Source: Pseudomonas mohnii | Lineage (GTDB): Bacteria > Pseudomonadota > Gammaproteobacteria > Pseudomonadales > Pseudomonadaceae | Direction of reading: 5' to 3' | Length of the DNA stretch: 64,000 nt | NCBI RefSeq assembly: GCF_900105115.1 | Contig: NZ_FNRV01000001.1 | Location: forward strand, 2,042,001 to 2,106,000 | Shown here: positions 1 through 64,000 of the stretch, piece after piece | Layout of the letters: every line of letters begins with the position of its first letter | Position numbering within the stretch: the first letter of the stretch is position 1 | Program-made: the position numbers and the translations under genes | Notes under the pieces: generated by a model | Seen by the model: only the letters and a program-made list of their open reading frames with translations | The model's database searches: none | Told to the model about the DNA's origin: nothing

Positions 1-1
1 C

Positions 2-1516
2 TTCGTCGTGCAGCTTCCGCGGCCGGATGGCTACACCGGAACGGAAGAGCTTTTCGGCGTCAGCTCGCAGGGCCGCGATGTACTCCGCCCTGTAGACGCG
101 GCAGATGTGAAGGCTCTGAAGCCGAAGCAGCGCAAAAGAGGCGAAGCGATTGTTGCCCGGGGACCGCTGGATCTTCCCCAGTCGCTCGCCGATGCCCTCC
201 TGACCTTTGCACTTGCCGGCGCCATCAGACTGCAGCGCGGCCAGTTGGGTAAGCCGAACACGATGCTCGTGCACGTATCCCATCTCCAGCAGGACCAGTT
301 ACGCATTGGAGGGGCGATCGAGGAACAGATCCGCAACTGGTTCCATCATGAGAACGCCGAACCCGGCGTGCTCAAGCAGATGTTCCGGTCAACGCTCGCG
401 GGGCTGGGACCGGTAGATCTGCCTTGCAGCGAAGAGGTTCTACTGGAAGAGGCAGTGACGAACCTGGCTCGTCTGGTCGTCGTTGTGCTCAACAGCACGA
501 CGGGCGACGAGCTGGAATACGACGCCAAGCCTGGACGGCAACTCGTTGCAGTGGGTGGCAATCGGCTGTCGCGCGGATTGACGCTTGAGGGACTGACGAT
601 CGCCTACTTCCTGCGCACCACTACGCTGGCGGACGCTCTACTGCAAATGGCCCGCTGGTATGGTTTCAGGGCAGGCTATGAAGACCTGATCCGCATCTGG
701 ACAACCGAAGGCATTGCTCAGTGGTTTGTGGAGCTGGCGCTGGTCGAAGAATCCCTGCGTGACTCCATCACGGCACTCAATAAGGCCGGCCGCAGGCCTG
801 ACCAGATGGCCATCCGAATGCGCGCCCATTCAAAGCTCCTGCTCACCAGCAAGAGCAAGAGCAGGATGCAGACGGATGATGCACGGTCATGGTCTGGCGA
901 GAACCCGCAGACGATCCTGTTCCCCATGCGGGATCGGGAACTGCTGGAGCGGAATTTGGACTTGGCGTCCGCCCTGCTGCGACAGCACCCCCCGACACAG
1001 GATGCATACGGCGGCGCCATAGCACACGATGTGCCGGCCGAGGACGTCGCACTGTTCCTGAGGCGTTATGAAGGGCATCCGAACAGCATTGCATTTCAGG
1101 GCGCAGAGATTGCCGACTGGATCCTGGAGCGAGCTGAAGCGGGAGAGCTGACGAACTGGACCGTGTTCGTAGCCAACCCGCAGCGGGAACGACAGGTACT
1201 CCTGGGTGGAAGGCCTTTCGGCCTTGTTCGACGTTCGTTGCAGGCCAACGAGTCGATTGGCATCTTGATCGATCCACGCCATGAAGGCGTCGACCTGCAT
1301 GGCGGACCGGAGAACTACCGCGCTGGCTCAGGCTTCAATGCACGGGCAATGCGCGAGGACCGACCCGCGCAGCAGGGCCTGCTCCTGCTCTACCCCCTGG
1401 ATCCCGAACCGCTCCGTGCGCCAACACAGGCGGTGCTGGGCCTCGCGCTTTCGCTGCCCCGCACTGCGGACGGCGAACAACGGCTTGTCGTGAACCGTGG
1501 GGTACGCAATGGTTGA
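2..1516 (+). CDS. Z1-domain protein, 5' end outside window (defence operon)
   Basis: The frame is open to the left edge, so only the C-terminal ~500 residues are visible. The stretch VGGNRLSRGLTLEGL (about residues 181-195) followed by MARWYGFR (about 213-220) is characteristic of the Z1 domain, a degenerate helicase-like/endonuclease-associated domain. In known loci Z1 genes sit in an operon with a GHKL ATPase, a PD-(D/E)XK protein and often a cytosine methylase or AIPR protein, which are linked to restriction or phage resistance. The next gene starts inside the 3' end of this one (8-base overlap), and is the expected PD-(D/E)XK partner. The remaining partners would lie upstream. The family is clear; the biochemical activity is not established from sequence. 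Confidence 0.85.
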   Translation, partial: FVVQLPRPDGYTGTEELFGVSSQGRDVLRPVDAADVKALKPKQRKRGEAIVARGPLDLPQSLADALLTFALAGAIRLQRGQLGKPNTMLVHVSHLQQDQLRIGGAIEEQIRNWFHHENAEPGVLKQMFRSTLAGLGPVDLPCSEEVLLEEAVTNLARLVVVVLNSTTGDELEYDAKPGRQLVAVGGNRLSRGLTLEGLTIAYFLRTTTLADALLQMARWYGFRAGYEDLIRIWTTEGIAQWFVELALVEESLRDSITALNKAGRRPDQMAIRMRAHSKLLLTSKSKSRMQTDDARSWSGENPQTILFPMRDRELLERNLDLASALLRQHPPTQDAYGGAIAHDVPAEDVALFLRRYEGHPNSIAFQGAEIADWILERAEAGELTNWTVFVANPQRERQVLLGGRPFGLVRRSLQANESIGILIDPRHEGVDLHGGPENYRAGSGFNARAMREDRPAQQGLLLLYPLDPEPLRAPTQAVLGLALSLPRTADGEQRLVVNRGVRNG

Positions 1517-2462
1517 TATCACGCAAGACCATTGGGCAAGTCTGCGCGAGCAGCGACATCCGCACGAGGATATCTACGAACAGGCGGCCGAAGACCTCGA
1601 AACAGCGTTGATTGGAGTATCAGACGACGGACGCCTGCACCTGCTGCTGGCCGTAGATGTCGCCCCGCAAAACCTACCGCCGGACCTGCAAAGCCTTCAG
1701 GTCCGCATCCTGGAAGGCGGACGGACTTGGCTGGACGTTTCCGCACGCAGCCACCACGAAGAACTACTTACGCTGGTAGCCAACAAGGTCCTCCACGCCA
1801 TCCACATTGAAGGCCGCGATCCTGTTGTCTCGGTTGAGCGCATCATCGACGATATGCGTGCGGCATTGCGCCCGATCGCACCTGAACTGAGTGTGGCAGA
1901 GCAGATCGGTCTTTTCGGCGAGCTTTGGGTGCTGTCCAACGTGTTGCTCCCGACCATCGGCCCTCGCGTCAGCCACCTTTGGAGCGGCCCTGAAAGGGAG
2001 CGTCATGATTTCATCGGACAGGGCGTCCACGTAGAAGTGAAGACCACCACACGATCGGAACCGAAGCACGAAATATCCCGTTTCGATCAGCTGAAAGCAC
2101 CCGCCAGCAAGCGCCTACTGTTTGTCAGCGTTATGCTGGAGCGCAGTCTTGGTGGCGACGAAACGCTGGCAGACCGCGTAGATGAAATTCGGGAGCAATT
2201 GGTATCCGATGGGCGTGCGCTAGATGTTTTCGATTCACGCCTAGCACAACTCGGCTGGCACGAGGGCCTACGGCAGACAGGCGCACTCCTACGGTTCACA
2301 TTTCGCGATGTCCATGTCTTCGAAGTTGCCGGCAACTTTCCTAGGCTCCCAGATGACTACGTTCCGCCACTCGGTGTAACAGGCATTAGGTACAGCATCA
2401 ATGTCGGCAGCCTGCCGTCGCTCGAGGTATCGCAAGTTCATGAAGTTCTTCTAACCGCCTAA
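1509..2462 (+). CDS. PD-(D/E)XK motif protein (DUF4420 family)
   Basis: A 317-residue protein whose core reads LFGELWVL (about 135), then HDFIGQGVHVEVK (about 166-178). The D...E-x-K arrangement in the latter is a PD-(D/E)XK nuclease signature. This family is the usual companion of Z1 proteins in restriction-like operons, and a role as the DNA-cleaving subunit is inferred. I chose the ATG at 1509, which overlaps the Z1 stop and follows a GGGG stretch at 1499-1502. A GTG at 1497 would add four residues. Translational coupling to the Z1 gene is likely. Confidence 0.85.
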   Translation: MVDITQDHWASLREQRHPHEDIYEQAAEDLETALIGVSDDGRLHLLLAVDVAPQNLPPDLQSLQVRILEGGRTWLDVSARSHHEELLTLVANKVLHAIHIEGRDPVVSVERIIDDMRAALRPIAPELSVAEQIGLFGELWVLSNVLLPTIGPRVSHLWSGPERERHDFIGQGVHVEVKTTTRSEPKHEISRFDQLKAPASKRLLFVSVMLERSLGGDETLADRVDEIREQLVSDGRALDVFDSRLAQLGWHEGLRQTGALLRFTFRDVHVFEVAGNFPRLPDDYVPPLGVTGIRYSINVGSLPSLEVSQVHEVLLTA

Positions 2463-2610
2463 CGCGTCACCGCACAATCTGCGCTGCCGTACGCCGCGGC
2501 AGGTTGTCGGTAAGCGCTCCATAAACCCAACTTAGTCAAAGACGGGGGCCCATCAACCTCAACTGCCTGATGCATCACTAGGCATCTTGAGCCCTAAGCG
2601 GACCAATTCA

Positions 2611-2865
2611 ATGGTCATGAGGCTTTCGCGTGCAATCAGTGTGCAAAGATGGGTATTAGCTCGCGCTCAAGGTATTTGTGAAGGATGTGGTCAACCTGCT
2701 CCGTTTCTGAACGAGAAGAATGAGCCTTTTTTTGAAATCCACCATGTGAAACATCTTGTTGATGGCGGTACTGACAGCACATGGAACACAGTCGCTCTTT
2801 GCCCAAACTGTCATCGACGTTGCCATCACTCAATCGACAAACACGAGTTCACTCAGTCGCTTTAA
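2611..2865 (+). CDS. Small HNH endonuclease, possibly a fragment
   Basis: An 84-residue protein with a complete HNH core: CxxC at 23-26, HH at 44-45, and CPNCH at 64-68 (two zinc-binding pairs plus the catalytic histidine). Base composition is AT-richer than the surroundings. The sequence resembles the C-terminal domain of longer (250-350 residue) HNH proteins. The reading frame extends back only to a stop at 2533, so this is either a free-standing minimal nuclease or the tail of a truncated gene. A TTG at 2587 is an alternative start. It lies just beyond the Z1/PD-(D/E)XK pair and probably belongs to the same accessory region. Confidence 0.6.
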   Translation: MVMRLSRAISVQRWVLARAQGICEGCGQPAPFLNEKNEPFFEIHHVKHLVDGGTDSTWNTVALCPNCHRRCHHSIDKHEFTQSL

Positions 2866-3168
2866 AGCAAGGTAAAAGGATTGATAGAGAAGCCCAAGAA
2901 TTGACCTCTGAGACGAGGTTGCTTGCCCCCACTGGGAGGCGCAGCAGCCCTTCTTTTTGGGGCTGATTCGCTGCCCAACGGGAATAAATCCACTCACTAT
3001 AAGTCGGTGCAGAGCTCCGATGTTGTGGTGATATTGAGAATCGCGAGCAGGCTCACTCCCACAGGTTTGGGCTGTGCCCGGATTTTGCGGTGGGCTGAAA
3101 ACAGTAAGTGCAACCCGCCCCGCCGCCCGCTATTAATACCCCTCCCCCTCAAGGACCCGAGCCCCCCC
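2866..3168. other. Intergenic stretch between accessory region and core gene
   Basis: About 300 bases with no convincing gene. It contains a short hairpin (CAGCCC ... GGGGCTG near 2948-2968) without a T-run and a single REP-like half-palindrome at 3041-3065. It is a plausible location for the right boundary of the acquired region, but I see no clear att repeat. Confidence 0.4.
3041..3065. repeat. REP-like half element
   Basis: TCGCGAGCAGGCTCACTCCC followed by ACAGGT matches the Pseudomonas REP consensus seen elsewhere in the window, with a mismatch in the right arm. It stands alone, without the inverted partner that makes a REPIN. Confidence 0.55.
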
Positions 3169-4137
3169 ATGAAATTCAACCTCGCCTACTGCCTCAGCCT
3201 CGACGCCAAGCTGTCGATCTATGACGTGCGCGATTTGAATTTCGACGAGACCATGGCGTTCGATTCCGCCAAGGAACACTTTCAATGCCCCAACGATGCC
3301 TGTCGTTTGGCGTTCGACGTGGCGAACGAGTTGGGGACGTTCAACGCCAAGAATGTGAATTACGTGCGTACGCCGCACTTCAAGAACTTGCCGAGTACGC
3401 GGCATGTCGAGGGTTGTCCTTATGTCAGCCTGAAGACGCTAGCATCAGGCGTGGAGGCGGACGAGGCGGAAACGGATGACAGTCGCGAGGAGCATTTCCC
3501 GTCGGAATTGTTACTGACCCGACGTGAGTATGTGCGTCAGCCATCCAGCCCGGCGGTGGCGTCCGACACTCAGAATGAGCCCGCCACGCCTTCGACCGCC
3601 CATGGCGTCGAGCCGCCGAGCCAGGATTCGACGCCGGACAAGACCAGCGTCTTCGCCCACCCGGTGGAGTGTTTCGTGTCGAACTTCGACGAAAAGGACT
3701 TGCTCAAGCGCATGCCGTTGAAGATCGGCGAGCACACCGCAACGTACGCGGCGTTTTTCAAGAAGATCGAGTACCTGCAGGACAACAAGGGGCTGATTTA
3801 CTGGGGCAAGATCAAGCAGATCAAGGATTACACCCAGAGTTTTCGCATCGACTTCGAGAAGAAGGTCTGGTTCGAGAAGAAGCCGTACTCGGTCAATGTT
3901 TACCTGAGCAAAAAGCTGATCGACACCTACCGCAAGCGCAAGGCGTTCCTGGAAGAGATCAAGCACGCCATCGAGAGCGGGCGCGAGTTGTACTGCTTCT
4001 TTTATGGCGTGACGCCAGAGCTGAAGCAGGTGCCGAGCAAGAAAAACCCCGAGCAGACGTTCGGGGTGTTCAGTGCCAACATTGAGAATCTGGATCACTT
4101 TATTGTGCGGGAGGCGCCGGGGGTGGAGGGAAAATGA
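3169..4137 (+). CDS. Conserved hypothetical protein with candidate N-terminal zinc site
   Basis: A 322-residue soluble protein that I cannot name. I chose the ATG at 3169 because the upstream extension of the frame runs through the REP-like element. Residues C40, C45, H70, H79 and C83 form a C-x4-C ... H ... H-x3-C pattern reminiscent of the zinc-binding N-terminus of CoiA-like proteins; this is inference. Residues about 95-165 are low-complexity, rich in Pro, Ser, Glu and Thr, and look like a linker. The C-terminal half (DYTQSFRIDF ... ELYCFFYGV ... NIENLDHFIVRE) looks globular. There is no signal peptide or membrane segment. The gene is isolated and convergent with the TauE-type exporter seven bases away. 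Confidence 0.7.
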   Translation: MKFNLAYCLSLDAKLSIYDVRDLNFDETMAFDSAKEHFQCPNDACRLAFDVANELGTFNAKNVNYVRTPHFKNLPSTRHVEGCPYVSLKTLASGVEADEAETDDSREEHFPSELLLTRREYVRQPSSPAVASDTQNEPATPSTAHGVEPPSQDSTPDKTSVFAHPVECFVSNFDEKDLLKRMPLKIGEHTATYAAFFKKIEYLQDNKGLIYWGKIKQIKDYTQSFRIDFEKKVWFEKKPYSVNVYLSKKLIDTYRKRKAFLEEIKHAIESGRELYCFFYGVTPELKQVPSKKNPEQTFGVFSANIENLDHFIVREAPGVEGK

Positions 4138-4143
4138 CCGCGC

Positions 4144-4959
4144 TCAGCCCAGGCCCATGCTGATCATCACCAGCACCAGCAACCCGACGTACACCCGCGC
4201 GTGAATCTGATCCGGTATGCGCCCGATCCAGGGCGTGGCCAGGCGAATCCCCACCACCGATCCAACCGTCAACACCGCAAACGCCAGCAGATCCACATAG
4301 CCGACAAACCACGGTCCCAGATCAAACGCACTGAAGCCGGCCATGGCCATGTAGGTCAGGGTTCCGGCCAGCGCCACGGGCAAGCTCAGCGGATTGGCCA
4401 TGGATGTCGCCTGGGACATGCTCAGTCCGCATCGGCGCAATAACGGCACGGTCATGACGCTGCCGCCCACGCCGAGAAAGGTGGCAATGACGCCGATTCC
4501 CACACCGCCGCCAGACTGCTCTGACCGACTCAATCGCCGCGGATTTCGCTGATGGGTATGAGTGAGAAAACCGTCTCTGAACAGGCAATCCAGAATGGTC
4601 AGCCCCAAGTAGGCGATGAAGGCCAGACGAATGAGTTGGCCACTGGCCTGCATCGCGGCCACAGCGCCGAGTGCCGCCCCCACACCAATGAAGCCGCCTA
4701 ACGGCCACAGGTAATGGCGAATGAGATGACCGGCGCGGTGGTGTTTTCCGGTGGCGATCAGGGCATTGACGATCATCACGCAGGTCGAGGTGGCGACGGC
4801 AATGTGCATCGCCGCCTGGCCGATGGGATCGTCGACGCCGTACCTGGCCATGATCATGCGGTACAGCAACGGCACCACGACAAAGCCACCGCCAAAACCA
4901 AACAACACGGCGGTAACGCCGCTCATGCAGCCGAAGAGAGTCAGCCATAGATAGAACAT
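4144..4959 (-). CDS. Sulfite exporter TauE/SafE family membrane protein
   Basis: A 271-residue inner-membrane protein with about eight hydrophobic segments. The N-terminal GFGGGFVVVPLL and internal GVGGSVMTVPLL repeats are the two Gly-rich signatures of the TauE/SafE (formerly DUF81) family. The family exports sulfite, sulfoacetate or other organic anions; the substrate here is unknown. It is transcribed divergently from an AraC-type regulator 111 bases away, the likely local regulator. It begins at the ATG at 4959, with a weak GGA ribosome site. Confidence 0.85.
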   Translation of the reverse strand: MFYLWLTLFGCMSGVTAVLFGFGGGFVVVPLLYRMIMARYGVDDPIGQAAMHIAVATSTCVMIVNALIATGKHHRAGHLIRHYLWPLGGFIGVGAALGAVAAMQASGQLIRLAFIAYLGLTILDCLFRDGFLTHTHQRNPRRLSRSEQSGGGVGIGVIATFLGVGGSVMTVPLLRRCGLSMSQATSMANPLSLPVALAGTLTYMAMAGFSAFDLGPWFVGYVDLLAFAVLTVGSVVGIRLATPWIGRIPDQIHARVYVGLLVLVMISMGLG

Positions 4960-5070
4960 TGCACGTCGTCCGTTGGATGAGAGCAGTCGACGATAAAGCG
5001 CTGCGCCTTGGCCTGCTTCAGCAAGTCAGCCAATAATGTTTGCGTTTACGCCAACTGTGGGGCTGCCTGG

Positions 5071-5838
5071 ATGCGCAATATTTCGATTGATCGGCTGGAC
5101 GCCACGCCGCGTCCGGTCGTTGCCATCGGTACGGATTATGCCTACGGCCAATGGTTGCCCCGTCATACACACCGTCGCGCGCAATTGTTGTACGGCGCCA
5201 CGGGGGTGATGCAGGTGACCACGCACGACGGCAATTGGGTGGTGCCGCCGCAACGGGCGGTGTGGATTCCGGCGGGGGTGGCGCATGAGGTCTTGATGCT
5301 GGGGGTGAGTACTCGCAGTGTGTACATCGAGCCGAGCGCGGTGGATTTGGGCCAACGCTGTCAGGTCATCAGCGTGTCGCCGTTGATGCGACAGCTGTTG
5401 ATGGAGGCGGTGGAGATTCCGCTGGAGTACGCCGAAAACAGTCGCGACGCCGCTCTGATCGCTTTGCTGCTGCACGAACTGGCGCTCAGCACTCACCTGC
5501 CTCTGCATATTCCGCTGCCGCTTGATGCGCGCCTGCTCGCGTTGTGCCAGGCCTTTGTGCAGCGACCCGACGCCCATCAGTCGCCGCAACAATGGGCCGA
5601 TCAATTGCACATCAGTTTGCGCACGTTCAATCGCCTGTTTCGCCAACAGACCGGGTTGAGTTTCAGCCAATGGCGGCAACGCGCCTGTGTGGTGCTGGCA
5701 CTTGCGCGGCTGGTCGCGGGTGAACCGGTGACGCGCATTGCCCTGGATTTCGGTTACGACAGCCCGGCGGCATTCTCGACCATGTTTCGACGCATTTTGG
5801 GCCAGCCACCATCCGTCTGGTTGGAAGGGGCGAAATAG
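5071..5838 (+). CDS. AraC family transcriptional regulator with cupin sensor
   Basis: A 255-residue protein. Residues 1-90 form a cupin-like ligand-binding domain (HTHRRAQLLYG, PPQRAVWIPAGVAH). Residues ~160-255 carry two helix-turn-helix motifs of the AraC/XylS type (ISLRTFNRLFRQQTGLSFSQWRQ, and VTRIALDFGYDSPAAFSTMFRR). The ATG at 5071 gives the canonical family N-terminus; the frame extends 63 bases further upstream without a better start. It is divergent from the TauE-type exporter, so it may control that gene and itself. No operator could be defined. Confidence 0.88.
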   Translation: MRNISIDRLDATPRPVVAIGTDYAYGQWLPRHTHRRAQLLYGATGVMQVTTHDGNWVVPPQRAVWIPAGVAHEVLMLGVSTRSVYIEPSAVDLGQRCQVISVSPLMRQLLMEAVEIPLEYAENSRDAALIALLLHELALSTHLPLHIPLPLDARLLALCQAFVQRPDAHQSPQQWADQLHISLRTFNRLFRQQTGLSFSQWRQRACVVLALARLVAGEPVTRIALDFGYDSPAAFSTMFRRILGQPPSVWLEGAK

Positions 5839-5931
5839 CAGAAATCGAAAAATCAATTTGATCCGGGCCAAAAACAACTGTACAAAAACACAGTAATTTT
5901 TGAATCAACACTCTCGAGCCCGGAGAACACC

Positions 5932-6249
5932 ATGGCCTCTCAAGCGATGAAAATCACCCTGGAACGTATCGCCCTCTTCCAATTCACCCCGGCCCACTGC
6001 GCCCAGGCCCGAGCGATGCTGGGCTGGAGTGTGGAGGAACTGTCTCGCGAATCCGGGGTTTCGGTGGAGGCCATTCAGCGCTTCGAAGCGGAGCAGGATG
6101 TGCTGGATGTCACCCGACTGACGCTGGCGTATCGATTTGAAGCCGAGGGGATGGTGTTCTTCCCGGGGTTTGCACCGGGGCGCGGAATGAACCTGAGAGG
6201 TTGTACCCCAAATCCCATGGAGCGGGCGGATTTTGCGATGGTTGAGTAA
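5932..6249 (+). CDS. Small XRE-type helix-turn-helix protein
   Basis: A 105-residue protein with a single HTH: ARAMLGWSVEELSRESGVSVEAIQRFEA (residues ~25-52) follows the XRE/Cro pattern. The C-terminal tail (VFFPGFAPGRGMNLRG) resembles orphan Pseudomonas regulators, where a short phrase after the HTH reads like the start of an antitoxin-type extension. It ends 46 bases before the toxin gene at 6296, but the two have separate signals because a good promoter lies between them. The target is unknown. Confidence 0.7.
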   Translation: MASQAMKITLERIALFQFTPAHCAQARAMLGWSVEELSRESGVSVEAIQRFEAEQDVLDVTRLTLAYRFEAEGMVFFPGFAPGRGMNLRGCTPNPMERADFAMVE

Positions 6250-6262
6250 TCAAAGGCATCGG

Positions 6263-6290
6263 TTGACGATTATTCCCAAATAGGTATATT
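6263..6290 (+). promoter_or_regulatory. Sigma-70-like promoter for the toxin-antitoxin pair
   Basis: TTGACG at 6263-6268 and TATATT at 6285-6290 are separated by 16 bases. The -10 box ends only five bases before the toxin ATG at 6296, so the transcript would be leaderless or nearly so. AAAT/ATTT arms around the -10 box could be part of an antitoxin operator. Confidence 0.6.
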
Positions 6291-6295
6291 TTCGC

Positions 6296-6658
6296 ATGAG
6301 TACAAGGAAGCCACTCCTGTGGGTTGATAGCAGCAAGAAAGACCTCAAGCAATTTCCCGCAGATGTACAGGATGTTTTTGGGCACGCTCTCGATCTGGCG
6401 CAAAGCGGTAAGAAACATCCCGACGCCAAACCCCTCAAGGGCTTTGGAGGTGCCGGAATCCTTGAGTTGATTGAGGATTTCAATACGAATACCTACCGCG
6501 CCGCTTATACCGTTCGCTTCGGTAGTGCCATTTATGTTCTGCACTGCTTTCAGAAAAAGTCGACTACTGGCATCAGAACCGCGCAGTGCGACATCGATCT
6601 GATCAGGATGAGACTTCAAGCCGCGCAGGATCATGCGAAAGGATCAGAAAATGATTGA
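6296..6658 (+). CDS. RelE/HigB-like toxin, phage-derived Gp49-like family
   Basis: A 120-residue basic protein of the Gp49-like (DUF891) branch of the RelE/ParE fold. The motif AQSGKKHPDAKPLKGFGGAGILELIEDFNTNTYRAAY carries the conserved LKGFG...ELxExxxxxxYRxxY of HigB-type mRNA interferases, and ends with FQKKS at the position typical of the family. It probably cleaves mRNA on the ribosome when not held by its antitoxin. The antitoxin gene follows with an 8-base overlap. The toxin-first order is the HigBA arrangement. No Shine-Dalgarno is seen before the start; the -10 box sits directly upstream. Confidence 0.85.
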   Translation: MSTRKPLLWVDSSKKDLKQFPADVQDVFGHALDLAQSGKKHPDAKPLKGFGGAGILELIEDFNTNTYRAAYTVRFGSAIYVLHCFQKKSTTGIRTAQCDIDLIRMRLQAAQDHAKGSEND

Positions 6659-6971
6659 AATCGAAGAAAGCAGCGGGAACGTCTACACAGACCTGGGGAC
6701 TCCCGACTCCAATGAAATGCGAGTCAAATCCCAGCTGGCCGCAAAAATTGGTGAAATCATCAAGGCACGCCATTTAACCCAGATTCAGGCGTCAGAAATT
6801 TTAAGACTGTCGCAGCCCAAACTTTCCGAGATGCTGCGCGGCAAGTTTCGAGGGATCAGTGAAGCCAAGATGATGGAGTGTCTACTGCTACTTGGGCGCG
6901 ATGTGCAAATCGTCGTCAAATCGGCCCCCCGATCACGAAAAGAGGGCCGGCTTGACGTCGTCTTTAACTGA
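6651..6971 (+). CDS. XRE-family antitoxin (HigA-like)
   Basis: A 106-residue protein with HTH segment LTQIQASEILRLSQPKLSEMLRGKFRGIS (about 46-74), the XRE form common among HigA/HTH_37 antitoxins. It starts at ATG 6651 inside the toxin gene, preceded by AAAGGATCAG in the toxin 3' end, which implies translational coupling. It should neutralise the upstream toxin and repress the shared promoter. A GTG/TTG-type extension upstream is possible but would fall entirely within the toxin gene. Confidence 0.85.
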   Translation: MIEIEESSGNVYTDLGTPDSNEMRVKSQLAAKIGEIIKARHLTQIQASEILRLSQPKLSEMLRGKFRGISEAKMMECLLLLGRDVQIVVKSAPRSRKEGRLDVVFN

Positions 6972-6993
6972 AACGCCAACCAGCCAACGCAGC

Positions 6994-8052
6994 TCATGCG
7001 TTCTGCACAGTCACCCGATCACTCTCCCCTTCCAGCGCCAACCACCAGGCGTCACCGCGCTGCGGGTACATGAGGTTGAACGCCTCGCCCATCTGCGGTG
7101 TGGTAATCGAAACGCTGCGCTCCCAGGCCAGGGCCAGGATGCGGTCGAAGGGTTCGTACCAGGCGTGCATCGACAGGTCGAAGGTGCCGTTGTGAATCGG
7201 CAAGAGCCAGCGACCCTTGAGGTCGATGTGGGCTTGCAGGGTTTGTTCCGGTTGCATGTGCACGTGGGGCCACTCGACGTTGTAGGCGCCGGTTTCCATG
7301 AGGGTCAGGTCGAACGGGCCATATTGTTCGCCGATGTGTTTGAAGCCGTCGAAGTAGCCGCTGTCGCCACTGAAGAAGATCCGTGTGTTGCCTTCGATCA
7401 TCACCCACGAAGCCCAGAGGGTGCTGTTGCCATCGAACAGGCCGCGACCGGAGAAGTGTTGTGACGGGGTGGCGACGAAGCGGATGCCATCGACTTCGGT
7501 GTCCTGCCACCAGTCCAGTTGGCGGATCTTGCTGGCGTCGATGCCCCATTTGATCAGGGTGTCGCCCACGCCCAGCGGCGTGAGGAAGTACCTGGCCTTG
7601 TCGGCGAGTTGCATCACTGCCTGATAGTCCAGGTGATCGTAGTGGTCGTGGGACAGGATCACCGCTTCAATCGGTGGCAACTGGTCAAGGCTGATCGGCG
7701 GTTGGTGAAAGCGCTTGGGACCGGCCCATTGCACAGGCGAAGCCCGTTCGGCGAAGACCGGGTCGGTGATCCAGAATTTGTCCCGCAACTTGAGCAGCAC
7801 CGTGGAATGGCCAAGTCGATAGATGCTGTGGTTCGGCGCGGCAATCAACGCCGCCTGGGTCAGGGTTTGCACCGGGACCGGCGCGCTCGGACGGGTGTCT
7901 CGCTGCTTGTGGAAGATCATGTTCCACAGGATGCGCAGGGTCTTGCGAAAGCCTTCACGCTTGAACGGTGAATGATTGAGGTATTGCCCTTCTGTCTGAC
8001 GGGACGCTTCAGATGCGGCAACGATGTCCGCGGGGGAAGTGGTTTTGGCCAT
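6994..8052 (-). CDS. Metallo-beta-lactamase-fold hydrolase (NAPE-PLD/UlaG-like)
   Basis: A 352-residue protein with the zinc-binding signature SHDHYDHLD, a downstream H in TPSQHFSGRG, and FFSGDSGY. This is the MBL fold of the UlaG/NAPE-PLD branch. N-acyl phosphatidylethanolamine phospholipase D enzymes of similar length share GHSTVLLKL and WITDPVF. A phospholipase-like or lactonase role is inferred, and the substrate is unknown. The ATG at 8052 is supported by GGAG ten bases upstream. A start nine codons earlier lacks a ribosome site. It is divergent from the TetR regulator at 8268. Confidence 0.85.
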   Translation of the reverse strand: MAKTTSPADIVAASEASRQTEGQYLNHSPFKREGFRKTLRILWNMIFHKQRDTRPSAPVPVQTLTQAALIAAPNHSIYRLGHSTVLLKLRDKFWITDPVFAERASPVQWAGPKRFHQPPISLDQLPPIEAVILSHDHYDHLDYQAVMQLADKARYFLTPLGVGDTLIKWGIDASKIRQLDWWQDTEVDGIRFVATPSQHFSGRGLFDGNSTLWASWVMIEGNTRIFFSGDSGYFDGFKHIGEQYGPFDLTLMETGAYNVEWPHVHMQPEQTLQAHIDLKGRWLLPIHNGTFDLSMHAWYEPFDRILALAWERSVSITTPQMGEAFNLMYPQRGDAWWLALEGESDRVTVQNA

Positions 8053-8173
8053 GACTGAATGACTCCAGAAAAACCGCAAGCAATCGGTTTCTCAAGGTTG
8101 GACGATAAATGGCCAAGGCATGCACGCATCAGCCGGATGGTTCCATTGTTCACCGGGCAGGATTAACAAAACA

Positions 8174-8191
8174 TTACACTGCACGGTGTAG
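8174..8191. promoter_or_regulatory. Candidate TetR operator (TACAC-N6-GTGTA palindrome)
   Basis: TTACACTGCACGGTGTAG lies between the divergent MBL-fold hydrolase and TetR genes, with an isolated half-site (AGTGTAATTTT) closer to the regulator. The symmetry and position fit autoregulation by the TetR protein and control of the hydrolase. The prediction rests on symmetry alone. Confidence 0.45.
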
Positions 8192-8267
8192 TTTCTAGGT
8201 TGCATCAAAGCCGATCACAAGTAAACTGCCAAGTGTAATTTTCACCCCCCTTTGCCGAAGCGTACTT

Positions 8268-8879
8268 ATGACAGCTCCACAGCGCCTCACCGACCGAAAA
8301 CGCGAAGCCATCATCCAGGCAGCGATTGCCGAATTCCGTGCCAACGGTTTCGACATCACCAGCATGGATAAGATCGCCGCCACTGCCGGCGTGTCGAAGC
8401 GCACGGTGTACAACCATTTCCCCAGCAAGGAAGAGTTGTTCGCCGAAATCCTCAATCAATTGTGGGCCCGTCTGACAGCCGAAAAGGAAACGCCCTACCA
8501 GACTGGCTTGGCATTGCGCGATCAGTTGCGCCCCCTGTTGATGGCCAAGCTGCGCATGCTGGGCGATGACAATTTCCTCGACCTGGCGCGAGTGGCTATC
8601 GCGGCGACCATCCATTCCCCTGAGCGCGCACAGGATATGGTGGCTCGCCTGGGTGAGCGCGAAGAAAGCCTGACGGTGTGGATTCGCGCGGCCCAGGCCG
8701 ATGGTCGGTTGAAAGCAGTCGATCCTGCGTTTGCTGCGCAACAGGTTCAGGGCCTGCTCAAATCCTTCGCCTTCTGGCCACAGGTTTCCATGGGGTTGCC
8801 GGGCTTGTCGGCAGACATGCAGGGCTCTGTCGTGGAGTCGGCACTGGATATGTTCCTGGCCTGCTACCAGTTGCCATAA
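8268..8879 (+). CDS. TetR/AcrR family transcriptional regulator
   Basis: A 203-residue protein. The N-terminal DNA-binding domain has the diagnostic IIQAAIAEFRANGFDITSMDKIAATAGVSKRTVYNHFPSKEELF (residues ~14-56). The C-terminal ligand domain resembles the AefR-like/TetR_C group (ALDMFLACY at the end). It is divergent from the MBL-fold hydrolase; a palindromic candidate operator lies between them. Its inducer is unknown. Confidence 0.9.
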   Translation: MTAPQRLTDRKREAIIQAAIAEFRANGFDITSMDKIAATAGVSKRTVYNHFPSKEELFAEILNQLWARLTAEKETPYQTGLALRDQLRPLLMAKLRMLGDDNFLDLARVAIAATIHSPERAQDMVARLGEREESLTVWIRAAQADGRLKAVDPAFAAQQVQGLLKSFAFWPQVSMGLPGLSADMQGSVVESALDMFLACYQLP

Positions 8880-9003
8880 ATGACAATGTGCGGGCGTTGT
8901 CCCACATTGGGCAGCGACGGATAGAGCGGCGCAATGTGTTTCAGAATGAAACTGACAGCAAGGTTATAGTGAGTCCAGGTTCCAACCTCCACCAGAGATC
9001 ACC

Positions 9004-9540
9004 ATGAGCACGACACCCAACAACAAACCCGCCGCCCCCGTCGATCACCTGCGCTTCCATCGTCCTCACGCCCACCTCGCGCCGACCTTTGGCGATGACA
9101 AGTTCGCCCTGCGCGCCGAGGCCTTTGCGCGGTTCTTTGGCACGCCAACTTTTCTCGGTGCCCAAACACTGATCGTCGCGGTGTGGATCGCCCTCAACAT
9201 CTCCGGTGTGACCCACTTCGATGTCTATCCCTTCATCCTGCTCAACCTGGCGTTCAGCCTGCAGGCGGCGTATGCCGCACCTCTGATTCTGCTGGCCCAG
9301 ACCCGTCAGGCGGCGCGGGATAAAGCGCAGTCCGATGCCGATGCCCAGCATCGTGAAGCGCTGGCGACCGCCAACAGTGAGCGACAGGCAGAGGCGGCGA
9401 AGAACAACTCGCACCTGCTGGAACTACTCGAGCAAAACACCCGCCTGACTGAACTGACCAAGGCGCTCAGCGAGCGCATCGAAAACCTGACCTCGGAAAT
9501 GCATCAGCACGTGTTGAATTCGACGCCATCAAAAAGCTGA
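9004..9540 (+). CDS. DUF1003 membrane protein
   Basis: A 178-residue protein with two hydrophobic segments (about 52-70 and 78-98) around the DUF1003 signature FFGTPTFLGAQTL ... FDVYPFILLNLAFSLQAAYAAPLILLAQ. A long charged helical tail follows (residues ~100-170, heptad-like, rich in Ala, Glu and Gln), suggesting a cytoplasmic coiled coil. The function of the family is not established; it is often described as a cyclic-nucleotide-binding-like or magnesium-transport-linked protein in annotations, which I would not rely on. It stands alone between convergent genes. Confidence 0.85.
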   Translation: MSTTPNNKPAAPVDHLRFHRPHAHLAPTFGDDKFALRAEAFARFFGTPTFLGAQTLIVAVWIALNISGVTHFDVYPFILLNLAFSLQAAYAAPLILLAQTRQAARDKAQSDADAQHREALATANSERQAEAAKNNSHLLELLEQNTRLTELTKALSERIENLTSEMHQHVLNSTPSKS

Positions 9541-9559
9541 TCGGTTTAGGTCACGCTGT

Positions 9560-10438
9560 TCAGGGCAGCTTCAATGCCCGCCCCAGCTCATCAAACAACG
9601 TGACCACCGAGCGCAGGGCGCGGCAATCCGGGCGGGTCAGCAGCCACAGCGCGGAGTCATAACCCTGCAGTGGCTCACCCAGCGCCTGCAATCCGTCGCC
9701 GATCAGAAAGTCCGGCAATGCCGCCACCCCCAACCCTACCCGGACCAGTTCGGTCACCGACAGCATGCTGTTGCAGCGATAAGCGGGCGTCACACCTGGC
9801 AACGCCTGGCGACGCCAGGCAATGGTCGGGTGATCGGGCAGGAATTCGTCCGGGGCAATCCAGGTCAATGCGGCGAGGTCATGGGGATCGACCGATTGCA
9901 GATAACTAGCGCTGGCGCACACCCGGTACGCGACAGCCGCCAGTCGCCGCCCGACCAAATGCTCGGGCGGGGTGCGGGTCAAGCGCAGGGCGATGTCGGC
10001 ATCGCGACGGCTGAGGTTGGCGAAGTCGTTGGAGGTACTGAGCTCGATGGTCAGTGCCGGGTAATTGGGCATGAACCGCGCTAGCGCCGGCAGCAACAAA
10101 CCTTGCAGAACCGAGTCGGTGCAGGTCAGGCGCACGGTGCCGCTGATCACTTCACCGCCCTGCTCCACGCCAATGCGCGCAGCCTCAAGTGCCTGTTCGG
10201 CGCGCTCGGCCTGCTCGGCCAAGGACTGGGCCAGGCTGGTCGGCAAGTAGCCGGCGCGGCTCTTTTCGAACAATTGCTGACCCAGCGCGGCTTCCAGTCG
10301 ACGCACCGCACGAAACACCGTCGAGACATCCACCCGCAACAGCTGCGAGGCCCGGACCAGAGAGCCGCCACGCACCAACGCCAGAATCAGGGCCAGGTCC
10401 GGGTAGTCCAGTCGATAGTGCGTGGCTGCATTGATCAC
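9560..10438 (-). CDS. LysR family transcriptional regulator
   Basis: A 292-residue regulator. The winged HTH is at residues ~10-65 (LALILALVRGGSLVRASQLLRVDVSTVFRAVRRLEAALGQQLFEK) and the periplasmic-binding-like effector domain follows (GTVRLTCTDSVLQGLLLPAL). The frame runs far upstream into the opposite gene, so the start must be internal. The GTG at 10438 gives normal LysR length, though its ribosome site is poor. It is divergent from the amidotransferase/ABM pair at 10517, which it likely controls. Confidence 0.85.
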   Translation of the reverse strand: MINAATHYRLDYPDLALILALVRGGSLVRASQLLRVDVSTVFRAVRRLEAALGQQLFEKSRAGYLPTSLAQSLAEQAERAEQALEAARIGVEQGGEVISGTVRLTCTDSVLQGLLLPALARFMPNYPALTIELSTSNDFANLSRRDADIALRLTRTPPEHLVGRRLAAVAYRVCASASYLQSVDPHDLAALTWIAPDEFLPDHPTIAWRRQALPGVTPAYRCNSMLSVTELVRVGLGVAALPDFLIGDGLQALGEPLQGYDSALWLLTRPDCRALRSVVTLFDELGRALKLP

Positions 10439-10516
10439 TTGGGAAAACGCCCATATTGAGTGCGTGAACGCCAATCTATAGTGAGCGCCAGGAATCAACA
10501 AGCGCCGAGGTTGCTC

Positions 10517-11224
10517 ATGGAAAACCGCGTTATCCGCATCGCCCTGATCGGCGACTATGACCCGCACGTCACCGCTCACCAGGCCATTCCCGTGGCCCTG
10601 GAGATGGCAGCCGAACACGGTGGCCAGAACGTGCATGGGCATTGGCTGGCGACTGACAGCCTCCACGCCGACACCCCGCTCGAGGGCTACGACGGTTTCT
10701 GGTGCGTGCCCGCGAGCCCCTACCGCAACATGGACGGCGCATTGCGGGCGATTCGTTTTGCCCGCGAACAAGGGCGGCCTTTCCTCGGCACCTGCGGCGG
10801 CTTTCAACACGCCGTGCTGGAATATGCGCGCAACGTGCTGGGCTGGACGGATGCCGAACATGGCGAGACATCGCCCAATGCTGCGCGGGTGTTGCTCACG
10901 CAGCTGGCCTGCTCGCTGGTGGAGGCCATCGACAGCATTCATTTGCGTGAAGGTTCGTTGATCGCCAAGGCGTACGAAACCGCTGAAATACGTGAAGGCT
11001 ACCGCTGCAATTACGGTGTGAATCCTGAGTTCGAGCACGCCTTGCTCAGGCACGATCTCCAGGCCGTCGGACACGATTCGGCCCACGGCTTGCGAGCGCT
11101 GGAACTGCGAGGTCATCCGTTCTTTGTCGCCACCCTGTTCCAGCCCGAACGCGCCGCGCTCAAGGGCACCTTGCCGCCCCTGGTACGGGCATTCATCCAG
11201 GCCTCCACGGGGCAGCCCTCATGA
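10517..11224 (+). CDS. Stand-alone class I glutamine amidotransferase, CTP-synthase-like
   Basis: A 235-residue protein corresponding to the C-terminal glutaminase domain of CTP synthase without the synthetase half. IALIGDYD at the N-terminus, GFWCVPASPYRNMDGA, the nucleophile in FLGTCGGFQ (Cys93) and HPFFVATLFQPER near the end match the family often annotated CTP synthase C-terminal region-related protein. The ATG at 10517 has GAGG seven bases upstream. The stop overlaps the start of the monooxygenase by four bases, so the two are co-translated. The nucleotide or amide acceptor is unknown. Confidence 0.85.
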   Translation: MENRVIRIALIGDYDPHVTAHQAIPVALEMAAEHGGQNVHGHWLATDSLHADTPLEGYDGFWCVPASPYRNMDGALRAIRFAREQGRPFLGTCGGFQHAVLEYARNVLGWTDAEHGETSPNAARVLLTQLACSLVEAIDSIHLREGSLIAKAYETAEIREGYRCNYGVNPEFEHALLRHDLQAVGHDSAHGLRALELRGHPFFVATLFQPERAALKGTLPPLVRAFIQASTGQPS

Positions 11225-11544
11225 TCGCCAACACCCCGCCAGCCCCTTACTTCGCCGTGATTTTCACCTCGCTGCGCACCGAGGGTGACCAGGGTTACGC
11301 CGAAGCGGCCGAGCGCATGGTCGAGCTGGCCCGCCAACAGCCGGGGTTCCTCGGGGTGGAGTCGGCACGAGGCGATGACGGGCTGGGGATTACCGTGTCG
11401 TACTGGGCCAGTGAGGCGGCGATCCTGGCGTGGAAACAGCATCCTGAGCACAGCGCGATTCGGGAACGGGGGCGCACGACCTGGTATGCGCATTGCCATA
11501 CGCGGGTATGCCGGGTTGAGCGGGCTTATGAGTTCGAACGGTAA
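11221..11544 (+). CDS. Antibiotic biosynthesis monooxygenase (ABM) family protein
   Basis: A 107-residue ferredoxin-like-fold protein. YFAVIFTSLRT, ARQQPGFLGVESAR and ISYWASEAAILAWKQHPEHSAIRERGR-type wording are the classic ABM signature; heme degradases and quinol monooxygenases belong to this fold. It is joined to the amidotransferase by an ATGA overlap, indicating a shared transcript. Enzymatic role is unproven, and many members are simply called putative stress proteins. Confidence 0.85.
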   Translation: MIANTPPAPYFAVIFTSLRTEGDQGYAEAAERMVELARQQPGFLGVESARGDDGLGITVSYWASEAAILAWKQHPEHSAIRERGRTTWYAHCHTRVCRVERAYEFER

Positions 11545-11569
11545 TTGATGCGGCGTTATTAAGGCAGAC

Positions 11570-11627
11570 ATCGCGAGCAAGCTCGCTCCGACAATGGATC
11601 GGTGGGAGCGAGCTTGCTCGCGATGGG
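11570..11627. repeat. REPIN (inverted REP pair)
   Basis: ATCGCGAGCAAGCTCGCTCC and GGGAGCGAGCTTGCTCGCGA face each other across about 15 bases. This is the inverted-pair form of the Pseudomonas REP element, lying between convergent genes, where it may also end transcription. Confidence 0.85.
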
Positions 11628-11650
11628 GCCTGACGAGTCACCGCAATCAC

Positions 11651-11977
11651 TCAACCCTGCACCCATTGCCTCACCGCCAGAATCTCCGGCACTTCCTGGC
11701 GCTGCATGTACACCCGCAACGGCTCGGTGATGTTGATCCGGTCATCGATGTTCTGATCCAGCAGCAATTGAATCAGCTCGCGCTTGAGGGTCATGGTCTG
11801 CTCGTGGCCGGGCGCCCAGACGAATTCGCTGGCGGGAATGATGCCGTCATCGGCCACGTCCATGCCGAAAGCGTCTTCACTGAAGCGCACGATGTAACGG
11901 CCGGTCTTGCGATTGAGCCCGACGAAACCTTTGAGTTGGTCGGCGGCCTGGCAGATGAGCTGGGAAGTGATGCGCAT
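11651..11977 (-). CDS. DUF2025 family protein
   Basis: A 108-residue acidic protein. MRITSQLICQAADQLKGFVG, RYIVRFSEDAFGMDVADD and PASEFVWAP match the DUF2025 family, for which I recall a structure of the P. aeruginosa PA1123 protein. The function is not known. The internal ATG at 11977 has GAGG just upstream and gives the usual family length; the longer frame starting at 12121 would add an unsupported 48 residues. Confidence 0.8.
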   Translation of the reverse strand: MRITSQLICQAADQLKGFVGLNRKTGRYIVRFSEDAFGMDVADDGIIPASEFVWAPGHEQTMTLKRELIQLLLDQNIDDRINITEPLRVYMQRQEVPEILAVRQWVQG

Positions 11978-12174
11978 GAAAACCTCACAAAAGGTGATGG
12001 ATGGTTGACACGCAAGGATGACGAGTGGATTTCCCTCTGCCGGGGAAATGGCCGGGGCCAAGGGTACTGCAAAAAACCGTTTTGAACAGATGGATGTCGG
12101 TCCGGCGATAGCGCTTGTCACGCTCAGTTGCTACAAGAGAGGGCTTCGACAACCATTGCGAAAGGATTTCGACC

Positions 12175-13302
12175 ATGCCCGTCACCTTCAGCAAAAGCGC
12201 CTTGCTGCTGAGTCTGCTGCTCGGCCTCGGCCAGGCGCATGCCGCCAGCGAGCCAGCCCCGGTTGCATTGGCAGCCCGTCTGGGCATCCCGCACCCGGCG
12301 GTGATTGCCCATCGCGGCGCGTCCTTTGATGCCCCGGAATCGACTGCCGCCGCCTACAAGACCGCCCGCGATCTCGGCGCCGATTACCTGGAGCTGGACC
12401 TGCAACGCAGCAAGGATGGCGTGCTGTTCGCCCTGCACGACAACCATCTGCAACGCACCACCGACGTCGCCACCCGATTCCCCGAGCGCAAGGACAGCCC
12501 GGCCACGGCATTCACCCTCGCCGAACTGAAAACCCTGGATGCCGGCAGCTGGTTCAACAGCGCCTACCCCGATCGCGCGCGGCCTGCCTTTGCCGGGCTG
12601 AAAATCCTCACCCTCGATGAAATCATCGACATCGCCGAAGGCAATCCGCTGCACAAACCCGGCCTGTACATCGAAACCAAGGAGCCCAGGCAGTTTCCCG
12701 GCATCGAACGCGAGCTGAAGGAAAAACTCCAGGCCCGTGGCTGGCTGATCCCGCCGGGGTCGACACCGACAAAAAACGAAGTGGCCGTCGGCCAGGGCAC
12801 TGGCAAGGTGATCCTGCAAACCTTCGAGAAGAACAGCCTCGAGCTGCTGCAAAAGGAAATGCCGCAGGTGCCGAAAATCCTTCTGCTTTGGGTGGGCGAA
12901 GGCAACATCGAGCCGGCCTCCAACGTGCCGTTTGCCAAGTCCGGCGAGAAAGACAAAGCGGCTTACTACGCCAGACAGCAACCCAAGGACAAAGCCGAAT
13001 TCCAGCGCTGGATCGACTACGCCAAGGCCCAGGGCGCGATCGGCACCGGCCCGTCTGCCGCACTGACCCAGGGTGGTGAACAGAGTTACGCGGATTTGGT
13101 GAAGCCCTGGATGAACCAGTACACCCACGAGCAGGGGCTATTGGTGCATGTCTACACCCTCGACGATGCGGTGGATTACCAGAAAGCCATGGACGCCGGC
13201 GTCGACGGCATCTTCACCAACCGTGCGAGCGAGTTGCTCAAATTCTACAAGCGCCCGGCGGCGGCGAGTGTGGAGCAGGTGTTGCGCAACAACGGTTTCT
13301 GA
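12175..13302 (+). CDS. glpQ: Periplasmic glycerophosphodiester phosphodiesterase
   Basis: A 375-residue protein with a signal peptide (FSKSALLLSLLLGLGQAHA, cleavage after about residue 23). The GDPD catalytic region opens with AVIAHRGASFDAPESTAAAY (HRG), then DYLELDLQRSKDGVLFALHD (E-x-D and HD). This arrangement is that of GlpQ, which hydrolyses glycerophosphodiesters to glycerol-3-phosphate in the periplasm. The start has AAAGGA upstream. A perfect hairpin follows the stop at 13321. No Pho box could be defined with confidence. Confidence 0.9.
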   Translation: MPVTFSKSALLLSLLLGLGQAHAASEPAPVALAARLGIPHPAVIAHRGASFDAPESTAAAYKTARDLGADYLELDLQRSKDGVLFALHDNHLQRTTDVATRFPERKDSPATAFTLAELKTLDAGSWFNSAYPDRARPAFAGLKILTLDEIIDIAEGNPLHKPGLYIETKEPRQFPGIERELKEKLQARGWLIPPGSTPTKNEVAVGQGTGKVILQTFEKNSLELLQKEMPQVPKILLLWVGEGNIEPASNVPFAKSGEKDKAAYYARQQPKDKAEFQRWIDYAKAQGAIGTGPSAALTQGGEQSYADLVKPWMNQYTHEQGLLVHVYTLDDAVDYQKAMDAGVDGIFTNRASELLKFYKRPAAASVEQVLRNNGF

Positions 13303-13320
13303 GCCGGGATCGACGCGTCC

Positions 13321-13344
13321 GCATCGCTGGCAAACCAGCGATGC
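13321..13344 (+). terminator. Hairpin after glpQ
   Basis: GCATCGCTGG and CCAGCGATGC form a perfect 10-bp stem with a CAAA loop, 18 bases after the glpQ stop. There is no T-run, so it may be REP-derived or act as an mRNA-stabilising end rather than a classical terminator. Confidence 0.55.
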
Positions 13345-13420
13345 TCGGGAATTAAGGCTGAATTAAGTTGCCACAATTAACCTGATCCCACTCAAACCGC
13401 TCACCCAAGGAAAGAAGCCC

Positions 13421-13726
13421 ATGAAAACCCTGACCGCCCTGTTCACCGCCGCTGCCTTGACCCTGACCGCCGGCTTAGCGCAGGCCGATGTTCGAGTGGA
13501 CGAGATCCCGCAACTGGTCAAGGACGGCAAGATCAAGCCGTTGGAAGAGCTGAACAAAATCGCTCTGGACCTGCACCCGGGTGCAACGATCACCAAAACC
13601 GAGCTGGATAACCATTTCAACGATTACGAGTACGAGATCGAACTGCGCGACAAGCAGAACGTCGAGTGGGATGTGGACATCGATGCCGCCACCGGCAAGG
13701 TCCTGAAGAACAAGCAAGACAAGTAA
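13421..13726 (+). CDS. PepSY domain-containing periplasmic protein
   Basis: A 101-residue secreted protein: signal peptide (TLTALFTAAALTLTAGLAQA), then one PepSY domain (IPQLVKDGKIKPLEELNKIALDLHPGATITKTELD ... EYEIELRDKQNVEWDVDIDAATGKVLKNKQD). PepSY proteins are thought to inhibit proteases or to sense ligands in the envelope, and small ones often accompany two-component systems. None is adjacent here. It ends at a strong hairpin terminator. Confidence 0.9.
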   Translation: MKTLTALFTAAALTLTAGLAQADVRVDEIPQLVKDGKIKPLEELNKIALDLHPGATITKTELDNHFNDYEYEIELRDKQNVEWDVDIDAATGKVLKNKQDK

Positions 13727-13740
13727 CCGCGACGCGCATA

Positions 13741-13773
13741 AAAGCCGCACGACCTGACCATCGTGCGGCGTTT
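13741..13773 (+). terminator. Intrinsic terminator after PepSY gene
   Basis: GCCGCACGA ... TCGTGCGGC makes a 9-bp GC-rich stem, followed by GTTTGTGCGTTTT. It lies 15 bases past the PepSY stop; the AAA on the left side could let it work for the convergent gene too. Confidence 0.75.
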
Positions 13774-13786
13774 GTGCGTTTTCACG

Positions 13787-14230
13787 TCACGCCGATGTGC
13801 TGACCAGCGAACCGGATGTGCTGCCGCCCTCTTCCTGCAAGGCCTGCAACAGCGACGCGGTGGCGGTTTGCAATGAGGCAGAGGTCGTCGCTATCTGCGC
13901 CTGAGCCGCCGCCACATCAGCCGCCTTGGCATCGGCGCTTTCCTGCCTGGCCTGGGCCGCTTGCAGTTGCTGCTGTTGTTCCTGCAATTGCTTTTGCAGC
14001 TCGGCGATCTGCTTGCGCAGTGCTTTGACCGAGTCGGATTCTTCGCTGCTACTGGAACTGCTGCTACCCGATGCCGATGCGCCGCCAGCGGAAGCCTTGG
14101 TGTCATTGCTAGAAGCCGATGTCGAGGTCGCTGCGGTGGTGGACGTGTCTTCAGTGCTCGTGGCGCTGGTCGAAGCGGTCGCCGTGCTCGACAGTGGCTG
14201 GGCGATTGAAACGGAGGTGATGCTGACCAT
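13787..14230 (-). CDS. Low-complexity Ser/Thr/Ala protein with coiled coil
   Basis: A 147-residue protein that I cannot name. Residues ~15-75 are a Ser/Thr/Ala-rich low-complexity region (TSATSTEDTSTTAATST, then a run of serines). Residues ~76-105 form a coiled coil (VKALRKQIAELQKQLQEQQQQLQAAQ), followed by an Ala/Thr-rich helix. The pattern of a disordered head and a Gln-rich coiled coil resembles FlxA-like proteins, a weak likeness. No signal peptide is seen. It begins at the ATG at 14230; the extension to 14320 has no ribosome site. It is encoded just downstream of a chemoreceptor gene on the same strand. Confidence 0.65.
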   Translation of the reverse strand: MVSITSVSIAQPLSSTATASTSATSTEDTSTTAATSTSASSNDTKASAGGASASGSSSSSSSEESDSVKALRKQIAELQKQLQEQQQQLQAAQARQESADAKAADVAAAQAQIATTSASLQTATASLLQALQEEGGSTSGSLVSTSA

Positions 14231-14341
14231 GGGCGTTATCCAAAGTAGTTCGAAGTCCCCTCCCTCATCGACACGCCGAGCCAGCACTTGAGATCGACTG
14301 TGTAGCGATTCAGTAAGCAAACCGATACACAGCCGTTTTCA

Positions 14342-15967
14342 TTACGCGCTCAGACGCGCCGTCACCTCGTTCAACTCCCCCGACAACCCGCGCAGGTTGT
14401 TGCTCGCCGCTTCGGTGCGTTGCACGTTGTCCAGGTTGGTACTGGCGATGCTGGTGATCTCCGTCAGATTGCGCGAGATGTCTTCGGCGACGGACGTCTG
14501 CTCTTCGGCGGCGGTAGCGATCTGGCGGTTCATGTCGCGAATCGCTTCCACGGCCAGGGTGATGCGCTCGAGCATGGCACCCGCCTCGGTGACTTGCCGG
14601 ACGCTTTCCTCACTGCGCGACTGACCGCTTTCAATCGCCTGGGCCGCATCCACCGCACCGCTCTGCACGGTGTGGATGATCTGGTTGATTTCGATGATCG
14701 ACGCTGCCGTACGCTGGGCCAGGCTGCGCACTTCATCAGCCACCACGGCAAAACCGCGACCGGCCTCTCCAGCGCGAGCGGCTTCAATCGCGGCGTTAAG
14801 CGCCAGCAGGTTGGTCTGTTCGGCGATGCCGCGAATCACTTCCAGTACCTTGCCGATGCGCCCGCTGTCGGTTTCCAGCTGACGAATGACCGTGGCGGTG
14901 TTGTCGATTTCGCCGCGCATCCGGGTGATGGTGTCAATGGTGCCCTGCATGACTTTCTCGCCCTGCTGCGCGGAATGGTCCGCATCGTCGGCGGCGCGTG
15001 CGGCATCAGCGGCATGGCGGGCGACTTCCTGTGCGGTGGCGGACATTTCGTTCATCGCCGTGGCCACCTGATCGGTGCGATTGAACTGCTCATGGGTGCC
15101 GCCGGCCATCACGGTCGCGATCGAATTCAGCTCGCCGCTGGCGCTTTCCAGATCCGAGGCACTGCGTTGCAAGCGGCTGAAGGTTTCGGCGAGGAAGTCG
15201 CGCAAGGTATTGGCCGCCATCGCCAGTTTGCCCAATTCATCCTGACGGCCGCTGGCCACGCGCTCGGCGAATTTGCCGTGGCTGAGTTGCGCCACGTATT
15301 CGATCAGTTGGCGAATCGGCTCGACCAGGTTGCGGTTGATCAGCCACAGGCTCAACAGACCGATCAGCGCCCCCGACACCAGCATCACGATGATCCCCAG
15401 CAACACCGTGCGATGGGCACTGGCGCTGAGCTGTTTCGATTGGTCCACACCCTGCTGGCGCAACTCGCTGACCAAGGCGCTCATCTGATCGCTGGTCGCG
15501 CGGTCCACCCCCTTGACTGCAGTGTCACCGGCCGAGGGATCGGCACCCGCCGCGAGATAGGCGTCGCGGCCCTTCTGATACGCGGCGCCCAGTTGGCGAT
15601 GCTCGTCGCGCAGCCGTTCGATGCGCGATTTCAGTTGCGGCTCGATGCCCTGCTGCCCGGCCAGTTCGCCGAGGATGTCCTGCACATCGCGCTGACGCTC
15701 CTGGAACTGCTTCCAGTATTTGTCCAGGTCAGCCGGTTGCTTGCCGCGCAGCAGGACGTTTTTCCACTCCTGTACCTGCACCTTGAATTGCAGGTTGGCT
15801 TCATCGATCAGTTGCGACGTGTGCAACGGCCCCTCGATCAGGTTGGCGTAGCTCTGGACACCGCTGGACAAAAAGTGAAAGCAGGCCAGCGCGATCAGCA
15901 ACATCGCAATCAGACTGCCGCTCAGCAGGGCGAGAATTTGCGCTCTCAGGGACTTTTGCAAAAACAT
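14342..15967 (-). CDS. Methyl-accepting chemotaxis protein
   Basis: A 541-residue transmembrane chemoreceptor. A first membrane helix (about 10-32), a periplasmic helical ligand-binding region of ~150 residues (four-helix-bundle type), a second helix (about 187-210, [23 protein letters not shown]), a HAMP domain ([20 protein letters not shown]), and a cytoplasmic signalling domain with the invariant hairpin [42 protein letters not shown]. The ligand is unknown. The ATG at 15967 lies ten codons inside the longest frame and directly precedes the first membrane helix. Confidence 0.92.
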
Positions 15968-16241
15968 CGGACAGTACTCATGACAGGAATGAAGCACGCC
16001 CGGTTCAGGCGTGAAAGGTCTCAGGACATCCTTGTCTGCGGCGTCGGCTTTTGGCCGAAGGCGCGCAACTTACCCCAAGCAAGATCGGCGTGCCAGAGCG
16101 GTTCTTTAGGGAAATCCGACCATCGGCCGAGCAATCGTTTGCGTTCACTTTGTCGTCACAAAAACGTCATCAGTGCTTGCGATGATGCGGCTCTAGTGAA
16201 CCTGTAAAACCCGCAGCAGGCGCCTCACCTTGCGAGCACTC

Positions 16242-17264
16242 ATGAACCACAGCATCGATCAAAGCCATCGCGATCCGGATCTGTTCGGCTTGCTTTACGG
16301 CTTCAGTTTTCGTCCTGGCGAGCGCGGTCGCGAGATCGATTCGGCCAGGGCGCTGCAGTGCCTGCAGCAACCGGACGACAGCGGTGAATTCCTCTGGCTG
16401 CATTTGAATCTTGCCCATGCCGCGTGCGAGCGCTGGATGAAAAGTCATCTGGAATTGCCTGACGAGTTTTTCGAGGCCTTGCACGAAGGCTCGCGTTCGA
16501 CGCGTATCGAGCATGTCGACTCGGCATTGCTGGCGGTGGTCAACGACGTGGTGTTCAACCTCAGCAGCATGGTCTCGTCGGATGTTTCGACGCTGTGGGT
16601 CTGCGTGCGCAGTCGGCTGATCATCAGCGCACGCCTTCAACCGCTGCACTCGGTGGACAAGCTGCGCTCTTCGGTGAAGGCCGGCGAACGCTTTCGCTCG
16701 CCGCTGGAACTGCTGGTGCACCTGCTGCGCGATCAGGGTGAAGTGCTGACCCAGATCGTGCGCAAGACCAGCCTGAGTGTCGATCAGGTCGAAGACGAAT
16801 TACTCTCCTCGCGCCTGTCGACCAACCGCGCCGAGCTGGGCGCCAACCGTCGGGTGCTGGTGCGCTTGCAGCGGCTGCTGGCGCTGGAACCGGGGTCGTT
16901 GCTGCGCCTGCTCAATCGCCCGCCGACGTGGCTGCAAAAGGAAGACGTGAAGGAGCTGCGCAAATCCACCGAGGAGTTCGCGTTGATCATCAACGACCTC
17001 ACGGCGCTGGGTGAACGGATCAAGTTGTTGCAGGAAGAAATCGCCGCCAACCTCAACGAACAGACCAACCGCACGCTGTTCACCCTGACGGTGGTGACGG
17101 TGCTGGCACTGCCCATCAATATCATTGCCGGCTTCTTCGGCATGAACGTTGGCGGCATTCCGCTGGCCGGTGATCCGGAAGGGTTCTGGATCCTGGTGGC
17201 GCTGGTCGCGACCTTCACAGTGATTGCCGGGCGCTGGGCGTTTCGCAAGCAGCGGGATTATTGA
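16242..17264 (+). CDS. zntB: Zinc transporter ZntB, CorA family
   Basis: A 340-residue CorA-type channel/transporter. The long cytoplasmic N-terminal domain is followed by two C-terminal membrane helices with the pore signature GMN (FFGMNVGGIPL, about residue 296) and the preceding TLTVVTVLALPINIIAGFFG. The GIPL loop and length agree with ZntB, which moves Zn2+ (proton-coupled uptake or efflux is debated), rather than CorA for magnesium. It starts at ATG 16242; a TTG four codons upstream is less likely. It is a single gene. Confidence 0.85.
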   Translation: MNHSIDQSHRDPDLFGLLYGFSFRPGERGREIDSARALQCLQQPDDSGEFLWLHLNLAHAACERWMKSHLELPDEFFEALHEGSRSTRIEHVDSALLAVVNDVVFNLSSMVSSDVSTLWVCVRSRLIISARLQPLHSVDKLRSSVKAGERFRSPLELLVHLLRDQGEVLTQIVRKTSLSVDQVEDELLSSRLSTNRAELGANRRVLVRLQRLLALEPGSLLRLLNRPPTWLQKEDVKELRKSTEEFALIINDLTALGERIKLLQEEIAANLNEQTNRTLFTLTVVTVLALPINIIAGFFGMNVGGIPLAGDPEGFWILVALVATFTVIAGRWAFRKQRDY

Positions 17265-17418
17265 CACGCCCTCATCAACTGACACAGGTTTTTTGTACCG
17301 CCCTCAGGATTGTCTGGGTTCCAGATAAACGGCCCACGAAAAACCTAAACCCTGATCCAAAGCAGTCTCCCTGTAACAATTAGCAACGATTATCACTGAT
17401 ACACCTCCCTCCTCAGGA

Positions 17419-19041
17419 ATGTCAGCGATGGCTACACCCACCTTCTCCGCCGCCCAGGCGCCCGTCAGTAGCGCAAAACCGCAATTGGATAAAAAACCTG
17501 GACTGTTCACCATCGTGGTGTTTTTTGCCGTACTGGCCATCGGCTTGCTGTTCACCGCCTACAGCCTGATGCACGACATGCACGAACTCGGCACGGTGGT
17601 CACCACCTGGACGCCGTTTCTGCTGCTGGGCGTCGCGCTGTTGATCGCTCTGGGCTTTGAATTCGTCAACGGTTTCCACGACACCGCCAACGCGGTGGCC
17701 ACCGTGATTTACACCAACTCATTGCCGCCGAACGTCGCGGTGGTCTGGTCCGGTTTCTTCAACTTCCTCGGTGTGTTGCTGTCCAGCGGCGCCGTGGCTT
17801 TCGGCATCATCGCCCTGCTGCCGGTCGAGCTGATTCTGCAGGTCGGGTCGTCCGCTGGCTTCGCGATGATCTTCGCCCTGCTGATCGCGGCGATCCTGTG
17901 GAACCTCGGCACCTGGTGGCTGGGCCTGCCGGCGTCTTCGTCGCACACCCTGATCGGCTCGATCATCGGCGTTGGCGTGGCCAACGCACTGATGCATGGC
18001 CGTGATGGCACCAGCGGCGTGGACTGGGCGCAAGCGACCAAGATCGGTTATGCACTGCTGCTGTCGCCGCTGGTCGGCTTCGGCTGCGCCGCATTGCTGC
18101 TGCTGGCCCTGCGCGCCTTTGTGAAAAACCGTGCGCTGTACAAAGAACCGAAAGGCGACACGCCGCCACCTTGGTGGATTCGCGGCCTGCTGATCGTGAC
18201 CTGCACTGGCGTGTCCTTCGCCCACGGCTCCAACGACGGCCAGAAGGGCATGGGCCTGATCATGTTGATTCTGGTCGGTACGCTGCCGATGGCCTACGCC
18301 CTGAACCGCACCATGCCCGCCGACCAGGCCTTGCAATTTGCCGCGGTGGCCGAAGTCACCCAGCAAGCCCTGGTGAAAAGTGCCCCGCAACCCGCGCCGG
18401 CCGACCCGCGGGCGGTGCTGTCCGACTACGTGCGCAGCAAGGACGCCACACCGCAGCTGGTGCCGGCGCTCGCCGCGCTGACCGGTAGCATTGGCGCCGA
18501 GGTCAAGGGGTATGGTTCGCTGTCGAAAGTCCCCACCGAAGCCGTGGGCAACGTGCGCAACGACATGTACCTGACCAGCGAAACCATTCGCCTGATGGAC
18601 AAGAACAAGCTCGGCAACTTCGACGCCGACACCAGCGGCAAGCTGCAACTGTTCAAGCAGCAGATCGATAACTCGACGCGCTTCATCCCGCTATGGGTGA
18701 AGATCGCGGTGGCCATCGCCCTCGGCCTGGGCACCATGGTCGGCTGGAAACGGATCGTGGTGACGGTTGGCGAGAAGATCGGCAAGACCCACCTGACCTA
18801 CGCTCAGGGCGCCTCGGCGGAAACCGTGGCCATGCTGACCATCGGCGCCGCCGACATGTTCGGTTTGCCGGTGTCGACCACGCATGTGCTGTCTTCCGGT
18901 GTGGCCGGGACCATGGTCGCCAATGGTGGCGGCCTGCAGATGAGGACCATCCGCAACCTGCTGATGGCCTGGGTGCTGACCTTGCCGGCGGCCATTGTGC
19001 TGTCGGGCAGCCTGTACTGGTTGTTCACCCAACTGTTCTGA
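17419..19041 (+). CDS. Inorganic phosphate transporter, PiT family
   Basis: A 540-residue membrane protein. The PiT signature GFEFVNGFHDTANAVATVIYTNSL (about residues 80-103) is repeated in the second half (GVSFAHGSNDGQKGMGLIMLILVGTLP, about 259-285), typical of proton- or sodium-coupled low-affinity phosphate carriers (PitA). Residues ~310-410 form a long hydrophilic insert between the halves. C-terminal DMFGLPVSTTHVLSSGVAGTMVA completes the fold. AGGA lies just upstream of ATG 17419. It ends at a strong terminator at 19062. Confidence 0.9.
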   Translation: MSAMATPTFSAAQAPVSSAKPQLDKKPGLFTIVVFFAVLAIGLLFTAYSLMHDMHELGTVVTTWTPFLLLGVALLIALGFEFVNGFHDTANAVATVIYTNSLPPNVAVVWSGFFNFLGVLLSSGAVAFGIIALLPVELILQVGSSAGFAMIFALLIAAILWNLGTWWLGLPASSSHTLIGSIIGVGVANALMHGRDGTSGVDWAQATKIGYALLLSPLVGFGCAALLLLALRAFVKNRALYKEPKGDTPPPWWIRGLLIVTCTGVSFAHGSNDGQKGMGLIMLILVGTLPMAYALNRTMPADQALQFAAVAEVTQQALVKSAPQPAPADPRAVLSDYVRSKDATPQLVPALAALTGSIGAEVKGYGSLSKVPTEAVGNVRNDMYLTSETIRLMDKNKLGNFDADTSGKLQLFKQQIDNSTRFIPLWVKIAVAIALGLGTMVGWKRIVVTVGEKIGKTHLTYAQGASAETVAMLTIGAADMFGLPVSTTHVLSSGVAGTMVANGGGLQMRTIRNLLMAWVLTLPAAIVLSGSLYWLFTQLF

Positions 19042-19061
19042 TTCGATCGCTGTTTCAACCG

Positions 19062-19093
19062 TCCCGGCCCGATCCTGAGCCGGGATTTTTTTT
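19062..19093 (+). terminator. Intrinsic terminator after the phosphate transporter
   Basis: TCCCGGC ... GCCGGGA forms a 7-bp stem with a 10-base loop followed by eight T residues, 20 bases after the stop of the transporter gene. Confidence 0.9.
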
Positions 19094-19225
19094 GTCCGAC
19101 GGCACGGCATTTGCTCGCAGCCCCGGGAGCTTACGCTTTATTGACGCACCACATGTCCAGCAGCCCTTCAGTTTGTTAGCGTGATGCCGACTCATAAAAG
19201 ACTCGATGCATTCAGGAGTGAAATC

Positions 19226-20092
19226 GTGAATCTGTACATCAATCAGCTTCAACACAAAGCTGACTTCAAAGAAGCCATCTACGCCGGCGACATCTTCCTG
19301 AACACTCATCTGCGTGCCGCCAAGGATCTGTGCGCGTTCGCGCAGGAGAGCATCACCGCCGCCTTCGACGGCGAAACCCATCACCAGGCGCTGCACACGC
19401 TGATGCCGGTGGAAGAATTCGTGGTTCTGGTGACGCGCCTCAAGGGCCAGTTCACCAACAGCCAACGCGTCAAGGAACTGATTCTGGCGTTTATCGACGA
19501 GATCGGCGTCGACCCGCGCGAATACATTTTCGACGTGCCGCGCATTCGCGTGGTGCCCAACTATGACTACCTGCACGCCGGGGTCAGCTACGCCTACAAG
19601 CCGCATCGCGACACGTGGTACGGCAGCGTCGATTGCCAGATCAACACCTGGATGCCGGTGCACACCATCAGCCCCGACCAGACCATGATGATCAACGCCG
19701 GCTACTTCGACGTACCGGTGAAGAACACCTCCAGCCAATGGAGCCTCAACGACTGGATCAACAATCAGCGCCACAAGGCCAAGGACAACCTCAAGGAGGA
19801 AGTCCGGGTGCACCCGGTGCCACTGGAAGCTATCGATAGCGCCTCTGAAGTGCGCATCGCCGGCAACACCGGGGAGATGCTGATCTTCTCCGGCTCGCAC
19901 CTGCACGGCACCGTGGCCAACCACACCGATCAAACCCGCTTCAGCGTGGACTTCCGCCTGATGCATCTCGACGACCTCAAGCACCAGCGCGGCGCCATCA
20001 ACGTCGACAGCGCGTGCCCGGATGTCGGCGCAGGCTTCAAAGACTATTTCCACGCCCACGACTTTTCGAATTTCCAAGGAATCGACCAATGA
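19226..20092 (+). CDS. 2-oxoglutarate/Fe(II) dioxygenase-like protein
   Basis: A 288-residue protein that looks like a PhyH/cupin-type oxygenase: H127-x-D129 in KPHRDTWYG, distal H227 in HLHGTVAN and R238 in TRFSVDFR form the H-x-D...H...R set used to bind Fe(II) and 2-oxoglutarate. INTWMPV and ISPDQTMMI surround the core. I chose the GTG at 19226 because AGGAG sits seven bases upstream; the 45-base upstream extension has a poor site. It overlaps the next gene by four bases (ATGA), so the oxygenase and methyltransferase are made together. The substrate is unknown. The oxygenase call is an inference from the metal residues. Confidence 0.65.
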   Translation: MNLYINQLQHKADFKEAIYAGDIFLNTHLRAAKDLCAFAQESITAAFDGETHHQALHTLMPVEEFVVLVTRLKGQFTNSQRVKELILAFIDEIGVDPREYIFDVPRIRVVPNYDYLHAGVSYAYKPHRDTWYGSVDCQINTWMPVHTISPDQTMMINAGYFDVPVKNTSSQWSLNDWINNQRHKAKDNLKEEVRVHPVPLEAIDSASEVRIAGNTGEMLIFSGSHLHGTVANHTDQTRFSVDFRLMHLDDLKHQRGAINVDSACPDVGAGFKDYFHAHDFSNFQGIDQ

Positions 20093-20811
20093 CCAAGCGT
20101 CGCATCACGCCTGCCGAGGCCCAGTACAACGAAACCCGTGCCAACGTCCTCAAACGGGTCGATGCCGAATACGTCGCCGATGCACCGTTCGTTTTCGCCA
20201 ACCGCATCGGCGTGACCGCTGCGCTGTCGCGCATGGAGCTGTTCAAGAAAGTGGCCGAAGTACCGGGCGCGATCATCGAGTGCGGCGTGTACAAGGGCAA
20301 CTCGCTGATGCTCTACATGCACCTGTCGATGATCCTGGAACCCTACGCGATCAACCGCTCGATCATTGGCTTCGACACCTTCGAAGGCTTCCAGAGCATC
20401 GACAAGAACGAAGACCCGGCCGACGTCAACGAGACCATGTTCTCCGACACCGACCAGTCGCTGATCCAGGACATGATCGACGCCAACGACCTGCTGCGCC
20501 CGGTCAACCGCATCCCGCGCTGCGAACTGGTCAAGGGTGACATCGTCAAGACCGTGCCTGAGTGGGTCAAGACCCGTCCTGACCTGGTCGTGGCCATGCT
20601 GATTCTCGACACCGACCTGTACGAATCGACCAAAGTCGCGCTGGAAACCTTCCTGCCGTACATGCCTAAAGGCGCAATCGTGGTGCTCGACGAAGTCGCC
20701 TACCGCAACTTCCCGGGCGAAACCAAAGCCCTGCGTGAAGTGCTGGACCTGAACAAGATCGAACTCAAGCGTCTGCCGTTCGATTCCTGCGTAGGTTACT
20801 TCCACGTCTGA
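20089..20811 (+). CDS. TylF/MycF-type O-methyltransferase
   Basis: A 240-residue SAM-dependent methyltransferase of the macrocin O-methyltransferase family. E64CGVYKG is the SAM-binding motif I. FDTFEGF follows at about 93-99, and LDTDLYEST around D174/D176 provides the metal-binding aspartates of the TylF/MycF group. Known members methylate sugar hydroxyls on macrolides or glycans. The upstream oxygenase, translationally coupled, suggests successive tailoring of one sugar or small molecule; no biosynthetic cluster surrounds it. AAGGA precedes the ATG. Confidence 0.85.
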   Translation: MTKRRITPAEAQYNETRANVLKRVDAEYVADAPFVFANRIGVTAALSRMELFKKVAEVPGAIIECGVYKGNSLMLYMHLSMILEPYAINRSIIGFDTFEGFQSIDKNEDPADVNETMFSDTDQSLIQDMIDANDLLRPVNRIPRCELVKGDIVKTVPEWVKTRPDLVVAMLILDTDLYESTKVALETFLPYMPKGAIVVLDEVAYRNFPGETKALREVLDLNKIELKRLPFDSCVGYFHV

Positions 20812-20839
20812 TATCCGGACCGGGACCTGACACAAAACC

Positions 20840-20927
20840 TGTGGGAGCGAGCTGGCTCGCGAATGCGGTCTGACCTTCAACAATGATGTTGAATCGTTGA
20901 CCGTTTCGCGAGCCAGCTCGCTCTCGT
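20840..20927. repeat. REPIN (inverted REP pair)
   Basis: GTGGGAGCGAGCTGGCTCGC at the left and TTCGCGAGCCAGCTCGCTCT at the right flank about 45 bases of unrelated sequence. It lies between the convergent methyltransferase and PACE genes. Confidence 0.85.
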
Positions 20928-20930
20928 CGT

Positions 20931-21368
20931 TTATGCGCCGCAGCTTTCACGAATGACCATGCGCTCGCGCACCACGTCATACACCCAGTGGTACAGGTAG
21001 GTGTAGGGCAGGAAAAACAGCAGCACCCCGATATCCAGCAAAAATGCCTGCCACAAGCTGATGTTCAGCCACCAGGCAATCAGCGGTACGCCGAGGGCCA
21101 CCAGGCCGCCTTCGAACAACAGCGCATGCACCACCCGGACCCAGGCGTTGTGCGCAATGGCCAGGCGCTTGAGCATCCGATCGAAGAAACCGTTGAAGAC
21201 CACGTTCCACGCCAGGGCCAGTGCGGCCATGACCAGGGTCACGACGCCCATGTCGAGCATCGGCTTGTCCATGATCCACGCCAGCAATGGGGTGCAGATC
21301 AGGATCGCCAGCAATTCGAAACCGATGGCCTGGAAAATACGCTCAGTGATGGATTTGTTGGCGCTCAT
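20931..21368 (-). CDS. PACE family multidrug efflux transporter
   Basis: A 145-residue inner-membrane protein made of two tandem bacterial transmembrane pair domains, hence four helices. The N-terminal part ITERIFQAIGFELLAILICTPLLAWIMD carries the conserved glutamate (E18) of helix 1. WNVVFNGFFDRML and the C-terminal counterpart YTYLYHWVYDVVRER are the repeated signatures. Members such as AceI export chlorhexidine and short-chain diamines by proton antiport. It is divergent from a LysR regulator 89 bases away, the standard arrangement for this family. Confidence 0.92.
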   Translation of the reverse strand: MSANKSITERIFQAIGFELLAILICTPLLAWIMDKPMLDMGVVTLVMAALALAWNVVFNGFFDRMLKRLAIAHNAWVRVVHALLFEGGLVALGVPLIAWWLNISLWQAFLLDIGVLLFFLPYTYLYHWVYDVVRERMVIRESCGA

Positions 21369-21457
21369 GGCCAGACTCCTTGAGTGACGGTGGTTGCCAT
21401 GATCCTTTCTCGCACCGATACTTCATAACCAAGAACCATCGATCAAGGCGATAGTTC

Positions 21458-22312
21458 ATGGCCTCCCAAGAAGTGTTGCAGGCCTTCGTCCAGGCCGCGA
21501 CTCAGGGCTCGTTTTCCGCTGCGGCGCGTAAATTGGGTCGCAGTCAGTCGACCGTCAGCGCGGCGGTGGCCAGTCTGGAAATCGACCTCAACCTGACGCT
21601 GTTCGACCGCACCACCCGCAAACCCACGCTCACCCCGGCCGGGTACGTGATGTTGCAGCGCGCCGAGGACATTCTGGCCGCCACCAGTCGCCTGGAAATG
21701 GCGGCCAGCCAACTGTCCCAAGGGGTCGAGGCGAAATTGACCGTGGCGCTGTCCGACACCTACCAGTCCGACCGTTTCGAAGCGTCACTCAGTGCCTTCG
21801 AGCAGCGTTATCCCGACCTGGAACTCGAATGCCTGATCGCCGAATGCGATGACCTGGTGGCCCTGGTACAGAGCGGTCGGGCGCAGGTCGCCTTCGCCGA
21901 AATGCAGGACAGCTACCCACCGGACCTGGTCAGCTCGACGGTGGATGAACGCACGGACATCGCGCTGTTCGCGTCCCCTGAACATCCGCTGGCAGCGCTG
22001 CCATACATTGATCAGGACGTGCTACAGCAGCACCGTGAATTGCGCCTGGCAACCATCGTCAATCCCTATGAAAGCCGGGCCAAAGGGCGCGTCTGGTCGG
22101 CGCCAAGTTATTTGATGCTGCTGGAGATGGCCCAGGGCGGATTCGGCTGGGCGCCGTTGCCGCGCTGGCTGGTGGAGCGCTTCGGTCCGGGCACCTTGCA
22201 GGAGCTGCCGGTGCGTGGCTGGCCGAAGACGGTGTCGGTCGATGCCCTGTGGTCGCGGCTGCACCCACCGGGGCCGGCGGGTAGTTGGCTGCTGGGCAAG
22301 ATGCTGGAGTGA
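21458..22312 (+). CDS. LysR family regulator divergent from the PACE pump
   Basis: A 284-residue LysR protein: HTH at residues 1-58 (LQAFVQAATQGSFSAAARKLGRSQSTVSAAVASLEIDLNLTLFDRTTRKPTLTPAG) and effector-binding domain after about 85. The likely target is the adjacent pump gene. ATCG-N7-CGAT at 21438-21452, immediately before the start codon, is a possible LysR box for autoregulation. Confidence 0.9.
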   Translation: MASQEVLQAFVQAATQGSFSAAARKLGRSQSTVSAAVASLEIDLNLTLFDRTTRKPTLTPAGYVMLQRAEDILAATSRLEMAASQLSQGVEAKLTVALSDTYQSDRFEASLSAFEQRYPDLELECLIAECDDLVALVQSGRAQVAFAEMQDSYPPDLVSSTVDERTDIALFASPEHPLAALPYIDQDVLQQHRELRLATIVNPYESRAKGRVWSAPSYLMLLEMAQGGFGWAPLPRWLVERFGPGTLQELPVRGWPKTVSVDALWSRLHPPGPAGSWLLGKMLE

Positions 22313-22334
22313 GAGTCCTTCGGCGCTGCGCGGA

Positions 22335-22364
22335 AGCTGTAGGAGCGTGACTTGCCCGCGATGA
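22335..22364. repeat. Single REP element
   Basis: GCTGTAGGAGCGTGACTTGC followed by CCGCGATGAC is a diverged single REP between convergent LysR genes. No inverted partner is present. Confidence 0.65.
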
Positions 22365-22397
22365 CGTCAATTCAGACACCCCATCACCTGAACCTGA

Positions 22398-23240
22398 TCA
22401 CGCCACCTCGACCCGCATCGGCTGATTCATTTGAAAAAACTCATGCAACCCGCGCATCGCAGGTAACTCCAGCGCCTGGGCGGCGTAGCACAAACCCACC
22501 CGACGCGTCGGGGTCGGCAAGTGCATCGCACGAGTCGTCACCCGTGCCTGCCCGCTCACCAATGACTGCGGCAACAGCGCCACGCCAATGCCCGCAGCCA
22601 CCATGTGCAACGCCTGTTTCAACGAGCCGGCATGCCCCGCCACCGCGTCTGGCGAACGTCCGTACAGCGCCATCAAGCGTTGATGGGACGGGTGCTGTGG
22701 GCAGGTGATCCAGTCACTGATCGGCGTCCAGGCTTGCCCGCTTTGCGCGATGGCCATCGGGTGTCCCACCGGCAGCGCCATCACATAGGATTCCTCCCAC
22801 AGTGGCAGGAACAACTCGTCCTCGCAGCACATCTCCTCCACCGCCAGGCGCCCGTCGCCGCGGCAGCCTTCTTCGAGCGTCAGCAACAGGTTGGGCAGTG
22901 CCTGTCGGGCCATGCGCACGAACGCTTCGATGTGACTATCGGCAATATCGCCTTCGATGCCCAAGGTCAGCGGCGTGCGGTTTTCCTGGCCGAGGAACAA
23001 CCGGCTCAAGGCTTGCGCATCCGCCACCATCCGCAGGGCCTGCGGGTACAGGACCCGCGCCTCATCACTGACATCAACGCCACGGGGCTGACGCACGAAC
23101 AGCCGGGCGCCCAACTCCTCTTCGAGCTGTTTGATGGTTACCGACAGGGTCGGCTGGCTGACGAACAACCGCTGGGCCGCGAGGGTGATGTTGCGCTCCT
23201 CGAACACCGCGAGAAAGGCTGTGAGGTGGCGGATATCCAT
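22398..23240 (-). CDS. LysR family transcriptional regulator
   Basis: A 280-residue LysR protein. The HTH is MDIRHLTAFLAVFEERNITLAAQRLFVSQPTLSVTIKQLEEELGARLF (residues 1-48), followed by a typical effector domain (LTLGIEGDIADSHIEAFVRMARQALPNLLL). It is divergent from the SDR dehydrogenase at 23352, separated by 111 bases, and is probably its regulator. Confidence 0.9.
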   Translation of the reverse strand: MDIRHLTAFLAVFEERNITLAAQRLFVSQPTLSVTIKQLEEELGARLFVRQPRGVDVSDEARVLYPQALRMVADAQALSRLFLGQENRTPLTLGIEGDIADSHIEAFVRMARQALPNLLLTLEEGCRGDGRLAVEEMCCEDELFLPLWEESYVMALPVGHPMAIAQSGQAWTPISDWITCPQHPSHQRLMALYGRSPDAVAGHAGSLKQALHMVAAGIGVALLPQSLVSGQARVTTRAMHLPTPTRRVGLCYAAQALELPAMRGLHEFFQMNQPMRVEVA

Positions 23241-23351
23241 AGGCAGTTCCGATGACAGACAGAGAAATAAGGCATTTTTCAGCCACGGCAGCGATAAATA
23301 TACTGCGCGTCACGTTGAGTTATTTGTTTTTCTGATTTCAGGAGTCCAGCC

Positions 23352-24077
23352 ATGGGTAAGCCATTGATCATCATCACCGGGGCCAGTTCAGGCATTGGCG
23401 AAGCCGCCGCTCGCTTGCTGAGCGCAGCCGGCCATCCGCTCTTACTGCTGGCCCGGCGGGTCGAACGCCTGCAAGCGCTCGATTTGCCGGACACCCTCAG
23501 CCGTCGCGTCGACATCACCGACCGCCCGACCCTGCTCGCCGCCGTGGCCGAAGCCGAAGCACAGTTCGGCCCGGCCGATGCGCTGATCAACAACGCCGGG
23601 GTAATGCTGCTGGGCGAGATGAGCAAACAGGACCCGGCACAGTGGGACCAGATGCTCGACGTCAATGTGAAAGGCCTGCTCAATGGCGTGCACGCGGTGG
23701 TGGCCGGGATGATCGAGCGCAAACACGGCACGATCATCAACGTCAGCTCGGTGGCCGGACGCAAGACATTCCCCAACCACGTGGCCTACGTCGGGACCAA
23801 ATTCGCGGTACATGGCCTGTCGGAAAACCTGCGGGAAGAACTGTCACCGCATAACGTGCGAGTCATCACCATCGCACCGGGCGCGGTAGAAACCGAACTG
23901 CTCGGCCACACCACCGATGAAGCGATCAAGACCGGTTACCAAGCCTGGAAACAGGACATGGGCGGTACCGTATTGAGCGCCGAAGATGTCGCATCAGCCA
24001 TCGCGTTTGCGTACCAGCAACCGCAGAACGTGTGCATTCGCGAGATCGTGATGGCGGCGACACGGCAGCAAAGTTGA
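23352..24077 (+). CDS. Short-chain dehydrogenase/reductase
   Basis: A 241-residue SDR. TGASSGIGEAAARLL (residues 9-23) is the cofactor-binding Rossmann motif, NNAG follows at about 80-83, the catalytic Ser lies in INVSSVAG (about 133-140) and YVGTK gives the YxxxK catalytic pair (about 150-154). The classical NADP-dependent group including YdfG/clavaldehyde-dehydrogenase-like enzymes fits. CAGGAG precedes the start. It is divergent from the LysR regulator and ends just before the tandem repeat array. Confidence 0.92.
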   Translation: MGKPLIIITGASSGIGEAAARLLSAAGHPLLLLARRVERLQALDLPDTLSRRVDITDRPTLLAAVAEAEAQFGPADALINNAGVMLLGEMSKQDPAQWDQMLDVNVKGLLNGVHAVVAGMIERKHGTIINVSSVAGRKTFPNHVAYVGTKFAVHGLSENLREELSPHNVRVITIAPGAVETELLGHTTDEAIKTGYQAWKQDMGGTVLSAEDVASAIAFAYQQPQNVCIREIVMAATRQQS

Positions 24078-24106
24078 CGGTCGTGCGGGTTTGATTGTGC
24101 AGAGAT

Positions 24107-24188
24107 GGCGTACATCTGTGGGTGATTGGTCGGCTGTCAGGCCGCCATCGCTGCGATGCGGCGCCCCGACGAGCCAGCTCCCACAGGA
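24107..24188. repeat. Left boundary unit of the 70-bp array
   Basis: A variant unit reading GGTGATTGGTCGGCTGTC, then CGCTGCGATGCGGCGCCCC and GACGAGCCAGCTCCC. The insertion around the palindrome replaces the GCTGGCAGGCCAGC of ordinary units. The same variant closes the array at the other end (25581-25663). Confidence 0.75.
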
Positions 24189-25580
24189 GAGCGGGTACAC
24201 CTGCGGATGATTGATCGGCTGATCGGCCGCCTTCGCTGGCAAGCCAGCTCCCACAGGAAAGCAGGTACACCTGCGGATGATTGATCGGCCGCCTTCGCTG
24301 GCAGGCCAGCTCCCACAGGAGAACGGGTACACCTGCGGATGATTGATCGGCTGATCGGCCGCCTTCGCTGGCAAGCCAGCTCCCACAGGACAGCGGGTAC
24401 ACCTGCGGATGATTGATCGGCTGATCGGCCGCCATCGCTGGCAGGCCAGTTCCCACAGGACAGCGGGTACACCTGCGGATGATTGATCGGCTGATCGGCC
24501 GCCATCGCTGGCAGGCCAGTTCCCACAGGAGAACGGGTACACCTGCGGATGATTGATCGGCTGATCGGCCGCCATCGCTGGCAGGCCAGCTCCCACAGGA
24601 GAACGGGTACACCTGCGGATGATTGATCGGCTGATCGGCCGCCTTCGCTGACAGGCCAGCTCCCACAGGAGAACGGGTACACCTGCGGATGATTGATCGG
24701 CTGATCGGCCGCTATCGCTGGCAAGCCAGCTCCCACAGGAGAGCGGGTACACCTGCGGATGATTGATCGGCTGATCGGCCGCCTTCGCTGGCAAGCCAGC
24801 TCCCACAGGACAGCGGGTACACCTGCGGATGATTGATCGGCTGATCGGCCGCCATCGCTGGCAGGCCAGTTCCCACAGGACAGCGGGTACACCTGCGGAT
24901 GATTGATCGGCTGATCGGCCGCCATCGCTGGCAGGCCAGTTCCCACAGGAGAACGGGTACACCTGCGGATGATTGATCGGCTGATCGGCCGCCATCGCTG
25001 GCAGGCCAGCTCCCACAGGAGAACGGGTACACCTGCGGATGATTGATCGGCTGATCGGCCGCCATCGCTGGCAAGCCAGCTCCCACAGGACAGCGGGTAC
25101 ACCTGCGGATGATTGATCGGCTGATCGGCCGCCATCGCTGGCAGGCCAGCTCCCACAGGAGAACGGGTACACCTGCGGATGATTGATCGGCTGATCGGCC
25201 GCCATCGCTGGCAGGCCAGTTCCCACAGGAGACCGGGTACACCTGCGGATGATTGGTCGGCTGTCGGGCCGCCATCGCTGGCAAGCCAGTTCCCACAGGA
25301 CAGCGGGTACACCTGCGGATGATTGATCGGCTGATCGGCCGCCATCGCTGGCAAGCCAGCTCCCACAGGAGAGCGGGTACACCTGCGGATGATTGATCGG
25401 CTGATCGGCCGCCATCGCTGGCAGGCCAGCTCCCACAGGAGAGCGGGTACACCTGCGGATGATTGATCGGCTGATCGGCCGCCATCGCTGGCAGGCCAGT
25501 TCCCACAGGAGAACGGGTACACGTGCGGATGATTGATCGGCTGATCGGCCGCCTTCGCTGGCAGCCCAGCTCCCACAGGA
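24189..25580. repeat. Tandem array of twenty 70-bp REP-containing units
   Basis: Twenty head-to-tail units, beginning near 24189, 24259 and 24321 and then every 70 bp (24391, 24461 and so on to 25511). Each comprises GGGTACACCTGCGGATGATT, a doubled TGATCGGC, GCCATCGCTGG, and the palindrome GCTGGCARGCCAGC with CTCCCACAGGA. The last part matches the local REP consensus. The second unit is 62 bp long because one copy of the internal 8-bp TGATCGGC repeat is missing, as expected from slippage. Unit length is not a multiple of three, and the open minus-strand frames simply cycle through the repeat in three phases. It is therefore non-coding. Confidence 0.92.
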
Positions 25581-25663
25581 GATTGGGGCAGCTGCAGGTG
25601 ATTGGTCGGCTGTCAGGCCGCCTTCGCTGCGATGCGGCGCCCCGACGAGCCAGCTCCTACAGA
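25581..25663. repeat. Right boundary unit of the 70-bp array
   Basis: Nearly identical to the left boundary unit over about 58 bases, including the GATGCGGCGCCCCGACGAGC insert in the palindrome, but with CTCCTACAGA at the end. Matching terminal units 1.47 kb apart show that the array expanded between two pre-existing related units. Confidence 0.75.
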
Positions 25664-25689
25664 AAAGCAAGGCCCACAACCCCGCTCTT

Positions 25690-26020
25690 CACCACTCATC
25701 AGGCCGAGCGTTAGCTCGCCTGCAGCTTTTGATCTTGATCCACCCGCCCCTTCGGAAGGCTGAATGGAGGTGTTCATCCGGGGAGTGGCGCGCAGCGCCG
25801 TTCGACGCAGTCGAACACGCTGCATGTAGGTTGAAGCGAAGCCAACCGGAGGGCAGTGTCCCCGGATGGACACCGCAGCGAAGGAACCCCGAGCCCCAGC
25901 GAGGGGCCGGACGCTCGGGGCGAGCCTTTTTTTGCTTATCTTTTTTTTGGCGTCTCCGGTCTGAAAAAAAAGTAAGTCGCCGTAAGGGCGAAACCATAGG
26001 CAGCCGTTACCGCAGCAACG
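25690..26020. repeat. Probable dispersed non-coding element
   Basis: About 330 bases without a credible gene. It contains GCCGAGCGTTAGCTCGCCTG, a GAACCCCGAGCCCCAGCGAG / GGGGCCGGACGCTCGGGGC hairpin, a T-rich stretch (CCTTTTTTTGC ... TTTTTTTTGGCG) and a GTAAGTCGCCGTAAGGGCGA hairpin. I recall near-identical text in many places in P. fluorescens-group genomes, where short frames in it are called hypothetical proteins; I could not verify this here. It sits immediately beside the 70-bp array. Confidence 0.5.
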
Positions 26021-26079
26021 GATATGTACACAATCAACCAGGAGCCCGGTCGGCCCAACGGCCGCCGATACACCCCATA

Positions 26080-27312
26080 TCACCTCAATGCCCTGAGCCG
26101 CCCCTCGATAAACCGCCGCTCCGGCTCCTGCCGGGTCAACTCCAGTGCCCGCTCATACGCCTGCCGCGCCTGCTCCACCCGCCCCAACTGCCGACAAAAC
26201 TCCGCCCGCGCCGAATGGGCCAAGTGGTAATCCTGCAGCTCACCGCGATCCAGAATCGCCTCGACCAGCGCCAGTCCCGCCAGCGGCCCATCCCGCTTCG
26301 ACAGCGCCGCGGCGCGGTTCAACTCGATCACCGGTGAAGGTACGGCGCGCAGCAACACGTCATACAGCCCGACAATCTGCGCCCAATCGGTTTGCTCCAC
26401 CGACGGTGCTTCGGCATGCACCGCCGCAATCGCGGCTTGCAGGCAATAGGGGCCGAATCGCCGCGTGCCCAGCGCCCGCTCCACCAACGCACAGCCTTCG
26501 GCGATCATCTGGCGGTCCCACAACGTTCGGTCCTGCTCATCCAGCAGGATCAGTTCGCCACTCGAAGACGTGCGCGCCGGACGCCGCGATTCGTGCAACA
26601 GCATCAGCGCCAGCAACCCCATCACCTCGGGCTCCCGCAACAGCTCCATGAGCAAACGACCGAGTCGAATGGCTTCACGGGTCAACTCTTCGCGGGTCAC
26701 CAGCGCGCCGATGGACGCCGAATAACCTTCGTTGAACACCAGGTAAATCACCCGTAACACGCTGTCGAGGCGTTCGGGCAGTTCCGCCAGGGTTGGCACC
26801 TGATAAGGGATTTTCGCGTCACGGATTTTCGCCTTGGCGCGCACGATGCGTTGGGCGATGGTGGCCGGCGCCGAGAGGAAGGCCCGGGCGATTTCTTCCG
26901 TGGTCAGGTCGCAGACTTCCCGCAGGGTCAGCGGCACCTGTGCGTCCGCCGCCAATGCCGGGTGACAGCAGGTAAAAATCAGCCGCAGGCGGTCGTCTTC
27001 CACGTCCTCGTCACTCCAGTCGGCCTGCTCCAGTGCTTCCAGTTGAGCAATCAACAGCGGACGAGACGCGGCGAAGCGGGCGCGCCGGCGCAACACATCA
27101 ATGGCTTTGAAGCGTCCGGTGGACACCAGCCACGCCCGCGGATTGTCCGGCACACCGTCCCGCTGCCAGCGCTCGACTGCAATGAAAAACGCCTCATGCA
27201 GGGCCTCTTCGGCGAGGTCGAAATCGCCGAGCAAGCGGATCAGTGTCGCCAGAATCCGTCGCGACTCTTCACGATAGACCTGCTCGACGCGCTCCTTGAC
27301 CGGCAACGTCAT
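26080..27312 (-). CDS. ECF42-type RNA polymerase sigma factor with TPR-like C-terminus
   Basis: A 410-residue sigma factor. Region 2 covers about residues 10-75 (ILATLIRLLGDFDLAEEALHEAFFIAVERW ... NPRAWLVSTGRFKAIDVLRR). Region 4 covers about 120-170 (LTLREVCDLTTEEIARAFLSAPATIAQRIVRAKAKIR). A long extension (~180-410, VFNEGYSAS ... HLAHSARAEFCRQLGRVEQARQAYERALELT) with TPR-like helices replaces an anti-sigma factor. This is the ECF42 (SigJ/DUF6596) type. Its stop precedes nothing else, and it follows the YCII gene by one base on the same strand, the conserved ECF42 pairing. Confidence 0.9.
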   Translation of the reverse strand: MTLPVKERVEQVYREESRRILATLIRLLGDFDLAEEALHEAFFIAVERWQRDGVPDNPRAWLVSTGRFKAIDVLRRRARFAASRPLLIAQLEALEQADWSDEDVEDDRLRLIFTCCHPALAADAQVPLTLREVCDLTTEEIARAFLSAPATIAQRIVRAKAKIRDAKIPYQVPTLAELPERLDSVLRVIYLVFNEGYSASIGALVTREELTREAIRLGRLLMELLREPEVMGLLALMLLHESRRPARTSSSGELILLDEQDRTLWDRQMIAEGCALVERALGTRRFGPYCLQAAIAAVHAEAPSVEQTDWAQIVGLYDVLLRAVPSPVIELNRAAALSKRDGPLAGLALVEAILDRGELQDYHLAHSARAEFCRQLGRVEQARQAYERALELTRQEPERRFIEGRLRALR

Positions 27313-27313
27313 T

Positions 27314-27658
27314 TCAAGGATTCAACTGACGAACGGGGCGCACTTCGACACAGCCGACCCGGGCCGCCGGAATGTCACCGGCGACCTGGATGGCTTCATT
27401 GAGGTCCTTGGCGTCGATCAGGTAGAAGCCGGCCAATTGTTCCTTGGTTTCGGCGAACGGGCCGTCAGTGATCGACAGCTTGCCGTTGCGCATGCGCACG
27501 GTCGTGGCGGTCTGCACCGACTCCAGCGCCTCGGCGGCGACCATTCGGCCACTGCCCAGGATCGACTCGGCGTACGCCATGCACTCGGCGTCCTTCGGGC
27601 TTTCCGGCAACGAATGCAGCAGGTGCTCGTCGCTGTAGACCAGGCATAAATACTTCAT
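27314..27658 (-). CDS. YCII (DGPF-domain) protein, partner of ECF42
   Basis: A 114-residue protein with the YCII/DGPF fold: MKYLCLVYSDE at the start and ITDGPFAETKEQLAGFYLIDAKDLNEAI in the middle (the DGPF motif). It is the upstream, almost contiguous neighbour of the ECF42 sigma factor. In actinobacteria and proteobacteria DGPF genes are the conserved target and partner of ECF42, so shared regulation is likely. The chemistry of the protein is unknown. Confidence 0.9.
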   Translation of the reverse strand: MKYLCLVYSDEHLLHSLPESPKDAECMAYAESILGSGRMVAAEALESVQTATTVRMRNGKLSITDGPFAETKEQLAGFYLIDAKDLNEAIQVAGDIPAARVGCVEVRPVRQLNP

Positions 27659-27736
27659 GAGCTTCTCCAGGATCGAAGATCAACTATGGCCGTGAATGAG
27701 CCGTTTGGCGCAGCTTCCCGATCAACTGCCCGACGG

Positions 27737-28162
27737 TCAGGGCTCCAGGTTAAACAGGGCCGTGCCACTCATCATGTCGAAGGGGGCCGACCAGTGTTCA
27801 TGGACGATGCGCCATTGACCGGCCTCACGCCGATAGCAGGCCGTCACGCGCATCCAGCACGCCTGGGTTTCACCCTTGTCATTGGTGCCGCCACAGTGGG
27901 CCAGCCAATGGGCAAAGGCGATGTGCTCATCGGCCACGATGTTGGTGTGGTCGAAATCAAAGGTGTGCGGGCCCTGGCACATCTCCATGCATTCCAGCCA
28001 GTGCGCACGGTAGGCGGCCTTACCGCGAAACTGCAGCGCCTTGACCGCGTCGTAAGAGACGATGTCCTCGGCATACAGGGCCATGATTTTCTCGACATCC
28101 TTGGCGATGACCGCCTGACGGTAGGTGTCGATCAGGGTCTGGATTTCGTGTGTGGCATTCAT
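27737..28162 (-). CDS. NTF2-like (SnoaL/ketosteroid isomerase-type) protein
   Basis: A 141-residue single-domain protein of the nuclear transport factor 2-like superfamily: IQTLIDTYRQAVIAKDVEKIMALYAEDIVSYD at the N-terminus and CYRREAGQWRIVHEHWSAPFD at the C-terminus. The ATG at 28162 follows GGAGAACCACC. It lies 78 bases upstream of the YCII-ECF42 pair on the same strand and may be co-transcribed; NTF2-like genes are common companions of ECF42 loci. The substrate is unknown. Confidence 0.85.
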   Translation of the reverse strand: MNATHEIQTLIDTYRQAVIAKDVEKIMALYAEDIVSYDAVKALQFRGKAAYRAHWLECMEMCQGPHTFDFDHTNIVADEHIAFAHWLAHCGGTNDKGETQACWMRVTACYRREAGQWRIVHEHWSAPFDMMSGTALFNLEP

Positions 28163-28303
28163 GGTGGTTCTCCGTGGTTTTTGTTTTGAAGACACCCCTA
28201 GTCGTCTGGCGATCCATCCAATCGACAGTCGAAATAAAAATAATCCAAGAACGCAAACTCGCTAGAATCCGAGGCTCATTTCCGATGGAAAAAGGACACT
28301 CCA

Positions 28304-28789
28304 GTGACAGCCCGACTCGTGCCTTACGAAAGCCTGAATGCGTTGCAACGCCAGCAGGTCGAGGCCATCGAAGTACACCCGGAACAAATCAGGTTTTCCG
28401 GTGACATCCACGGTGCATTGCACACCCTGCTATCCAAACCCGGCCCCGGCGTCAAAGGATTTGCCCTGTTGGCCGACGCGATTCCCGTCGCCTTCCTGTT
28501 GCTCAAACGCCCACCGGTATTACCCGCCTGGGCCGATGAACACAGCGCCACCCTGCATGCCTTGCAAGTCGATCAGCGCGCCCAGGGCAAGGGGTATGGC
28601 AAGGCTTGCCTGCAAGACTTGCCTGAAGTGGCCCGCCAGGCCTGGCCGGAAATTCGCGGGCTGGAGTTGTCGGTGGATGCGGACAACGCCGCGGCCATTG
28701 CCCTGTATGCCAAATATGGTTTTGTCGACAGCGGCGAGGCGTACAAGGGGCGGATTGGCTATGAGCGGCGGATGGGATTGATGTTCTGA
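28304..28789 (+). CDS. GNAT family N-acetyltransferase
   Basis: A 161-residue acetyltransferase. LHALQVDQRAQGKGYGKACLQDLPEVAR (about 85-112) contains the acetyl-CoA-binding R/QxxGxG/A loop, and ELSVDADNAAAIALYAKYGFVDSGE is the canonical C-terminal strand-helix. It starts at a GTG with AAGGA eight bases upstream. The substrate is unknown. It is divergent from the NTF2-like gene. Confidence 0.88.
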   Translation: MTARLVPYESLNALQRQQVEAIEVHPEQIRFSGDIHGALHTLLSKPGPGVKGFALLADAIPVAFLLLKRPPVLPAWADEHSATLHALQVDQRAQGKGYGKACLQDLPEVARQAWPEIRGLELSVDADNAAAIALYAKYGFVDSGEAYKGRIGYERRMGLMF

Positions 28790-28807
28790 TAGGCACATCC
28801 GCCCCCC

Positions 28808-28924
28808 TGTAGGAGCGAGCTTGCTCCGGGCGGCGTTCCGACGATGGACTTAAGAACACCGCGTTTAACCGGTAAACACGCGTTATCGTTAACGACCATC
28901 GCGAGCAAGCTCGCTCCTACAGGG
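28808..28924. repeat. REPIN (inverted REP pair)
   Basis: TGTAGGAGCGAGCTTGCTCC and CGCGAGCAAGCTCGCTCCTA flank about 70 bases that include GGTAAACACGCGTTATCGTT. The element lies between two convergent GNAT genes. Confidence 0.88.
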
Positions 28925-28939
28925 GGATCTGCGTCGGGT

Positions 28940-29437
28940 TTAGAGACTGAGCACCATCTCATGCCACGCCATGCCGCCATGGTCCGACGCCGATGGCTTG
29001 ACGTAGGCAAAGCCGAACCCGGCGTACAGCGGGATATGCCGCTCCTTGCACATCAGGTTGATGCTGGCCTTGCCCAGTGCGCGCATGCGCTCGATGAACT
29101 CGCCCATCAAACGCTTGGCCAGCCCCTGCCCCTGATAATCCGGATGCACCACCACCGACATGATCACCACATGGGGCCCGGCCGGGTCGTGGCCGATCAG
29201 CTCCTTGAACGCTTCGTCCGACATTTCCACTTCAAATGCCGCACCGGAATTGATGAAACCGGCGACCACGCCGTCCACTTCGGCAACGATGAAACCTTCG
29301 GGCCAGGTGGCGATGCGGGTGGCGATTTTTTCGCGGGTCGCGGCTTCGTCGCCCTCGTAGGCTACGGTTTCGATGGCGTAGCAACAGTCCAGGTCGGCGG
29401 GCAGGACGTTTCGGATGACAGGGTTTGTCGAGTTCAT
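28940..29437 (-). CDS. GNAT family N-acetyltransferase
   Basis: A 165-residue acetyltransferase: VVIMSVVVHPDYQGQGLAKRLMGEFIERMRALG (about 95-127) is the acetyl-CoA-binding region, and INLMCKERHIPLYAGFGFAYVKPS ends the fold. Length and wording resemble serotonin N-acetyltransferase-like (AANAT-type) bacterial enzymes. The ATG at 29437 gives a normal family start; the long upstream extension has atypical composition. It is unrelated in sequence detail to the GNAT at 28304. Confidence 0.85.
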   Translation of the reverse strand: MNSTNPVIRNVLPADLDCCYAIETVAYEGDEAATREKIATRIATWPEGFIVAEVDGVVAGFINSGAAFEVEMSDEAFKELIGHDPAGPHVVIMSVVVHPDYQGQGLAKRLMGEFIERMRALGKASINLMCKERHIPLYAGFGFAYVKPSASDHGGMAWHEMVLSL

Positions 29438-29622
29438 GGCAGAGCGCAGCAACCTTGGGGCAAGTGAGATGACGGAGTAACGCTCACCGATTCTAACAAT
29501 ACTTGCCTGCCGTCGAGCGTTCAGCGTAATCACGCTGTTCATCGACTTGCTGCACGAGCGACGAATCAAGCGGGACAGTGAGCGACACACCGCCAGACGC
29601 GGCAGGCATCGCCAGCCCTTCT

Positions 29623-30315
29623 TTACAGCCCCACCAAGCGATAACCCACCTGCAATTCGGTGATGAAATGCTGCGGCTGCGCCGCGTCGGCCTCCAGCTT
29701 TTGCCGCAAGTGCGCCATGTGCACCCGTAGGTAGTGAGCACGATCGATGTAATCCAGGCCCCACACCTCGAGCAAGAGCTGGCGATGAGTCATGACCCGG
29801 CCTTGCCCGCGCACCAACGCGCACAGCAGACGATACTCGATAGGCGTCAGATGGACTGATTGGCCCTCGCGCCGGACCTCGTGCGTGGCCAGGTCCACTT
29901 CGATCATGCCAAACGTCACCTTGCTGGTGACGGCGGCGGTCCCGCTCTGCACATGTCGGCGCAATTGCGCGCGGATTCGTGCAAGCAACTCAGGCACGCC
30001 GAAAGGCTTGACCAGATAGTCATCGGCGCCCGCATCCAGTGCCGCCACTTTTTCCTCTTCACGGTCACGGGCCGACAGCACCAGAATCGGCACTGTCATC
30101 CAGCCTCGCAGCTCGCTGATCAATTGTTTGCCGTCGCCGTCGGGCAAGCCCAGATCGACAATGACCAGGTCCGGTTGACGGCTGGCGGCGTGGATCAGGG
30201 CGCGTTTGATGTTATCGGCCTCAAACACCTGAAAACCTTCGTCCTGCAGCGCGATACCGACGAAACGACGTATGTTGGCCTCATCCTCGACAATAAGGAT
30301 CCGTGCACTGGTCAT
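29623..30315 (-). CDS. kdpE: Response regulator KdpE
   Basis: A 230-residue OmpR-type response regulator. The receiver domain (1-115) has the acidic pocket DE10-11, phosphoacceptor D54 in VIVDLGLPDG and K104-type lysine in DYLVKPFGVPELLARIRAQLRRH. The C-terminal winged helix (about 135-228) reads VHLTPIEYRLLCALVRGQGRVMTHRQLLLEVWG ... YLRVHMAHLRQKLE. It is translationally coupled to kdpD (ATGA overlap). It should activate kdpFABC under potassium limitation. Confidence 0.95.
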   Translation of the reverse strand: MTSARILIVEDEANIRRFVGIALQDEGFQVFEADNIKRALIHAASRQPDLVIVDLGLPDGDGKQLISELRGWMTVPILVLSARDREEEKVAALDAGADDYLVKPFGVPELLARIRAQLRRHVQSGTAAVTSKVTFGMIEVDLATHEVRREGQSVHLTPIEYRLLCALVRGQGRVMTHRQLLLEVWGLDYIDRAHYLRVHMAHLRQKLEADAAQPQHFITELQVGYRLVGL

Positions 30316-33005
30316 AGCGATTCCATGGAAGGCGGTTGACCCGCCGGTAGAGTGATCACAAAGCGGATCCCCGAAGTGGCCCGGGGTTGGGCCTCAATCG
30401 TTGCGCCATGAGCCTGGACAATCCGTTTTGCCAATGCCAGCCCAAGGCCGATGCCGGCAACGGCCGACTCCCGCTGCCCCCGGGTGAAGGGTTCGAACAA
30501 ACTCTGAGGCGTGCTGCCCTGGGGGCAACCGGGACCGGCATCGGCCACCTCCAGCACGATACTGTCCTGCACTTGCCGGGCGGTAACCTGCACCAGTGTT
30601 CCGGCCGGCGTGTACTTCGCGGCGTTGTCCAGCAGGTTGACCAGCACTCGTTCGATCATCAGTGCATCGACCTCCACCAACGGCAACTGCGGCGACAGCG
30701 CGGTACGCACTACGTGCCGCGCCAACGGTTCGCGCAGTTGGCGTAAAGCGCTGCCAACGATCTCCTCCAATGAGTGCCATTGCCGGTTCAGGCGCACGCC
30801 GCGCTCCTGCATCCGGGCCATGTCCAACAGGTTTTCGATCAACCGCTGCATGGAACTGGCCTGATCGTGGATACCGCCCAACAACTGCGCCAGCGGTCCT
30901 GACGGTGCATGGTGCACCGCCGCATCTGCCGCGCCAATAATGGTGGTCAGTGGTGTGCGCAGGTCATGAGAGATCGCAGCCAGCAGCGTATTGCGCATGC
31001 GCTCACCCTCCATCTGCACCAGAGTGCTCTGCGCCACTTCGACGAAATGCACCCGTTCCAGCGCGATAGCCAGTTGGCTCATGCATGCCTCAAGCAAACG
31101 TTGTTCTTCAGGCTCCTTCAACCGCTCGGGTTCAGCCAGCTCAAGCACCAATACACCGCGTACGCGCATGGGTGCCCTCAACGGCAAATAGTGGCCTTGA
31201 GCGGCTGCCAGCGTATCGGTGCCCTGGCCAGCGGGTTGGCCGTGGTCGTAAACCCATTGGGCGATGCTTTCATCGAGCGGGAATGCACCGGCGCCACTGG
31301 CATGGATACCGTCCATGGCGTCCGGCAGTGCCAGCCCGACCCGTGCTTCAAACACGCCGCTGAAGGTACGCAGTGCCACCTCTGTGATTTGCTCCACCGT
31401 CAGCGCCGCCGAGAGGTCGCGCGCCAGCCTCGCCAACGACGTCGCCCGGCGCTCGCGGCCGGCGGCGGTATGAGCCTCGTGACGCAAGCGTGCCGTCAAC
31501 TGACCGGTGATCAAAGCAATCCCCAGCATCAGGGCGAAGGTAAAGAAATATTGGGTATCGTTGACCGTAAACGACCAGCGTGGCTGGACGAAGAAGAAAT
31601 CAAAACACAGCACCGCCAGCATCGCCGCCCAAACACCCGGACCGCGCCCATAGCGCAGGGCGACCAAGACCACCGTGAGCAAAAACAGCATGACCACGTT
31701 GGCCAGATCAAACACCTGCAACAGCAAGGCAGCCACCGCCGTGGCGATAAAACAGGCAAGACTGGCCCACAGGTATGCCGGAGCCCTGCTTGGCGGCAGC
31801 GCGGCATCCGTGTTCAGCGCCACCGCCCCCGCGACGGGCAGCGGGCCATGGGCGATGACGATCTGATCGATCTCGGGATGACGACGGCTGATACGGTCAC
31901 TGATCGACTGATGCCAGAACTGCCAGACCTTGCGCGGGTAATGCCCGAGCACCAGGCGGTTGGCGTTATGTTCACGAGCAAACGCCACCAGGGTCTCGGC
32001 CACGTCCATGCCTGACGGCGTGGCCGTGTCAGCCCCGAATTCCGCGGCCAGCGCCAGGGTTTTCATCGCAGCGGCATAGCGGTTCGCCCCCGCTTCACGG
32101 CGCTGAGCCGAAGGCACATGGACGACGATCCAGTCCGCCTCAAGCTTTTGTGCCAGGCGCGCCGCTTCCCGCACCAGACGTTCATCCGAAGGGTACCCGG
32201 CCACGCCCACCAGTAAACGTTCGCGCGCGGGCCAAAGGGTGTTGATGGACCGCTCGCGGCGATAATCGCGCATCTGTGCATCGACGCGATCGGCAGTGCG
32301 CCGCAACGCCAGCTCTCGCAAGGCCAGCAAGTTGCCTTTGCGAAAGAAATGCCGGGACGCTCGCTCGGCCTGGGGTGGCAGGTAGACCTTGCCTTCCTTG
32401 AGACGACGTAACAGGTCATCGGGTGGCAAGTCGATCACCACCACTTCGTGGGCATCGTCGAACAGATGATCGGGCACGGTCTCGCGCACCCGGATACCGA
32501 TGATCCCGCTGACGATATCGTTGAGGCTTTCCAGGTGCTGGACATTGAGGGTGGTCCAGACGTCGATGCCTGCGCGCAGCAGCTCTTCGACATCCTGCCA
32601 GCGTTTGGGATGACGCGAACCGGGAACGTTGCTGTGGGCCAGTTCATCCACCAGCAGCACCGCCGGCCGTCGCGCCAGCGCGGCATCCAGATCGAATTCG
32701 CTGAGGGCACACTCGCGATGCATCACGTTGTAGCGCGGCAGCAGTTCCAGCCCCGTGAGCAGTTCAGCGGTTTCCCGGCGGCCATGGGTTTCGACCACGC
32801 CAGCCACCAGGTCACGGCCCTGGGTCACTTCGCGCTGGGCGGCAATGAGCATGGCGCAGGTTTTACCCACCCCGGCATTGGAGCCGAAATAGATGCGCAA
32901 TTTCCCGCGCAGGGCGGCCTGTTCGTCTTGTTGCAGCTTCTCCAGCAGCGCATCGGGATCAGGGCGGCCGTCCCGTGCAGCGGTGAACGTATCAGTTACG
33001 AGCAT
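30312..33005 (-). CDS. kdpD: Osmosensitive K+ channel histidine kinase KdpD
   Basis: An 897-residue sensor kinase. The KdpD domain has Walker A GSNAGVGKT (41-49) and LLVDELAHSNVPGSRHPKRWQDVEELL. A universal-stress-protein-like domain follows (about 250-370). Four membrane helices lie at about 400-500 (DUF4118), then a GAF domain. The phosphoacceptor His is in AISHDLRTPLTTI (about 678) and the HATPase ends with GIGLGLALAKRIVQAHGATIEA. It senses low potassium. It follows kdpB by 54 bases and overlaps kdpE. Confidence 0.95.
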   Translation of the reverse strand: MLVTDTFTAARDGRPDPDALLEKLQQDEQAALRGKLRIYFGSNAGVGKTCAMLIAAQREVTQGRDLVAGVVETHGRRETAELLTGLELLPRYNVMHRECALSEFDLDAALARRPAVLLVDELAHSNVPGSRHPKRWQDVEELLRAGIDVWTTLNVQHLESLNDIVSGIIGIRVRETVPDHLFDDAHEVVVIDLPPDDLLRRLKEGKVYLPPQAERASRHFFRKGNLLALRELALRRTADRVDAQMRDYRRERSINTLWPARERLLVGVAGYPSDERLVREAARLAQKLEADWIVVHVPSAQRREAGANRYAAAMKTLALAAEFGADTATPSGMDVAETLVAFAREHNANRLVLGHYPRKVWQFWHQSISDRISRRHPEIDQIVIAHGPLPVAGAVALNTDAALPPSRAPAYLWASLACFIATAVAALLLQVFDLANVVMLFLLTVVLVALRYGRGPGVWAAMLAVLCFDFFFVQPRWSFTVNDTQYFFTFALMLGIALITGQLTARLRHEAHTAAGRERRATSLARLARDLSAALTVEQITEVALRTFSGVFEARVGLALPDAMDGIHASGAGAFPLDESIAQWVYDHGQPAGQGTDTLAAAQGHYLPLRAPMRVRGVLVLELAEPERLKEPEEQRLLEACMSQLAIALERVHFVEVAQSTLVQMEGERMRNTLLAAISHDLRTPLTTIIGAADAAVHHAPSGPLAQLLGGIHDQASSMQRLIENLLDMARMQERGVRLNRQWHSLEEIVGSALRQLREPLARHVVRTALSPQLPLVEVDALMIERVLVNLLDNAAKYTPAGTLVQVTARQVQDSIVLEVADAGPGCPQGSTPQSLFEPFTRGQRESAVAGIGLGLALAKRIVQAHGATIEAQPRATSGIRFVITLPAGQPPSMESL

Positions 33006-33059
33006 GGCAATCCTTTAGAACGGCACGGCGCCACACCGGGCGCCGTACAGTCAGTCCTT

Positions 33060-35129
33060 TCAAACCAGGCCAAGCCCGGCCAACAGCATGTCGATCACCT
33101 TGATCCCCGCGAATGGCACCAGTACGCCTCCCAGTCCATAGATCAGCAGGTTGCGATTGAGCAACGCCGCGGCGCCGATGGCTCGGTACGTCACCCCCCT
33201 GAGCGCCAGCGGGATCAGAAACACGATGATCAGGGCATTGAAGATCACCGCACTGAGAATCGCCGAGTTCGGGCTGCTCAGGTTCATCACGTTCAGGGCA
33301 CCCAGTTGTGGATAGGTGGCGACGAATGCGGCCGGTACGATAGCAAAATACTTGGCCACATCGTTGGCCACGCTGAAGGTGGTCAACGCGCCGCGCGTCA
33401 TGAGCATCTGTTTGCCGACCTCAACCACCTCGATCAGTTTGGTCGGGTTGCTGTCCAGATCGACCATGTTGCCCGCTTCCTTGGCGGCCTGCGTGCCACT
33501 GTTCATGGCCACCGCCACGTCCGCCTGGGCCAGTGCCGGCGCATCATTGGTGCCGTCTCCGGTCATCGCCACCAGCTTGCCCTGAGCCTGGTAGTCGCGA
33601 ATCAGCTGCAGTTTGTCTTCCGGCCGGGCCTCGGCAAGAAAATCGTCAACCCCGGCTTCGACAGCAATCGCTGCCGCCGTCAGGCGGTTGTCGCCAGTGA
33701 TCATGACCGTCTTGATGCCCATGCGTCGCAGTTCGGTAAAGCGCTCCTTGATGCCGCCCTTGACCACGTCCTTGAGCTCGACCACACCCAATGCCTGTGC
33801 TCCATCGCACACGACCAGCGGTGTACTGCCCCGGCGCGAGACTTCATCGACCTTGCTCTGCAAGGACGACGGAAAGCTGCCGCCCAGCGCCTCGATGTGC
33901 TGGCGAATGGCATCTGCCGCGCCCTTGCGGATGCTCCGGCCACCGGCCAGATCGACGCCGCTCATGCGGGTTTGCGCGGTGAACTGCACGAAGCTCGCCT
34001 CCAGGGCATTGAGGTCCCGCGCCCGCAGATCGAACTTCTGCTTGGCGAGCACCACAATACTGCGTCCTTCCGGCGTTTCGTCGGCCAGCGAGGCCAACTG
34101 CGCGGCGTCCGCCAGTTCCGATTCCTTGACCCCGGGCGCCGGCAGGAAACTGCTGGCCTGGCGATTCCCCAAGGTAATGGTGCCGGTCTTGTCCAGCAGC
34201 AGGACGTCAACATCACCCGCCGCTTCTACGGCGCGCCCGGAGGTGGCAATGACGTTGGCCGACATCATCCGGCTCATGCCCGCCACACCAATCGCCGACA
34301 GCAGGCCACCAATGGTCGTCGGGATCAGGCAGACCAACAGCGCCACCAGTACCGTTGCGCTGACCACGTCGCCACCGCTCATGCCCACCGCGAACAACGA
34401 ATACGGGCCCAGGGTCACGATCACCAGCAAAAACAGAAAGGTCAGGCCGACCAGCAGAATGGTCAGCGCCACTTCGTTGGGCGTCTTCTGGCGTTTCGCG
34501 GATTCGACCATGGTAATCATGCGATCCAGAAACGACTCGCCGGGATTGACACTGATACGCACCACCAGCCAGTCCGAAAGCACTTTTGTGCCGCCGGTGA
34601 CCGATGAAAAGTCACCGCCCGCTTCACGTATCACCGGTGCCGACTCCCCGGTAATCGCGCTTTCATCCACCGACGCCACGCCTTCGATCACCACCCCATC
34701 GAGGGGCACCAGATCGCCGGCCTCAATCAACACCACGGCGTCCTTGAGCAGTTCGCTGGAAGGCACCGGCCTCCAGGTGGAACCGTGCCTGGGTTGCTGC
34801 ATCAGCTTGGCCAGGGTCTGGCGCTTCATCCCGCGCAGGCTGGCCGCCTGGGCCCGACTGCGCCCCTCGGCAAGGGCTTCGGCGAAGTTGGCAAACAACA
34901 CGGTGAACCACAGCCACAAGGTGATGCAGAGAATGAAACCACTGGGGGCTTCTCCCTTGCCGACCAGCGACTGCACCCACAACAACGTGGTGAGGATGCT
35001 GCCCAGGTACACCACAAACATCACCGGGTTCTTCCACTGCGCCTGGGGCAGCAATTTCCTGAAAGCATCCAGGCACGCCGTGAGCAACAACCCACGGTCA
35101 AACAAAGGCAAACGAGCTTGCTTACTCAT
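33060..35129 (-). CDS. kdpB: Potassium-transporting ATPase ATP-binding subunit KdpB
   Basis: A 689-residue P-type ATPase of the Kdp (type IA) class. TGES at 160-163 is the actuator motif. D313KTGT is the phosphorylation site. [15 protein letters not shown] and [42 protein letters not shown] follow in the P domain. It couples ATP hydrolysis to K+ import through KdpA. It is 11 bases downstream of kdpC. The gene order here (A, C, B) differs from the enterobacterial FABC order, which I regard as confirmed by the coordinates. Confidence 0.96.
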
Positions 35130-35140
35130 GGTTGTTTCTC

Positions 35141-35821
35141 TTACTCACTGGCCGCAAGGGGTGGCTGATGCGCAGGTTTCAAAGCATCCAGCGCAAGGTT
35201 GAGTTGCAGCACATTGACCCGGGGCTCGCCGAGCAAGCCAAAGGTGCGTTGCTCGGTGTGAGCGTTCACCAACTTCAACAGATCGGCTTCCGGCAGGTGA
35301 CGCAGGCGTGCGACGCGCGATACCTGGATCTGTGCGTTGGCCACCGAAATGTGTGGGTCCAGGCCTGAAGCCGACGAAGTGACCGCATCCACCGGCACCT
35401 GCGCATCGGCTGCCAGACCGTTCTGCTGGCGGTAGGCATCGACGCGCAGGGCTACGGCGTCGATCAACTTCTGGCTGGTCGGGCCAAGGTTGCTGGCGCC
35501 ACTGGAACCGGCGTTGTACGGCTGGGCCACGCTCTTGCTCGGGTCCAGCGGGTCGGCGCCGAGGGTCATGCTCGGGCGCCCCTGGAAATACTCCGCACGA
35601 GTGAAGTGCTGGCCAATCACCGCCGAACCGATCACTAACCCGTCCCGTTCAACCAGACTGCCCCGAGCCTGAAACGGGAACAGCACGTTGGCCACTAGCG
35701 TGGTGAACAACGGATACGCCAGCCCGGTCAGCAACATGAAGAACGCCGCCGAAATCAGCACCGGGCGCAACAGGCCGACAAACAGAAACGGCATCTTGGT
35801 TTGGGTTTGTACTTGAGTCAT
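35141..35821 (-). CDS. kdpC: Potassium-transporting ATPase subunit KdpC
   Basis: A 226-residue protein with one N-terminal membrane helix (about 14-40). The conserved KdpC text is present: [52 protein letters not shown] and [28 protein letters not shown]. It stabilises the complex and helps ATP binding. It starts at ATG 35821, ten bases after the kdpA stop. It lies between kdpA and kdpB in this window. Confidence 0.95.
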
Positions 35822-35831
35822 CACAGCCCCC

Positions 35832-37538
35832 TCACTTGTAGGTCTGGCCGGTCAGCAACTGCAGTTGCTCGACCAGCGGGCCGAGCGCGAGCGCCGGCAG
35901 GAAAGTCAGGCCGCCCACCACCAACACCACGAACACCACCAGGAACATGAACAGCGGAGTGGCGGTCGGGATGGTGCCGGCACCGGCCGGGATGTTCTTT
36001 TTCATGGCCAGGGAGCCGGCGACTGCAAGCATCGGCAACATGGTGAAGAAACGTCCAAGCAACATGGCCAGACCGATGGTGGTGTTGAAGAACGGCGTGT
36101 TGGCATTCAGCCCGGCGAACGCCGAACCGTTGTTGGCCGTACCCGAGGTGTAGGCATACAACACCTCGCTGAAACCATGGGGTCCCTGGTTGTTGAGGCT
36201 GTTGAGGGTGTCGGGCCAGAGTGCCGCCAAAGCGGTGAAACCAAGAATGCAGACGGGATGTGCCAGCACCGAGAGCATGACCAGCTTGATCTCCCGTGCC
36301 TCGATCTTCTTGCCGAGGAATTCCGGGCTGCGCCCGATCATCATGCCTACCAGAAACACCGTCAGCAGTGCGTACTGGATCAGGTTGATAAAGCCCACGC
36401 CGTCGCCACCGAACACGCAGTTGAGCATCATCTGCGCCAGCGGTACGAAGCCACCCATCGGCGTCAGCGAATCATGCATGGCGTTCACCGAGCCGGTGGT
36501 GGCGCCGGTGGTGGTGGTCACAAACAGGCTGGTGTCAGCAATCCCGAAACGCAGCTCTTTGCCCTCCATGTTGCCGCCACTCTGGGTCGCCGACAGCACC
36601 TGGTCCGCGCCCACTCGGGTCAACAGCGGGTTGCCACTTTGTTCGGCGGTGTAAACGATGCTCAGAAAACCGACGAACATCACCAGGAACGTGCCAAAGA
36701 ACACCCAGCCCTGACGCCGACGCATCAGCATGCTGCCGAAGGTGTATGTCAGCGCTGACGGGATCAGCAGCATGCTGAGGATGTGCAGCATGTTGGTCAG
36801 CGGGGTCGGGTTCTCGAACGGGTGCGCGGCGTTCATGCTGAAGAAGCCGCCGCCGTTCGTGCCGATGTGCTTGATGGACTCAAAGCTCGCCACCGCCCCG
36901 ACGATCAATTGCTGTTGCGCGCCCTCCAGTGTGGTGGCCAGGGCCTCGGAACTCAGGGTTTGTGGCATGCCTTGCCAGACATACACCAGCGCCATGCCAA
37001 AACACAGCGGCAGCATCACCCGGTACAGCATGCGGGTGAAGTCCACCCAGTAGTTTCCGATGTCAGCGGCGTTCGACCGACTGAGGCCGCGAATGAAACC
37101 CGCCGCAGCCACAACGCCCGCCGTTGCGCCGACGAACATCAGGAAGGTAATGACCGCCATCTGGCTGAAGTTGGACAGGCTGGTTTCACCTGAATACGCC
37201 TGCCAGTTGGTGTTGGTGATAAATGACGCCGCGGTATTGAACGCCAGATCCGGTGTTTGCGCGCTCAGCTCCAAAGGGTTGAGTGGCATGAAACCTTGCA
37301 GGCGCAACACGATATAACCCAGCAACATCATGGCCGCGTTCGACAGCAACAGGGCCGAGCCGTAACGTGCCCAGTCCATGGTCTCGGCCGGATCAATCCC
37401 CAGCAAACGATAGGTAGCGCGCTCCGCCAAGGCATGGTTGCGTCCGGTAAATACCCGCGTCAGCCACTTCCCCATCAAGATGGCGAGCCCGGTCATCAAC
37501 CCGAGAATCACCGCAAATTCCAGCATAGTGCTCAACAT
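35832..37538 (-). CDS. kdpA: Potassium-transporting ATPase subunit KdpA
   Basis: A 568-residue channel-like subunit with about ten helices and the four selectivity-filter repeats of the SKT superfamily (for example [46 protein letters not shown] and [19 protein letters not shown]). It conducts K+ in the Kdp complex. The ATG at 37538 has GGAG about eight bases upstream; the longer frame from 37595 would overlap the small ORF before it. Confidence 0.95.
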
Positions 37539-37551
37539 GTCGATGCTCCGT

Positions 37552-37635
37552 TCAAATCTTGCCCATGGCGACGATGACCATGGCGGTCGCAGCAAAAAAC
37601 ACCACGCTAACCCCTATGAAAATCAGGTCGTACAT
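37552..37635 (-). CDS. 27-residue membrane microprotein in the kdp operon
   Basis: ATG-initiated ORF of 27 residues that starts [20 protein letters not shown] and ends VAMGKI, a single hydrophobic helix. AAAGGA lies eight bases before the ATG, a better ribosome site than many in this window. It lies between kdpF and kdpA, and its stop is 13 bases before the kdpA start, within the spacing expected for operon genes. It is not KdpF, which is present separately at 37706. I do not recognise a named family. Its expression and role in the Kdp complex are inferred from position only. Confidence 0.6.
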
Positions 37636-37705
37636 TGCCGGTTTCCTTTCTCAAGACCGCCCTCGCGGGCGAGTAAAAACGCCTTTACCGCAATGACTGT
37701 GGCCA

Positions 37706-37804
37706 TCAAAACTGCTCTGCACGGATAAGGGCGTAACCCAGGTAGGCGAACAACAGGGCGGCGCACAGGCCGCTGGCGATGTAAATGAACTCGAGTGTTA
37801 ACAA
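37706..37804 (-). CDS. kdpF: Potassium-transporting ATPase subunit KdpF
   Basis: A 32-residue single-helix peptide, starting at TTG, MLTLEFIYIASGLCAALL and ending YLGYALIRAEQF. The C-terminal YALIxAExF is the KdpF hallmark (E. coli KdpF ends YALINAEAF). A GGGGGAG sequence lies six bases upstream of the TTG. KdpF is a lipid-like stabiliser of the KdpFABC complex. It is first in the operon. Its length and the non-ATG start make it easy to miss. Confidence 0.85.
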   Translation of the reverse strand: MLTLEFIYIASGLCAALLFAYLGYALIRAEQF

Positions 37805-38065
37805 GACAGCTCCCCCTGACTAAACGAAGGCACCCGCAATCGGGTCCCGGTAGAGCGCGCCAGACTAAAAAAACCACTGATTACGCGCTCTTATCTGCGC
37901 CGTAGAGGTTAAGTGAGGGGGTATCAAGGTCAGACACTGATTGGGGGCAGCGGTATTAAGACGGCGTATAGATCGGGCGAAACGGACGGTGTGTGAGGGC
38001 GTGATGCGGGGCATAAACGGCAGCAACGAACGGGCACTGTGAGGTGCCCGTTCCGGGCTTGCTCA

Positions 38066-38551
38066 TCAGGATCTTAACGGCAGCCAGATTTCCAGTGTTC
38101 CGGTTTTAAGCCTGGGGTTGAAGTCTTCGCTGTAGCGTTCGAATTCGGGGGCGTCCGCCGCTTGATGCCCGGACTGGGGCAGCCAGGTATCGCAGATATA
38201 GCGAAAGGTCTGCGACAGGGATTCCAGCGGCCCTTTATGCTCGAACACCGCGTAATACTGCGGCTGAATTTCAACCCAGCGGTATTGCTCGGGCAAATCG
38301 TCGAGTTTGCTGATCTCGACACCGGCAATGTAATCAAAGCCACCCTTGCCATCGAAATTGCAGCAGACGCCGTAGGTGACTTCACCCTTTTGACCCGGCA
38401 CGTTGCCGATGTGGGGACTGAATTTTTCCCAGAGCGCGGGAATGCCTGCGGTGGTCTGCTGGGTGAAGGGAGCGCCAAGCCCTGCAATCAGCAGGAAGTG
38501 CCCGTGTTCGAAGCGCGGTTCCAACAATTCGACGCTTTTTTGCTCATCCAT
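38066..38551 (-). CDS. GyrI-like (AraC effector-binding) domain protein
   Basis: A 161-residue protein made of a single GyrI-like/SOUL-type domain: HFLLIAGLGAPFTQQTTAGIPALWEKFSPHIG at the N-terminus, VTYGVCCNFDGKGGFDYIAGVEIS in the middle, and YAVFEHKGPLESLSQTFRYICDTWLPQSG before the end. Such stand-alone domains bind small molecules or inhibit gyrase in other bacteria. The ATG at 38551 follows AGGAG. The gene is read in the same direction as lysE-like gene upstream at 38618. Confidence 0.85.
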   Translation of the reverse strand: MDEQKSVELLEPRFEHGHFLLIAGLGAPFTQQTTAGIPALWEKFSPHIGNVPGQKGEVTYGVCCNFDGKGGFDYIAGVEISKLDDLPEQYRWVEIQPQYYAVFEHKGPLESLSQTFRYICDTWLPQSGHQAADAPEFERYSEDFNPRLKTGTLEIWLPLRS

Positions 38552-38617
38552 GACTCGACTCCTGGAAGGAAAAAGGGGTTCGGCTGGGAGTATAGAAGCC
38601 AAACCCGTTTCGCCCAC

Positions 38618-39280
38618 TTACAGCGCGTGCAACTGCTCGACGGCGGCCGCACCGACAAACTCGTTGTAGCCGGAAAGGATCACGTACACCGCGAAATAGC
38701 AGAAGATCGCCGCAGATGCCATGTAGGAGTACCGCAGCAGCTTGTCGCCGAGCAACTTGCCGCCATGGCTCGCGGCAAAGCACAGGCCGGCGGACCAGAG
38801 CAAACCGGCACAGAGGAAACCGCCGAGGAACAGCGCCGAACTGAGCGGCCCACCGCCACCAGAACGGGCGATCAACGTGCCGCCCACGGCGGCAAACCAG
38901 AGAATCGCGCTGGGCGAGGACATGGCGAGGAAGATCCCGCGAAAAAACTCTTTGCGATGGGAGTTCTGCCCCACCTCGACCGTTTCGGCCATCAACGCTT
39001 CATGGTGGATCGCCGAATAAATCATCTTCGCCGCGAAATACACCAGCAATGCCGAACCGCCGATCCACAGCACCCAACGCACGGTTTCGTACTGCAGCAA
39101 AACCGTCATGCCCGCCAGCGCCAGCACCGCGTAGATCAGGTCGCCGACGCAGGTCCCCAGGCCCAGAGCAAAGCCTTGAAAATAGCCGCGCTGCATCGCC
39201 AGGGTGATCATGGCGATATTGGCCACGCCAATGTCCAGGCACAGCGAAAGGCTCAGCAAAAAGCCACTGGTGAATTCCAT
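38618..39280 (-). CDS. LysE family amino-acid exporter
   Basis: A 220-residue inner-membrane protein with about six helices. GFLLSLSLCLDIGVANIAMITLAMQRGYFQGFALGLGTCVGDLIYAVLALAG is the conserved N-terminal LysE/RhtB region, and GIFLAMSSPSAILWFAAVGG is the second signature. The substrate (an amino acid or homoserine lactone-like compound) is unknown. It is divergent from alaC. Confidence 0.9.
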   Translation of the reverse strand: MEFTSGFLLSLSLCLDIGVANIAMITLAMQRGYFQGFALGLGTCVGDLIYAVLALAGMTVLLQYETVRWVLWIGGSALLVYFAAKMIYSAIHHEALMAETVEVGQNSHRKEFFRGIFLAMSSPSAILWFAAVGGTLIARSGGGGPLSSALFLGGFLCAGLLWSAGLCFAASHGGKLLGDKLLRYSYMASAAIFCYFAVYVILSGYNEFVGAAAVEQLHAL

Positions 39281-39419
39281 CGTTCCAGTTCCTTCGGAAA
39301 AATTTGTTTACATGGAGGCTGGACATTCTGCCACAGCAGACCGTAAATTCCGCACCAGGTCACCGCAGTGACCAGCGTCGCTCGGACGGTTCCGGGCGCT
39401 TACGTTATCCGAGGCAACA

Positions 39420-40637
39420 ATGGCCGAACAAGGTTCGCCGCGCCGCTTTGCGCGCATAGATCGACTCCCTCCTTACGTGTTCAACATCACCGCCGAGCTG
39501 AAGATGGCCGCCCGTCGCCGTGGCGAAGACATCATCGACTTGAGCATGGGCAACCCCGACGGCGCCACGCCGCCGCACATCGTCGAGAAACTGGTGACCG
39601 TCGCCCAGCGCGAAGACACCCATGGCTACTCGACGTCCAAGGGTATTCCGCGCCTGCGCCGGGCGATTTCCAACTGGTACAAGGATCGCTACGAGGTCGA
39701 CATCGACCCGGAAACCGAAGCCATTGTCACCATCGGCTCCAAGGAAGGCCTGGCGCATTTGATGCTGGCGACCCTCGACCAGGGCGACACCGTGCTGGTA
39801 CCGAACCCCAGCTACCCGATTCACATCTACGGTGCCGTGATTGCCGGCGCCCAGGTGCGCTCAGTGCCGCTGGTGCCGGGCGTGGATTTCTTCGCCGAAC
39901 TGGAACGGGCTATCCGGGGTTCGATTCCGAAGCCGAAAATGATGATCCTCGGCTTCCCGTCCAACCCCACCGCACAATGTGTGGAACTGGATTTCTTCGA
40001 ACGGGTGATCGCACTCGCCAAGCAGTACGACGTGCTGGTGGTGCATGACCTGGCCTACGCCGACATCGTCTACGACGGCTGGAAAGCCCCGTCGATCATG
40101 CAGGTGCCGGGCGCCAAGGACATTGCGGTGGAGTTTTTCACCCTGTCCAAGAGCTACAACATGGCGGGCTGGCGCATCGGCTTCATGGTCGGCAACCCGG
40201 AACTGGTCAACGCCCTGGCGCGGATCAAGAGTTATCACGACTACGGCACCTTCACCCCACTGCAAGTCGCGGCAATTGCGGCGCTCGAAGGCGACCAGCA
40301 ATGCGTGCTCGATATCGCCGAGCAGTACCGCCAGCGCCGTAACGTGTTGGTCAAAGGCCTGCATGAGCTGGGCTGGATGGTCGAGAATCCAAAGGCGTCG
40401 ATGTACGTCTGGGCCAAGATTCCCGAGGCTTATGCCCATCTGGGTTCGCTGGAGTTCGCCAAGAAACTGCTGGCCGAAGCCAAGGTCTGTGTCTCGCCAG
40501 GCGTGGGCTTTGGTGAGTACGGGGACGATCACGTGCGCTTCGCGCTGATCGAAAACCAGGACCGGATTCGTCAGGCCGTGCGCGGGATTCGCGGGATGTT
40601 CCGGGCCGATGGGTTGATCGCCAAATCCAGCGCCTGA
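39420..40637 (+). CDS. alaC: Alanine-synthesising aminotransferase AlaC
   Basis: A 405-residue class I/II PLP aminotransferase. [14 protein letters not shown] and [23 protein letters not shown] lie in the N-terminal arm. The PLP lysine is in [17 protein letters not shown] (around residue 240), with the preceding LSKSYNM typical of AlaC/YfdZ. C-terminal [51 protein letters not shown] completes the family. The enzyme makes alanine from pyruvate and glutamate. GAGG precedes the ATG. Confidence 0.9.
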
Positions 40638-40647
40638 CAGAAAACCC

Positions 40648-40727
40648 TGTAGGAGCGAGCCTGCTCGCGATGGTGGGTCAGTTAACGTGTACGCAGCTGA
40701 CACACCTTCGCGAGCTCGCTCCTACAA
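40648..40727. repeat. REPIN (inverted REP pair)
   Basis: TGTAGGAGCGAGCCTGCTCG and CGCGAGCTCGCTCCTACAAA surround about 35 bases. The right arm has a two-base deletion in its centre. It lies after alaC, before the terminator at 40741. Confidence 0.85.
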
Positions 40728-40740
40728 ATAAATCACCCAC

Positions 40741-40768
40741 AAAAAAACCGCATCGCTGCGGTTTTTTT
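40741..40768. terminator. Bidirectional terminator between alaC and gntP
   Basis: AAAAAAACCGCA, a TCGC loop and TGCGGTTTTTTT form a symmetrical stem with A-run and T-run on either side, so it can end transcription of both convergent genes. Confidence 0.92.
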
Positions 40769-40784
40769 GTGTCTGGCGTTTAGC

Positions 40785-42137
40785 TTAAACGAACAACGAC
40801 AACAGCAGAATGAAGCCCAGGCCCACCACCGACAGGATGGTTTCCATTGCGGTCCAGGTCTTGAAGGTTTCTGCCACGGTCATGTTGAAGTACTGCTTGA
40901 CCAGCCAGAAACCGGCGTCGTTGACGTGGGACAGGATCAACGAACCGGCACCGGTGGCCAGCACCAGCAGCTCACGGTTCACGCCTGGAATCATCCCCAC
41001 CACCGGCACCACGATGCCCGCGCCAGTGATGGTCGCCACGGTCGCCGAACCGGTCGCGATGCGGATCACCGCCGCCACCAGCCACGCCAGCAGGATCGGC
41101 GAGATCTGTGCGTTCACCGCCATGTGGCCGATCACGTCACCCACACCGCTGGTCACCAGCATCTGCTTGAAGCCACCGCCGGCACCGATGATCAGAATGA
41201 TCGCGGCGGTCGGCGCGAGGCTCGCGTCCAGCCATTTCATCATTTGGCTGGAACCGATGCCCTGCTTGTAGCCGAAGGTGTAAAGCGACAGCAGCAAGGC
41301 CAGCAGCAAGGCCGAGATCGGGTGACCGATCAGGTCCATGAAGGTGCGGAAGAAGTTGCCATCGGGCAGCACCACGTCGGCAAAGGTCTTGAGCAGCATC
41401 AGGAACACTGGCAGCAGCACGGTCACCAACGTGATGCCGAAGCTCGGCAGTTCAGCCGAATCGGTTTCGCGTGCCAGTTGATCCACCAGCTCCTGGTTCG
41501 GATGGCCAGGGATGTGCTTGGCAATGAACGTACCGTAGATCGGGCCGGCAATGATCGCGGTAGGCAGCGCCACGATCAGGCCATACAGAATGGTTTTACC
41601 GATGTCGGCGCCGAACACGCCGATCGCCAGCAGCGGACCCGGGTGCGGCGGTACCAGGCCGTGGACTGCGGACAGACCAGCCAGCAGCGGGATGCCGATC
41701 TTGATGATCGACACGCCGGTACGCCGGGCAACGATGAACACCAGCGGAATCAGCAACACGAAGCCGATTTCGAAGAACAGCGGGATGCCCACCAGGAACG
41801 CGGCAAACATCATTGCCCACTGAACTTTGTCCTTGCCGAAGGCGCGGATCAGGGTCTGGGCGATCTGGTCCGCCCCGCCCGACTCGGCCATCATTTTGCC
41901 GAGCATGGTGCCCAGCGCGAGGATGATCCCGACGAAACCGAGCACGCCACCGAAGCCGTCCTGGAACGCCTTGATGATGGTGCCGATCGGCATGCCGGAG
42001 GTCAGCCCGAGGAAGGCTGCGGCGATGATCAGGGCAAGAAAGGGATGCAACTTGAACTGGGTGATCAGAACGATAAGCCCGATCACCGTGACCACTGCAT
42101 CGAGCAGCAGGAACGTCTCGTGGGACATGCCAAACAT
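40785..42137 (-). CDS. gntP: Gluconate:H+ symporter, GntP family
   Basis: A 450-residue permease with about twelve helices. GLTSGMPIGTIIKAFQDGFGGVLGFVGIILALGTMLGKMMAESGGADQIAQTLI is the GntP-family N-terminal text, VPPHPGPLLAIGVFGADIGKTILYGLIVALPTAIIAGPIYG the central signature, and LSHVNDAGFWLVKQYFNMTVAETFKTWTAMETILSVVG the C-terminal one. It imports gluconate. It has its own candidate GntR operator at 42194, within the 81-base gap to gntK. Gene symbol gntP rather than gntT/gntU is a family-level choice. Confidence 0.9.
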   Translation of the reverse strand: MFGMSHETFLLLDAVVTVIGLIVLITQFKLHPFLALIIAAAFLGLTSGMPIGTIIKAFQDGFGGVLGFVGIILALGTMLGKMMAESGGADQIAQTLIRAFGKDKVQWAMMFAAFLVGIPLFFEIGFVLLIPLVFIVARRTGVSIIKIGIPLLAGLSAVHGLVPPHPGPLLAIGVFGADIGKTILYGLIVALPTAIIAGPIYGTFIAKHIPGHPNQELVDQLARETDSAELPSFGITLVTVLLPVFLMLLKTFADVVLPDGNFFRTFMDLIGHPISALLLALLLSLYTFGYKQGIGSSQMMKWLDASLAPTAAIILIIGAGGGFKQMLVTSGVGDVIGHMAVNAQISPILLAWLVAAVIRIATGSATVATITGAGIVVPVVGMIPGVNRELLVLATGAGSLILSHVNDAGFWLVKQYFNMTVAETFKTWTAMETILSVVGLGFILLLSLFV

Positions 42138-42193
42138 TAGGGGTGTCTCCTGGTTGTTGTTGTTATTGAAGCGGGTAATTCGAAAGCCATAAG

Positions 42194-42205
42194 GACAGCG
42201 CTATC
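42194..42205. promoter_or_regulatory. Candidate GntR operator before gntP
   Basis: GACAGCGCTATC, with TAGCGCT-type symmetry on the minus strand (GATAGCGCTGTC). It is the weakest match of the three related sites in this locus and lies between gntK and gntP. Confidence 0.5.
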
Positions 42206-42218
42206 TCTAAAAGCAAAA

Positions 42219-42752
42219 TTAGCCGGCACGCTTCAGGCCGTGCCCGAGCCACCAGCGGTGCGCCTGCACGGCCAACTCATCGACACTGTGGGTCGACGCA
42301 TCGAGGGCCAGGGTCAAGGGCTCGCCGACGGGGGACTCGAGGGTGGCGAACTGGCTGTCGATCAAGGTCGACGGCATGAAGTGGCCCGGCCGGTGGGAGA
42401 CACGGTCGGCAGCGACTTCCGGAGTCAGTTCAAGGAATACAAAACCCAGGCCCGGCAAGGCATTGCGCAGGCGTTCGCGGTAAATGTGCTTGAGCGCCGA
42501 GCACGTCAGCACCGGGCGCTGGCCCAGGGCGTCGACGCGACGCAACTCATCGCACAGGCTGTCGAGCCAGCCGGCACGGTCTTCATCATTCAGGGGGATA
42601 CCCGCGCTCATCTTTTCGATATTGGCGGCAGGGTGAAAAGAGTCGCCTTCAATGGCAGTGGCGCCGCTGAGCTGGCACAGGGCTTCGCTGACGCAGGTCT
42701 TGCCGCAACCGGCAACGCCCATGATGACCAGGGCGGTGATGGAATGATTCAT
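42219..42752 (-). CDS. gntK: Gluconokinase
   Basis: A 177-residue P-loop kinase. GVAGCGKTCVSEAL (residues ~13-26) is the Walker A motif; EGDSFHPAANIEKMSAGIPLNDEDRAGWLDSLCDEL is the gluconate-kinase signature; CSALKHIYRERLR follows. It phosphorylates gluconate to 6-phosphogluconate, feeding the Entner-Doudoroff pathway. It is upstream of gntP on the same strand and divergent from gntR. Confidence 0.95.
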   Translation of the reverse strand: MNHSITALVIMGVAGCGKTCVSEALCQLSGATAIEGDSFHPAANIEKMSAGIPLNDEDRAGWLDSLCDELRRVDALGQRPVLTCSALKHIYRERLRNALPGLGFVFLELTPEVAADRVSHRPGHFMPSTLIDSQFATLESPVGEPLTLALDASTHSVDELAVQAHRWWLGHGLKRAG

Positions 42753-42770
42753 GTAACACCTCAGCGCGCA

Positions 42771-42782
42771 GACAGCGCTACC
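42771..42782. promoter_or_regulatory. Candidate GntR operator before gntK
   Basis: GACAGCGCTACC, on the minus strand GGTAGCGCTGTC preceded by GCAAA, lies 19 bases upstream of gntK. It agrees with the P. aeruginosa GntR motif AC-N-AAG-N-TAGCGCT that I recall, except for one base. Confidence 0.65.
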
Positions 42783-42922
42783 TTTGCCAGTTATGACACT
42801 AGACCAAAAGTAGAGGTTGCCGACGCCTTCTTGTCATTTTTGTGGGTTGCAGCATGTTCGTTCCCAACGCCAAAAAGCGAGGATCAGGCAAACCCTCGCT
42901 CACGCATTTGCAGCTGCATCGA

Positions 42923-42934
42923 GACAGCGCTACC
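42923..42934. promoter_or_regulatory. Candidate GntR operator before gntR
   Basis: The same GACAGCGCTACC, here reading ACTAAGGTAGCGCTGTC on the minus strand, a full match to the AC-N-AAG-N-TAGCGCT motif I recall for the P. aeruginosa GntR. It lies 33 bases upstream of the gntR start and suits autoregulation. Confidence 0.7.
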
Positions 42935-42967
42935 TTAGTGCCTTGAATTTTGTTTGGCAAGCCATCG

Positions 42968-43999
42968 ATGACCTCAACCAAAAACGATAAAAACACACGA
43001 ACCACTGGCCGCCCTACCCTGAACGAAGTTGCCCGCCTGGCGGGTGTCAGTCCGATTACCGCTTCGCGCGCCCTGCGCGGCGTCAGCACTGTGGCCGCCG
43101 AACTGGTGGAAAAAGTCCAGAAAGCGGCGCTTGAACTGAATTATGTGGTCAACCCCGCTGCCCGCGCCCTGGCCTCGGCCCAGAGCCATTCGGTGGTGGT
43201 GTTGGTGCCGTCGTTGTCCAACCTGCTGTTCATTGACACCCTGGAAGCCATTCATCGGGTGTTGCGCCCCAAGGGCTTCGAAGTGCTGATCGGCAACTTC
43301 CACTATTCCCGCGACGAAGAAGAAAACCTGCTGCGCAACTACATGGCCTACCAGCCGCGCGGCTTGCTGCTGACCGGTTTCGACCGCACTGAAAGTTCGC
43401 GGCGGATGATCGAAGCGAGCAACATTCCCTGCGTCTACATGATGGAGCTCGACAGCGCCGCCGGAGTCAATTGCGTAGGCTTTTCACAACTGGCTGCCGG
43501 CGAAACGGCGGCCGAACACCTGCTGTCCCGCGGGCGCAAGCGCCTGGCCTACATCGGTGCGCAACTCGACCAGCGCACGCTGCTGCGCGGCGAAGGTTTC
43601 CGCAAGGCCCTGCAAAAGGCCGGTTTGTATGACCCGGACCTGGAAGTGCTGACGCCACGCGCCTCCTCGGTCGGCCTGGGCGGCGAACTGTTTCTGCAAC
43701 TGCTCGCCAGTCACCCCGATGTCGATGCGATTTTCTTCGGCAACGACGACTTGGCCCAGGGTGCATTGCTCGAAGCCATGCGCTGCGGGATCAAGATCCC
43801 CGGGCAGGTGGCGATTCTCGGCTTCAACGACCTGCCCATGTCGGAACACATGGTCCCGCGCCTGAGCAGCATCAACACCCCGCGCGAGGCAATCGGTCGT
43901 CGTGCGGCAGAGCAGATGCTGACGTTGATGGCCGGCAACACCGTGGCCAAACCGGTGCAGGACATGGGGTTTGAGTTGAAGGTGCGCGAGAGTACTTAA
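42968..43999 (+). CDS. gntR: Gluconate operon repressor, LacI family
   Basis: A 343-residue LacI-type regulator. The HTH (about 15-40) reads PTLNEVARLAGVSPITASRALRGVSTV, and the hinge helix AARALASAQS follows. The effector domain (SVVVLVPSLSNLLFIDTLEAIHRVLRPKGFEVLIGNFHYS) matches GntR-type gluconate repressors. It is divergent from gntK and gntP, and shares operator-like sites with them. The ATG at 42968 is preferred over an upstream TTG at 42950, although its ribosome site is weak. Confidence 0.9.
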   Translation: MTSTKNDKNTRTTGRPTLNEVARLAGVSPITASRALRGVSTVAAELVEKVQKAALELNYVVNPAARALASAQSHSVVVLVPSLSNLLFIDTLEAIHRVLRPKGFEVLIGNFHYSRDEEENLLRNYMAYQPRGLLLTGFDRTESSRRMIEASNIPCVYMMELDSAAGVNCVGFSQLAAGETAAEHLLSRGRKRLAYIGAQLDQRTLLRGEGFRKALQKAGLYDPDLEVLTPRASSVGLGGELFLQLLASHPDVDAIFFGNDDLAQGALLEAMRCGIKIPGQVAILGFNDLPMSEHMVPRLSSINTPREAIGRRAAEQMLTLMAGNTVAKPVQDMGFELKVREST

Positions 44000-44011
44000 T
44001 ATTCCCTACGG

Positions 44012-44039
44012 GGACACGGATCAAAAATTCGCCGTGTCC
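44012..44039 (+). terminator. Hairpin after gntR
   Basis: GGACACGG and CCGTGTCC form an 8-bp stem separated by about 12 bases, starting 12 bases after the gntR stop. There is no T-run. Confidence 0.5.
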
Positions 44040-44240
44040 GCCATTTCAGAATCAGTCCCGGTTCGAACTGGCAGGAGTAAGAATCACCCACTATCCAGAT
44101 TGACCATTGCGCCGTCCCCGATACTCATACTGTTCGAAGAACAAGATGCAGAACATTGGGGTATGCAAGGCGACACTCCGGCTGCAGTATGGATTTTGGT
44201 TATCCGGTTAATGCATGACCCACTTCAAAAAACCAGAGAA

Positions 44241-45536
44241 TCATGGCAGCCAACCCAGAAAGACGAACCACCCATAATTAATCGGAGCTAAAAAGACGAA
44301 CGTGATGAATGCAAGCGCCAGACTCAATCGCAACGCTGCCACGAAAGGAATTCTTCCCATTTCAATAGCGAGAACAATCGGCGAAGCCTGGTAAGGCAAG
44401 AGCGGCGTAGAAAAGCCGATCACTTGCATCATTAGAACACTCAGTAATGGCAAACCAGACGCAGTAGCCATCGACTGTGCCAAGGGCGTAAATAACGCTG
44501 GCACCCCATTCGCTGTCACCACAAAATTGAGCAGTGTGGATAAACCTACGATTGAGGCATAGCTGTGGAATGGTGAGGTCGGGTCCAAAGGTGCAAGGGC
44601 GAGTACTTCATTGCCTATTAATGCACCGAGTCCGGTGTGCCCTACCAGTGCGGCGAGTCCGAGGATTGCCGCGACATAGATAGCGGTCCGATGATTGACC
44701 TCCTGACCAAATTCCTCACTGGATACGAATCCCACCCGTGGCAGGAGGCATAGGCAAGCGGCGACGAGACCAACCCACGCCGGAGAAATACCGTGCAAAG
44801 AGTCGGTAAGCCAGAGTCCGAGCGTTGTCAAAAGAAGAAGTCCCAACCTCTTTTCCTCAGGACTCCAAGGGCGAGAAGGTTCCAACTCTATGCTTTTTTT
44901 CACTTTATCTGGAAACAACCAGACGACACATGCACAGAGTGCAAGTCCCTTCATAAAGCCAAGTACCGGCGCGTGCAATATCAGATAAGGCAAATAAGAT
45001 AGTTGCAGGCCGTACGTGGTATCGATCGCACCCGCCATGACAAGATTTGGAACATTCGCAGGCAGAATGGACGCCGAAAGCTGAAAGGTTCCAAAGCCGA
45101 CAGCGAGTGAGAGACCTATACGTCCTGGACTCTTATCCCCGAACCCCACTCGGTCAGCAAGCGCCAGGACAATCGGCATCAGAAGTGCAATACGTCCCAT
45201 GTTGGAAGGCATAACAAAGGCAAGCATGTACGTGAGGCCGACAATACCAAAGACCATTTGCGCATACGATCTGGAAAGATAAGCCGCGAGCCCCCCCGCA
45301 CATCGAGAGGCCAAACCCGTCTTGCGAATGGCAATTCCAATGACATAGCCACTGATAACGAGCCAGAACGCGGCGGAGGTAAACCCGGAGAAGACCAACG
45401 AGGCGGGAGCCACATGGAGAATCATCGCGAACGCAAAGAACAAAAGTGCAGTCAGGTATTCTGGAAGCCCGCGTGTTGCCCATAGTGTGATTGTCACAGC
45501 CACCAAACCGGCCACTGCAATCAGTTGCATATCCAT
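44241..45536 (-). CDS. SLC13 (DASS) family anion permease
   Basis: A 431-residue membrane protein with about eleven helices. The N-terminal region ITLWATRGLPEYLTALLFFAFAMIL and the motifs SAAFWLVISGYVIGIAI, MPSNMGRIALLMPIVLALA and QVIGFSTPLLPYQASPIVLA resemble divalent anion:Na+ symporters (dicarboxylate, citrate, sulfate). The substrate is unknown. Composition is AT-richer than the neighbourhood. It is divergent from the LysR gene at 45713, which is likely its regulator. It may be a laterally acquired uptake module. Confidence 0.8.
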   Translation of the reverse strand: MDMQLIAVAGLVAVTITLWATRGLPEYLTALLFFAFAMILHVAPASLVFSGFTSAAFWLVISGYVIGIAIRKTGLASRCAGGLAAYLSRSYAQMVFGIVGLTYMLAFVMPSNMGRIALLMPIVLALADRVGFGDKSPGRIGLSLAVGFGTFQLSASILPANVPNLVMAGAIDTTYGLQLSYLPYLILHAPVLGFMKGLALCACVVWLFPDKVKKSIELEPSRPWSPEEKRLGLLLLTTLGLWLTDSLHGISPAWVGLVAACLCLLPRVGFVSSEEFGQEVNHRTAIYVAAILGLAALVGHTGLGALIGNEVLALAPLDPTSPFHSYASIVGLSTLLNFVVTANGVPALFTPLAQSMATASGLPLLSVLMMQVIGFSTPLLPYQASPIVLAIEMGRIPFVAALRLSLALAFITFVFLAPINYGWFVFLGWLP

Positions 45537-45712
45537 GTTGCCTTCCTTTATTTCGCAGACTTGGTTTACTTCTTGACCTACTAAGACCCTGCCGCCTGAC
45601 TTTATCCCGACCGAATCACTGACGGCATCTTTAATTCAAAAGAAGCATGGCGCCACACGAACGATATGTCTAATATTTAAAAAATATCAAATTAGTATTT
45701 TTGGAGTCCTAA

Positions 45713-46600
45713 TTGGAACTCAGACATCTACGTTACTTCGTCGTCACAGCCCAAGCCGAGAATTTCACGCGAGCAGCCGAACAACTTGGAATTGCCCAAC
45801 CCCCGCTTGGGCAGCAGATACGTGATTTGGAAGATGAAATAGGTACGCCGCTTTTCCACCGTGTAGGACGCGGCGTCATACTCAGTGACGCAGGTAAGGC
45901 ATTTCTGATATCGGCACACGATATTCTTGCGCGTGCCGAGGACGCTCAAAAAAATGCGCGCCGTGTTGCGCGAGGTGAGGTTGGCTCATTGAAGCTGGGC
46001 TTCACCGAATCCGCCTCATTTAACGATACCGTTACAGGCTTGATCAGACGTTACCAGCAACAGCACCCCAAGGTGGAGGTAAACCTGGAAGAAAACGATA
46101 GCGAATCGCTCATTTCCAGGCTCGGTCATGGCGACATTGACGCAGCCTTTGTCAGGCCGCCCTTTGCTATGGGCGGCGACATTGACTTCATCACCTTATC
46201 CGAAGAACCACTTATTGTTGTCCTGCCTGATGGACACTCATTAATGTCACGCAAGGAGCTGTCGCTTGCTGATTTACGGCAGGAGAATTTCATCCTGTAT
46301 TCGCGCAAGTCCGGTTATGGGCTAAGTGCAGATATCGTGGCCGCCTGCCGTCAATCTGGATTCAATCCGACCATCCGCCAGCAGGCCCCCCAACTATCGT
46401 CCGCTGTAAACCTGGTATCTGCGGGAATGGGTATTGCGGTAGTACCCGAATCAATGCAGCGAATTGATCGCGATGGCCTGCATTACAGAGCGCTTCGGCT
46501 TGATTGGCCCAAGGCTGTACTTGGACTGGCCACGCGAAAAGCAAATCGGTCTGCAGTCGTCGACGATCTGATTACTTCGGCAAGAATCGAAACTTCGTAA
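45713..46600 (+). CDS. LysR family regulator of the SLC13 transporter
   Basis: A 295-residue LysR protein: the HTH is MELRHLRYFVVTAQAENFTRAAEQLGIAQPPLGQQIRDLEDEIGTPLF (1-48), and LKLGFTESASFNDTVTGLIRRYQQQHPKVEVNLEEND opens the effector domain. The start is TTG at 45713, with GGAG seven bases upstream; no ATG is available nearby. BenM/CatM-like regulators of aromatic metabolism have a similar N-terminus. It is divergent from the SLC13 gene and shares its lower GC. Confidence 0.88.
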   Translation: MELRHLRYFVVTAQAENFTRAAEQLGIAQPPLGQQIRDLEDEIGTPLFHRVGRGVILSDAGKAFLISAHDILARAEDAQKNARRVARGEVGSLKLGFTESASFNDTVTGLIRRYQQQHPKVEVNLEENDSESLISRLGHGDIDAAFVRPPFAMGGDIDFITLSEEPLIVVLPDGHSLMSRKELSLADLRQENFILYSRKSGYGLSADIVAACRQSGFNPTIRQQAPQLSSAVNLVSAGMGIAVVPESMQRIDRDGLHYRALRLDWPKAVLGLATRKANRSAVVDDLITSARIETS

Positions 46601-46973
46601 ATAGATCTTCCGATACAAACCATGCTATTCCGAGCTGCAACTACCTGCCCAGTATCAGTAACGCGTCTGAAGTATCCAGGTGGCGAAAACCAGTCCCTGA
46701 ATCGGCAGCAAAACAACACGACAAAATTCTGATGGCATAAGTCAGCGGATTCCGGTTTAGCCGTAGACAAACTGCAAGAAACCATCGTTTGCGAAGGTCT
46801 GCCGACCTCCTTTTCGCAAGAGCGTTTCCACCCGGCATTCCGGTGCAGTTCATCTGAATGTCGAAGCGACTTATACCCGCCCTGCCGGCCCAGTCTTGAG
46901 CCGACTTGATGTCACTCGTGGACAGGCACACTATTAGTTTCCCGAAGCCATGATTCGCTAACGGAGTAGCAAA
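46601..46973. other. Non-coding stretch between acquired pair and GST gene
   Basis: 373 bases without a convincing ORF on either strand. It contains no REP. It looks like decayed sequence at the right edge of the SLC13/LysR cassette; I could not match it to a known transposase. Confidence 0.4.
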
Positions 46974-47642
46974 ATGGAACATGCACTGAAGATCCTCGGT
47001 AAAGCCTCGTCGATCAACGTCCGCAAGGTCTTGTGGACGTGCGAGGAACTGGGTCTGTCCTACGAGCGTGAGGATTGGGGCAGCGGTTTTGCCTCGACCC
47101 ACAGCCCTGAGTTTCTGCGGCTCAATCCCAATGCAAAGGTGCCGGTGATCATCGATGAGAACGGGGCGCTGTGGGAATCCAACACCATCTGCCGTTACCT
47201 GGCCGGCAAACACCACCATCACCATGCCGAGCTGCTACCCACCGAACCGGCCGCGCGGGCCCGGGTGGAACAGTGGATGGATTGGCAGGCGATTGAGCTC
47301 AATCCGTCCTGGAGCCATGCATTCATGGCGCTGGTGCGCAAGGACCCGGAATTCCAGGACCCGGAATTCCAGGACCCGGAATTCCAGGACCCGCATCGAC
47401 TGGACGTCAGTGTGCGCGACTGGAACCAGAAGATGGGCATCCTCGAACATCAGCTGGCAACCACCAAGGCTTATGTGGCCGGGCCCACATTCACCTTGGC
47501 CGATATCGTCATCGGGCTGTCGGTCAATCGCTGGTTGATGACACCGATCGAGCGCCCCGATTACCCGGCCATCGATGAGTACTTCAGGCGTTTGGCGCAG
47601 CACCCCGGTTTTCTCAAGCATTGCTGCAACGGCTTGCCTTGA
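46974..47642 (+). CDS. Glutathione S-transferase
   Basis: A 222-residue GST. The N-terminal thioredoxin-like domain (1-80) contains KASSINVRKVLWTCEELGLSYERE, the cis-Pro in NAKVPVIID and the ESNTIC glutathione-binding Ser. The C-terminal helical domain starts near residue 90. Five consecutive histidines (AGKHHHHHAELLP) connect the domains and occur naturally. Residues ~124-140 contain three copies of DPEFQ, encoded by an exact 15-bp tandem repeat at 47343-47387, lengthening the helix 4 region compared with relatives that have one copy. Confidence 0.9.
   Translation: MEHALKILGKASSINVRKVLWTCEELGLSYEREDWGSGFASTHSPEFLRLNPNAKVPVIIDENGALWESNTICRYLAGKHHHHHAELLPTEPAARARVEQWMDWQAIELNPSWSHAFMALVRKDPEFQDPEFQDPEFQDPHRLDVSVRDWNQKMGILEHQLATTKAYVAGPTFTLADIVIGLSVNRWLMTPIERPDYPAIDEYFRRLAQHPGFLKHCCNGLP
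47343..47393 (+). repeat. In-frame 15-bp tandem triplication in the GST gene
   Basis: GACCCGGAATTCCAG is present three times without a mismatch, followed by a partial copy GACCCG. It adds DPEFQ repeats and keeps the frame, so copy number can vary without killing the gene. Confidence 0.95.
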
Positions 47643-47836
47643 GCACTCCGTGTGCCAGTGTGCATCGGTGTCGGCCCGGCGGTCGAACCCTGCCGCCTGA
47701 CGGCAAGGCTTGACCGCAAACGTCCGATACTCACCGGACAAAACAAATTAAGCACTTGATATATAAGATATTTATCTTATAGGCATATTAATTGCTCAAC
47801 ACACTGCACCGCCAATACCTACAAGGTCTATTTATC

Positions 47837-48409
47837 ATGCTGGTCAGTGCAAAATTAAACCAGGTGACGCCACTGCCCAAACGGCCCGGTGAAAATCCAA
47901 ACGCCGACGCCGCTGCCGGGCTTCAGAGCGGCCTTCAAGGCGCCATGATGCAAGCGCTGCAAAACAATGTGCAGACGCAAACCGCGCACGCCAGCGAGCA
48001 GGTACAGGCATCCGCCACACAACTCGCCACGCAACAGGTCAGCCAGGCCAGTAAAATCAGTGACAACGTTGATGAAGCGTTCGCCAAGACCCGCGTGAAT
48101 CTGCAGGCGACGACTGCAAGCGTACCGGCGGACACCCAGAACAAGGTCGGCAGTGGCTCGGCCACCGACGAATTCAAGGACTATATGAGCAAAACGCCTG
48201 AACAGCGTTTGCGCGACAGCATTCTGAAAGAGATGGGCCTGACGGAAGACCAGGTAAAAGCCATGCCTCCTGAACAACAGTTGGCGATTGGCAAGGAAAT
48301 CGCCGAGCGCATGCAGGACAAGGTGAAACTGGCGCAGGCCGAGAAAGACAACGGCAGCAGCGGTAAAGGCAGCAGTCAGGTGGTCGACAAGTTCCTTGCT
48401 TCGCTTTAA
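47837..48409 (+). CDS. Hypothetical alpha-helical protein
   Basis: A 190-residue hydrophilic protein that I cannot name. The N-terminal half is Gln/Ala/Thr-rich and probably helical (LQNNVQTQTAHASEQVQASATQLATQQVSQ). The C-terminal part EFKDYMSKTPEQRLRDSILKEMGLTEDQVKAMPPEQQLAIGKEIAERMQDKV contains a short GLTEDQVKAMPPEQ...IGxEI motif that recurs at the C-terminus of several Pseudomonas hypothetical proteins. There is no signal peptide or membrane segment. I chose ATG 47837. It is followed by a strong terminator. Its promoter region is AT-rich (TATATAAGATATTTATCTTATA near 47758). Confidence 0.7.
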   Translation: MLVSAKLNQVTPLPKRPGENPNADAAAGLQSGLQGAMMQALQNNVQTQTAHASEQVQASATQLATQQVSQASKISDNVDEAFAKTRVNLQATTASVPADTQNKVGSGSATDEFKDYMSKTPEQRLRDSILKEMGLTEDQVKAMPPEQQLAIGKEIAERMQDKVKLAQAEKDNGSSGKGSSQVVDKFLASL

Positions 48410-48421
48410 TGGCGCCGGAAT

Positions 48422-48450
48422 AAAAAGGGGCCCTCTTACCGGGCCCCTTT
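48422..48450. terminator. Terminator between the hypothetical protein and the PAS-MCP gene
   Basis: AAAAAGGGGCCC, a TCTTACC loop and GGGCCCCTTT give a strong stem flanked by A and T runs; it can serve both convergent genes. Confidence 0.85.
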
Positions 48451-48464
48451 GCATTTGGCCGCAA

Positions 48465-49784
48465 TCAATTCAACTGCAAGGTCGAATTGAACTGGCTGAT
48501 GGCGTCCACCACGTGCCGCGAGCCCTGTTGAATCTCCAGAATCACCTCCCCCGCCTCATTCGCCAGCTCTACCCCAAGCCCGGTTCGACTCAAGCTCGAC
48601 TGCATGCTCGACACAGCACTGACTGACAAATCGTGGTTCTTGCGCACCACTTCGACAATTTCCACCGTTGCCTGGCTGGTGCGTGCGGCCAGGCTGCGCA
48701 CTTCATCGGCCACCACCGCGAAGCCACGTCCATGCTCGCCGGCGCGGGCCGCTTCGATGGCGGCGTTGAGGGCCAGCAGGTTGGTCTGATCGGCAATGCC
48801 GCGAATGGTCTGAACAATGGTGCCGATGATGTCGGACTGTTTGCTGACGGCCTCGATGCTCACCGCCGCTTCGTTCAAGTCGCGGGAAATGTCCTGGATG
48901 ATCTGCACTGTTTGCTGCACCACCTCGGACCCTTTGCGCGCGCAGGCATCGTTTTGTACCGAGGTGCTGTGGGCCGATTCCGCGGCCGTTTGCAGGGTAG
49001 TGACCTGCTCGGTGATGTTGCTGGCGAACTTCACCACTTTGTACAGCCGGCCCTTGGTGTCGAACAGCGGGTTGTAGGACGCTTCCAGATAAACCATGTG
49101 GCCGAACTTGTCCTTGCGTTCGAATCGGTGCGAGTGATATTCGCCGCGATTGAGTGAGGCCCAGAACGCTCTGTAGTTTGGCGATTCACTTTCGCTGCGG
49201 TGGCAAAACAAACTGTGATGCTGGCCGACGATTTCATTGAGCGAGTAGTGCATGGTTTTCAAGAAGTTGTCGTTGGCCGTGATCACCTTGCCGTCGGGGG
49301 TGAATTCGATCACCGCCATGGAGCGCCCGATCGCGGCGAGCATGCTCTCGTTTTCGTGTTCTTCGTAGACTCTCGCCGAAATGTCGCTGGCGATTTTAAT
49401 CACACTGCTCACTTGCCGATCAGGACCGTAGACCGGCATGTAGCTGGCTTCGAGCCAGATCTCCTTGCCGCTCTTGTTCAAGCGTGAAAAGGTGCCACTG
49501 ACGGGCTCGCCACGGGCCAGGTCGCGCCACAACCTGGCGTACTCTTCGCTGCGGTAAAACGCCTCTTCGCAAAATATCCGGTGGTGCTTGCCGCGTACTT
49601 CTTCGACGCTGTAACCCATGGCGCTGCAAAAGTTTTCGTTGGCATCGAGCACAATGCCGTCCGGGGTAAATTCAATCATCGCCATCGAACGGCTAATGGC
49701 GGCCAACTTGGCATTGGCCTCGCTCAGCGCACAGCTGAAACGTTCGATTTCCTGCAGGTCAGCCTTGTGATGTAGGTTGAACAT
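48465..49784 (-). CDS. bdlA: PAS-PAS chemoreceptor-like protein, BdlA homologue
   Basis: A 439-residue cytoplasmic protein without membrane helices. Two PAS domains, about residues 25-140 and 147-262, each start with the repeated MAxIEFTPDGxVxxANxNF. The signalling domain contains [45 protein letters not shown] (about 333-377). This is the architecture and length of BdlA, the biofilm dispersion regulator of P. aeruginosa. The homology call is from architecture; a dispersion role here is inference. AAGGTGG precedes the ATG. Confidence 0.8.
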
Positions 49785-50365
49785 GTTCGTACCACCTTGA
49801 GCGCGGTCTTTTGATTAATGAAAGTTGCTGATCTTTCAAATCCACCACTACGTTCCACAGAACACACGCGCCCCATCCACGGGAGGGACTTGTCAGGTGA
49901 TAAATGATGTTTAATCGGAGGGTCCCTTTAGTGACACTCTTATCAAGACATCCTTCTCTTGATCGCCCGGATTCGGGCCAGCCCTAACCTACTCACAAGC
50001 AAACTCCCTTTACCCGATTGCTCCATTTTGCCAAGCCTGGGTGCCTTGCAATGCGCACTCTCACGGTTGAACGCCAGTCACTCGGAAGCCACCGACATGG
50101 TTAGTTACAGATGAGCATAGACAGCCGTCATGGCTAAGCAAGGCCACTAGTCGGCCAGCACTGAGGACAAAATCGGTTCAGTCTTGGTGTGACTGAGAAG
50201 GCATCCCAAACAGGGATCGCTGGGCAGCATCGAAGTCATGAGGCATGGCGTTGCTCGGATCGGGATCATTTCCCTTCTGTGCAACGACGCCGGGTTTTCT
50301 TGCAGATTTTTTTCTTCACTGGACGAACAGCGGGAGCCCTTGGACCGGGCTCCCTGATCACGGGA
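49785..50365. other. 580-base region with no convincing gene
   Basis: No ORF with a ribosome site or recognisable sequence is visible on either strand. A near-perfect hairpin GGGAGCCC ... GGGCTCCC at 50331-50353 lies downstream of the Lys-rich small gene and may end its transcript, although no T-run follows. Confidence 0.45.
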
Positions 50366-50476
50366 TCAATGACCGAAAATATCGACTTTCTTGGCCTTCT
50401 TGTCCGCACGCTTCTCAATGGCGGTTTTTGCCGGTTTTTTCTTTGCTGCTTTCTTTGAATCCATACCTTTGGACAT
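50366..50476 (-). CDS. 36-residue Lys/Ala-rich protein
   Basis: A tiny basic protein, MSKGMDSKKAAKKKPAKTAI followed by EKRADKKAKKVDIFGH. GGAG nine bases upstream of the ATG, the strong positive charge and the recurring KKxAKKK pattern match small, conserved Pseudomonas proteins that I recall only as hypothetical. An RNA- or DNA-binding role would fit the charge but is speculation. It is divergent from the GNAT gene at 50580. Confidence 0.65.
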   Translation of the reverse strand: MSKGMDSKKAAKKKPAKTAIEKRADKKAKKVDIFGH

Positions 50477-50579
50477 GATGCGTACTCCACTCACACGGGA
50501 TGTGAGATCAGGTATACACCTATCCTTGGGGTAGCGTTCTTTTATAATCGCCCGCTTTGCACACCGACAGTCCGGTCCC

Positions 50580-51008
50580 ATGCCCAACACTCAGTACACC
50601 CGGCTCGATGAGCCTTTATGGCCGTTGATAAACAAGTTTTATCGCGCCCACCAATCGTCGATGAAAGCAGTTCGCGACGCGCAATTGTGGGTCGCCCGGC
50701 GCGACGAAATCGTCGGAGCATTGTGCTTGCGGCCGGTGTCCGGCGGGCATTGGCTGACGGGGTTGTTTGTCGATCCGGCCTGTCGCGGGCAAGGCATCGC
50801 TGCTGCGTTGATCGCTGCCGCGGTGAAGGACGCCGCAAGCCCGGTCTGGCTGTTCTGCCACCCGGACTTGCGCGGTTTTTATGAGCATCGCGGCTTTGTC
50901 TTCGATCCGCAGATGCCCTATGCCATGACAGAGCGCCTGAGCCGTTACGCGCGCAGCAAGCCGATGATCGCCATGGGCCTGGAACCGCTGGTCAGGACCA
51001 TAGGGTAA
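50580..51008 (+). CDS. GNAT family N-acetyltransferase
   Basis: A 142-residue acetyltransferase. LTGLFVDPACRGQGIAAALIAAAVKDAASPVWLFCHPDLRGFYEHRGFVFD (about 62-112) has the acetyl-CoA-binding RGQGIA loop and the C-terminal YExxGF motif. The substrate is unknown. The gene is single. A hairpin follows at 51048. Confidence 0.88.
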   Translation: MPNTQYTRLDEPLWPLINKFYRAHQSSMKAVRDAQLWVARRDEIVGALCLRPVSGGHWLTGLFVDPACRGQGIAAALIAAAVKDAASPVWLFCHPDLRGFYEHRGFVFDPQMPYAMTERLSRYARSKPMIAMGLEPLVRTIG

Positions 51009-51047
51009 CCGGTGAGTCGGAGCGAGTGACAATAGCGTCGAGATCAC

Positions 51048-51074
51048 CTGTGGGAGCACGCTCGCGCCCACAGT
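51048..51074. terminator. Hairpin between GNAT and def
   Basis: CCTGTGGG and CCCACAGTGG form a short GC-rich stem around AGCACGCTCGCG; it looks like a compact REP and may act as a terminator for convergent genes. Confidence 0.5.
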
Positions 51075-51089
51075 GGTCTTGTTGAGGAT

Positions 51090-51629
51090 TCAATCGTCGG
51101 CGTTCGGATCAAGGTCCGGAAACATCACCTCGGTAAAACCGAACTTGCTGAAATCGCTGATGCGCGACGGGTATAACCGGCCGATCAGGTGATCACACTC
51201 ATGCTGCACGACTCGCGCATGGAAACCCGAGGCGATGCGCACAATGGGCTCGCCCTTGGGATCGAAGCCTTCATAGCGGATGTGTTGATAACGATCCACG
51301 GCGCCGCGCAAACCGGGCACCGACAGGCAGCCTTCGAAACCTTCTTCCAGCGTCGGACTCAGCGGGGTGATCAACGGATTGATCAGGATCGTCTGCGGCA
51401 CGGCTTCGGCTTCCGGATAACGCTCGCTGTGCTCGAAGCCGAAGATCACCAGTTGCAGGTCGACGCCGATTTGCGGTGCGGCGAGGCCGACACCCCCCAC
51501 GCTTTCCATGGTCTGGAACATGTCGTCGATCAATTGCCACAGTTCCGGGCTGTCGAACATCTCGGCCGGCACCGGCGGGGCAATGCGCAGCAGGCGTTCA
51601 TCGCCCATTTTCAGAATTTCACGGATCAT
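51090..51629 (-). CDS. def: Peptide deformylase
   Basis: A 179-residue metallo-hydrolase with all three motifs: [10 protein letters not shown] (46-55), EGCLSVPG (99-106, metal ligand Cys101) and QHECDHLIG (142-150, metal ligands His143 and His147 and catalytic Glu144). It removes the formyl group from nascent proteins. It is not next to fmt, so it is probably a second paralogue. Its start is two bases after the yihY-like stop, pointing to one operon with that gene. Confidence 0.93.
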
Positions 51630-51631
51630 GC

Positions 51632-52588
51632 TCAGGCTTCGTCAGTGGTTGGTTTGAGCGAGTGGTCCCGGCCCAGTCCCGACACATGGTGTTTGGGTTC
51701 GATGCTCGGGCCTTGCTCGCCGGGGACTTTTTCGCCCGGGTCCTTGCCTTCCTTGGACATGTGCTCGATCACCGCATTCATCTCGGCACCGAGCAACAGC
51801 ACCGCAGAAGAAATATAGAAATACAGCAACAGCACGATGATCGCGCCGATACTGCCATACATGGCGTTGTAGTTGGCGAACTCCTTGACGTAGAAACCGA
51901 AGCCCAGGGACGCGATGATCCACACCACCACGGCCAGTACCGAGCCGGGCGTGATGAAGCGGAACTCCTGTTTGACGTCGGGCATCACGTAGTAGATGAG
52001 CGCCACGGCCACCATCAGCAGAATCACGATCACCGGCCAGCGGGCGATGGTCCAGAGCGTGACAATGAAATATTCGAGGCCGACTTGCGCCGCGATCCAG
52101 CTCATCACTTGCGGCCCGAGCACCATCAATGCGGCGGCGATCAACAGCATGCCGGCGACGCCGACGGTGTAGAAAATCGACAGCGGGACACGCTTCCACG
52201 CCGGTCGGCCTTCGACCACATCGTAGGCGGCGTTCATCGCACTCATCATCAGCCGCACGCCGGCAGAGGCCGTCCACAGGGCGATCACGATACCCACAGA
52301 AAGCAGCCCACCCTTGGACTGCTGGAGTTGGTCGATCACCGGGTTCACCTGCTCCAGGGCCTGGGGCGGCAGTACCAGTTCCGATTGCAGGCGCAACCAG
52401 GAGAAGAAGTCCGGCAGGTGCAGGAAGCCGATCAGGGCGATCAGGAACAGAATGAACGGAAACAGCGAAAACAGCATTTGATAGGCGAGCGCCGAGGCAT
52501 AGGTCGACATCTCGTCGTCGATGAACTCGGTGACCGTGCGCACCATCACACGGTGCAAGGGCAGACCTTTCATGTCCGGAAAAATCAT
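51632..52588 (-). CDS. YihY/BrkB family inner-membrane protein
   Basis: A 318-residue membrane protein with about six helices. The region [35 protein letters not shown] matches the N-terminus of the YihY/virulence factor BrkB family, and [33 protein letters not shown] the C-terminal signature. The role is unknown; despite the name, the family is not RNase BN. GGAG lies upstream of ATG 52588. The peptide deformylase gene follows in the same transcript. Confidence 0.88.
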
Positions 52589-52715
52589 TAGCGTCTCCTT
52601 TCGCCGCAAACAAAATGGTGGGTTAAGTCGTGGCGACTCAAGGGCCGTTGTCTACATCAAAATACTCTAGCTGGCGCCTTTGAAACAATTTCAGCCCTCA
52701 AGTTCAGGCTGACAC

Positions 52716-52746
52716 AAAAACGGCCATCCGCGGATGGCCGTTTCTT
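52716..52746. terminator. Terminator after the CsbD gene
   Basis: AAAAACGGCCATCCG and CGGATGGCCGTTTCTT form a perfect stem. It lies 20 bases beyond the CsbD stop (minus strand), with T-rich flanks. Confidence 0.88.
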
Positions 52747-52765
52747 ACCTTTATTAAAGGCTGGG

Positions 52766-52957
52766 TTATGCCTTGTCGATGCCTTTCTTCAGGGCATCCT
52801 TGGCTTTGCCAACGGCTTGCTGGGCTTCGCCTTTCTTTTCCTGCATCACGCCTTCGGCGCGCATTTTGTCGTTACCGGTGACTTTACCCACGCCTTGCTT
52901 GACGTTACCGGTTGCTTCGTTGGCCATGCCTTTTACTTTATCGCCAGTGCTGCTCAT
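52766..52957 (-). CDS. CsbD family stress-response protein
   Basis: A 63-residue protein with the CsbD signature DKVKGMANEATGNVKQGVGKVTGNDKMRAEGVMQEKKGEAQQAVGKAKDALK. It is Lys/Gly/Ala-rich and probably disordered. CsbD proteins are general stress proteins of unknown mechanism. The ATG at 52957 has GGAGAAACACC upstream. It is followed by a strong terminator. Confidence 0.92.
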   Translation of the reverse strand: MSSTGDKVKGMANEATGNVKQGVGKVTGNDKMRAEGVMQEKKGEAQQAVGKAKDALKKGIDKA

Positions 52958-53157
52958 GGTGTTTCTCCTGTGAACATCTCGATGAAAAAGGTCGTTACAC
53001 AAGGTTGACCGGAAGCGTTTGCACGGAGTTTCATTTATTTTCGTCCCGACATTTCATCGTTCAGCGCAGGTTGGGCTTTATGTTTGCCCGGCAACCCCCG
53101 AGAATGCCGCAACGTATTCAGGCCATGGCGCTGAAGATCCAATCCCGTAGGAATGTT

Positions 53158-53535
53158 ATGAAACTCGATAAAAAGCAGGCCATTGCCCGCAGAAACCAGG
53201 AACTCGGCGGTGCAGTGCTTGGCGTCAACAACTGCCACTTCACCGAATTGAACCGCAACCGCAACATCTGGTGGTTCGATATTCCGGTCGCGCGTCTGGC
53301 CATTGGTCAGTACGAGTGGATTCACCTGCTGATGCACGCCCCGGAAACCGACGAACTGTTGCACCTGAAAGTGCCGACGGTATTCCTGCGCGAGAAGCTC
53401 GAAGGTCTGGTGGTGCGCAACCAGGGCAAGCGCAAGGCCGCATTGAGCCTGGAACTGAGCGCCGACAAGGACTCGTACCTGCAGGACATGCGCCCGGCGG
53501 GCACCAACGTCAATTTCGCGCCGTTCCGGCAATAA
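53158..53535 (+). CDS. Conserved hypothetical protein
   Basis: A 125-residue soluble protein that I do not recognise. WWFDIPVARLAIGQYEWIHLLMHAPETDELLHLKVPTVFLREKLEGLVVR shows a mixed alpha/beta fold rather than low complexity. AGGA is six bases upstream of ATG 53158. The extended frame upstream to 52912 runs through the CsbD gene and has no ribosome site. A strong terminator follows directly. It is not linked in operon to either neighbour. Confidence 0.75.
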   Translation: MKLDKKQAIARRNQELGGAVLGVNNCHFTELNRNRNIWWFDIPVARLAIGQYEWIHLLMHAPETDELLHLKVPTVFLREKLEGLVVRNQGKRKAALSLELSADKDSYLQDMRPAGTNVNFAPFRQ

Positions 53536-53557
53536 CCCTCGCCACAAGAGCACCAAC

Positions 53558-53585
53558 AAAAAGCCCCGCGTCTGCGGGGCTTTTT
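53558..53585. terminator. Bidirectional terminator between hypothetical gene and fadD1
   Basis: AAAAAGCCCCGCG, TCTG and CGGGGCTTTTT form a strong stem with A- and T-runs on both sides, serving both convergent genes. Confidence 0.93.
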
Positions 53586-53587
53586 GA

Positions 53588-55285
53588 TTAGGCGGCGTTC
53601 TTCGCCTTGATCTTCTTCAACTCTTCATCACGCAACTCGCGACGCAGGATCTTGCCAACGTTGGTGGTCGGCAATGCATCGCGAAACTCCACGGAGCGCG
53701 GCACCTTGTAGCCGGTGACGTTGGCGCGCATGTGCTCCATTACCTGCTCCTTGGTCAGCGTCACGCCTGGCTTGGCGACGATGAAGATCTTGATCGCCTC
53801 CCCCGATTTCTCGTCCGGAATGCCGATGGCCGCGCATTGCAACACGCCCGGCAAGGTTGCCAGTACATCTTCGAGTTCATTCGGGTAAACGTTGAAACCG
53901 GACACCAGGATCATGTCTTTCTTGCGATCGACAATGCGCATGTAGCCATCCGGCTGGATCAGCGCGATGTCCCCGGTCTTCAACCAGCCTTCGCTGTCGA
54001 GGATTTCATCGGTGGCGTCCTGACGCTGCCAGTAGCCCTTCATGACCTGCGGACCTTTCACGCACAGTTCGCCGATTTCGCCCATTGGCTGTTCAACACC
54101 GGCATCGTCGATGACTTTGCACAGGGTCGATGGCACCGGAATGCCGATGGTGCCGATCTGAATGTTCTGGATCGGGTTGACCGTCGCCACCGGGCTGGTT
54201 TCGGTCATGCCGTAACCTTCGCAGATGGCGCAACCGGTGACGGCTTTCCAGCGCTCGGCCGCCGCCAGTTGCAGGGCCATGCCGCCGGACAAGGTCACTT
54301 TCAGCGCCGAGAAGTCCAGCTTGCGGAAGCCTTCGTTATTGCACAGGGCCACGAACAGAGTGTTGAGGCCGACGAAACCGCTGAACTTCCACTTCGACAG
54401 CTCCTTGACCATCGCCGGCAAGTCGCGCGGGTTGCTGATCAGGATGTTGTGGTTGCCGATCAGCATCATCGCCATGCAGTGAAAGGTGAAGGCATAGATG
54501 TGGTACAGCGGCAGCGGCGTGATCAGGATCTCGCAACCTTCATTGAGGTTGGAGCCCATGAGTGCCTTGCACTGCAGCATGTTCGCCACCAGGTTGCGGT
54601 GGGTCAGCATGGCGCCCTTGGCCACGCCGGTGGTGCCGCCGGTGTATTGCAGCACCGCCACGTCACTGCTGGCCGGGCTGGCTTCCGCCACTGGCTGACC
54701 ATGCCCCTTGCTCAATACGTCATTGAACTTGACGGCTTTTGGCAGGTGGTACGCCGGGACCATCTTCTTCACGTATTTGATGACGCTATTGATCAGCAGG
54801 CGCTTGAGCGGTGGCAGCAGGTCGGCCACTTCGGTGACGATCACGTGCTTGACGCCGGTTTTCGGCACGACGGTCTCGGCCAGGTGCGCCATATTGGCCA
54901 GGCACACCAAGGCCTTGGCACCGGAATCGTTGAACTGGTGTTCCATTTCCCGCGCGGTGTACAGCGGGTTGGTATTGACCACGATCAAGCCCGCGCGGAT
55001 GGCACCAAAGACGGCAATCGGGTATTGCAGCACGTTGGGCAGTTGCACGGCGATTCGATCGCCGGGCTGCAAATCGGTATGCTGTTGCAGGTAAGCCGCA
55101 AAGGCACCGGACAATTCGTACAGTTCACCGTACGTGATTGTCTTGCCCAGGTTGCTGAACGCCGGCTTGTTGGCGAAGCGATGGCAGGATTGCTTCAACA
55201 CTGCCTGAATATTCGGGTACTCGTCTGGATTGATGTCGGCAGCAACTCCAGCTGGGTACTTATCCTTCCAAAAGTCTTCGTTCAT
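53588..55285 (-). CDS. fadD1: Long-chain fatty-acid-CoA ligase FadD1
   Basis: A 565-residue AMP-forming acyl-CoA synthetase. LQYTGGTTGVAKGAMLTHRN (about 213-232) is the P-loop, YGMTETSPVATVNP (about 360) the adenylate-binding motif, and DRKKDMILVSGFNVYPNELEDVLATL (about 455-480) the hinge/fatty-acid signature. It activates exogenous fatty acids for beta-oxidation. It is the second of two paralogues, in the same relative order as PA3299-PA3300 in P. aeruginosa as I recall. GAGGAG precedes the ATG. Confidence 0.93.
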   Translation of the reverse strand: MNEDFWKDKYPAGVAADINPDEYPNIQAVLKQSCHRFANKPAFSNLGKTITYGELYELSGAFAAYLQQHTDLQPGDRIAVQLPNVLQYPIAVFGAIRAGLIVVNTNPLYTAREMEHQFNDSGAKALVCLANMAHLAETVVPKTGVKHVIVTEVADLLPPLKRLLINSVIKYVKKMVPAYHLPKAVKFNDVLSKGHGQPVAEASPASSDVAVLQYTGGTTGVAKGAMLTHRNLVANMLQCKALMGSNLNEGCEILITPLPLYHIYAFTFHCMAMMLIGNHNILISNPRDLPAMVKELSKWKFSGFVGLNTLFVALCNNEGFRKLDFSALKVTLSGGMALQLAAAERWKAVTGCAICEGYGMTETSPVATVNPIQNIQIGTIGIPVPSTLCKVIDDAGVEQPMGEIGELCVKGPQVMKGYWQRQDATDEILDSEGWLKTGDIALIQPDGYMRIVDRKKDMILVSGFNVYPNELEDVLATLPGVLQCAAIGIPDEKSGEAIKIFIVAKPGVTLTKEQVMEHMRANVTGYKVPRSVEFRDALPTTNVGKILRRELRDEELKKIKAKNAA

Positions 55286-55512
55286 GGAAGCCCACTCCTC
55301 AGCAACGCGAATTCAGCACCGCATTTGATGCGATTATTATTGGTGTGATTATTGGTGAGTCTGGCTTTTTACAAGGCCGAGAAGTCACAAAGCGCGCCGA
55401 GAGTAGCAGCTTTGCCAAGGGTCGACTAGAGCCAAAAGCGGCCTCTACGGTCACTTTTGTGACTCAAGAATGACAAGCGGTCATTTTAGAGTAAAGATTC
55501 TATAAAGCGCTG

Positions 55513-55641
55513 AAAGCCCCGAAAACCGGGGCTTAAATCAATGTAGGAGCGAGCCTACTCGCGAAAAACTGGAGACCGCCGCGGGGCATCTGGTTCTACG
55601 CGTCATCGTTCAAGACAATCGCGAGCAAGCTCGCTCCTACA
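55513..55641. repeat. Terminator-like hairpin and REPIN between fadD2 and fadD1
   Basis: The 387-base gap contains AAAGCCCCGAAAACCGGGGCTT at 55513-55534, a stem with a short T-run on the minus strand, and a REP pair at 55541-55641 (TGTAGGAGCGAGCCTACTCG and CGCGAGCAAGCTCGCTCCTA). This separates the two ligases transcriptionally. I see nothing else in the gap except AT-rich sequence that probably carries the fadD1 promoter at 55286-55500. Confidence 0.8.
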
Positions 55642-55672
55642 CCGATCCACGCAAAGCGCGGCCATTCATCGA

Positions 55673-57361
55673 TCAAGCGATATCACGCAACTCCCGTCGC
55701 AAGATCTTGCCCACCGGCGTCATTGGCAACGACTCACGCAACACGATGTGCTTGGGCACTTTGTACGCCGTGAAGTTTTCCTTGCAGTACGCCTTCAGCT
55801 CTTCAAGGCTGACTCCCGCTTCACGGGCCACCACAAACAACTTCACCGCTTCGCCCGAGCGCTCGTCCGGCACCCCGATGACCGCGCAGTTGGCGACTTT
55901 CGGGTGGGCCATGACCACGTCTTCAATCTCGTTCGGGTACACGTTGAAACCCGAGACGATGATCATGTCCTTCTTGCGATCGACGATACGCACAAACCCG
56001 TCCGGGTCGATCACGGCAATGTCGCCGGACTTGAACCAGCCCTCGGCATCCAGCACTTCTTCGGTGGCTTCGGGCTTCTGCCAGTAGCCCTTCATGATCT
56101 GCGGGCCTTTGATGCACAGCTCGCCGCGCTCGCCCAACGGCTGCTCGACGCCTTCATCGTTGATGACCTTCAGCGTGGTGCCCGGCACCGGCAAGCCAAC
56201 CGTGCCGATGCGCGACTGGTCGCCATACGGGTTGGTGCAGGCCACGGGCGAGGTTTCCGTCAGGCCGTAGCCTTCAGTGATGCGGCAACCGGTCATTTGC
56301 TCCCAGCGCTCGGCGGTGGCCTTGACCAGTGCGGTGCCGCCGGAGTTGGTGAGCTTGAGGCTGGAGAAATCCAGGGTCTTGAAATCCGGGTGATCCATCA
56401 ACGCGACAAACAGCGTGTTGAGCCCCAGCAATGCCGAGAACCGCCAGTTTTTCAGCTCCTTGATAAAGCCGCCGATGTCCCGTGGATTGGTGATCAGCAC
56501 GTTGTGGTTGCCGGTCACCATCATGCACATGCAGTTCGCCGTGAAGGCATAGATGTGGTAAAGCGGCAGCGGCGCGATCATCACTTCCTGTCCTTCGCGC
56601 AGCAGTGGGTGGCCGTCGACAGCGGTCTGACTGAGACAGGCCCGCGCCTGCTGCATATTGGCCACCAGGTTACCGTGGGTCAGCATCGCGCCCTTGGCCA
56701 GGCCGGTGGTGCCACCGGTGTATTGCAGCACCGCGATGTCATCGAGGCCGGCGTTCAACGGCTTGATCCCCAGGCCCTGGCCCAGGCGCAGTGCACTCTT
56801 GAAGGAAATCGCCTGGGGCAAGTGATAGGCCGGGACCATTTTCTTGACCTTGCTTACCATGGTATTGACCAGCCAGCCCTTGGCGGCGGGCATCAGGTCG
56901 CCCATCTTCGCTTCGATCAGGTACTGCAGGTCGGTATCGGGCAGCACTTCCTGGACTTTCTGCCCGAACATGTTCAGGTACACCAGCGCCCGGGCACCGG
57001 AGTCCTTGAACTGATGACGCATTTCCCGCGCGGTGTACAGCGGGTTGGTGTTGACCACGATCAACCCGGCGCGCAATGCGCCGAACACGGCGATCGGGTA
57101 ATGCAGGACGTTGGGCATCTGCACCGCGATGCGATCCCCCGGCACCAGGTCGGTGTGGGCTTGCAGGTAACCGGCGAAGGCGGCGCTGTAGCGTTCCAGC
57201 TCAGCGTAGGTCAGGGTGACACCCATATTGCTGAACGCCGGGCGATCCGCAAACTTCTTGCAGGAACGTTCGAACACCTCGATCACCGACTTATAGGCGC
57301 CCGTATCAATGTCCAGGGGCACACCGGTCGGGCGTTTGTCATTCCAGAAATCAGGTTGCAT
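55673..57361 (-). CDS. fadD2: Long-chain fatty-acid-CoA ligase FadD2
   Basis: A 562-residue paralogue of the previous gene. LQYTGGTTGLAKGAMLTHGN, YGLTETSPVACTNP and DRKKDMIIVSGFNVYPNEIEDVVMAHP carry the same three motifs. It differs from FadD1 in the acyl-binding tunnel and linker segments, so chain-length preference may differ. GAGG is eight bases before the ATG at 57361. Confidence 0.93.
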   Translation of the reverse strand: MQPDFWNDKRPTGVPLDIDTGAYKSVIEVFERSCKKFADRPAFSNMGVTLTYAELERYSAAFAGYLQAHTDLVPGDRIAVQMPNVLHYPIAVFGALRAGLIVVNTNPLYTAREMRHQFKDSGARALVYLNMFGQKVQEVLPDTDLQYLIEAKMGDLMPAAKGWLVNTMVSKVKKMVPAYHLPQAISFKSALRLGQGLGIKPLNAGLDDIAVLQYTGGTTGLAKGAMLTHGNLVANMQQARACLSQTAVDGHPLLREGQEVMIAPLPLYHIYAFTANCMCMMVTGNHNVLITNPRDIGGFIKELKNWRFSALLGLNTLFVALMDHPDFKTLDFSSLKLTNSGGTALVKATAERWEQMTGCRITEGYGLTETSPVACTNPYGDQSRIGTVGLPVPGTTLKVINDEGVEQPLGERGELCIKGPQIMKGYWQKPEATEEVLDAEGWFKSGDIAVIDPDGFVRIVDRKKDMIIVSGFNVYPNEIEDVVMAHPKVANCAVIGVPDERSGEAVKLFVVAREAGVSLEELKAYCKENFTAYKVPKHIVLRESLPMTPVGKILRRELRDIA

Positions 57362-57611
57362 TGTTCTTGTCCTCTTTACCTGAACCTATCCGGGCCACTT
57401 TTCTGTCTCTGTCATTTCTTAAAAGCAGAAAGCGAAAAGCGGAGCTTCACGGACACTAGCAGCTATGTCGAATCAGGCAAATACGCGCACGATCGTCATA
57501 GATCGTGTGAATCTTCGTCCCATGGCGTGAGCAGATCAGACGCCCGACGCAGGATGCGCTATACACTTGGGTTGCAAGCCGCAAGTACCATGCCCCAGCA
57601 AAGGAAACGCC

Positions 57612-58556
57612 ATGATCCACGACACTTTCTGGCTGACCACCAGCGATCACAGCCGTCTCTTCGTCAACCAGTGGCTACCGGCAGGCAGTCTCAAGGCATT
57701 GATTTTGCTGGCTCATGGCATGGCGGAACACAGCGGGCGGTATACGCGTCTGGCGGAAAAACTCTGCGAACAGGGTTACGGCGTGTATGCGCCGGATTTG
57801 CGCGGACATGGCAAAACTGCCGAAAACGGGACCCTCGGTCATTTCGCCGATAGCGATGGCTGGAGCAAAGTGGTGGGTGATCTGGCGTGCCTCAACCAGC
57901 ACATCGGCCAGCAGCATCCCGACATGCCGATTGTGCTGCTCGGTCACAGCATGGGCAGCTACATTGCCCAGGCTTATTTGCTGCATCACAGTGCCAGCCT
58001 GCATGGGGCAATTCTCAGTGGATCGAATTTCCAGCCCGTTGCGCTTTATCGCGCGGCGCGGCAAATCGCCCGGTTCGAACGCCTGCGCCAAGGCCCCAAG
58101 GGCCGCAGCGCCCTGATCGAATGGTTGTCATTCGGCTCGTTCAACAAGAAGTTCAAACCGGCGCGTACCCGGTTCGACTGGCTCAGCCGCGATCCGAAGG
58201 AGGTCGACTTGTACGCCAACGATCCGCTCTGCGGCTTCCGTTGCACCAATCAGCTGTGGATCGATTTGCTCGGCGGGTTGCAGCAAATCAGCAAAGCGTC
58301 CAATCTCGCTCAGATCGATCCGGGCCTGCCGTTGCTGGTGATTGGCGGCGAATGTGATCCGGTGAGCGAAGGCAAACGTCTGACAGATCTGGCCAATGCC
58401 TTGCGCAAGGCCGGCAGCCAGAGCCTGCAACTGACTATTTACCCGCAGGCGCGGCATGAACTGTTCAATGAAAGCAACCGCGATGAAGTGACCGCCGATG
58501 TGCTGGCCTGGATCGCCCAGGTCTTGAGCCATCGTCGTCCACACCGAGCCGAATAG
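57612..58556 (+). CDS. Alpha/beta hydrolase, monoacylglycerol lipase-like
   Basis: A 314-residue serine hydrolase. LILLAHGMAEHSGRYTRLAEKLCEQGYGVYAPDLRGHGKT (about 30-69) is the oxyanion and DLRGHG region, and VLLGHSMGSYIAQAYLL carries the nucleophile Ser (GHSMG, about residue 115). GECDPVSEGK and ARHELFNE supply the Asp and His of the triad. It resembles lysophospholipase L2/monoacylglycerol lipase. It is divergent from fadD2 and 41 bases upstream of phaJ1, in the same order as PA3301-PA3302. It probably releases fatty acids for the adjacent ligases. Confidence 0.88.
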   Translation: MIHDTFWLTTSDHSRLFVNQWLPAGSLKALILLAHGMAEHSGRYTRLAEKLCEQGYGVYAPDLRGHGKTAENGTLGHFADSDGWSKVVGDLACLNQHIGQQHPDMPIVLLGHSMGSYIAQAYLLHHSASLHGAILSGSNFQPVALYRAARQIARFERLRQGPKGRSALIEWLSFGSFNKKFKPARTRFDWLSRDPKEVDLYANDPLCGFRCTNQLWIDLLGGLQQISKASNLAQIDPGLPLLVIGGECDPVSEGKRLTDLANALRKAGSQSLQLTIYPQARHELFNESNRDEVTADVLAWIAQVLSHRRPHRAE

Positions 58557-58597
58557 TTTTTTGTGAATTTTTTTATTCGTCACAGGAATTGAGACAG

Positions 58598-59068
58598 ATG
58601 ACCCAGGTTACCAACACCCCTTACGAAGCCCTTGAAGTCGGCCAGACCGCCAGCTTCAGCAAGACCGTCGAAGAGCGCGACATCCAGTTGTTCGCCGCGA
58701 TGTCGGGCGACCACAATCCGGTACACCTGGACGCCGAATACGCCGCCAGCACCATGTTCAAGGAACGTATCGCCCACGGCATGTTCAGCGGCGCGCTGAT
58801 CAGTGCGGCAGTGGCTTGCGAGTTGCCCGGGCCGGGCACGATTTATATCGGTCAACAGATGAGCTTTCAGAAGCCGGTGAAAATTGGCGACACCCTGACC
58901 GTGCGTCTGGAGATTCTCGAAAAGCTGCCGAAGTTTCGGGTGCGCATTGCCACCCGCGTGTTCAACCAGCGTGATGAACTGGTAGTGGATGGCGAAGCGG
59001 AAATTCTGGCGCCGCGCAAACAGCAGAGCGTGACCCTGACCGAGTTGCCGGCCATCAGCATCGGTTGA
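58598..59068 (+). CDS. phaJ1: (R)-specific enoyl-CoA hydratase PhaJ1
   Basis: A 156-residue MaoC-like hydratase. ERDIQLFAAMSGDHNPVHLDAEYAASTMFKERIAHGMFSGALISAAV contains the catalytic Asp/His hot-dog-fold motif (D-x4-H). The length and the LPAISIG C-terminus match PhaJ1 of P. aeruginosa. It converts trans-2-enoyl-CoA from beta-oxidation to (R)-3-hydroxyacyl-CoA, a precursor of medium-chain polyhydroxyalkanoate. It is co-oriented with the hydrolase and next to the two acyl-CoA ligases. Confidence 0.9.
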   Translation: MTQVTNTPYEALEVGQTASFSKTVEERDIQLFAAMSGDHNPVHLDAEYAASTMFKERIAHGMFSGALISAAVACELPGPGTIYIGQQMSFQKPVKIGDTLTVRLEILEKLPKFRVRIATRVFNQRDELVVDGEAEILAPRKQQSVTLTELPAISIG

Positions 59069-59079
59069 TCCACCCCTGA

Positions 59080-59113
59080 CCCGTGGCGAGGGAGCTTGCT
59101 CCCTCGCCACGGG
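59080..59113. terminator. Perfect palindrome between phaJ1 and the efflux operon
   Basis: CCCGTGGCGAGGGAGC and GCTCCCTCGCCACGGG form a 16-bp perfect stem with a TT loop. It is a second REP family, different from the GAGCGAGC type, and may terminate both convergent transcripts. Confidence 0.8.
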
Positions 59114-59119
59114 CACAAT

Positions 59120-59983
59120 CTAGCGCGCACCCTCCTGCACCTGCACGCTCGCCGTCATCCCCGCACTCAGATTCAGCCCTTCGGGCACGTGGTCCAGTTT
59201 GATCCGCACCGGAATCCGTTGCGCCAGCCTGACCCAGTTGAAGGTCGGCTCCACTTCCGCCAGCAATTGACCATCAGGCGTCGTATTGCGATCGGTAATC
59301 CCGCGGCTGATGCTTTCCACATGTCCCTGCAACGCCTCCCCGGCGCTCATCAACCAGACCTTCACCGGATCGCCGACGCGAATCCGCGGCAGTTTGGTTT
59401 CTTCGAAATATGCCTGCACATAGAAGGTCGAATCGTCGATCAACGCCATGACCGATTGCCCGGCATTCACATAATTGCCTTCGGCCAGGCGCAGGTTGGT
59501 GATATGGCCATTGCGCGGCGCGTAGACCTGGCTGCGGTCCAGATTGATTTGTGCCATCTTGGCTTCGGCCTGGGCTTCACGCAGTTCGCCACGGGCAATG
59601 CCCGCGTTGATTTGCGCGTTTTCACGCAGTTCGGCGCTGATCGCTTGCGGCCCGAGGCTGGCGCGACGGCTGGCTTCGCGCTCGCGTAGATTGAGTTGTT
59701 GCTGACGGGTCTGCACCACCGCCAGGGCCTTTTCCAGCGCGGCTTCGAAACGGTCACGGTCGATACTCAACAACAGGTCGCCGGCCTTCACCTGCTGGTT
59801 GTCATACGCCTTGAGTTCACGCACCCAACCCGACACGTCCGGGGAAATCACCACCACATCGGCACGAATTCGCGCGTCGCGAGTCCAGGGCGTGAGCATG
59901 TAGTACTGCCATAAATGGAACCCGGCAAAAATCGCCACCGCCACCAGACACAGGGTTACCGCGACACGTACGGAGGTACGCAT
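59120..59983 (-). CDS. AaeA-like periplasmic adaptor (HlyD family)
   Basis: A 287-residue membrane fusion protein: one N-terminal helix (about 5-25), then a split lipoyl-like domain (IRADVVVISPDVSGWVRELKAYDNQQVKAGDLLLSID and YAPRNGHITNLRLAEGNYVNAGQSVMALID) around a coiled coil. It bridges the inner-membrane pump to the outer membrane in the AaeXAB-type system, which exports hydroxylated aromatic acids in E. coli. It starts at ATG 59983 behind AGGAG. It is ten bases after the DUF1656 gene. Confidence 0.88.
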   Translation of the reverse strand: MRTSVRVAVTLCLVAVAIFAGFHLWQYYMLTPWTRDARIRADVVVISPDVSGWVRELKAYDNQQVKAGDLLLSIDRDRFEAALEKALAVVQTRQQQLNLREREASRRASLGPQAISAELRENAQINAGIARGELREAQAEAKMAQINLDRSQVYAPRNGHITNLRLAEGNYVNAGQSVMALIDDSTFYVQAYFEETKLPRIRVGDPVKVWLMSAGEALQGHVESISRGITDRNTTPDGQLLAEVEPTFNWVRLAQRIPVRIKLDHVPEGLNLSAGMTASVQVQEGAR

Positions 59984-59993
59984 ATTCAACTCC

Positions 59994-60200
59994 TTATAAG
60001 GGACCGAGGACGAAGGTAATCACGGTCAATACACAGACGTACAAGGCGCAATCAAACAATGCTTCATGCCAGATCCAGCGGCTCACCGGGGTCAACCGCA
60101 ACAACAGGCGCAAAGCGCCGGTCACCAGCAACGCCAGCACCACATAAATCAGAAACGGGCTGAGCAGTACCCCGCCCACCGACCACTCACGCAAGCCCAT
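59994..60200 (-). CDS. AaeX-like small membrane protein (DUF1656)
   Basis: A 68-residue two-helix membrane protein. LREWSVGGVLLSPFLIYVVLALLVTGALRLLLRLTPVSRWIWHEALFDCALYVCVLTVITFVL has the DUF1656 pattern (P..Y......, WH.ALF). In this family it always lies between the FUSC pump and the HlyD adaptor. Its ATG at 60200 overlaps the end of the FUSC gene by 14 bases. Confidence 0.9.
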   Translation of the reverse strand: MGLREWSVGGVLLSPFLIYVVLALLVTGALRLLLRLTPVSRWIWHEALFDCALYVCVLTVITFVLGPL

Positions 60201-62175
60201 CGACGTCCTCCTGCTGGCGGCACCAGGCACGCCAGCTGTTTTGCAATTGCAGCACCGCGCCCTGGGCCAGCTTCACCGCGTCATCGGGGGGCAAGGCGTA
60301 CAAGGATTGCAGCAAGGCTTGGCTCGGCTCGGCCAACGCTTCGGCGCGACTGCCAGCCGGACCTTGTTGCAGGACTTTTTCCAGGTGCTCCAGGTATTGC
60401 CGTTGCGGTGCGGTCAGCGGCACCTGCGCCACTGCCAGGCTCAAGCGCAGGTGCAACAATTCATCGCCGATATCCAGGCCGAGCAAGCCATCGTCCCAGC
60501 GACTGCGTGCTGGCTCCGGCAGCTCCGGATAAAGCCGCGCCAATTGCAGCAAACGGTCGGCCATGCGTCCGCCGAACCAGCTCTCGGCGCCGGCAAGATT
60601 GCGCCGGGTCAGGCGTACCAGGTCGCCAAGGGTCGCGGCCAACAGGCGTCGAGCATGCCAGGTCGGGTTGCGCAGGATCAGTAAATGAAACGCCAGCACC
60701 GCCGCACCGACGCCTATCACCATGGCTTGTGCACTGTTGAAAAACACGGCGACGTCGAACTTCATCTGATTCAACGGCGCCACCAGCACAATGAAGTGCA
60801 GGCAGAACGAAGTCGCCGTGGCGCCAATCTGCGGTTTGGCCATGCCCAGCGCTCCGAAAAACAATGGCACGCCCAAGCCCAGACAGAGCATCGCGAAACT
60901 GCTCCATTGCGGCAGCAGAATCTGTCCGACGATAAACGCCACCGGAAGGGCCAGAAAAATCCCGCGCATGAAACTCATGCCGATCTGCGCGCCGTTCTCG
61001 CGGCTGGCGAACAGGCTGCACACCACACACGTCAGCAATAGCGCCCCGGCCGCGGCGGGCCATGCCGTCGCGAGCCAGAAACACGAAACCACCAGAAAGG
61101 CCAGCGCGCTGCGGGCACCGAACACCAGCGCCAGGGACAGGTCACGGTGTGGGGTCAGGGATCTTGGCGGGTCGAGGGACTCCCCCCCCTGCTCCACCGC
61201 TTGCAACGCGGTACCGGCCGCCAGCGCGGTGTCCATCAACAAGGTCAACCGCACCAGGCAGTAACTTTGCGCGGAGCTGATATGCCGCGCATGGGACGCC
61301 TCCAGCAAGCGTGGGCGCAAGGCTTGCAACGGCGCGGGATCGCCGCTGCCGAGCGCTTCCTGGACTTCGTGCATCCAGGGCGATAATTGCGCCGACTCCT
61401 GTGGCTCCAACTGCTTCCACTGACGACGAACCGAACGGGCGATGCGCAGCAACATCAACAACTTCTGGCTCAGACCGCTGATGGCCCGCGCACGTTGCCG
61501 GCCGCGACGGCCTTCGAACCAGGCGTGTTCGCGCTGGGCGTCTACCGCGACGATTCTGCCGAGGATTTCCAGCAAGTCCTTGCGCGCCTGGCCATCGCCG
61601 GCCAGGGTCGCCCGCGCGGCGTTCATACCGCTGCGCCAGGCCGCACGGGCCTGATCGGCCAGTTGCAGCTCGACCCGCATCGGCCAGAGCAAGGCACTGC
61701 TGGCCGTGGCACAGACAATCCCCAGGCAAATTTCCGTGCATCGCGCCACGGCCTGATCGAACACTGTCAGCGGATGGGCAATGGCCGGCAAAGCAATGAT
61801 CGCCACCGTGTACCCGGCCAGCACAAATGAATAAGACCAGGCGCTGCGCAGCAGGGTCGAACTCGCCGTACACAGTCCGAGCCACAGCGCCAGGGCCAAC
61901 AGGAACAACCACGGCGTCTGGGCGAAAGCGCCCATGAACACCACCGACATGATCGTCCCGATCAATGTGCCCAACAGCCGCGCCAGGCCCTTTTGTAGCA
62001 CCATGCCGGACAATGGCTGCGCCACGATGAACGCCGTCATCAGCGCCCAGGCCGGTTGCTCCAGCCCCCAGCGCAGGGCCAGCCACAGTGCCAGGCCTCC
62101 GCCGATCAGGGTCTTGATCGCGAATTGCACGGCACGCAGGTCAGGCGCCAATAAAGCCTGGAAAGTGATGGGCAC
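60187..62175 (-). CDS. FUSC family efflux pump (AaeB-like)
   Basis: A 662-residue inner-membrane protein with two blocks of about six helices each (about 15-170 and 350-500) separated by a cytoplasmic helical domain. IKTLIGGGLALWLALRWGLEQPAWALMTAFIVAQPLSGMVLQKGLARLLGTLIGT matches the fusaric-acid-resistance/AaeB family. It would drive efflux of aromatic acids or fusaric acid-like compounds. It is first in the three-gene operon; no LysR (AaeR-type) regulator is adjacent. Confidence 0.9.
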   Translation of the reverse strand: MPITFQALLAPDLRAVQFAIKTLIGGGLALWLALRWGLEQPAWALMTAFIVAQPLSGMVLQKGLARLLGTLIGTIMSVVFMGAFAQTPWLFLLALALWLGLCTASSTLLRSAWSYSFVLAGYTVAIIALPAIAHPLTVFDQAVARCTEICLGIVCATASSALLWPMRVELQLADQARAAWRSGMNAARATLAGDGQARKDLLEILGRIVAVDAQREHAWFEGRRGRQRARAISGLSQKLLMLLRIARSVRRQWKQLEPQESAQLSPWMHEVQEALGSGDPAPLQALRPRLLEASHARHISSAQSYCLVRLTLLMDTALAAGTALQAVEQGGESLDPPRSLTPHRDLSLALVFGARSALAFLVVSCFWLATAWPAAAGALLLTCVVCSLFASRENGAQIGMSFMRGIFLALPVAFIVGQILLPQWSSFAMLCLGLGVPLFFGALGMAKPQIGATATSFCLHFIVLVAPLNQMKFDVAVFFNSAQAMVIGVGAAVLAFHLLILRNPTWHARRLLAATLGDLVRLTRRNLAGAESWFGGRMADRLLQLARLYPELPEPARSRWDDGLLGLDIGDELLHLRLSLAVAQVPLTAPQRQYLEHLEKVLQQGPAGSRAEALAEPSQALLQSLYALPPDDAVKLAQGAVLQLQNSWRAWCRQQEDVDGLA

Positions 62176-62285
62176 GAAAGGGACTCTTGGAAAGACGATT
62201 TAACGATAGACGGCTTCAGTGAAAACTTGAGAAACAAATTATTAGCTAGCTATCGATGTCCCGTCCAGCGCTAATTCACAGGCAC

Positions 62286-62314
62286 AAAAAAACGCCAGAC
62301 TGGCTGGCGTTTTT
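62286..62314. terminator. Terminator after the PA2169-like gene
   Basis: AAAAAAACGCCAG, a short loop and CTGGCGTTTTT form a strong stem with T-run on the minus strand, 17 bases past the stop of the gene at 62331. Confidence 0.88.
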
Positions 62315-62330
62315 GACAGCAAACGTACGC

Positions 62331-62798
62331 TTACGAGCGTGCGCGTGCCTGGTTACGCAGGACTTTCACTTGATCGTGATTGCGTTGCACGCCGTGGTAC
62401 TGACGCTCAACGAGGTCGCGAATGCCTACCAGGTTATGCTTGTTGATTTTTTCCATGGCGTCTCGGTATGCCTTCAGCGCATGGTCTTCGCCACGCTCGG
62501 CTTCATTGAGCACCGCTTCTTCGTCCTTGCCGGTGAACATCGACTTCACATCAACCCAGCGACGGTGCAAGTCACCACTGACACTGGTGGAGGTTTCCGG
62601 ATCGCCGCCCATGGAACGAACCGCACTTTGCAGTTCAGAAGCCGCCGTGGCGCACTCTGCGGAACGTTGCACGAACAGGGTTTTGAGTTCAGGGTGTTTG
62701 ATGTCTTCAGCGCAAGTCTTGAACCCTTCCTGACCGTCCTTGCTGGTTTCAATCAGGTCGTTGAGTACAGAAATCGCTTCTTTATTCATGTCAGTCAT
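62331..62798 (-). CDS. PA2169-like four-helix-bundle protein (DUF2383)
   Basis: A 155-residue ferritin-like protein. ISVLNDLIETSKDGQEGFKTCAEDIKHPELKTLFVQRSAECATAASELQSAVRSMGGDPETSTSVSGDLHRRWVDVKSMFTGKDEEAVLNEAERGEDHALKAYRDAM is the DUF2383/PA2169 family text. The E...H/E pattern hints at a metal-binding helix bundle, and a stress role is only suggested. It is a single gene with its own terminator. Confidence 0.9.
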   Translation of the reverse strand: MTDMNKEAISVLNDLIETSKDGQEGFKTCAEDIKHPELKTLFVQRSAECATAASELQSAVRSMGGDPETSTSVSGDLHRRWVDVKSMFTGKDEEAVLNEAERGEDHALKAYRDAMEKINKHNLVGIRDLVERQYHGVQRNHDQVKVLRNQARARS

Positions 62799-63002
62799 TT
62801 TTCAATTCCTTGCGGGTGGATGAAAGTTGCAATAGGTGTTGCACCTCGCATGCCAGCTTTCTATCGACCAATTACTCCTTGTATTTCAAGTAGTTATGAA
62901 TATCGGTTAAATCTGTATCCGTTTCTTTTGCATGATCTGTCATTTGGCCTGCATGCAGAATGCCTGTATTTTCCAGACTGATTGAATCCAGGCGATTGAT
63001 TG

Positions 63003-63239
63003 ATGAACCCTGAAAAGCTCGAACTGCTGATAACTCGCCAGATGCCCTTCGGCAAATACAAGGGCCGAATCATTGCCGACCTGCCCGGCCCCTACCTGAA
63101 CTGGTTTGCCCGGGAAGGATTTCCCCACGGCGAGCTGGGCGGTCTGCTGGCCCTGATGCAGGAAATAGATCACAACGGTTTGTCTGAATTGCTCGAACCC
63201 TTGCGTGCCAAACACGGCAAACCCGCGCCACGCCACTGA
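63003..63239 (+). CDS. DUF3820 family protein
   Basis: A 78-residue protein: MPFGKYKGRIIADLPGPYLNWFAREGFPHGELGGLLALMQEIDHNGL is the DUF3820 signature, a small alpha/beta domain described in Pseudomonas as a putative quorum-sensing-regulated virulence factor (name from annotations, weak support). The start is ATG 63003; a TTG one codon upstream is possible. It ends 23 bases before the next gene, so the two may be co-transcribed. Confidence 0.88.
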   Translation: MNPEKLELLITRQMPFGKYKGRIIADLPGPYLNWFAREGFPHGELGGLLALMQEIDHNGLSELLEPLRAKHGKPAPRH

Positions 63240-63262
63240 AATGTCCACTCATCGAGTTGCCC

Positions 63263-64000
63263 ATGCCCGATAACACCCGCCGCGCCCGTGATGAATCCTT
63301 CTGGCGGACGTTTGCCGACCGCTACGATGTCCAGCCCGGCCCGATCAACCTGGAAAACGGTTACTTCGGACGCATGTCGCGCACGGTGGTCGAGGAGTAT
63401 CAGCGCAACATCGAACTGATCAACCGCAGTAACTCGGTCTATGTACGCCAGCGCTTCGAGGCGAGCGACGGCCTGAAGATCCGTGCGCGGGTGGCCGGAC
63501 TGATTGATGTGCCCGCCGACGCGGTGGCGCTTACACGCAACGCCTCGGACGGCTTGCAGTCACTGATCCGCAACTACAACCGCTTGCAGCCGGGCGACCA
63601 GGTGCTGGTATGTGATCTGGAATACGACACGGTCAAGAGCGCCATGCGCTGGCTGGCCCGTCACCGTGGCGTCGAAGTGATCGAGATCGAACACCGGCAT
63701 CCCGCCAGTTTCGACAGTTTGCTGACCACCTATCGCGAAGCTTTCGTGAGTTATCCACGGCTCAAGCTGATGGCCCTGACCCATGTCACCCATCGCACCG
63801 GCCTGGTGATGCCGGTCAAGGCGATTGCCGCCGCAGCCAGGGAACACGGGGTCGACGTAATCCTCGACGGCGCCCATGCATTGGGCCAGTTGGCGTTCGA
63901 TCTCGAGGAGCTGGGCATCGCCTTCGCGGCCTATAACCTGCACAAATGGATCGGTGCGCCACTGACCCTGGGCTTCCTCTACATTGCCCCTGAACGCCTG
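63263..64000 (+). CDS. Class V aminotransferase, 3' end outside window
   Basis: The first 246 residues of a PLP enzyme. ALTRNASDGLQSLIRNYNRLQPGDQVLVCDLEYDTVKSAMRW is the phosphate-cradle region, VILDGAHALGQLAFDLEELGI holds the PLP-pairing Asp, and YNLHKWIGAPLTLGFLYI carries the PLP-binding Lys (HKW). This is the aminotransferase class V fold of isopenicillin-N epimerase/cysteine-desulfurase-like enzymes. The rest is cut by the right edge of the window. The substrate cannot be decided from this fragment. Confidence 0.85.
   Translation, partial: MPDNTRRARDESFWRTFADRYDVQPGPINLENGYFGRMSRTVVEEYQRNIELINRSNSVYVRQRFEASDGLKIRARVAGLIDVPADAVALTRNASDGLQSLIRNYNRLQPGDQVLVCDLEYDTVKSAMRWLARHRGVEVIEIEHRHPASFDSLLTTYREAFVSYPRLKLMALTHVTHRTGLVMPVKAIAAAAREHGVDVILDGAHALGQLAFDLEELGIAFAAYNLHKWIGAPLTLGFLYIAPERL

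Follow-up and report, generated by a model that had tools for sequence, protein, structure and literature searches.

The array and its genomic setting

In the window, the 64,000-nucleotide stretch of Pseudomonas mohnii DNA analysed here, a short-chain dehydrogenase gene (23352..24077, + strand, Pfam PF00106) points its 3′ end towards a tandem repeat array, and a sigma factor gene with DUF6596 (26080..27312, − strand) lies convergent to it across a gap of 2.0 kb. This gap holds the array, hereafter array A, followed by a dispersed structured repeat of ~330 bp, module M (25681..26028 with its tail, + strand). Tandem Repeats Finder, applied to the window, placed array A at 24173-25629 with a period of 70, 20.9 copies and 93% matches, and cutting at the REP tail resolved the array proper (24180..25571, + strand) into 20 direct units (starts 24180..25502), each made up of a spacer, a CGGC-N6-GCCG hairpin and a REP of class PF14. 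The twenty-copy direct array of a 70-bp REP-based unit described in a sequence-only reading of this DNA is thus borne out. Nineteen units measure 70 bp and one (24250..24311, + strand) measures 62 bp; as that reading had also stated, the short unit lacks exactly one TGATCGGC, probably through a slippage deletion. Two copies of TGATCGGC per unit are indeed present, but the doubling looks like a local mutation of the hairpin GGTCGGC-TGTCAG-GCCGCC, which recurs in unit arrays of other genomes; the unit at 25222..25291 (+ strand), carrying GGTCGGCTGTCGGGCCGCC, retains a hairpin form near that found there.

Array A comprises 15 different unit sequences. Lettered by type, the array reads A B C D D E F G A D D E H I J K L M N O, and adjacent units differ at ~3 of 70 positions. 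Types C and A are separated by a one-base difference, and a six-unit block is partly seen twice (C D D E F G and A D D E H I), as expected from unequal exchange or multi-unit slippage. Together with the 62-bp unit, this block supports the slippage proposed earlier, in the form of slippage or unequal exchange. Diverged and longer edge units lie at the left (24108..24179, + strand, left boundary approximate) and at the right (25572..25662, + strand), both with a long-loop REP (CGATGCGGCGCCCCGACGA) whose two 34-bp stretches are identical; this exact sharing is unexplained by simple slippage.

The array REP, ATCGCTGGCA(A/G)GCCAGCTCCCAC, is the reverse complement of the class PF14 REP GTGGGAGCTGGCTTGCCAGCGAT given in Table 1 of Nunvar 2013 (PMC3686654), with A/G variation in the loop, and it has the PF14 hallmark of a GTGG/GTAG tag and a GAGCTGGCTTGCCAGC palindrome. 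The genome contains 165 PF14-like sites at ≤1 mismatch, and 0 for a reversed-pattern control. Elsewhere in the window, REPs (REP tail, ≤1 mismatch) stand singly or in opposed pairs, in agreement with the sequence-only reading. BIME-2 elements consist of REPs in alternating orientation; in array A every REP tail is on the + strand. The array therefore shares the REP building block with BIMEs and REPINs, but it is without the alternating or inverted REPs of the former and without the two inverted REPs in one hairpin of the latter.

Several other identities were considered for the array and rejected: a coding sequence, since the long minus-strand frames merely cycle (the argument made earlier, which we accept; the 561-aa minus-strand frame is a mechanical ORF), a CRISPR, since the spacer is nearly identical in all 20 units, and strict helical phasing of the units, the period being ~69-73 across genomes. 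The IHF binding consensus is WATCAANNNNTTR, and the suggestion of an IHF docking site did not hold, as the array has 0 exact matches and the 2 in the whole window both lie elsewhere. Folded as RNA, a single unit was no better than shuffles on the + strand (z −0.13) and weak on the − strand (z −1.82), and two units gave z −2.39. At another place in the window (47341-47393), a perfect 15-bp repeat (AGGACCCGGAATTCC) occurs in 3.5 tandem copies.

Beyond what the sequence-only reading had described, array A has sister arrays in its own genome and adjoins a module common to them. Array A (+ strand) lies at ~2.07 Mb, array B (C1:1096816-1097194, 5.4 × 70, + strand) at ~1.10 Mb and array C (C1:5492717-5493276, 8 × 70, − strand) at ~5.49 Mb; the three have a common unit and each is followed by a ~300-bp M sequence in the same orientation. 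Five M copies were detected in this genome (A, B, C, F and H), copy F being preceded by tandem ~105-bp units with another REP class and copy H by an opposed REP pair. Further tandem REP arrays in the genome have periods of 226 and 207, and two more (arrays D and E, C1:3996075-3997185 and 4528600-4529386) are built of tandem units with opposed REPs, at periods of 126 and 134. In three of the five M copies (B, C and F; L150, L148 and L149), a ~1.6-kb insertion, reversed in B, occupies the same M hairpin loop, which is empty of insertion in A and H. Two proteins of the insertion in B match the IS3-family model NF033516, and C has the same two ORFs.

Among 80 sigma-factor loci, several of which end at contig ends, the dehydrogenase adjoins the sigma factor gene in nine, with gaps of 118-196 bp that in seven of the nine contain, by eye, an inverted pair of other REPs. 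M is absent from all nine loci, so no function at this site is implied. The best sigma-factor match returned (97%) is that of P. moorei (L050), where the contig ends ~190 bp past the gene and the M tail is already present. An insertion-like sequence (CCCTTTCAAGG...) breaks the M tail at about the same place in L178 and L050. In Pseudomonas sp. HMWF021 (L097 5049-5731, a low-coverage contig), a 108-bp unit is repeated 6.3 times after the sigma factor gene, and this repeat seems to include the end of the dehydrogenase gene.

Repeats can mislead assemblies, and the P. moorei contig does end beside the sigma factor gene. An assembly artefact or chance repeat is nevertheless extremely improbable as the source of array A, given its 15 distinct units, the genes on both sides of it on a 6.48-Mb contig, and the sister arrays here and in other genomes. 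A search for the unit across Pseudomonas genomes, which had been proposed along with that doubt, recovered ~70-bp REP arrays elsewhere, some of them in single-contig genomes, with a unit number that varies between loci. No plasmid relative of the array was found at near identity.

Fold of module M and its polarity with the units

The core of M, modelled as R1 (25752..25876, + strand), is predicted to form a long stem enclosing further hairpins. Downstream of it lie a terminator-like hairpin with a T run (25913..25932, + strand), a long covarying hairpin (25935..25976, + strand) whose loop is the IS3-family insertion site mentioned above, and a second terminator-like hairpin on the opposite strand (25977..25991, − strand), both terminator-like features being pattern matches only. 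The M tail is followed by a unit-like hairpin, GGTCGGCCCAACGGCCGCC (26048..26066, + strand); such a hairpin follows 17 of 34 aligned copies, and a REP tail is found within 130 bp in 8 of 34.

These 34 copies derive from 74, of which two with matches <200 bp were dropped and 36 of the remaining 72 were kept after removing those ≥93% alike; B (insertion) and L178 (no tail found) were then omitted. On this non-redundant alignment RNAalifold predicted 76 pairs, with 98.2% of cells paired. Two-sided changes affected 23 pairs and 155 cells. Shuffles, which as controls on related sequences do not give probabilities, yielded 16.2 and 44.6, and slid controls did not exceed 9 and 24. The number of further pair types was not above shuffles (457 of 500 as high). 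The core folds at −58.6 kcal/mol with 41 pairs in the sense direction and at −39.8 kcal/mol with 32 pairs as complement, and the alignment has 229 G-U against 13 A-C cells for a structure that, being derived on the sense strand, favours G-U. Since the single-sequence fold reaches a z of only −2.35, the case for a conserved fold is made by covariation, which at the level of sequence comparison we consider established. No Rfam match was obtained at E up to 1 for 24070-26090. Terminator-like sites face both ways at the M end, with four counted over the stretch against a chance expectation of 1.0. A promoter-like site was not detected in 24000-26150. A protein-coding M was rejected, as no strand or frame stays open throughout the 34 copies, the best one doing so in 10.

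M was found in 120 of 298 Pseudomonas genomes by DNA search, with two candidates scored per genome, and in 57 of 119 genomes of the genus by covariance model under strict filters. Among 194 genomes of the order it was found in three, the own genome and two weak matches, one in the same genus and one in another genus of the family.

To describe the arrangement of units around M, a spacer profile was applied to 70 M loci (the window, 29 returned by the DNA search and 40 chosen from its list). The profile detected 110 upstream spacers running the same way as M and 2 opposed to it, with 9 and 0, respectively, downstream. The window supplies 21 of the 110, and without it the counts are 89, 2, 9 and 0 (69 loci). 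Because the profile was built partly from nine arrays that it then detected, the window and six other profile-building loci were also left out together, giving 61, 2, 9 and 0 (63 loci), and a profile made from the arrays of the own genome only gave 66, 1, 6 and 0 (69 loci, without the window). These counts establish a polar composite, in which n units precede M in its own orientation. A unit lies within 200 bp upstream in the orientation of M at 32 of the 70 loci and none was detected at 38, which argues that the array is not an obligatory part of the composite; zero counts are soft, as units may go undetected in diverged genomes. The longest run observed outside the window has 12 units (L162), in pieces that mostly extend ~1 kb upstream (median 965 bp), and in L215 the units continue up to the border of the piece. 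In L175 the head of M itself is repeated ~5 times with a 50-bp period, ~200 bp before M.

Orientation and placement of M on the chromosome

The sign of GC skew, measured in ten 20-kb pieces for each genome, served to assign replication direction, and 16 single M copies with disagreeing neighbouring skews were left out. Four fully listed genomes (G083, G057, G019 and G118) hold 128 M copies, 30-34 each, two weak overlapping matches having been left out. All 72 unambiguous single copies in these genomes run against the leading strand. Over eight genomes, with G132, G105 and G119 represented by copies among the matches listed, the rule holds for 97 of 99 unambiguous single copies, the two exceptions lying in G132 and G105, and in the own genome it holds for 5 of 5; the skew sign is opposite at arrays A and B (+) and at array C (−). 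As array and M share one orientation, the GTGG-tagged REP strand of the array would, by GC skew, lie on the lagging-strand template.

Inverted M pairs, 24 in G083, G057, G019, G118 and G105, have their heads facing, 23 at distances of 409-577 bp and one at 1681 bp, and each of them contains one copy in the disfavoured orientation. Two M cores are likewise present in 13 of 100 loci (for example L163, L174 and L176), head-facing in 12 and direct in one (L209). In L174, an inverted unit, a REPIN and a forward unit between the paired Ms form, by eye, a nested palindrome.

A near-absolute rule, combined with the tolerance of a disfavoured copy in every inverted pair, suggests that the orientation arises from how M originates at the replication fork, not from selection against the other orientation. 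It could instead be kept by selection. Orientation as a by-product of neighbouring genes was rejected, the association being too weak (upstream gene co-oriented in 40, opposed in 26 and uncalled in 8 of 74 loci).

The placement of M is also uneven. All 128 copies fall between 0.74 and 5.51 Mb on contigs of 6.5-6.7 Mb, which leaves the origin-proximal 29-30% of each contig in G083, G057, G019 and G118 free of M; the origin was placed near the contig start from the skew and, in G083, also by a DnaA-motif match. REPs are described as typically absent near the origin in Loper 2012 (PMC3390384).

This placement, the covarying fold and the terminator-like sites facing both ways would suit a selected host element, acting as a terminator in both directions or as a polar chromosome signal, in which the REP array would serve as a platform for gyrase or another protein. 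Gene context points the same way, as M loci are convergent in 21 and divergent in 8 of the 63 loci (of 74) called on both sides by a heuristic gene caller. We regard such an element as unlikely, however, since each inverted pair tolerates a disfavoured copy, the unit number ranges from 0 up, and a module found in only 57 of 119 and 120 of 298 genomes looks dispensable. M copies are also more alike within a genome (median identity 0.927, 23 pairs, the paralogs being best matches to the window copy) than at the same flank between genomes (0.85, 73 pairs), as if copies were exchanged or spread inside a genome and not kept up site by site; yet only at 9 of 18 loci does the best paralog surpass the best same-flank copy in similarity.

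Array growth and the nature of the composite

In arrays of ≥3 units, 72 of 94 units have their nearest relative in the same array, against a mean of 6.5 and a maximum of 19 after shuffling. In arrays L166 and L209 the units group no more tightly, or hardly more tightly, than background, which speaks against simple homogenisation. Clustering the M loci by downstream flank gave 12 groups, within which the unit number differs: 2 and 12 in L160 and L162; 4, 4-5, 1, 0 and 0 in L167, L168, L170, L194 and L197; and 1, 0, 4, 0, 0 and 0 in L173, L183, L190, L214, L220 and L223. M thus stays at a site while the array changes, and the resemblance of units to their array-mates, together with the differing unit number at the same flank, argues for local array expansion. 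We therefore favour, as reasonably probable, a reading in which a polar composite repeat, n units followed by M, has had its head expanded locally to give the array; array A itself is probably a passive expansion without a dedicated function.

Under this reading the composite would run from n ~70-bp units (spacer, small hairpin, REP) into the ~330-bp M, with its long hairpin and terminator-like end. The units would be multiplied where they stand, through slippage or unequal exchange among direct repeats that are rich in hairpins and may become single-stranded on the lagging-strand template. M would be spread or maintained by a process that senses replication polarity, and the composite might be tolerated between convergent genes because its end can stop transcription both ways.

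Head-to-tail growth could alternatively be the work of a RAYT, an HUH tyrosine transposase, which would act on the lagging-strand template, cutting REP top strands (5′-GTGGGAGC...) there in single-stranded form and joining units all one way. The direct units of array A and the predicted position of their GTGG-tagged strand agree with such a process, published work shows RAYTs cleaving single-stranded REP DNA and carrying out strand transfer on it (PMC8266576), and the tandem REP arrays of SBW25 switch orientation between ~2 Mb and ~4 Mb (PMC3116915). The genome also encodes two Y1_Tnp proteins (E≤0.001), RAYT-like, with REPINs alongside their genes. These REPINs, however, are of class PF16 beside one gene and PF18/PF11-like beside the other, and the exact PF14 pattern has 0 matches in both 4.5-kb loci, so that the search suggested earlier for a RAYT recognising the array palindrome yielded no cognate gene flanked by PF14 REPs at the two Y1_Tnp loci. 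PF14, a class of RAYT orthogroup IV, and PF16 fall in one orthogroup (PMC3686654), and a common RAYT lineage may formerly have acted on PF14; the REP sequence is exactly that of the published class, but here the REPs are direct, not in REPINs, and no RAYT stands beside PF14. Different REP classes are, moreover, mixed on one spacer within a single array (L166 and L177, by eye), and recombination alone explains both the local similarity and the block duplication. RAYT-driven joining is for these reasons doubtful, and expansion of the head of the composite by slippage or unequal exchange remains our preferred reading.

Transposition of the IS200/IS605 type, which proceeds through single strands, shows orientation relative to the replication strand, and in this respect M is alike. 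Unlike those elements, M has no frame open in all 34 copies, and a transposase linked to it was not identified; the IS3-family genes found in sister M copies belong to an insertion into M and are not a transposase of its own. It is possible, and we propose it tentatively, that unit and M together make up a separate class of mobile element in Pseudomonas, non-autonomous and consisting of a ~330-nt structured RNA or single-stranded DNA that has a terminator end and inserts in one orientation only relative to the fork, and at whose head REP units multiply.

Known repeats resemble parts of the composite. In SBW25, Bertels and Rainey 2011 (PMC3116915) reported evenly spaced direct REPs, which run forward at around 2 Mb and reverse at around 4 Mb; the even spacing is shared with array A, and opposite orientation on the two chromosome halves is also seen in arrays A, B and C. 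The SBW25 arrays differ in combining GI/GIII classes at 72 and 112 bp steps, or in having GI alone, and the account of them there describes no adjacent structured module or conserved spacer unit. Their orientations are an independent hint of the same strand rule, and the only one that searches of open-licence papers, PMC2718517 and PMC3116915 among them, brought up. The R200 intergenic repeat of Silby 2009 (PMC2718517), ~320 bp long with 47 copies in SBW25, 0 in Pf0-1 and 8 in Pf-5, may be M, to which it is close in size and copy number; the passages on R200 there mention neither a strand rule nor unit arrays. Within the portions of the open-licence literature covered, we did not find the unit, the M fold, the unit-M polarity or the strand rule described, nor the sequence letters of the unit or of M.

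Tandem REP arrays have been known since 2011, with their orientation given at that time without a cause in the account cited (PMC3116915). By tying such an array to a folded module of near-absolute orientation, the composite offers a testable handle on REP-like multiplication at the fork, on one strand, and M, detected in 120 of 298 sampled Pseudomonas genomes, is itself a candidate structured element without an Rfam match. If unit and M do form a distinct class of mobile element, insertion into one arm of the replication fork, or priming there, would have left the strict strand rule (72 of 72) as its footprint.
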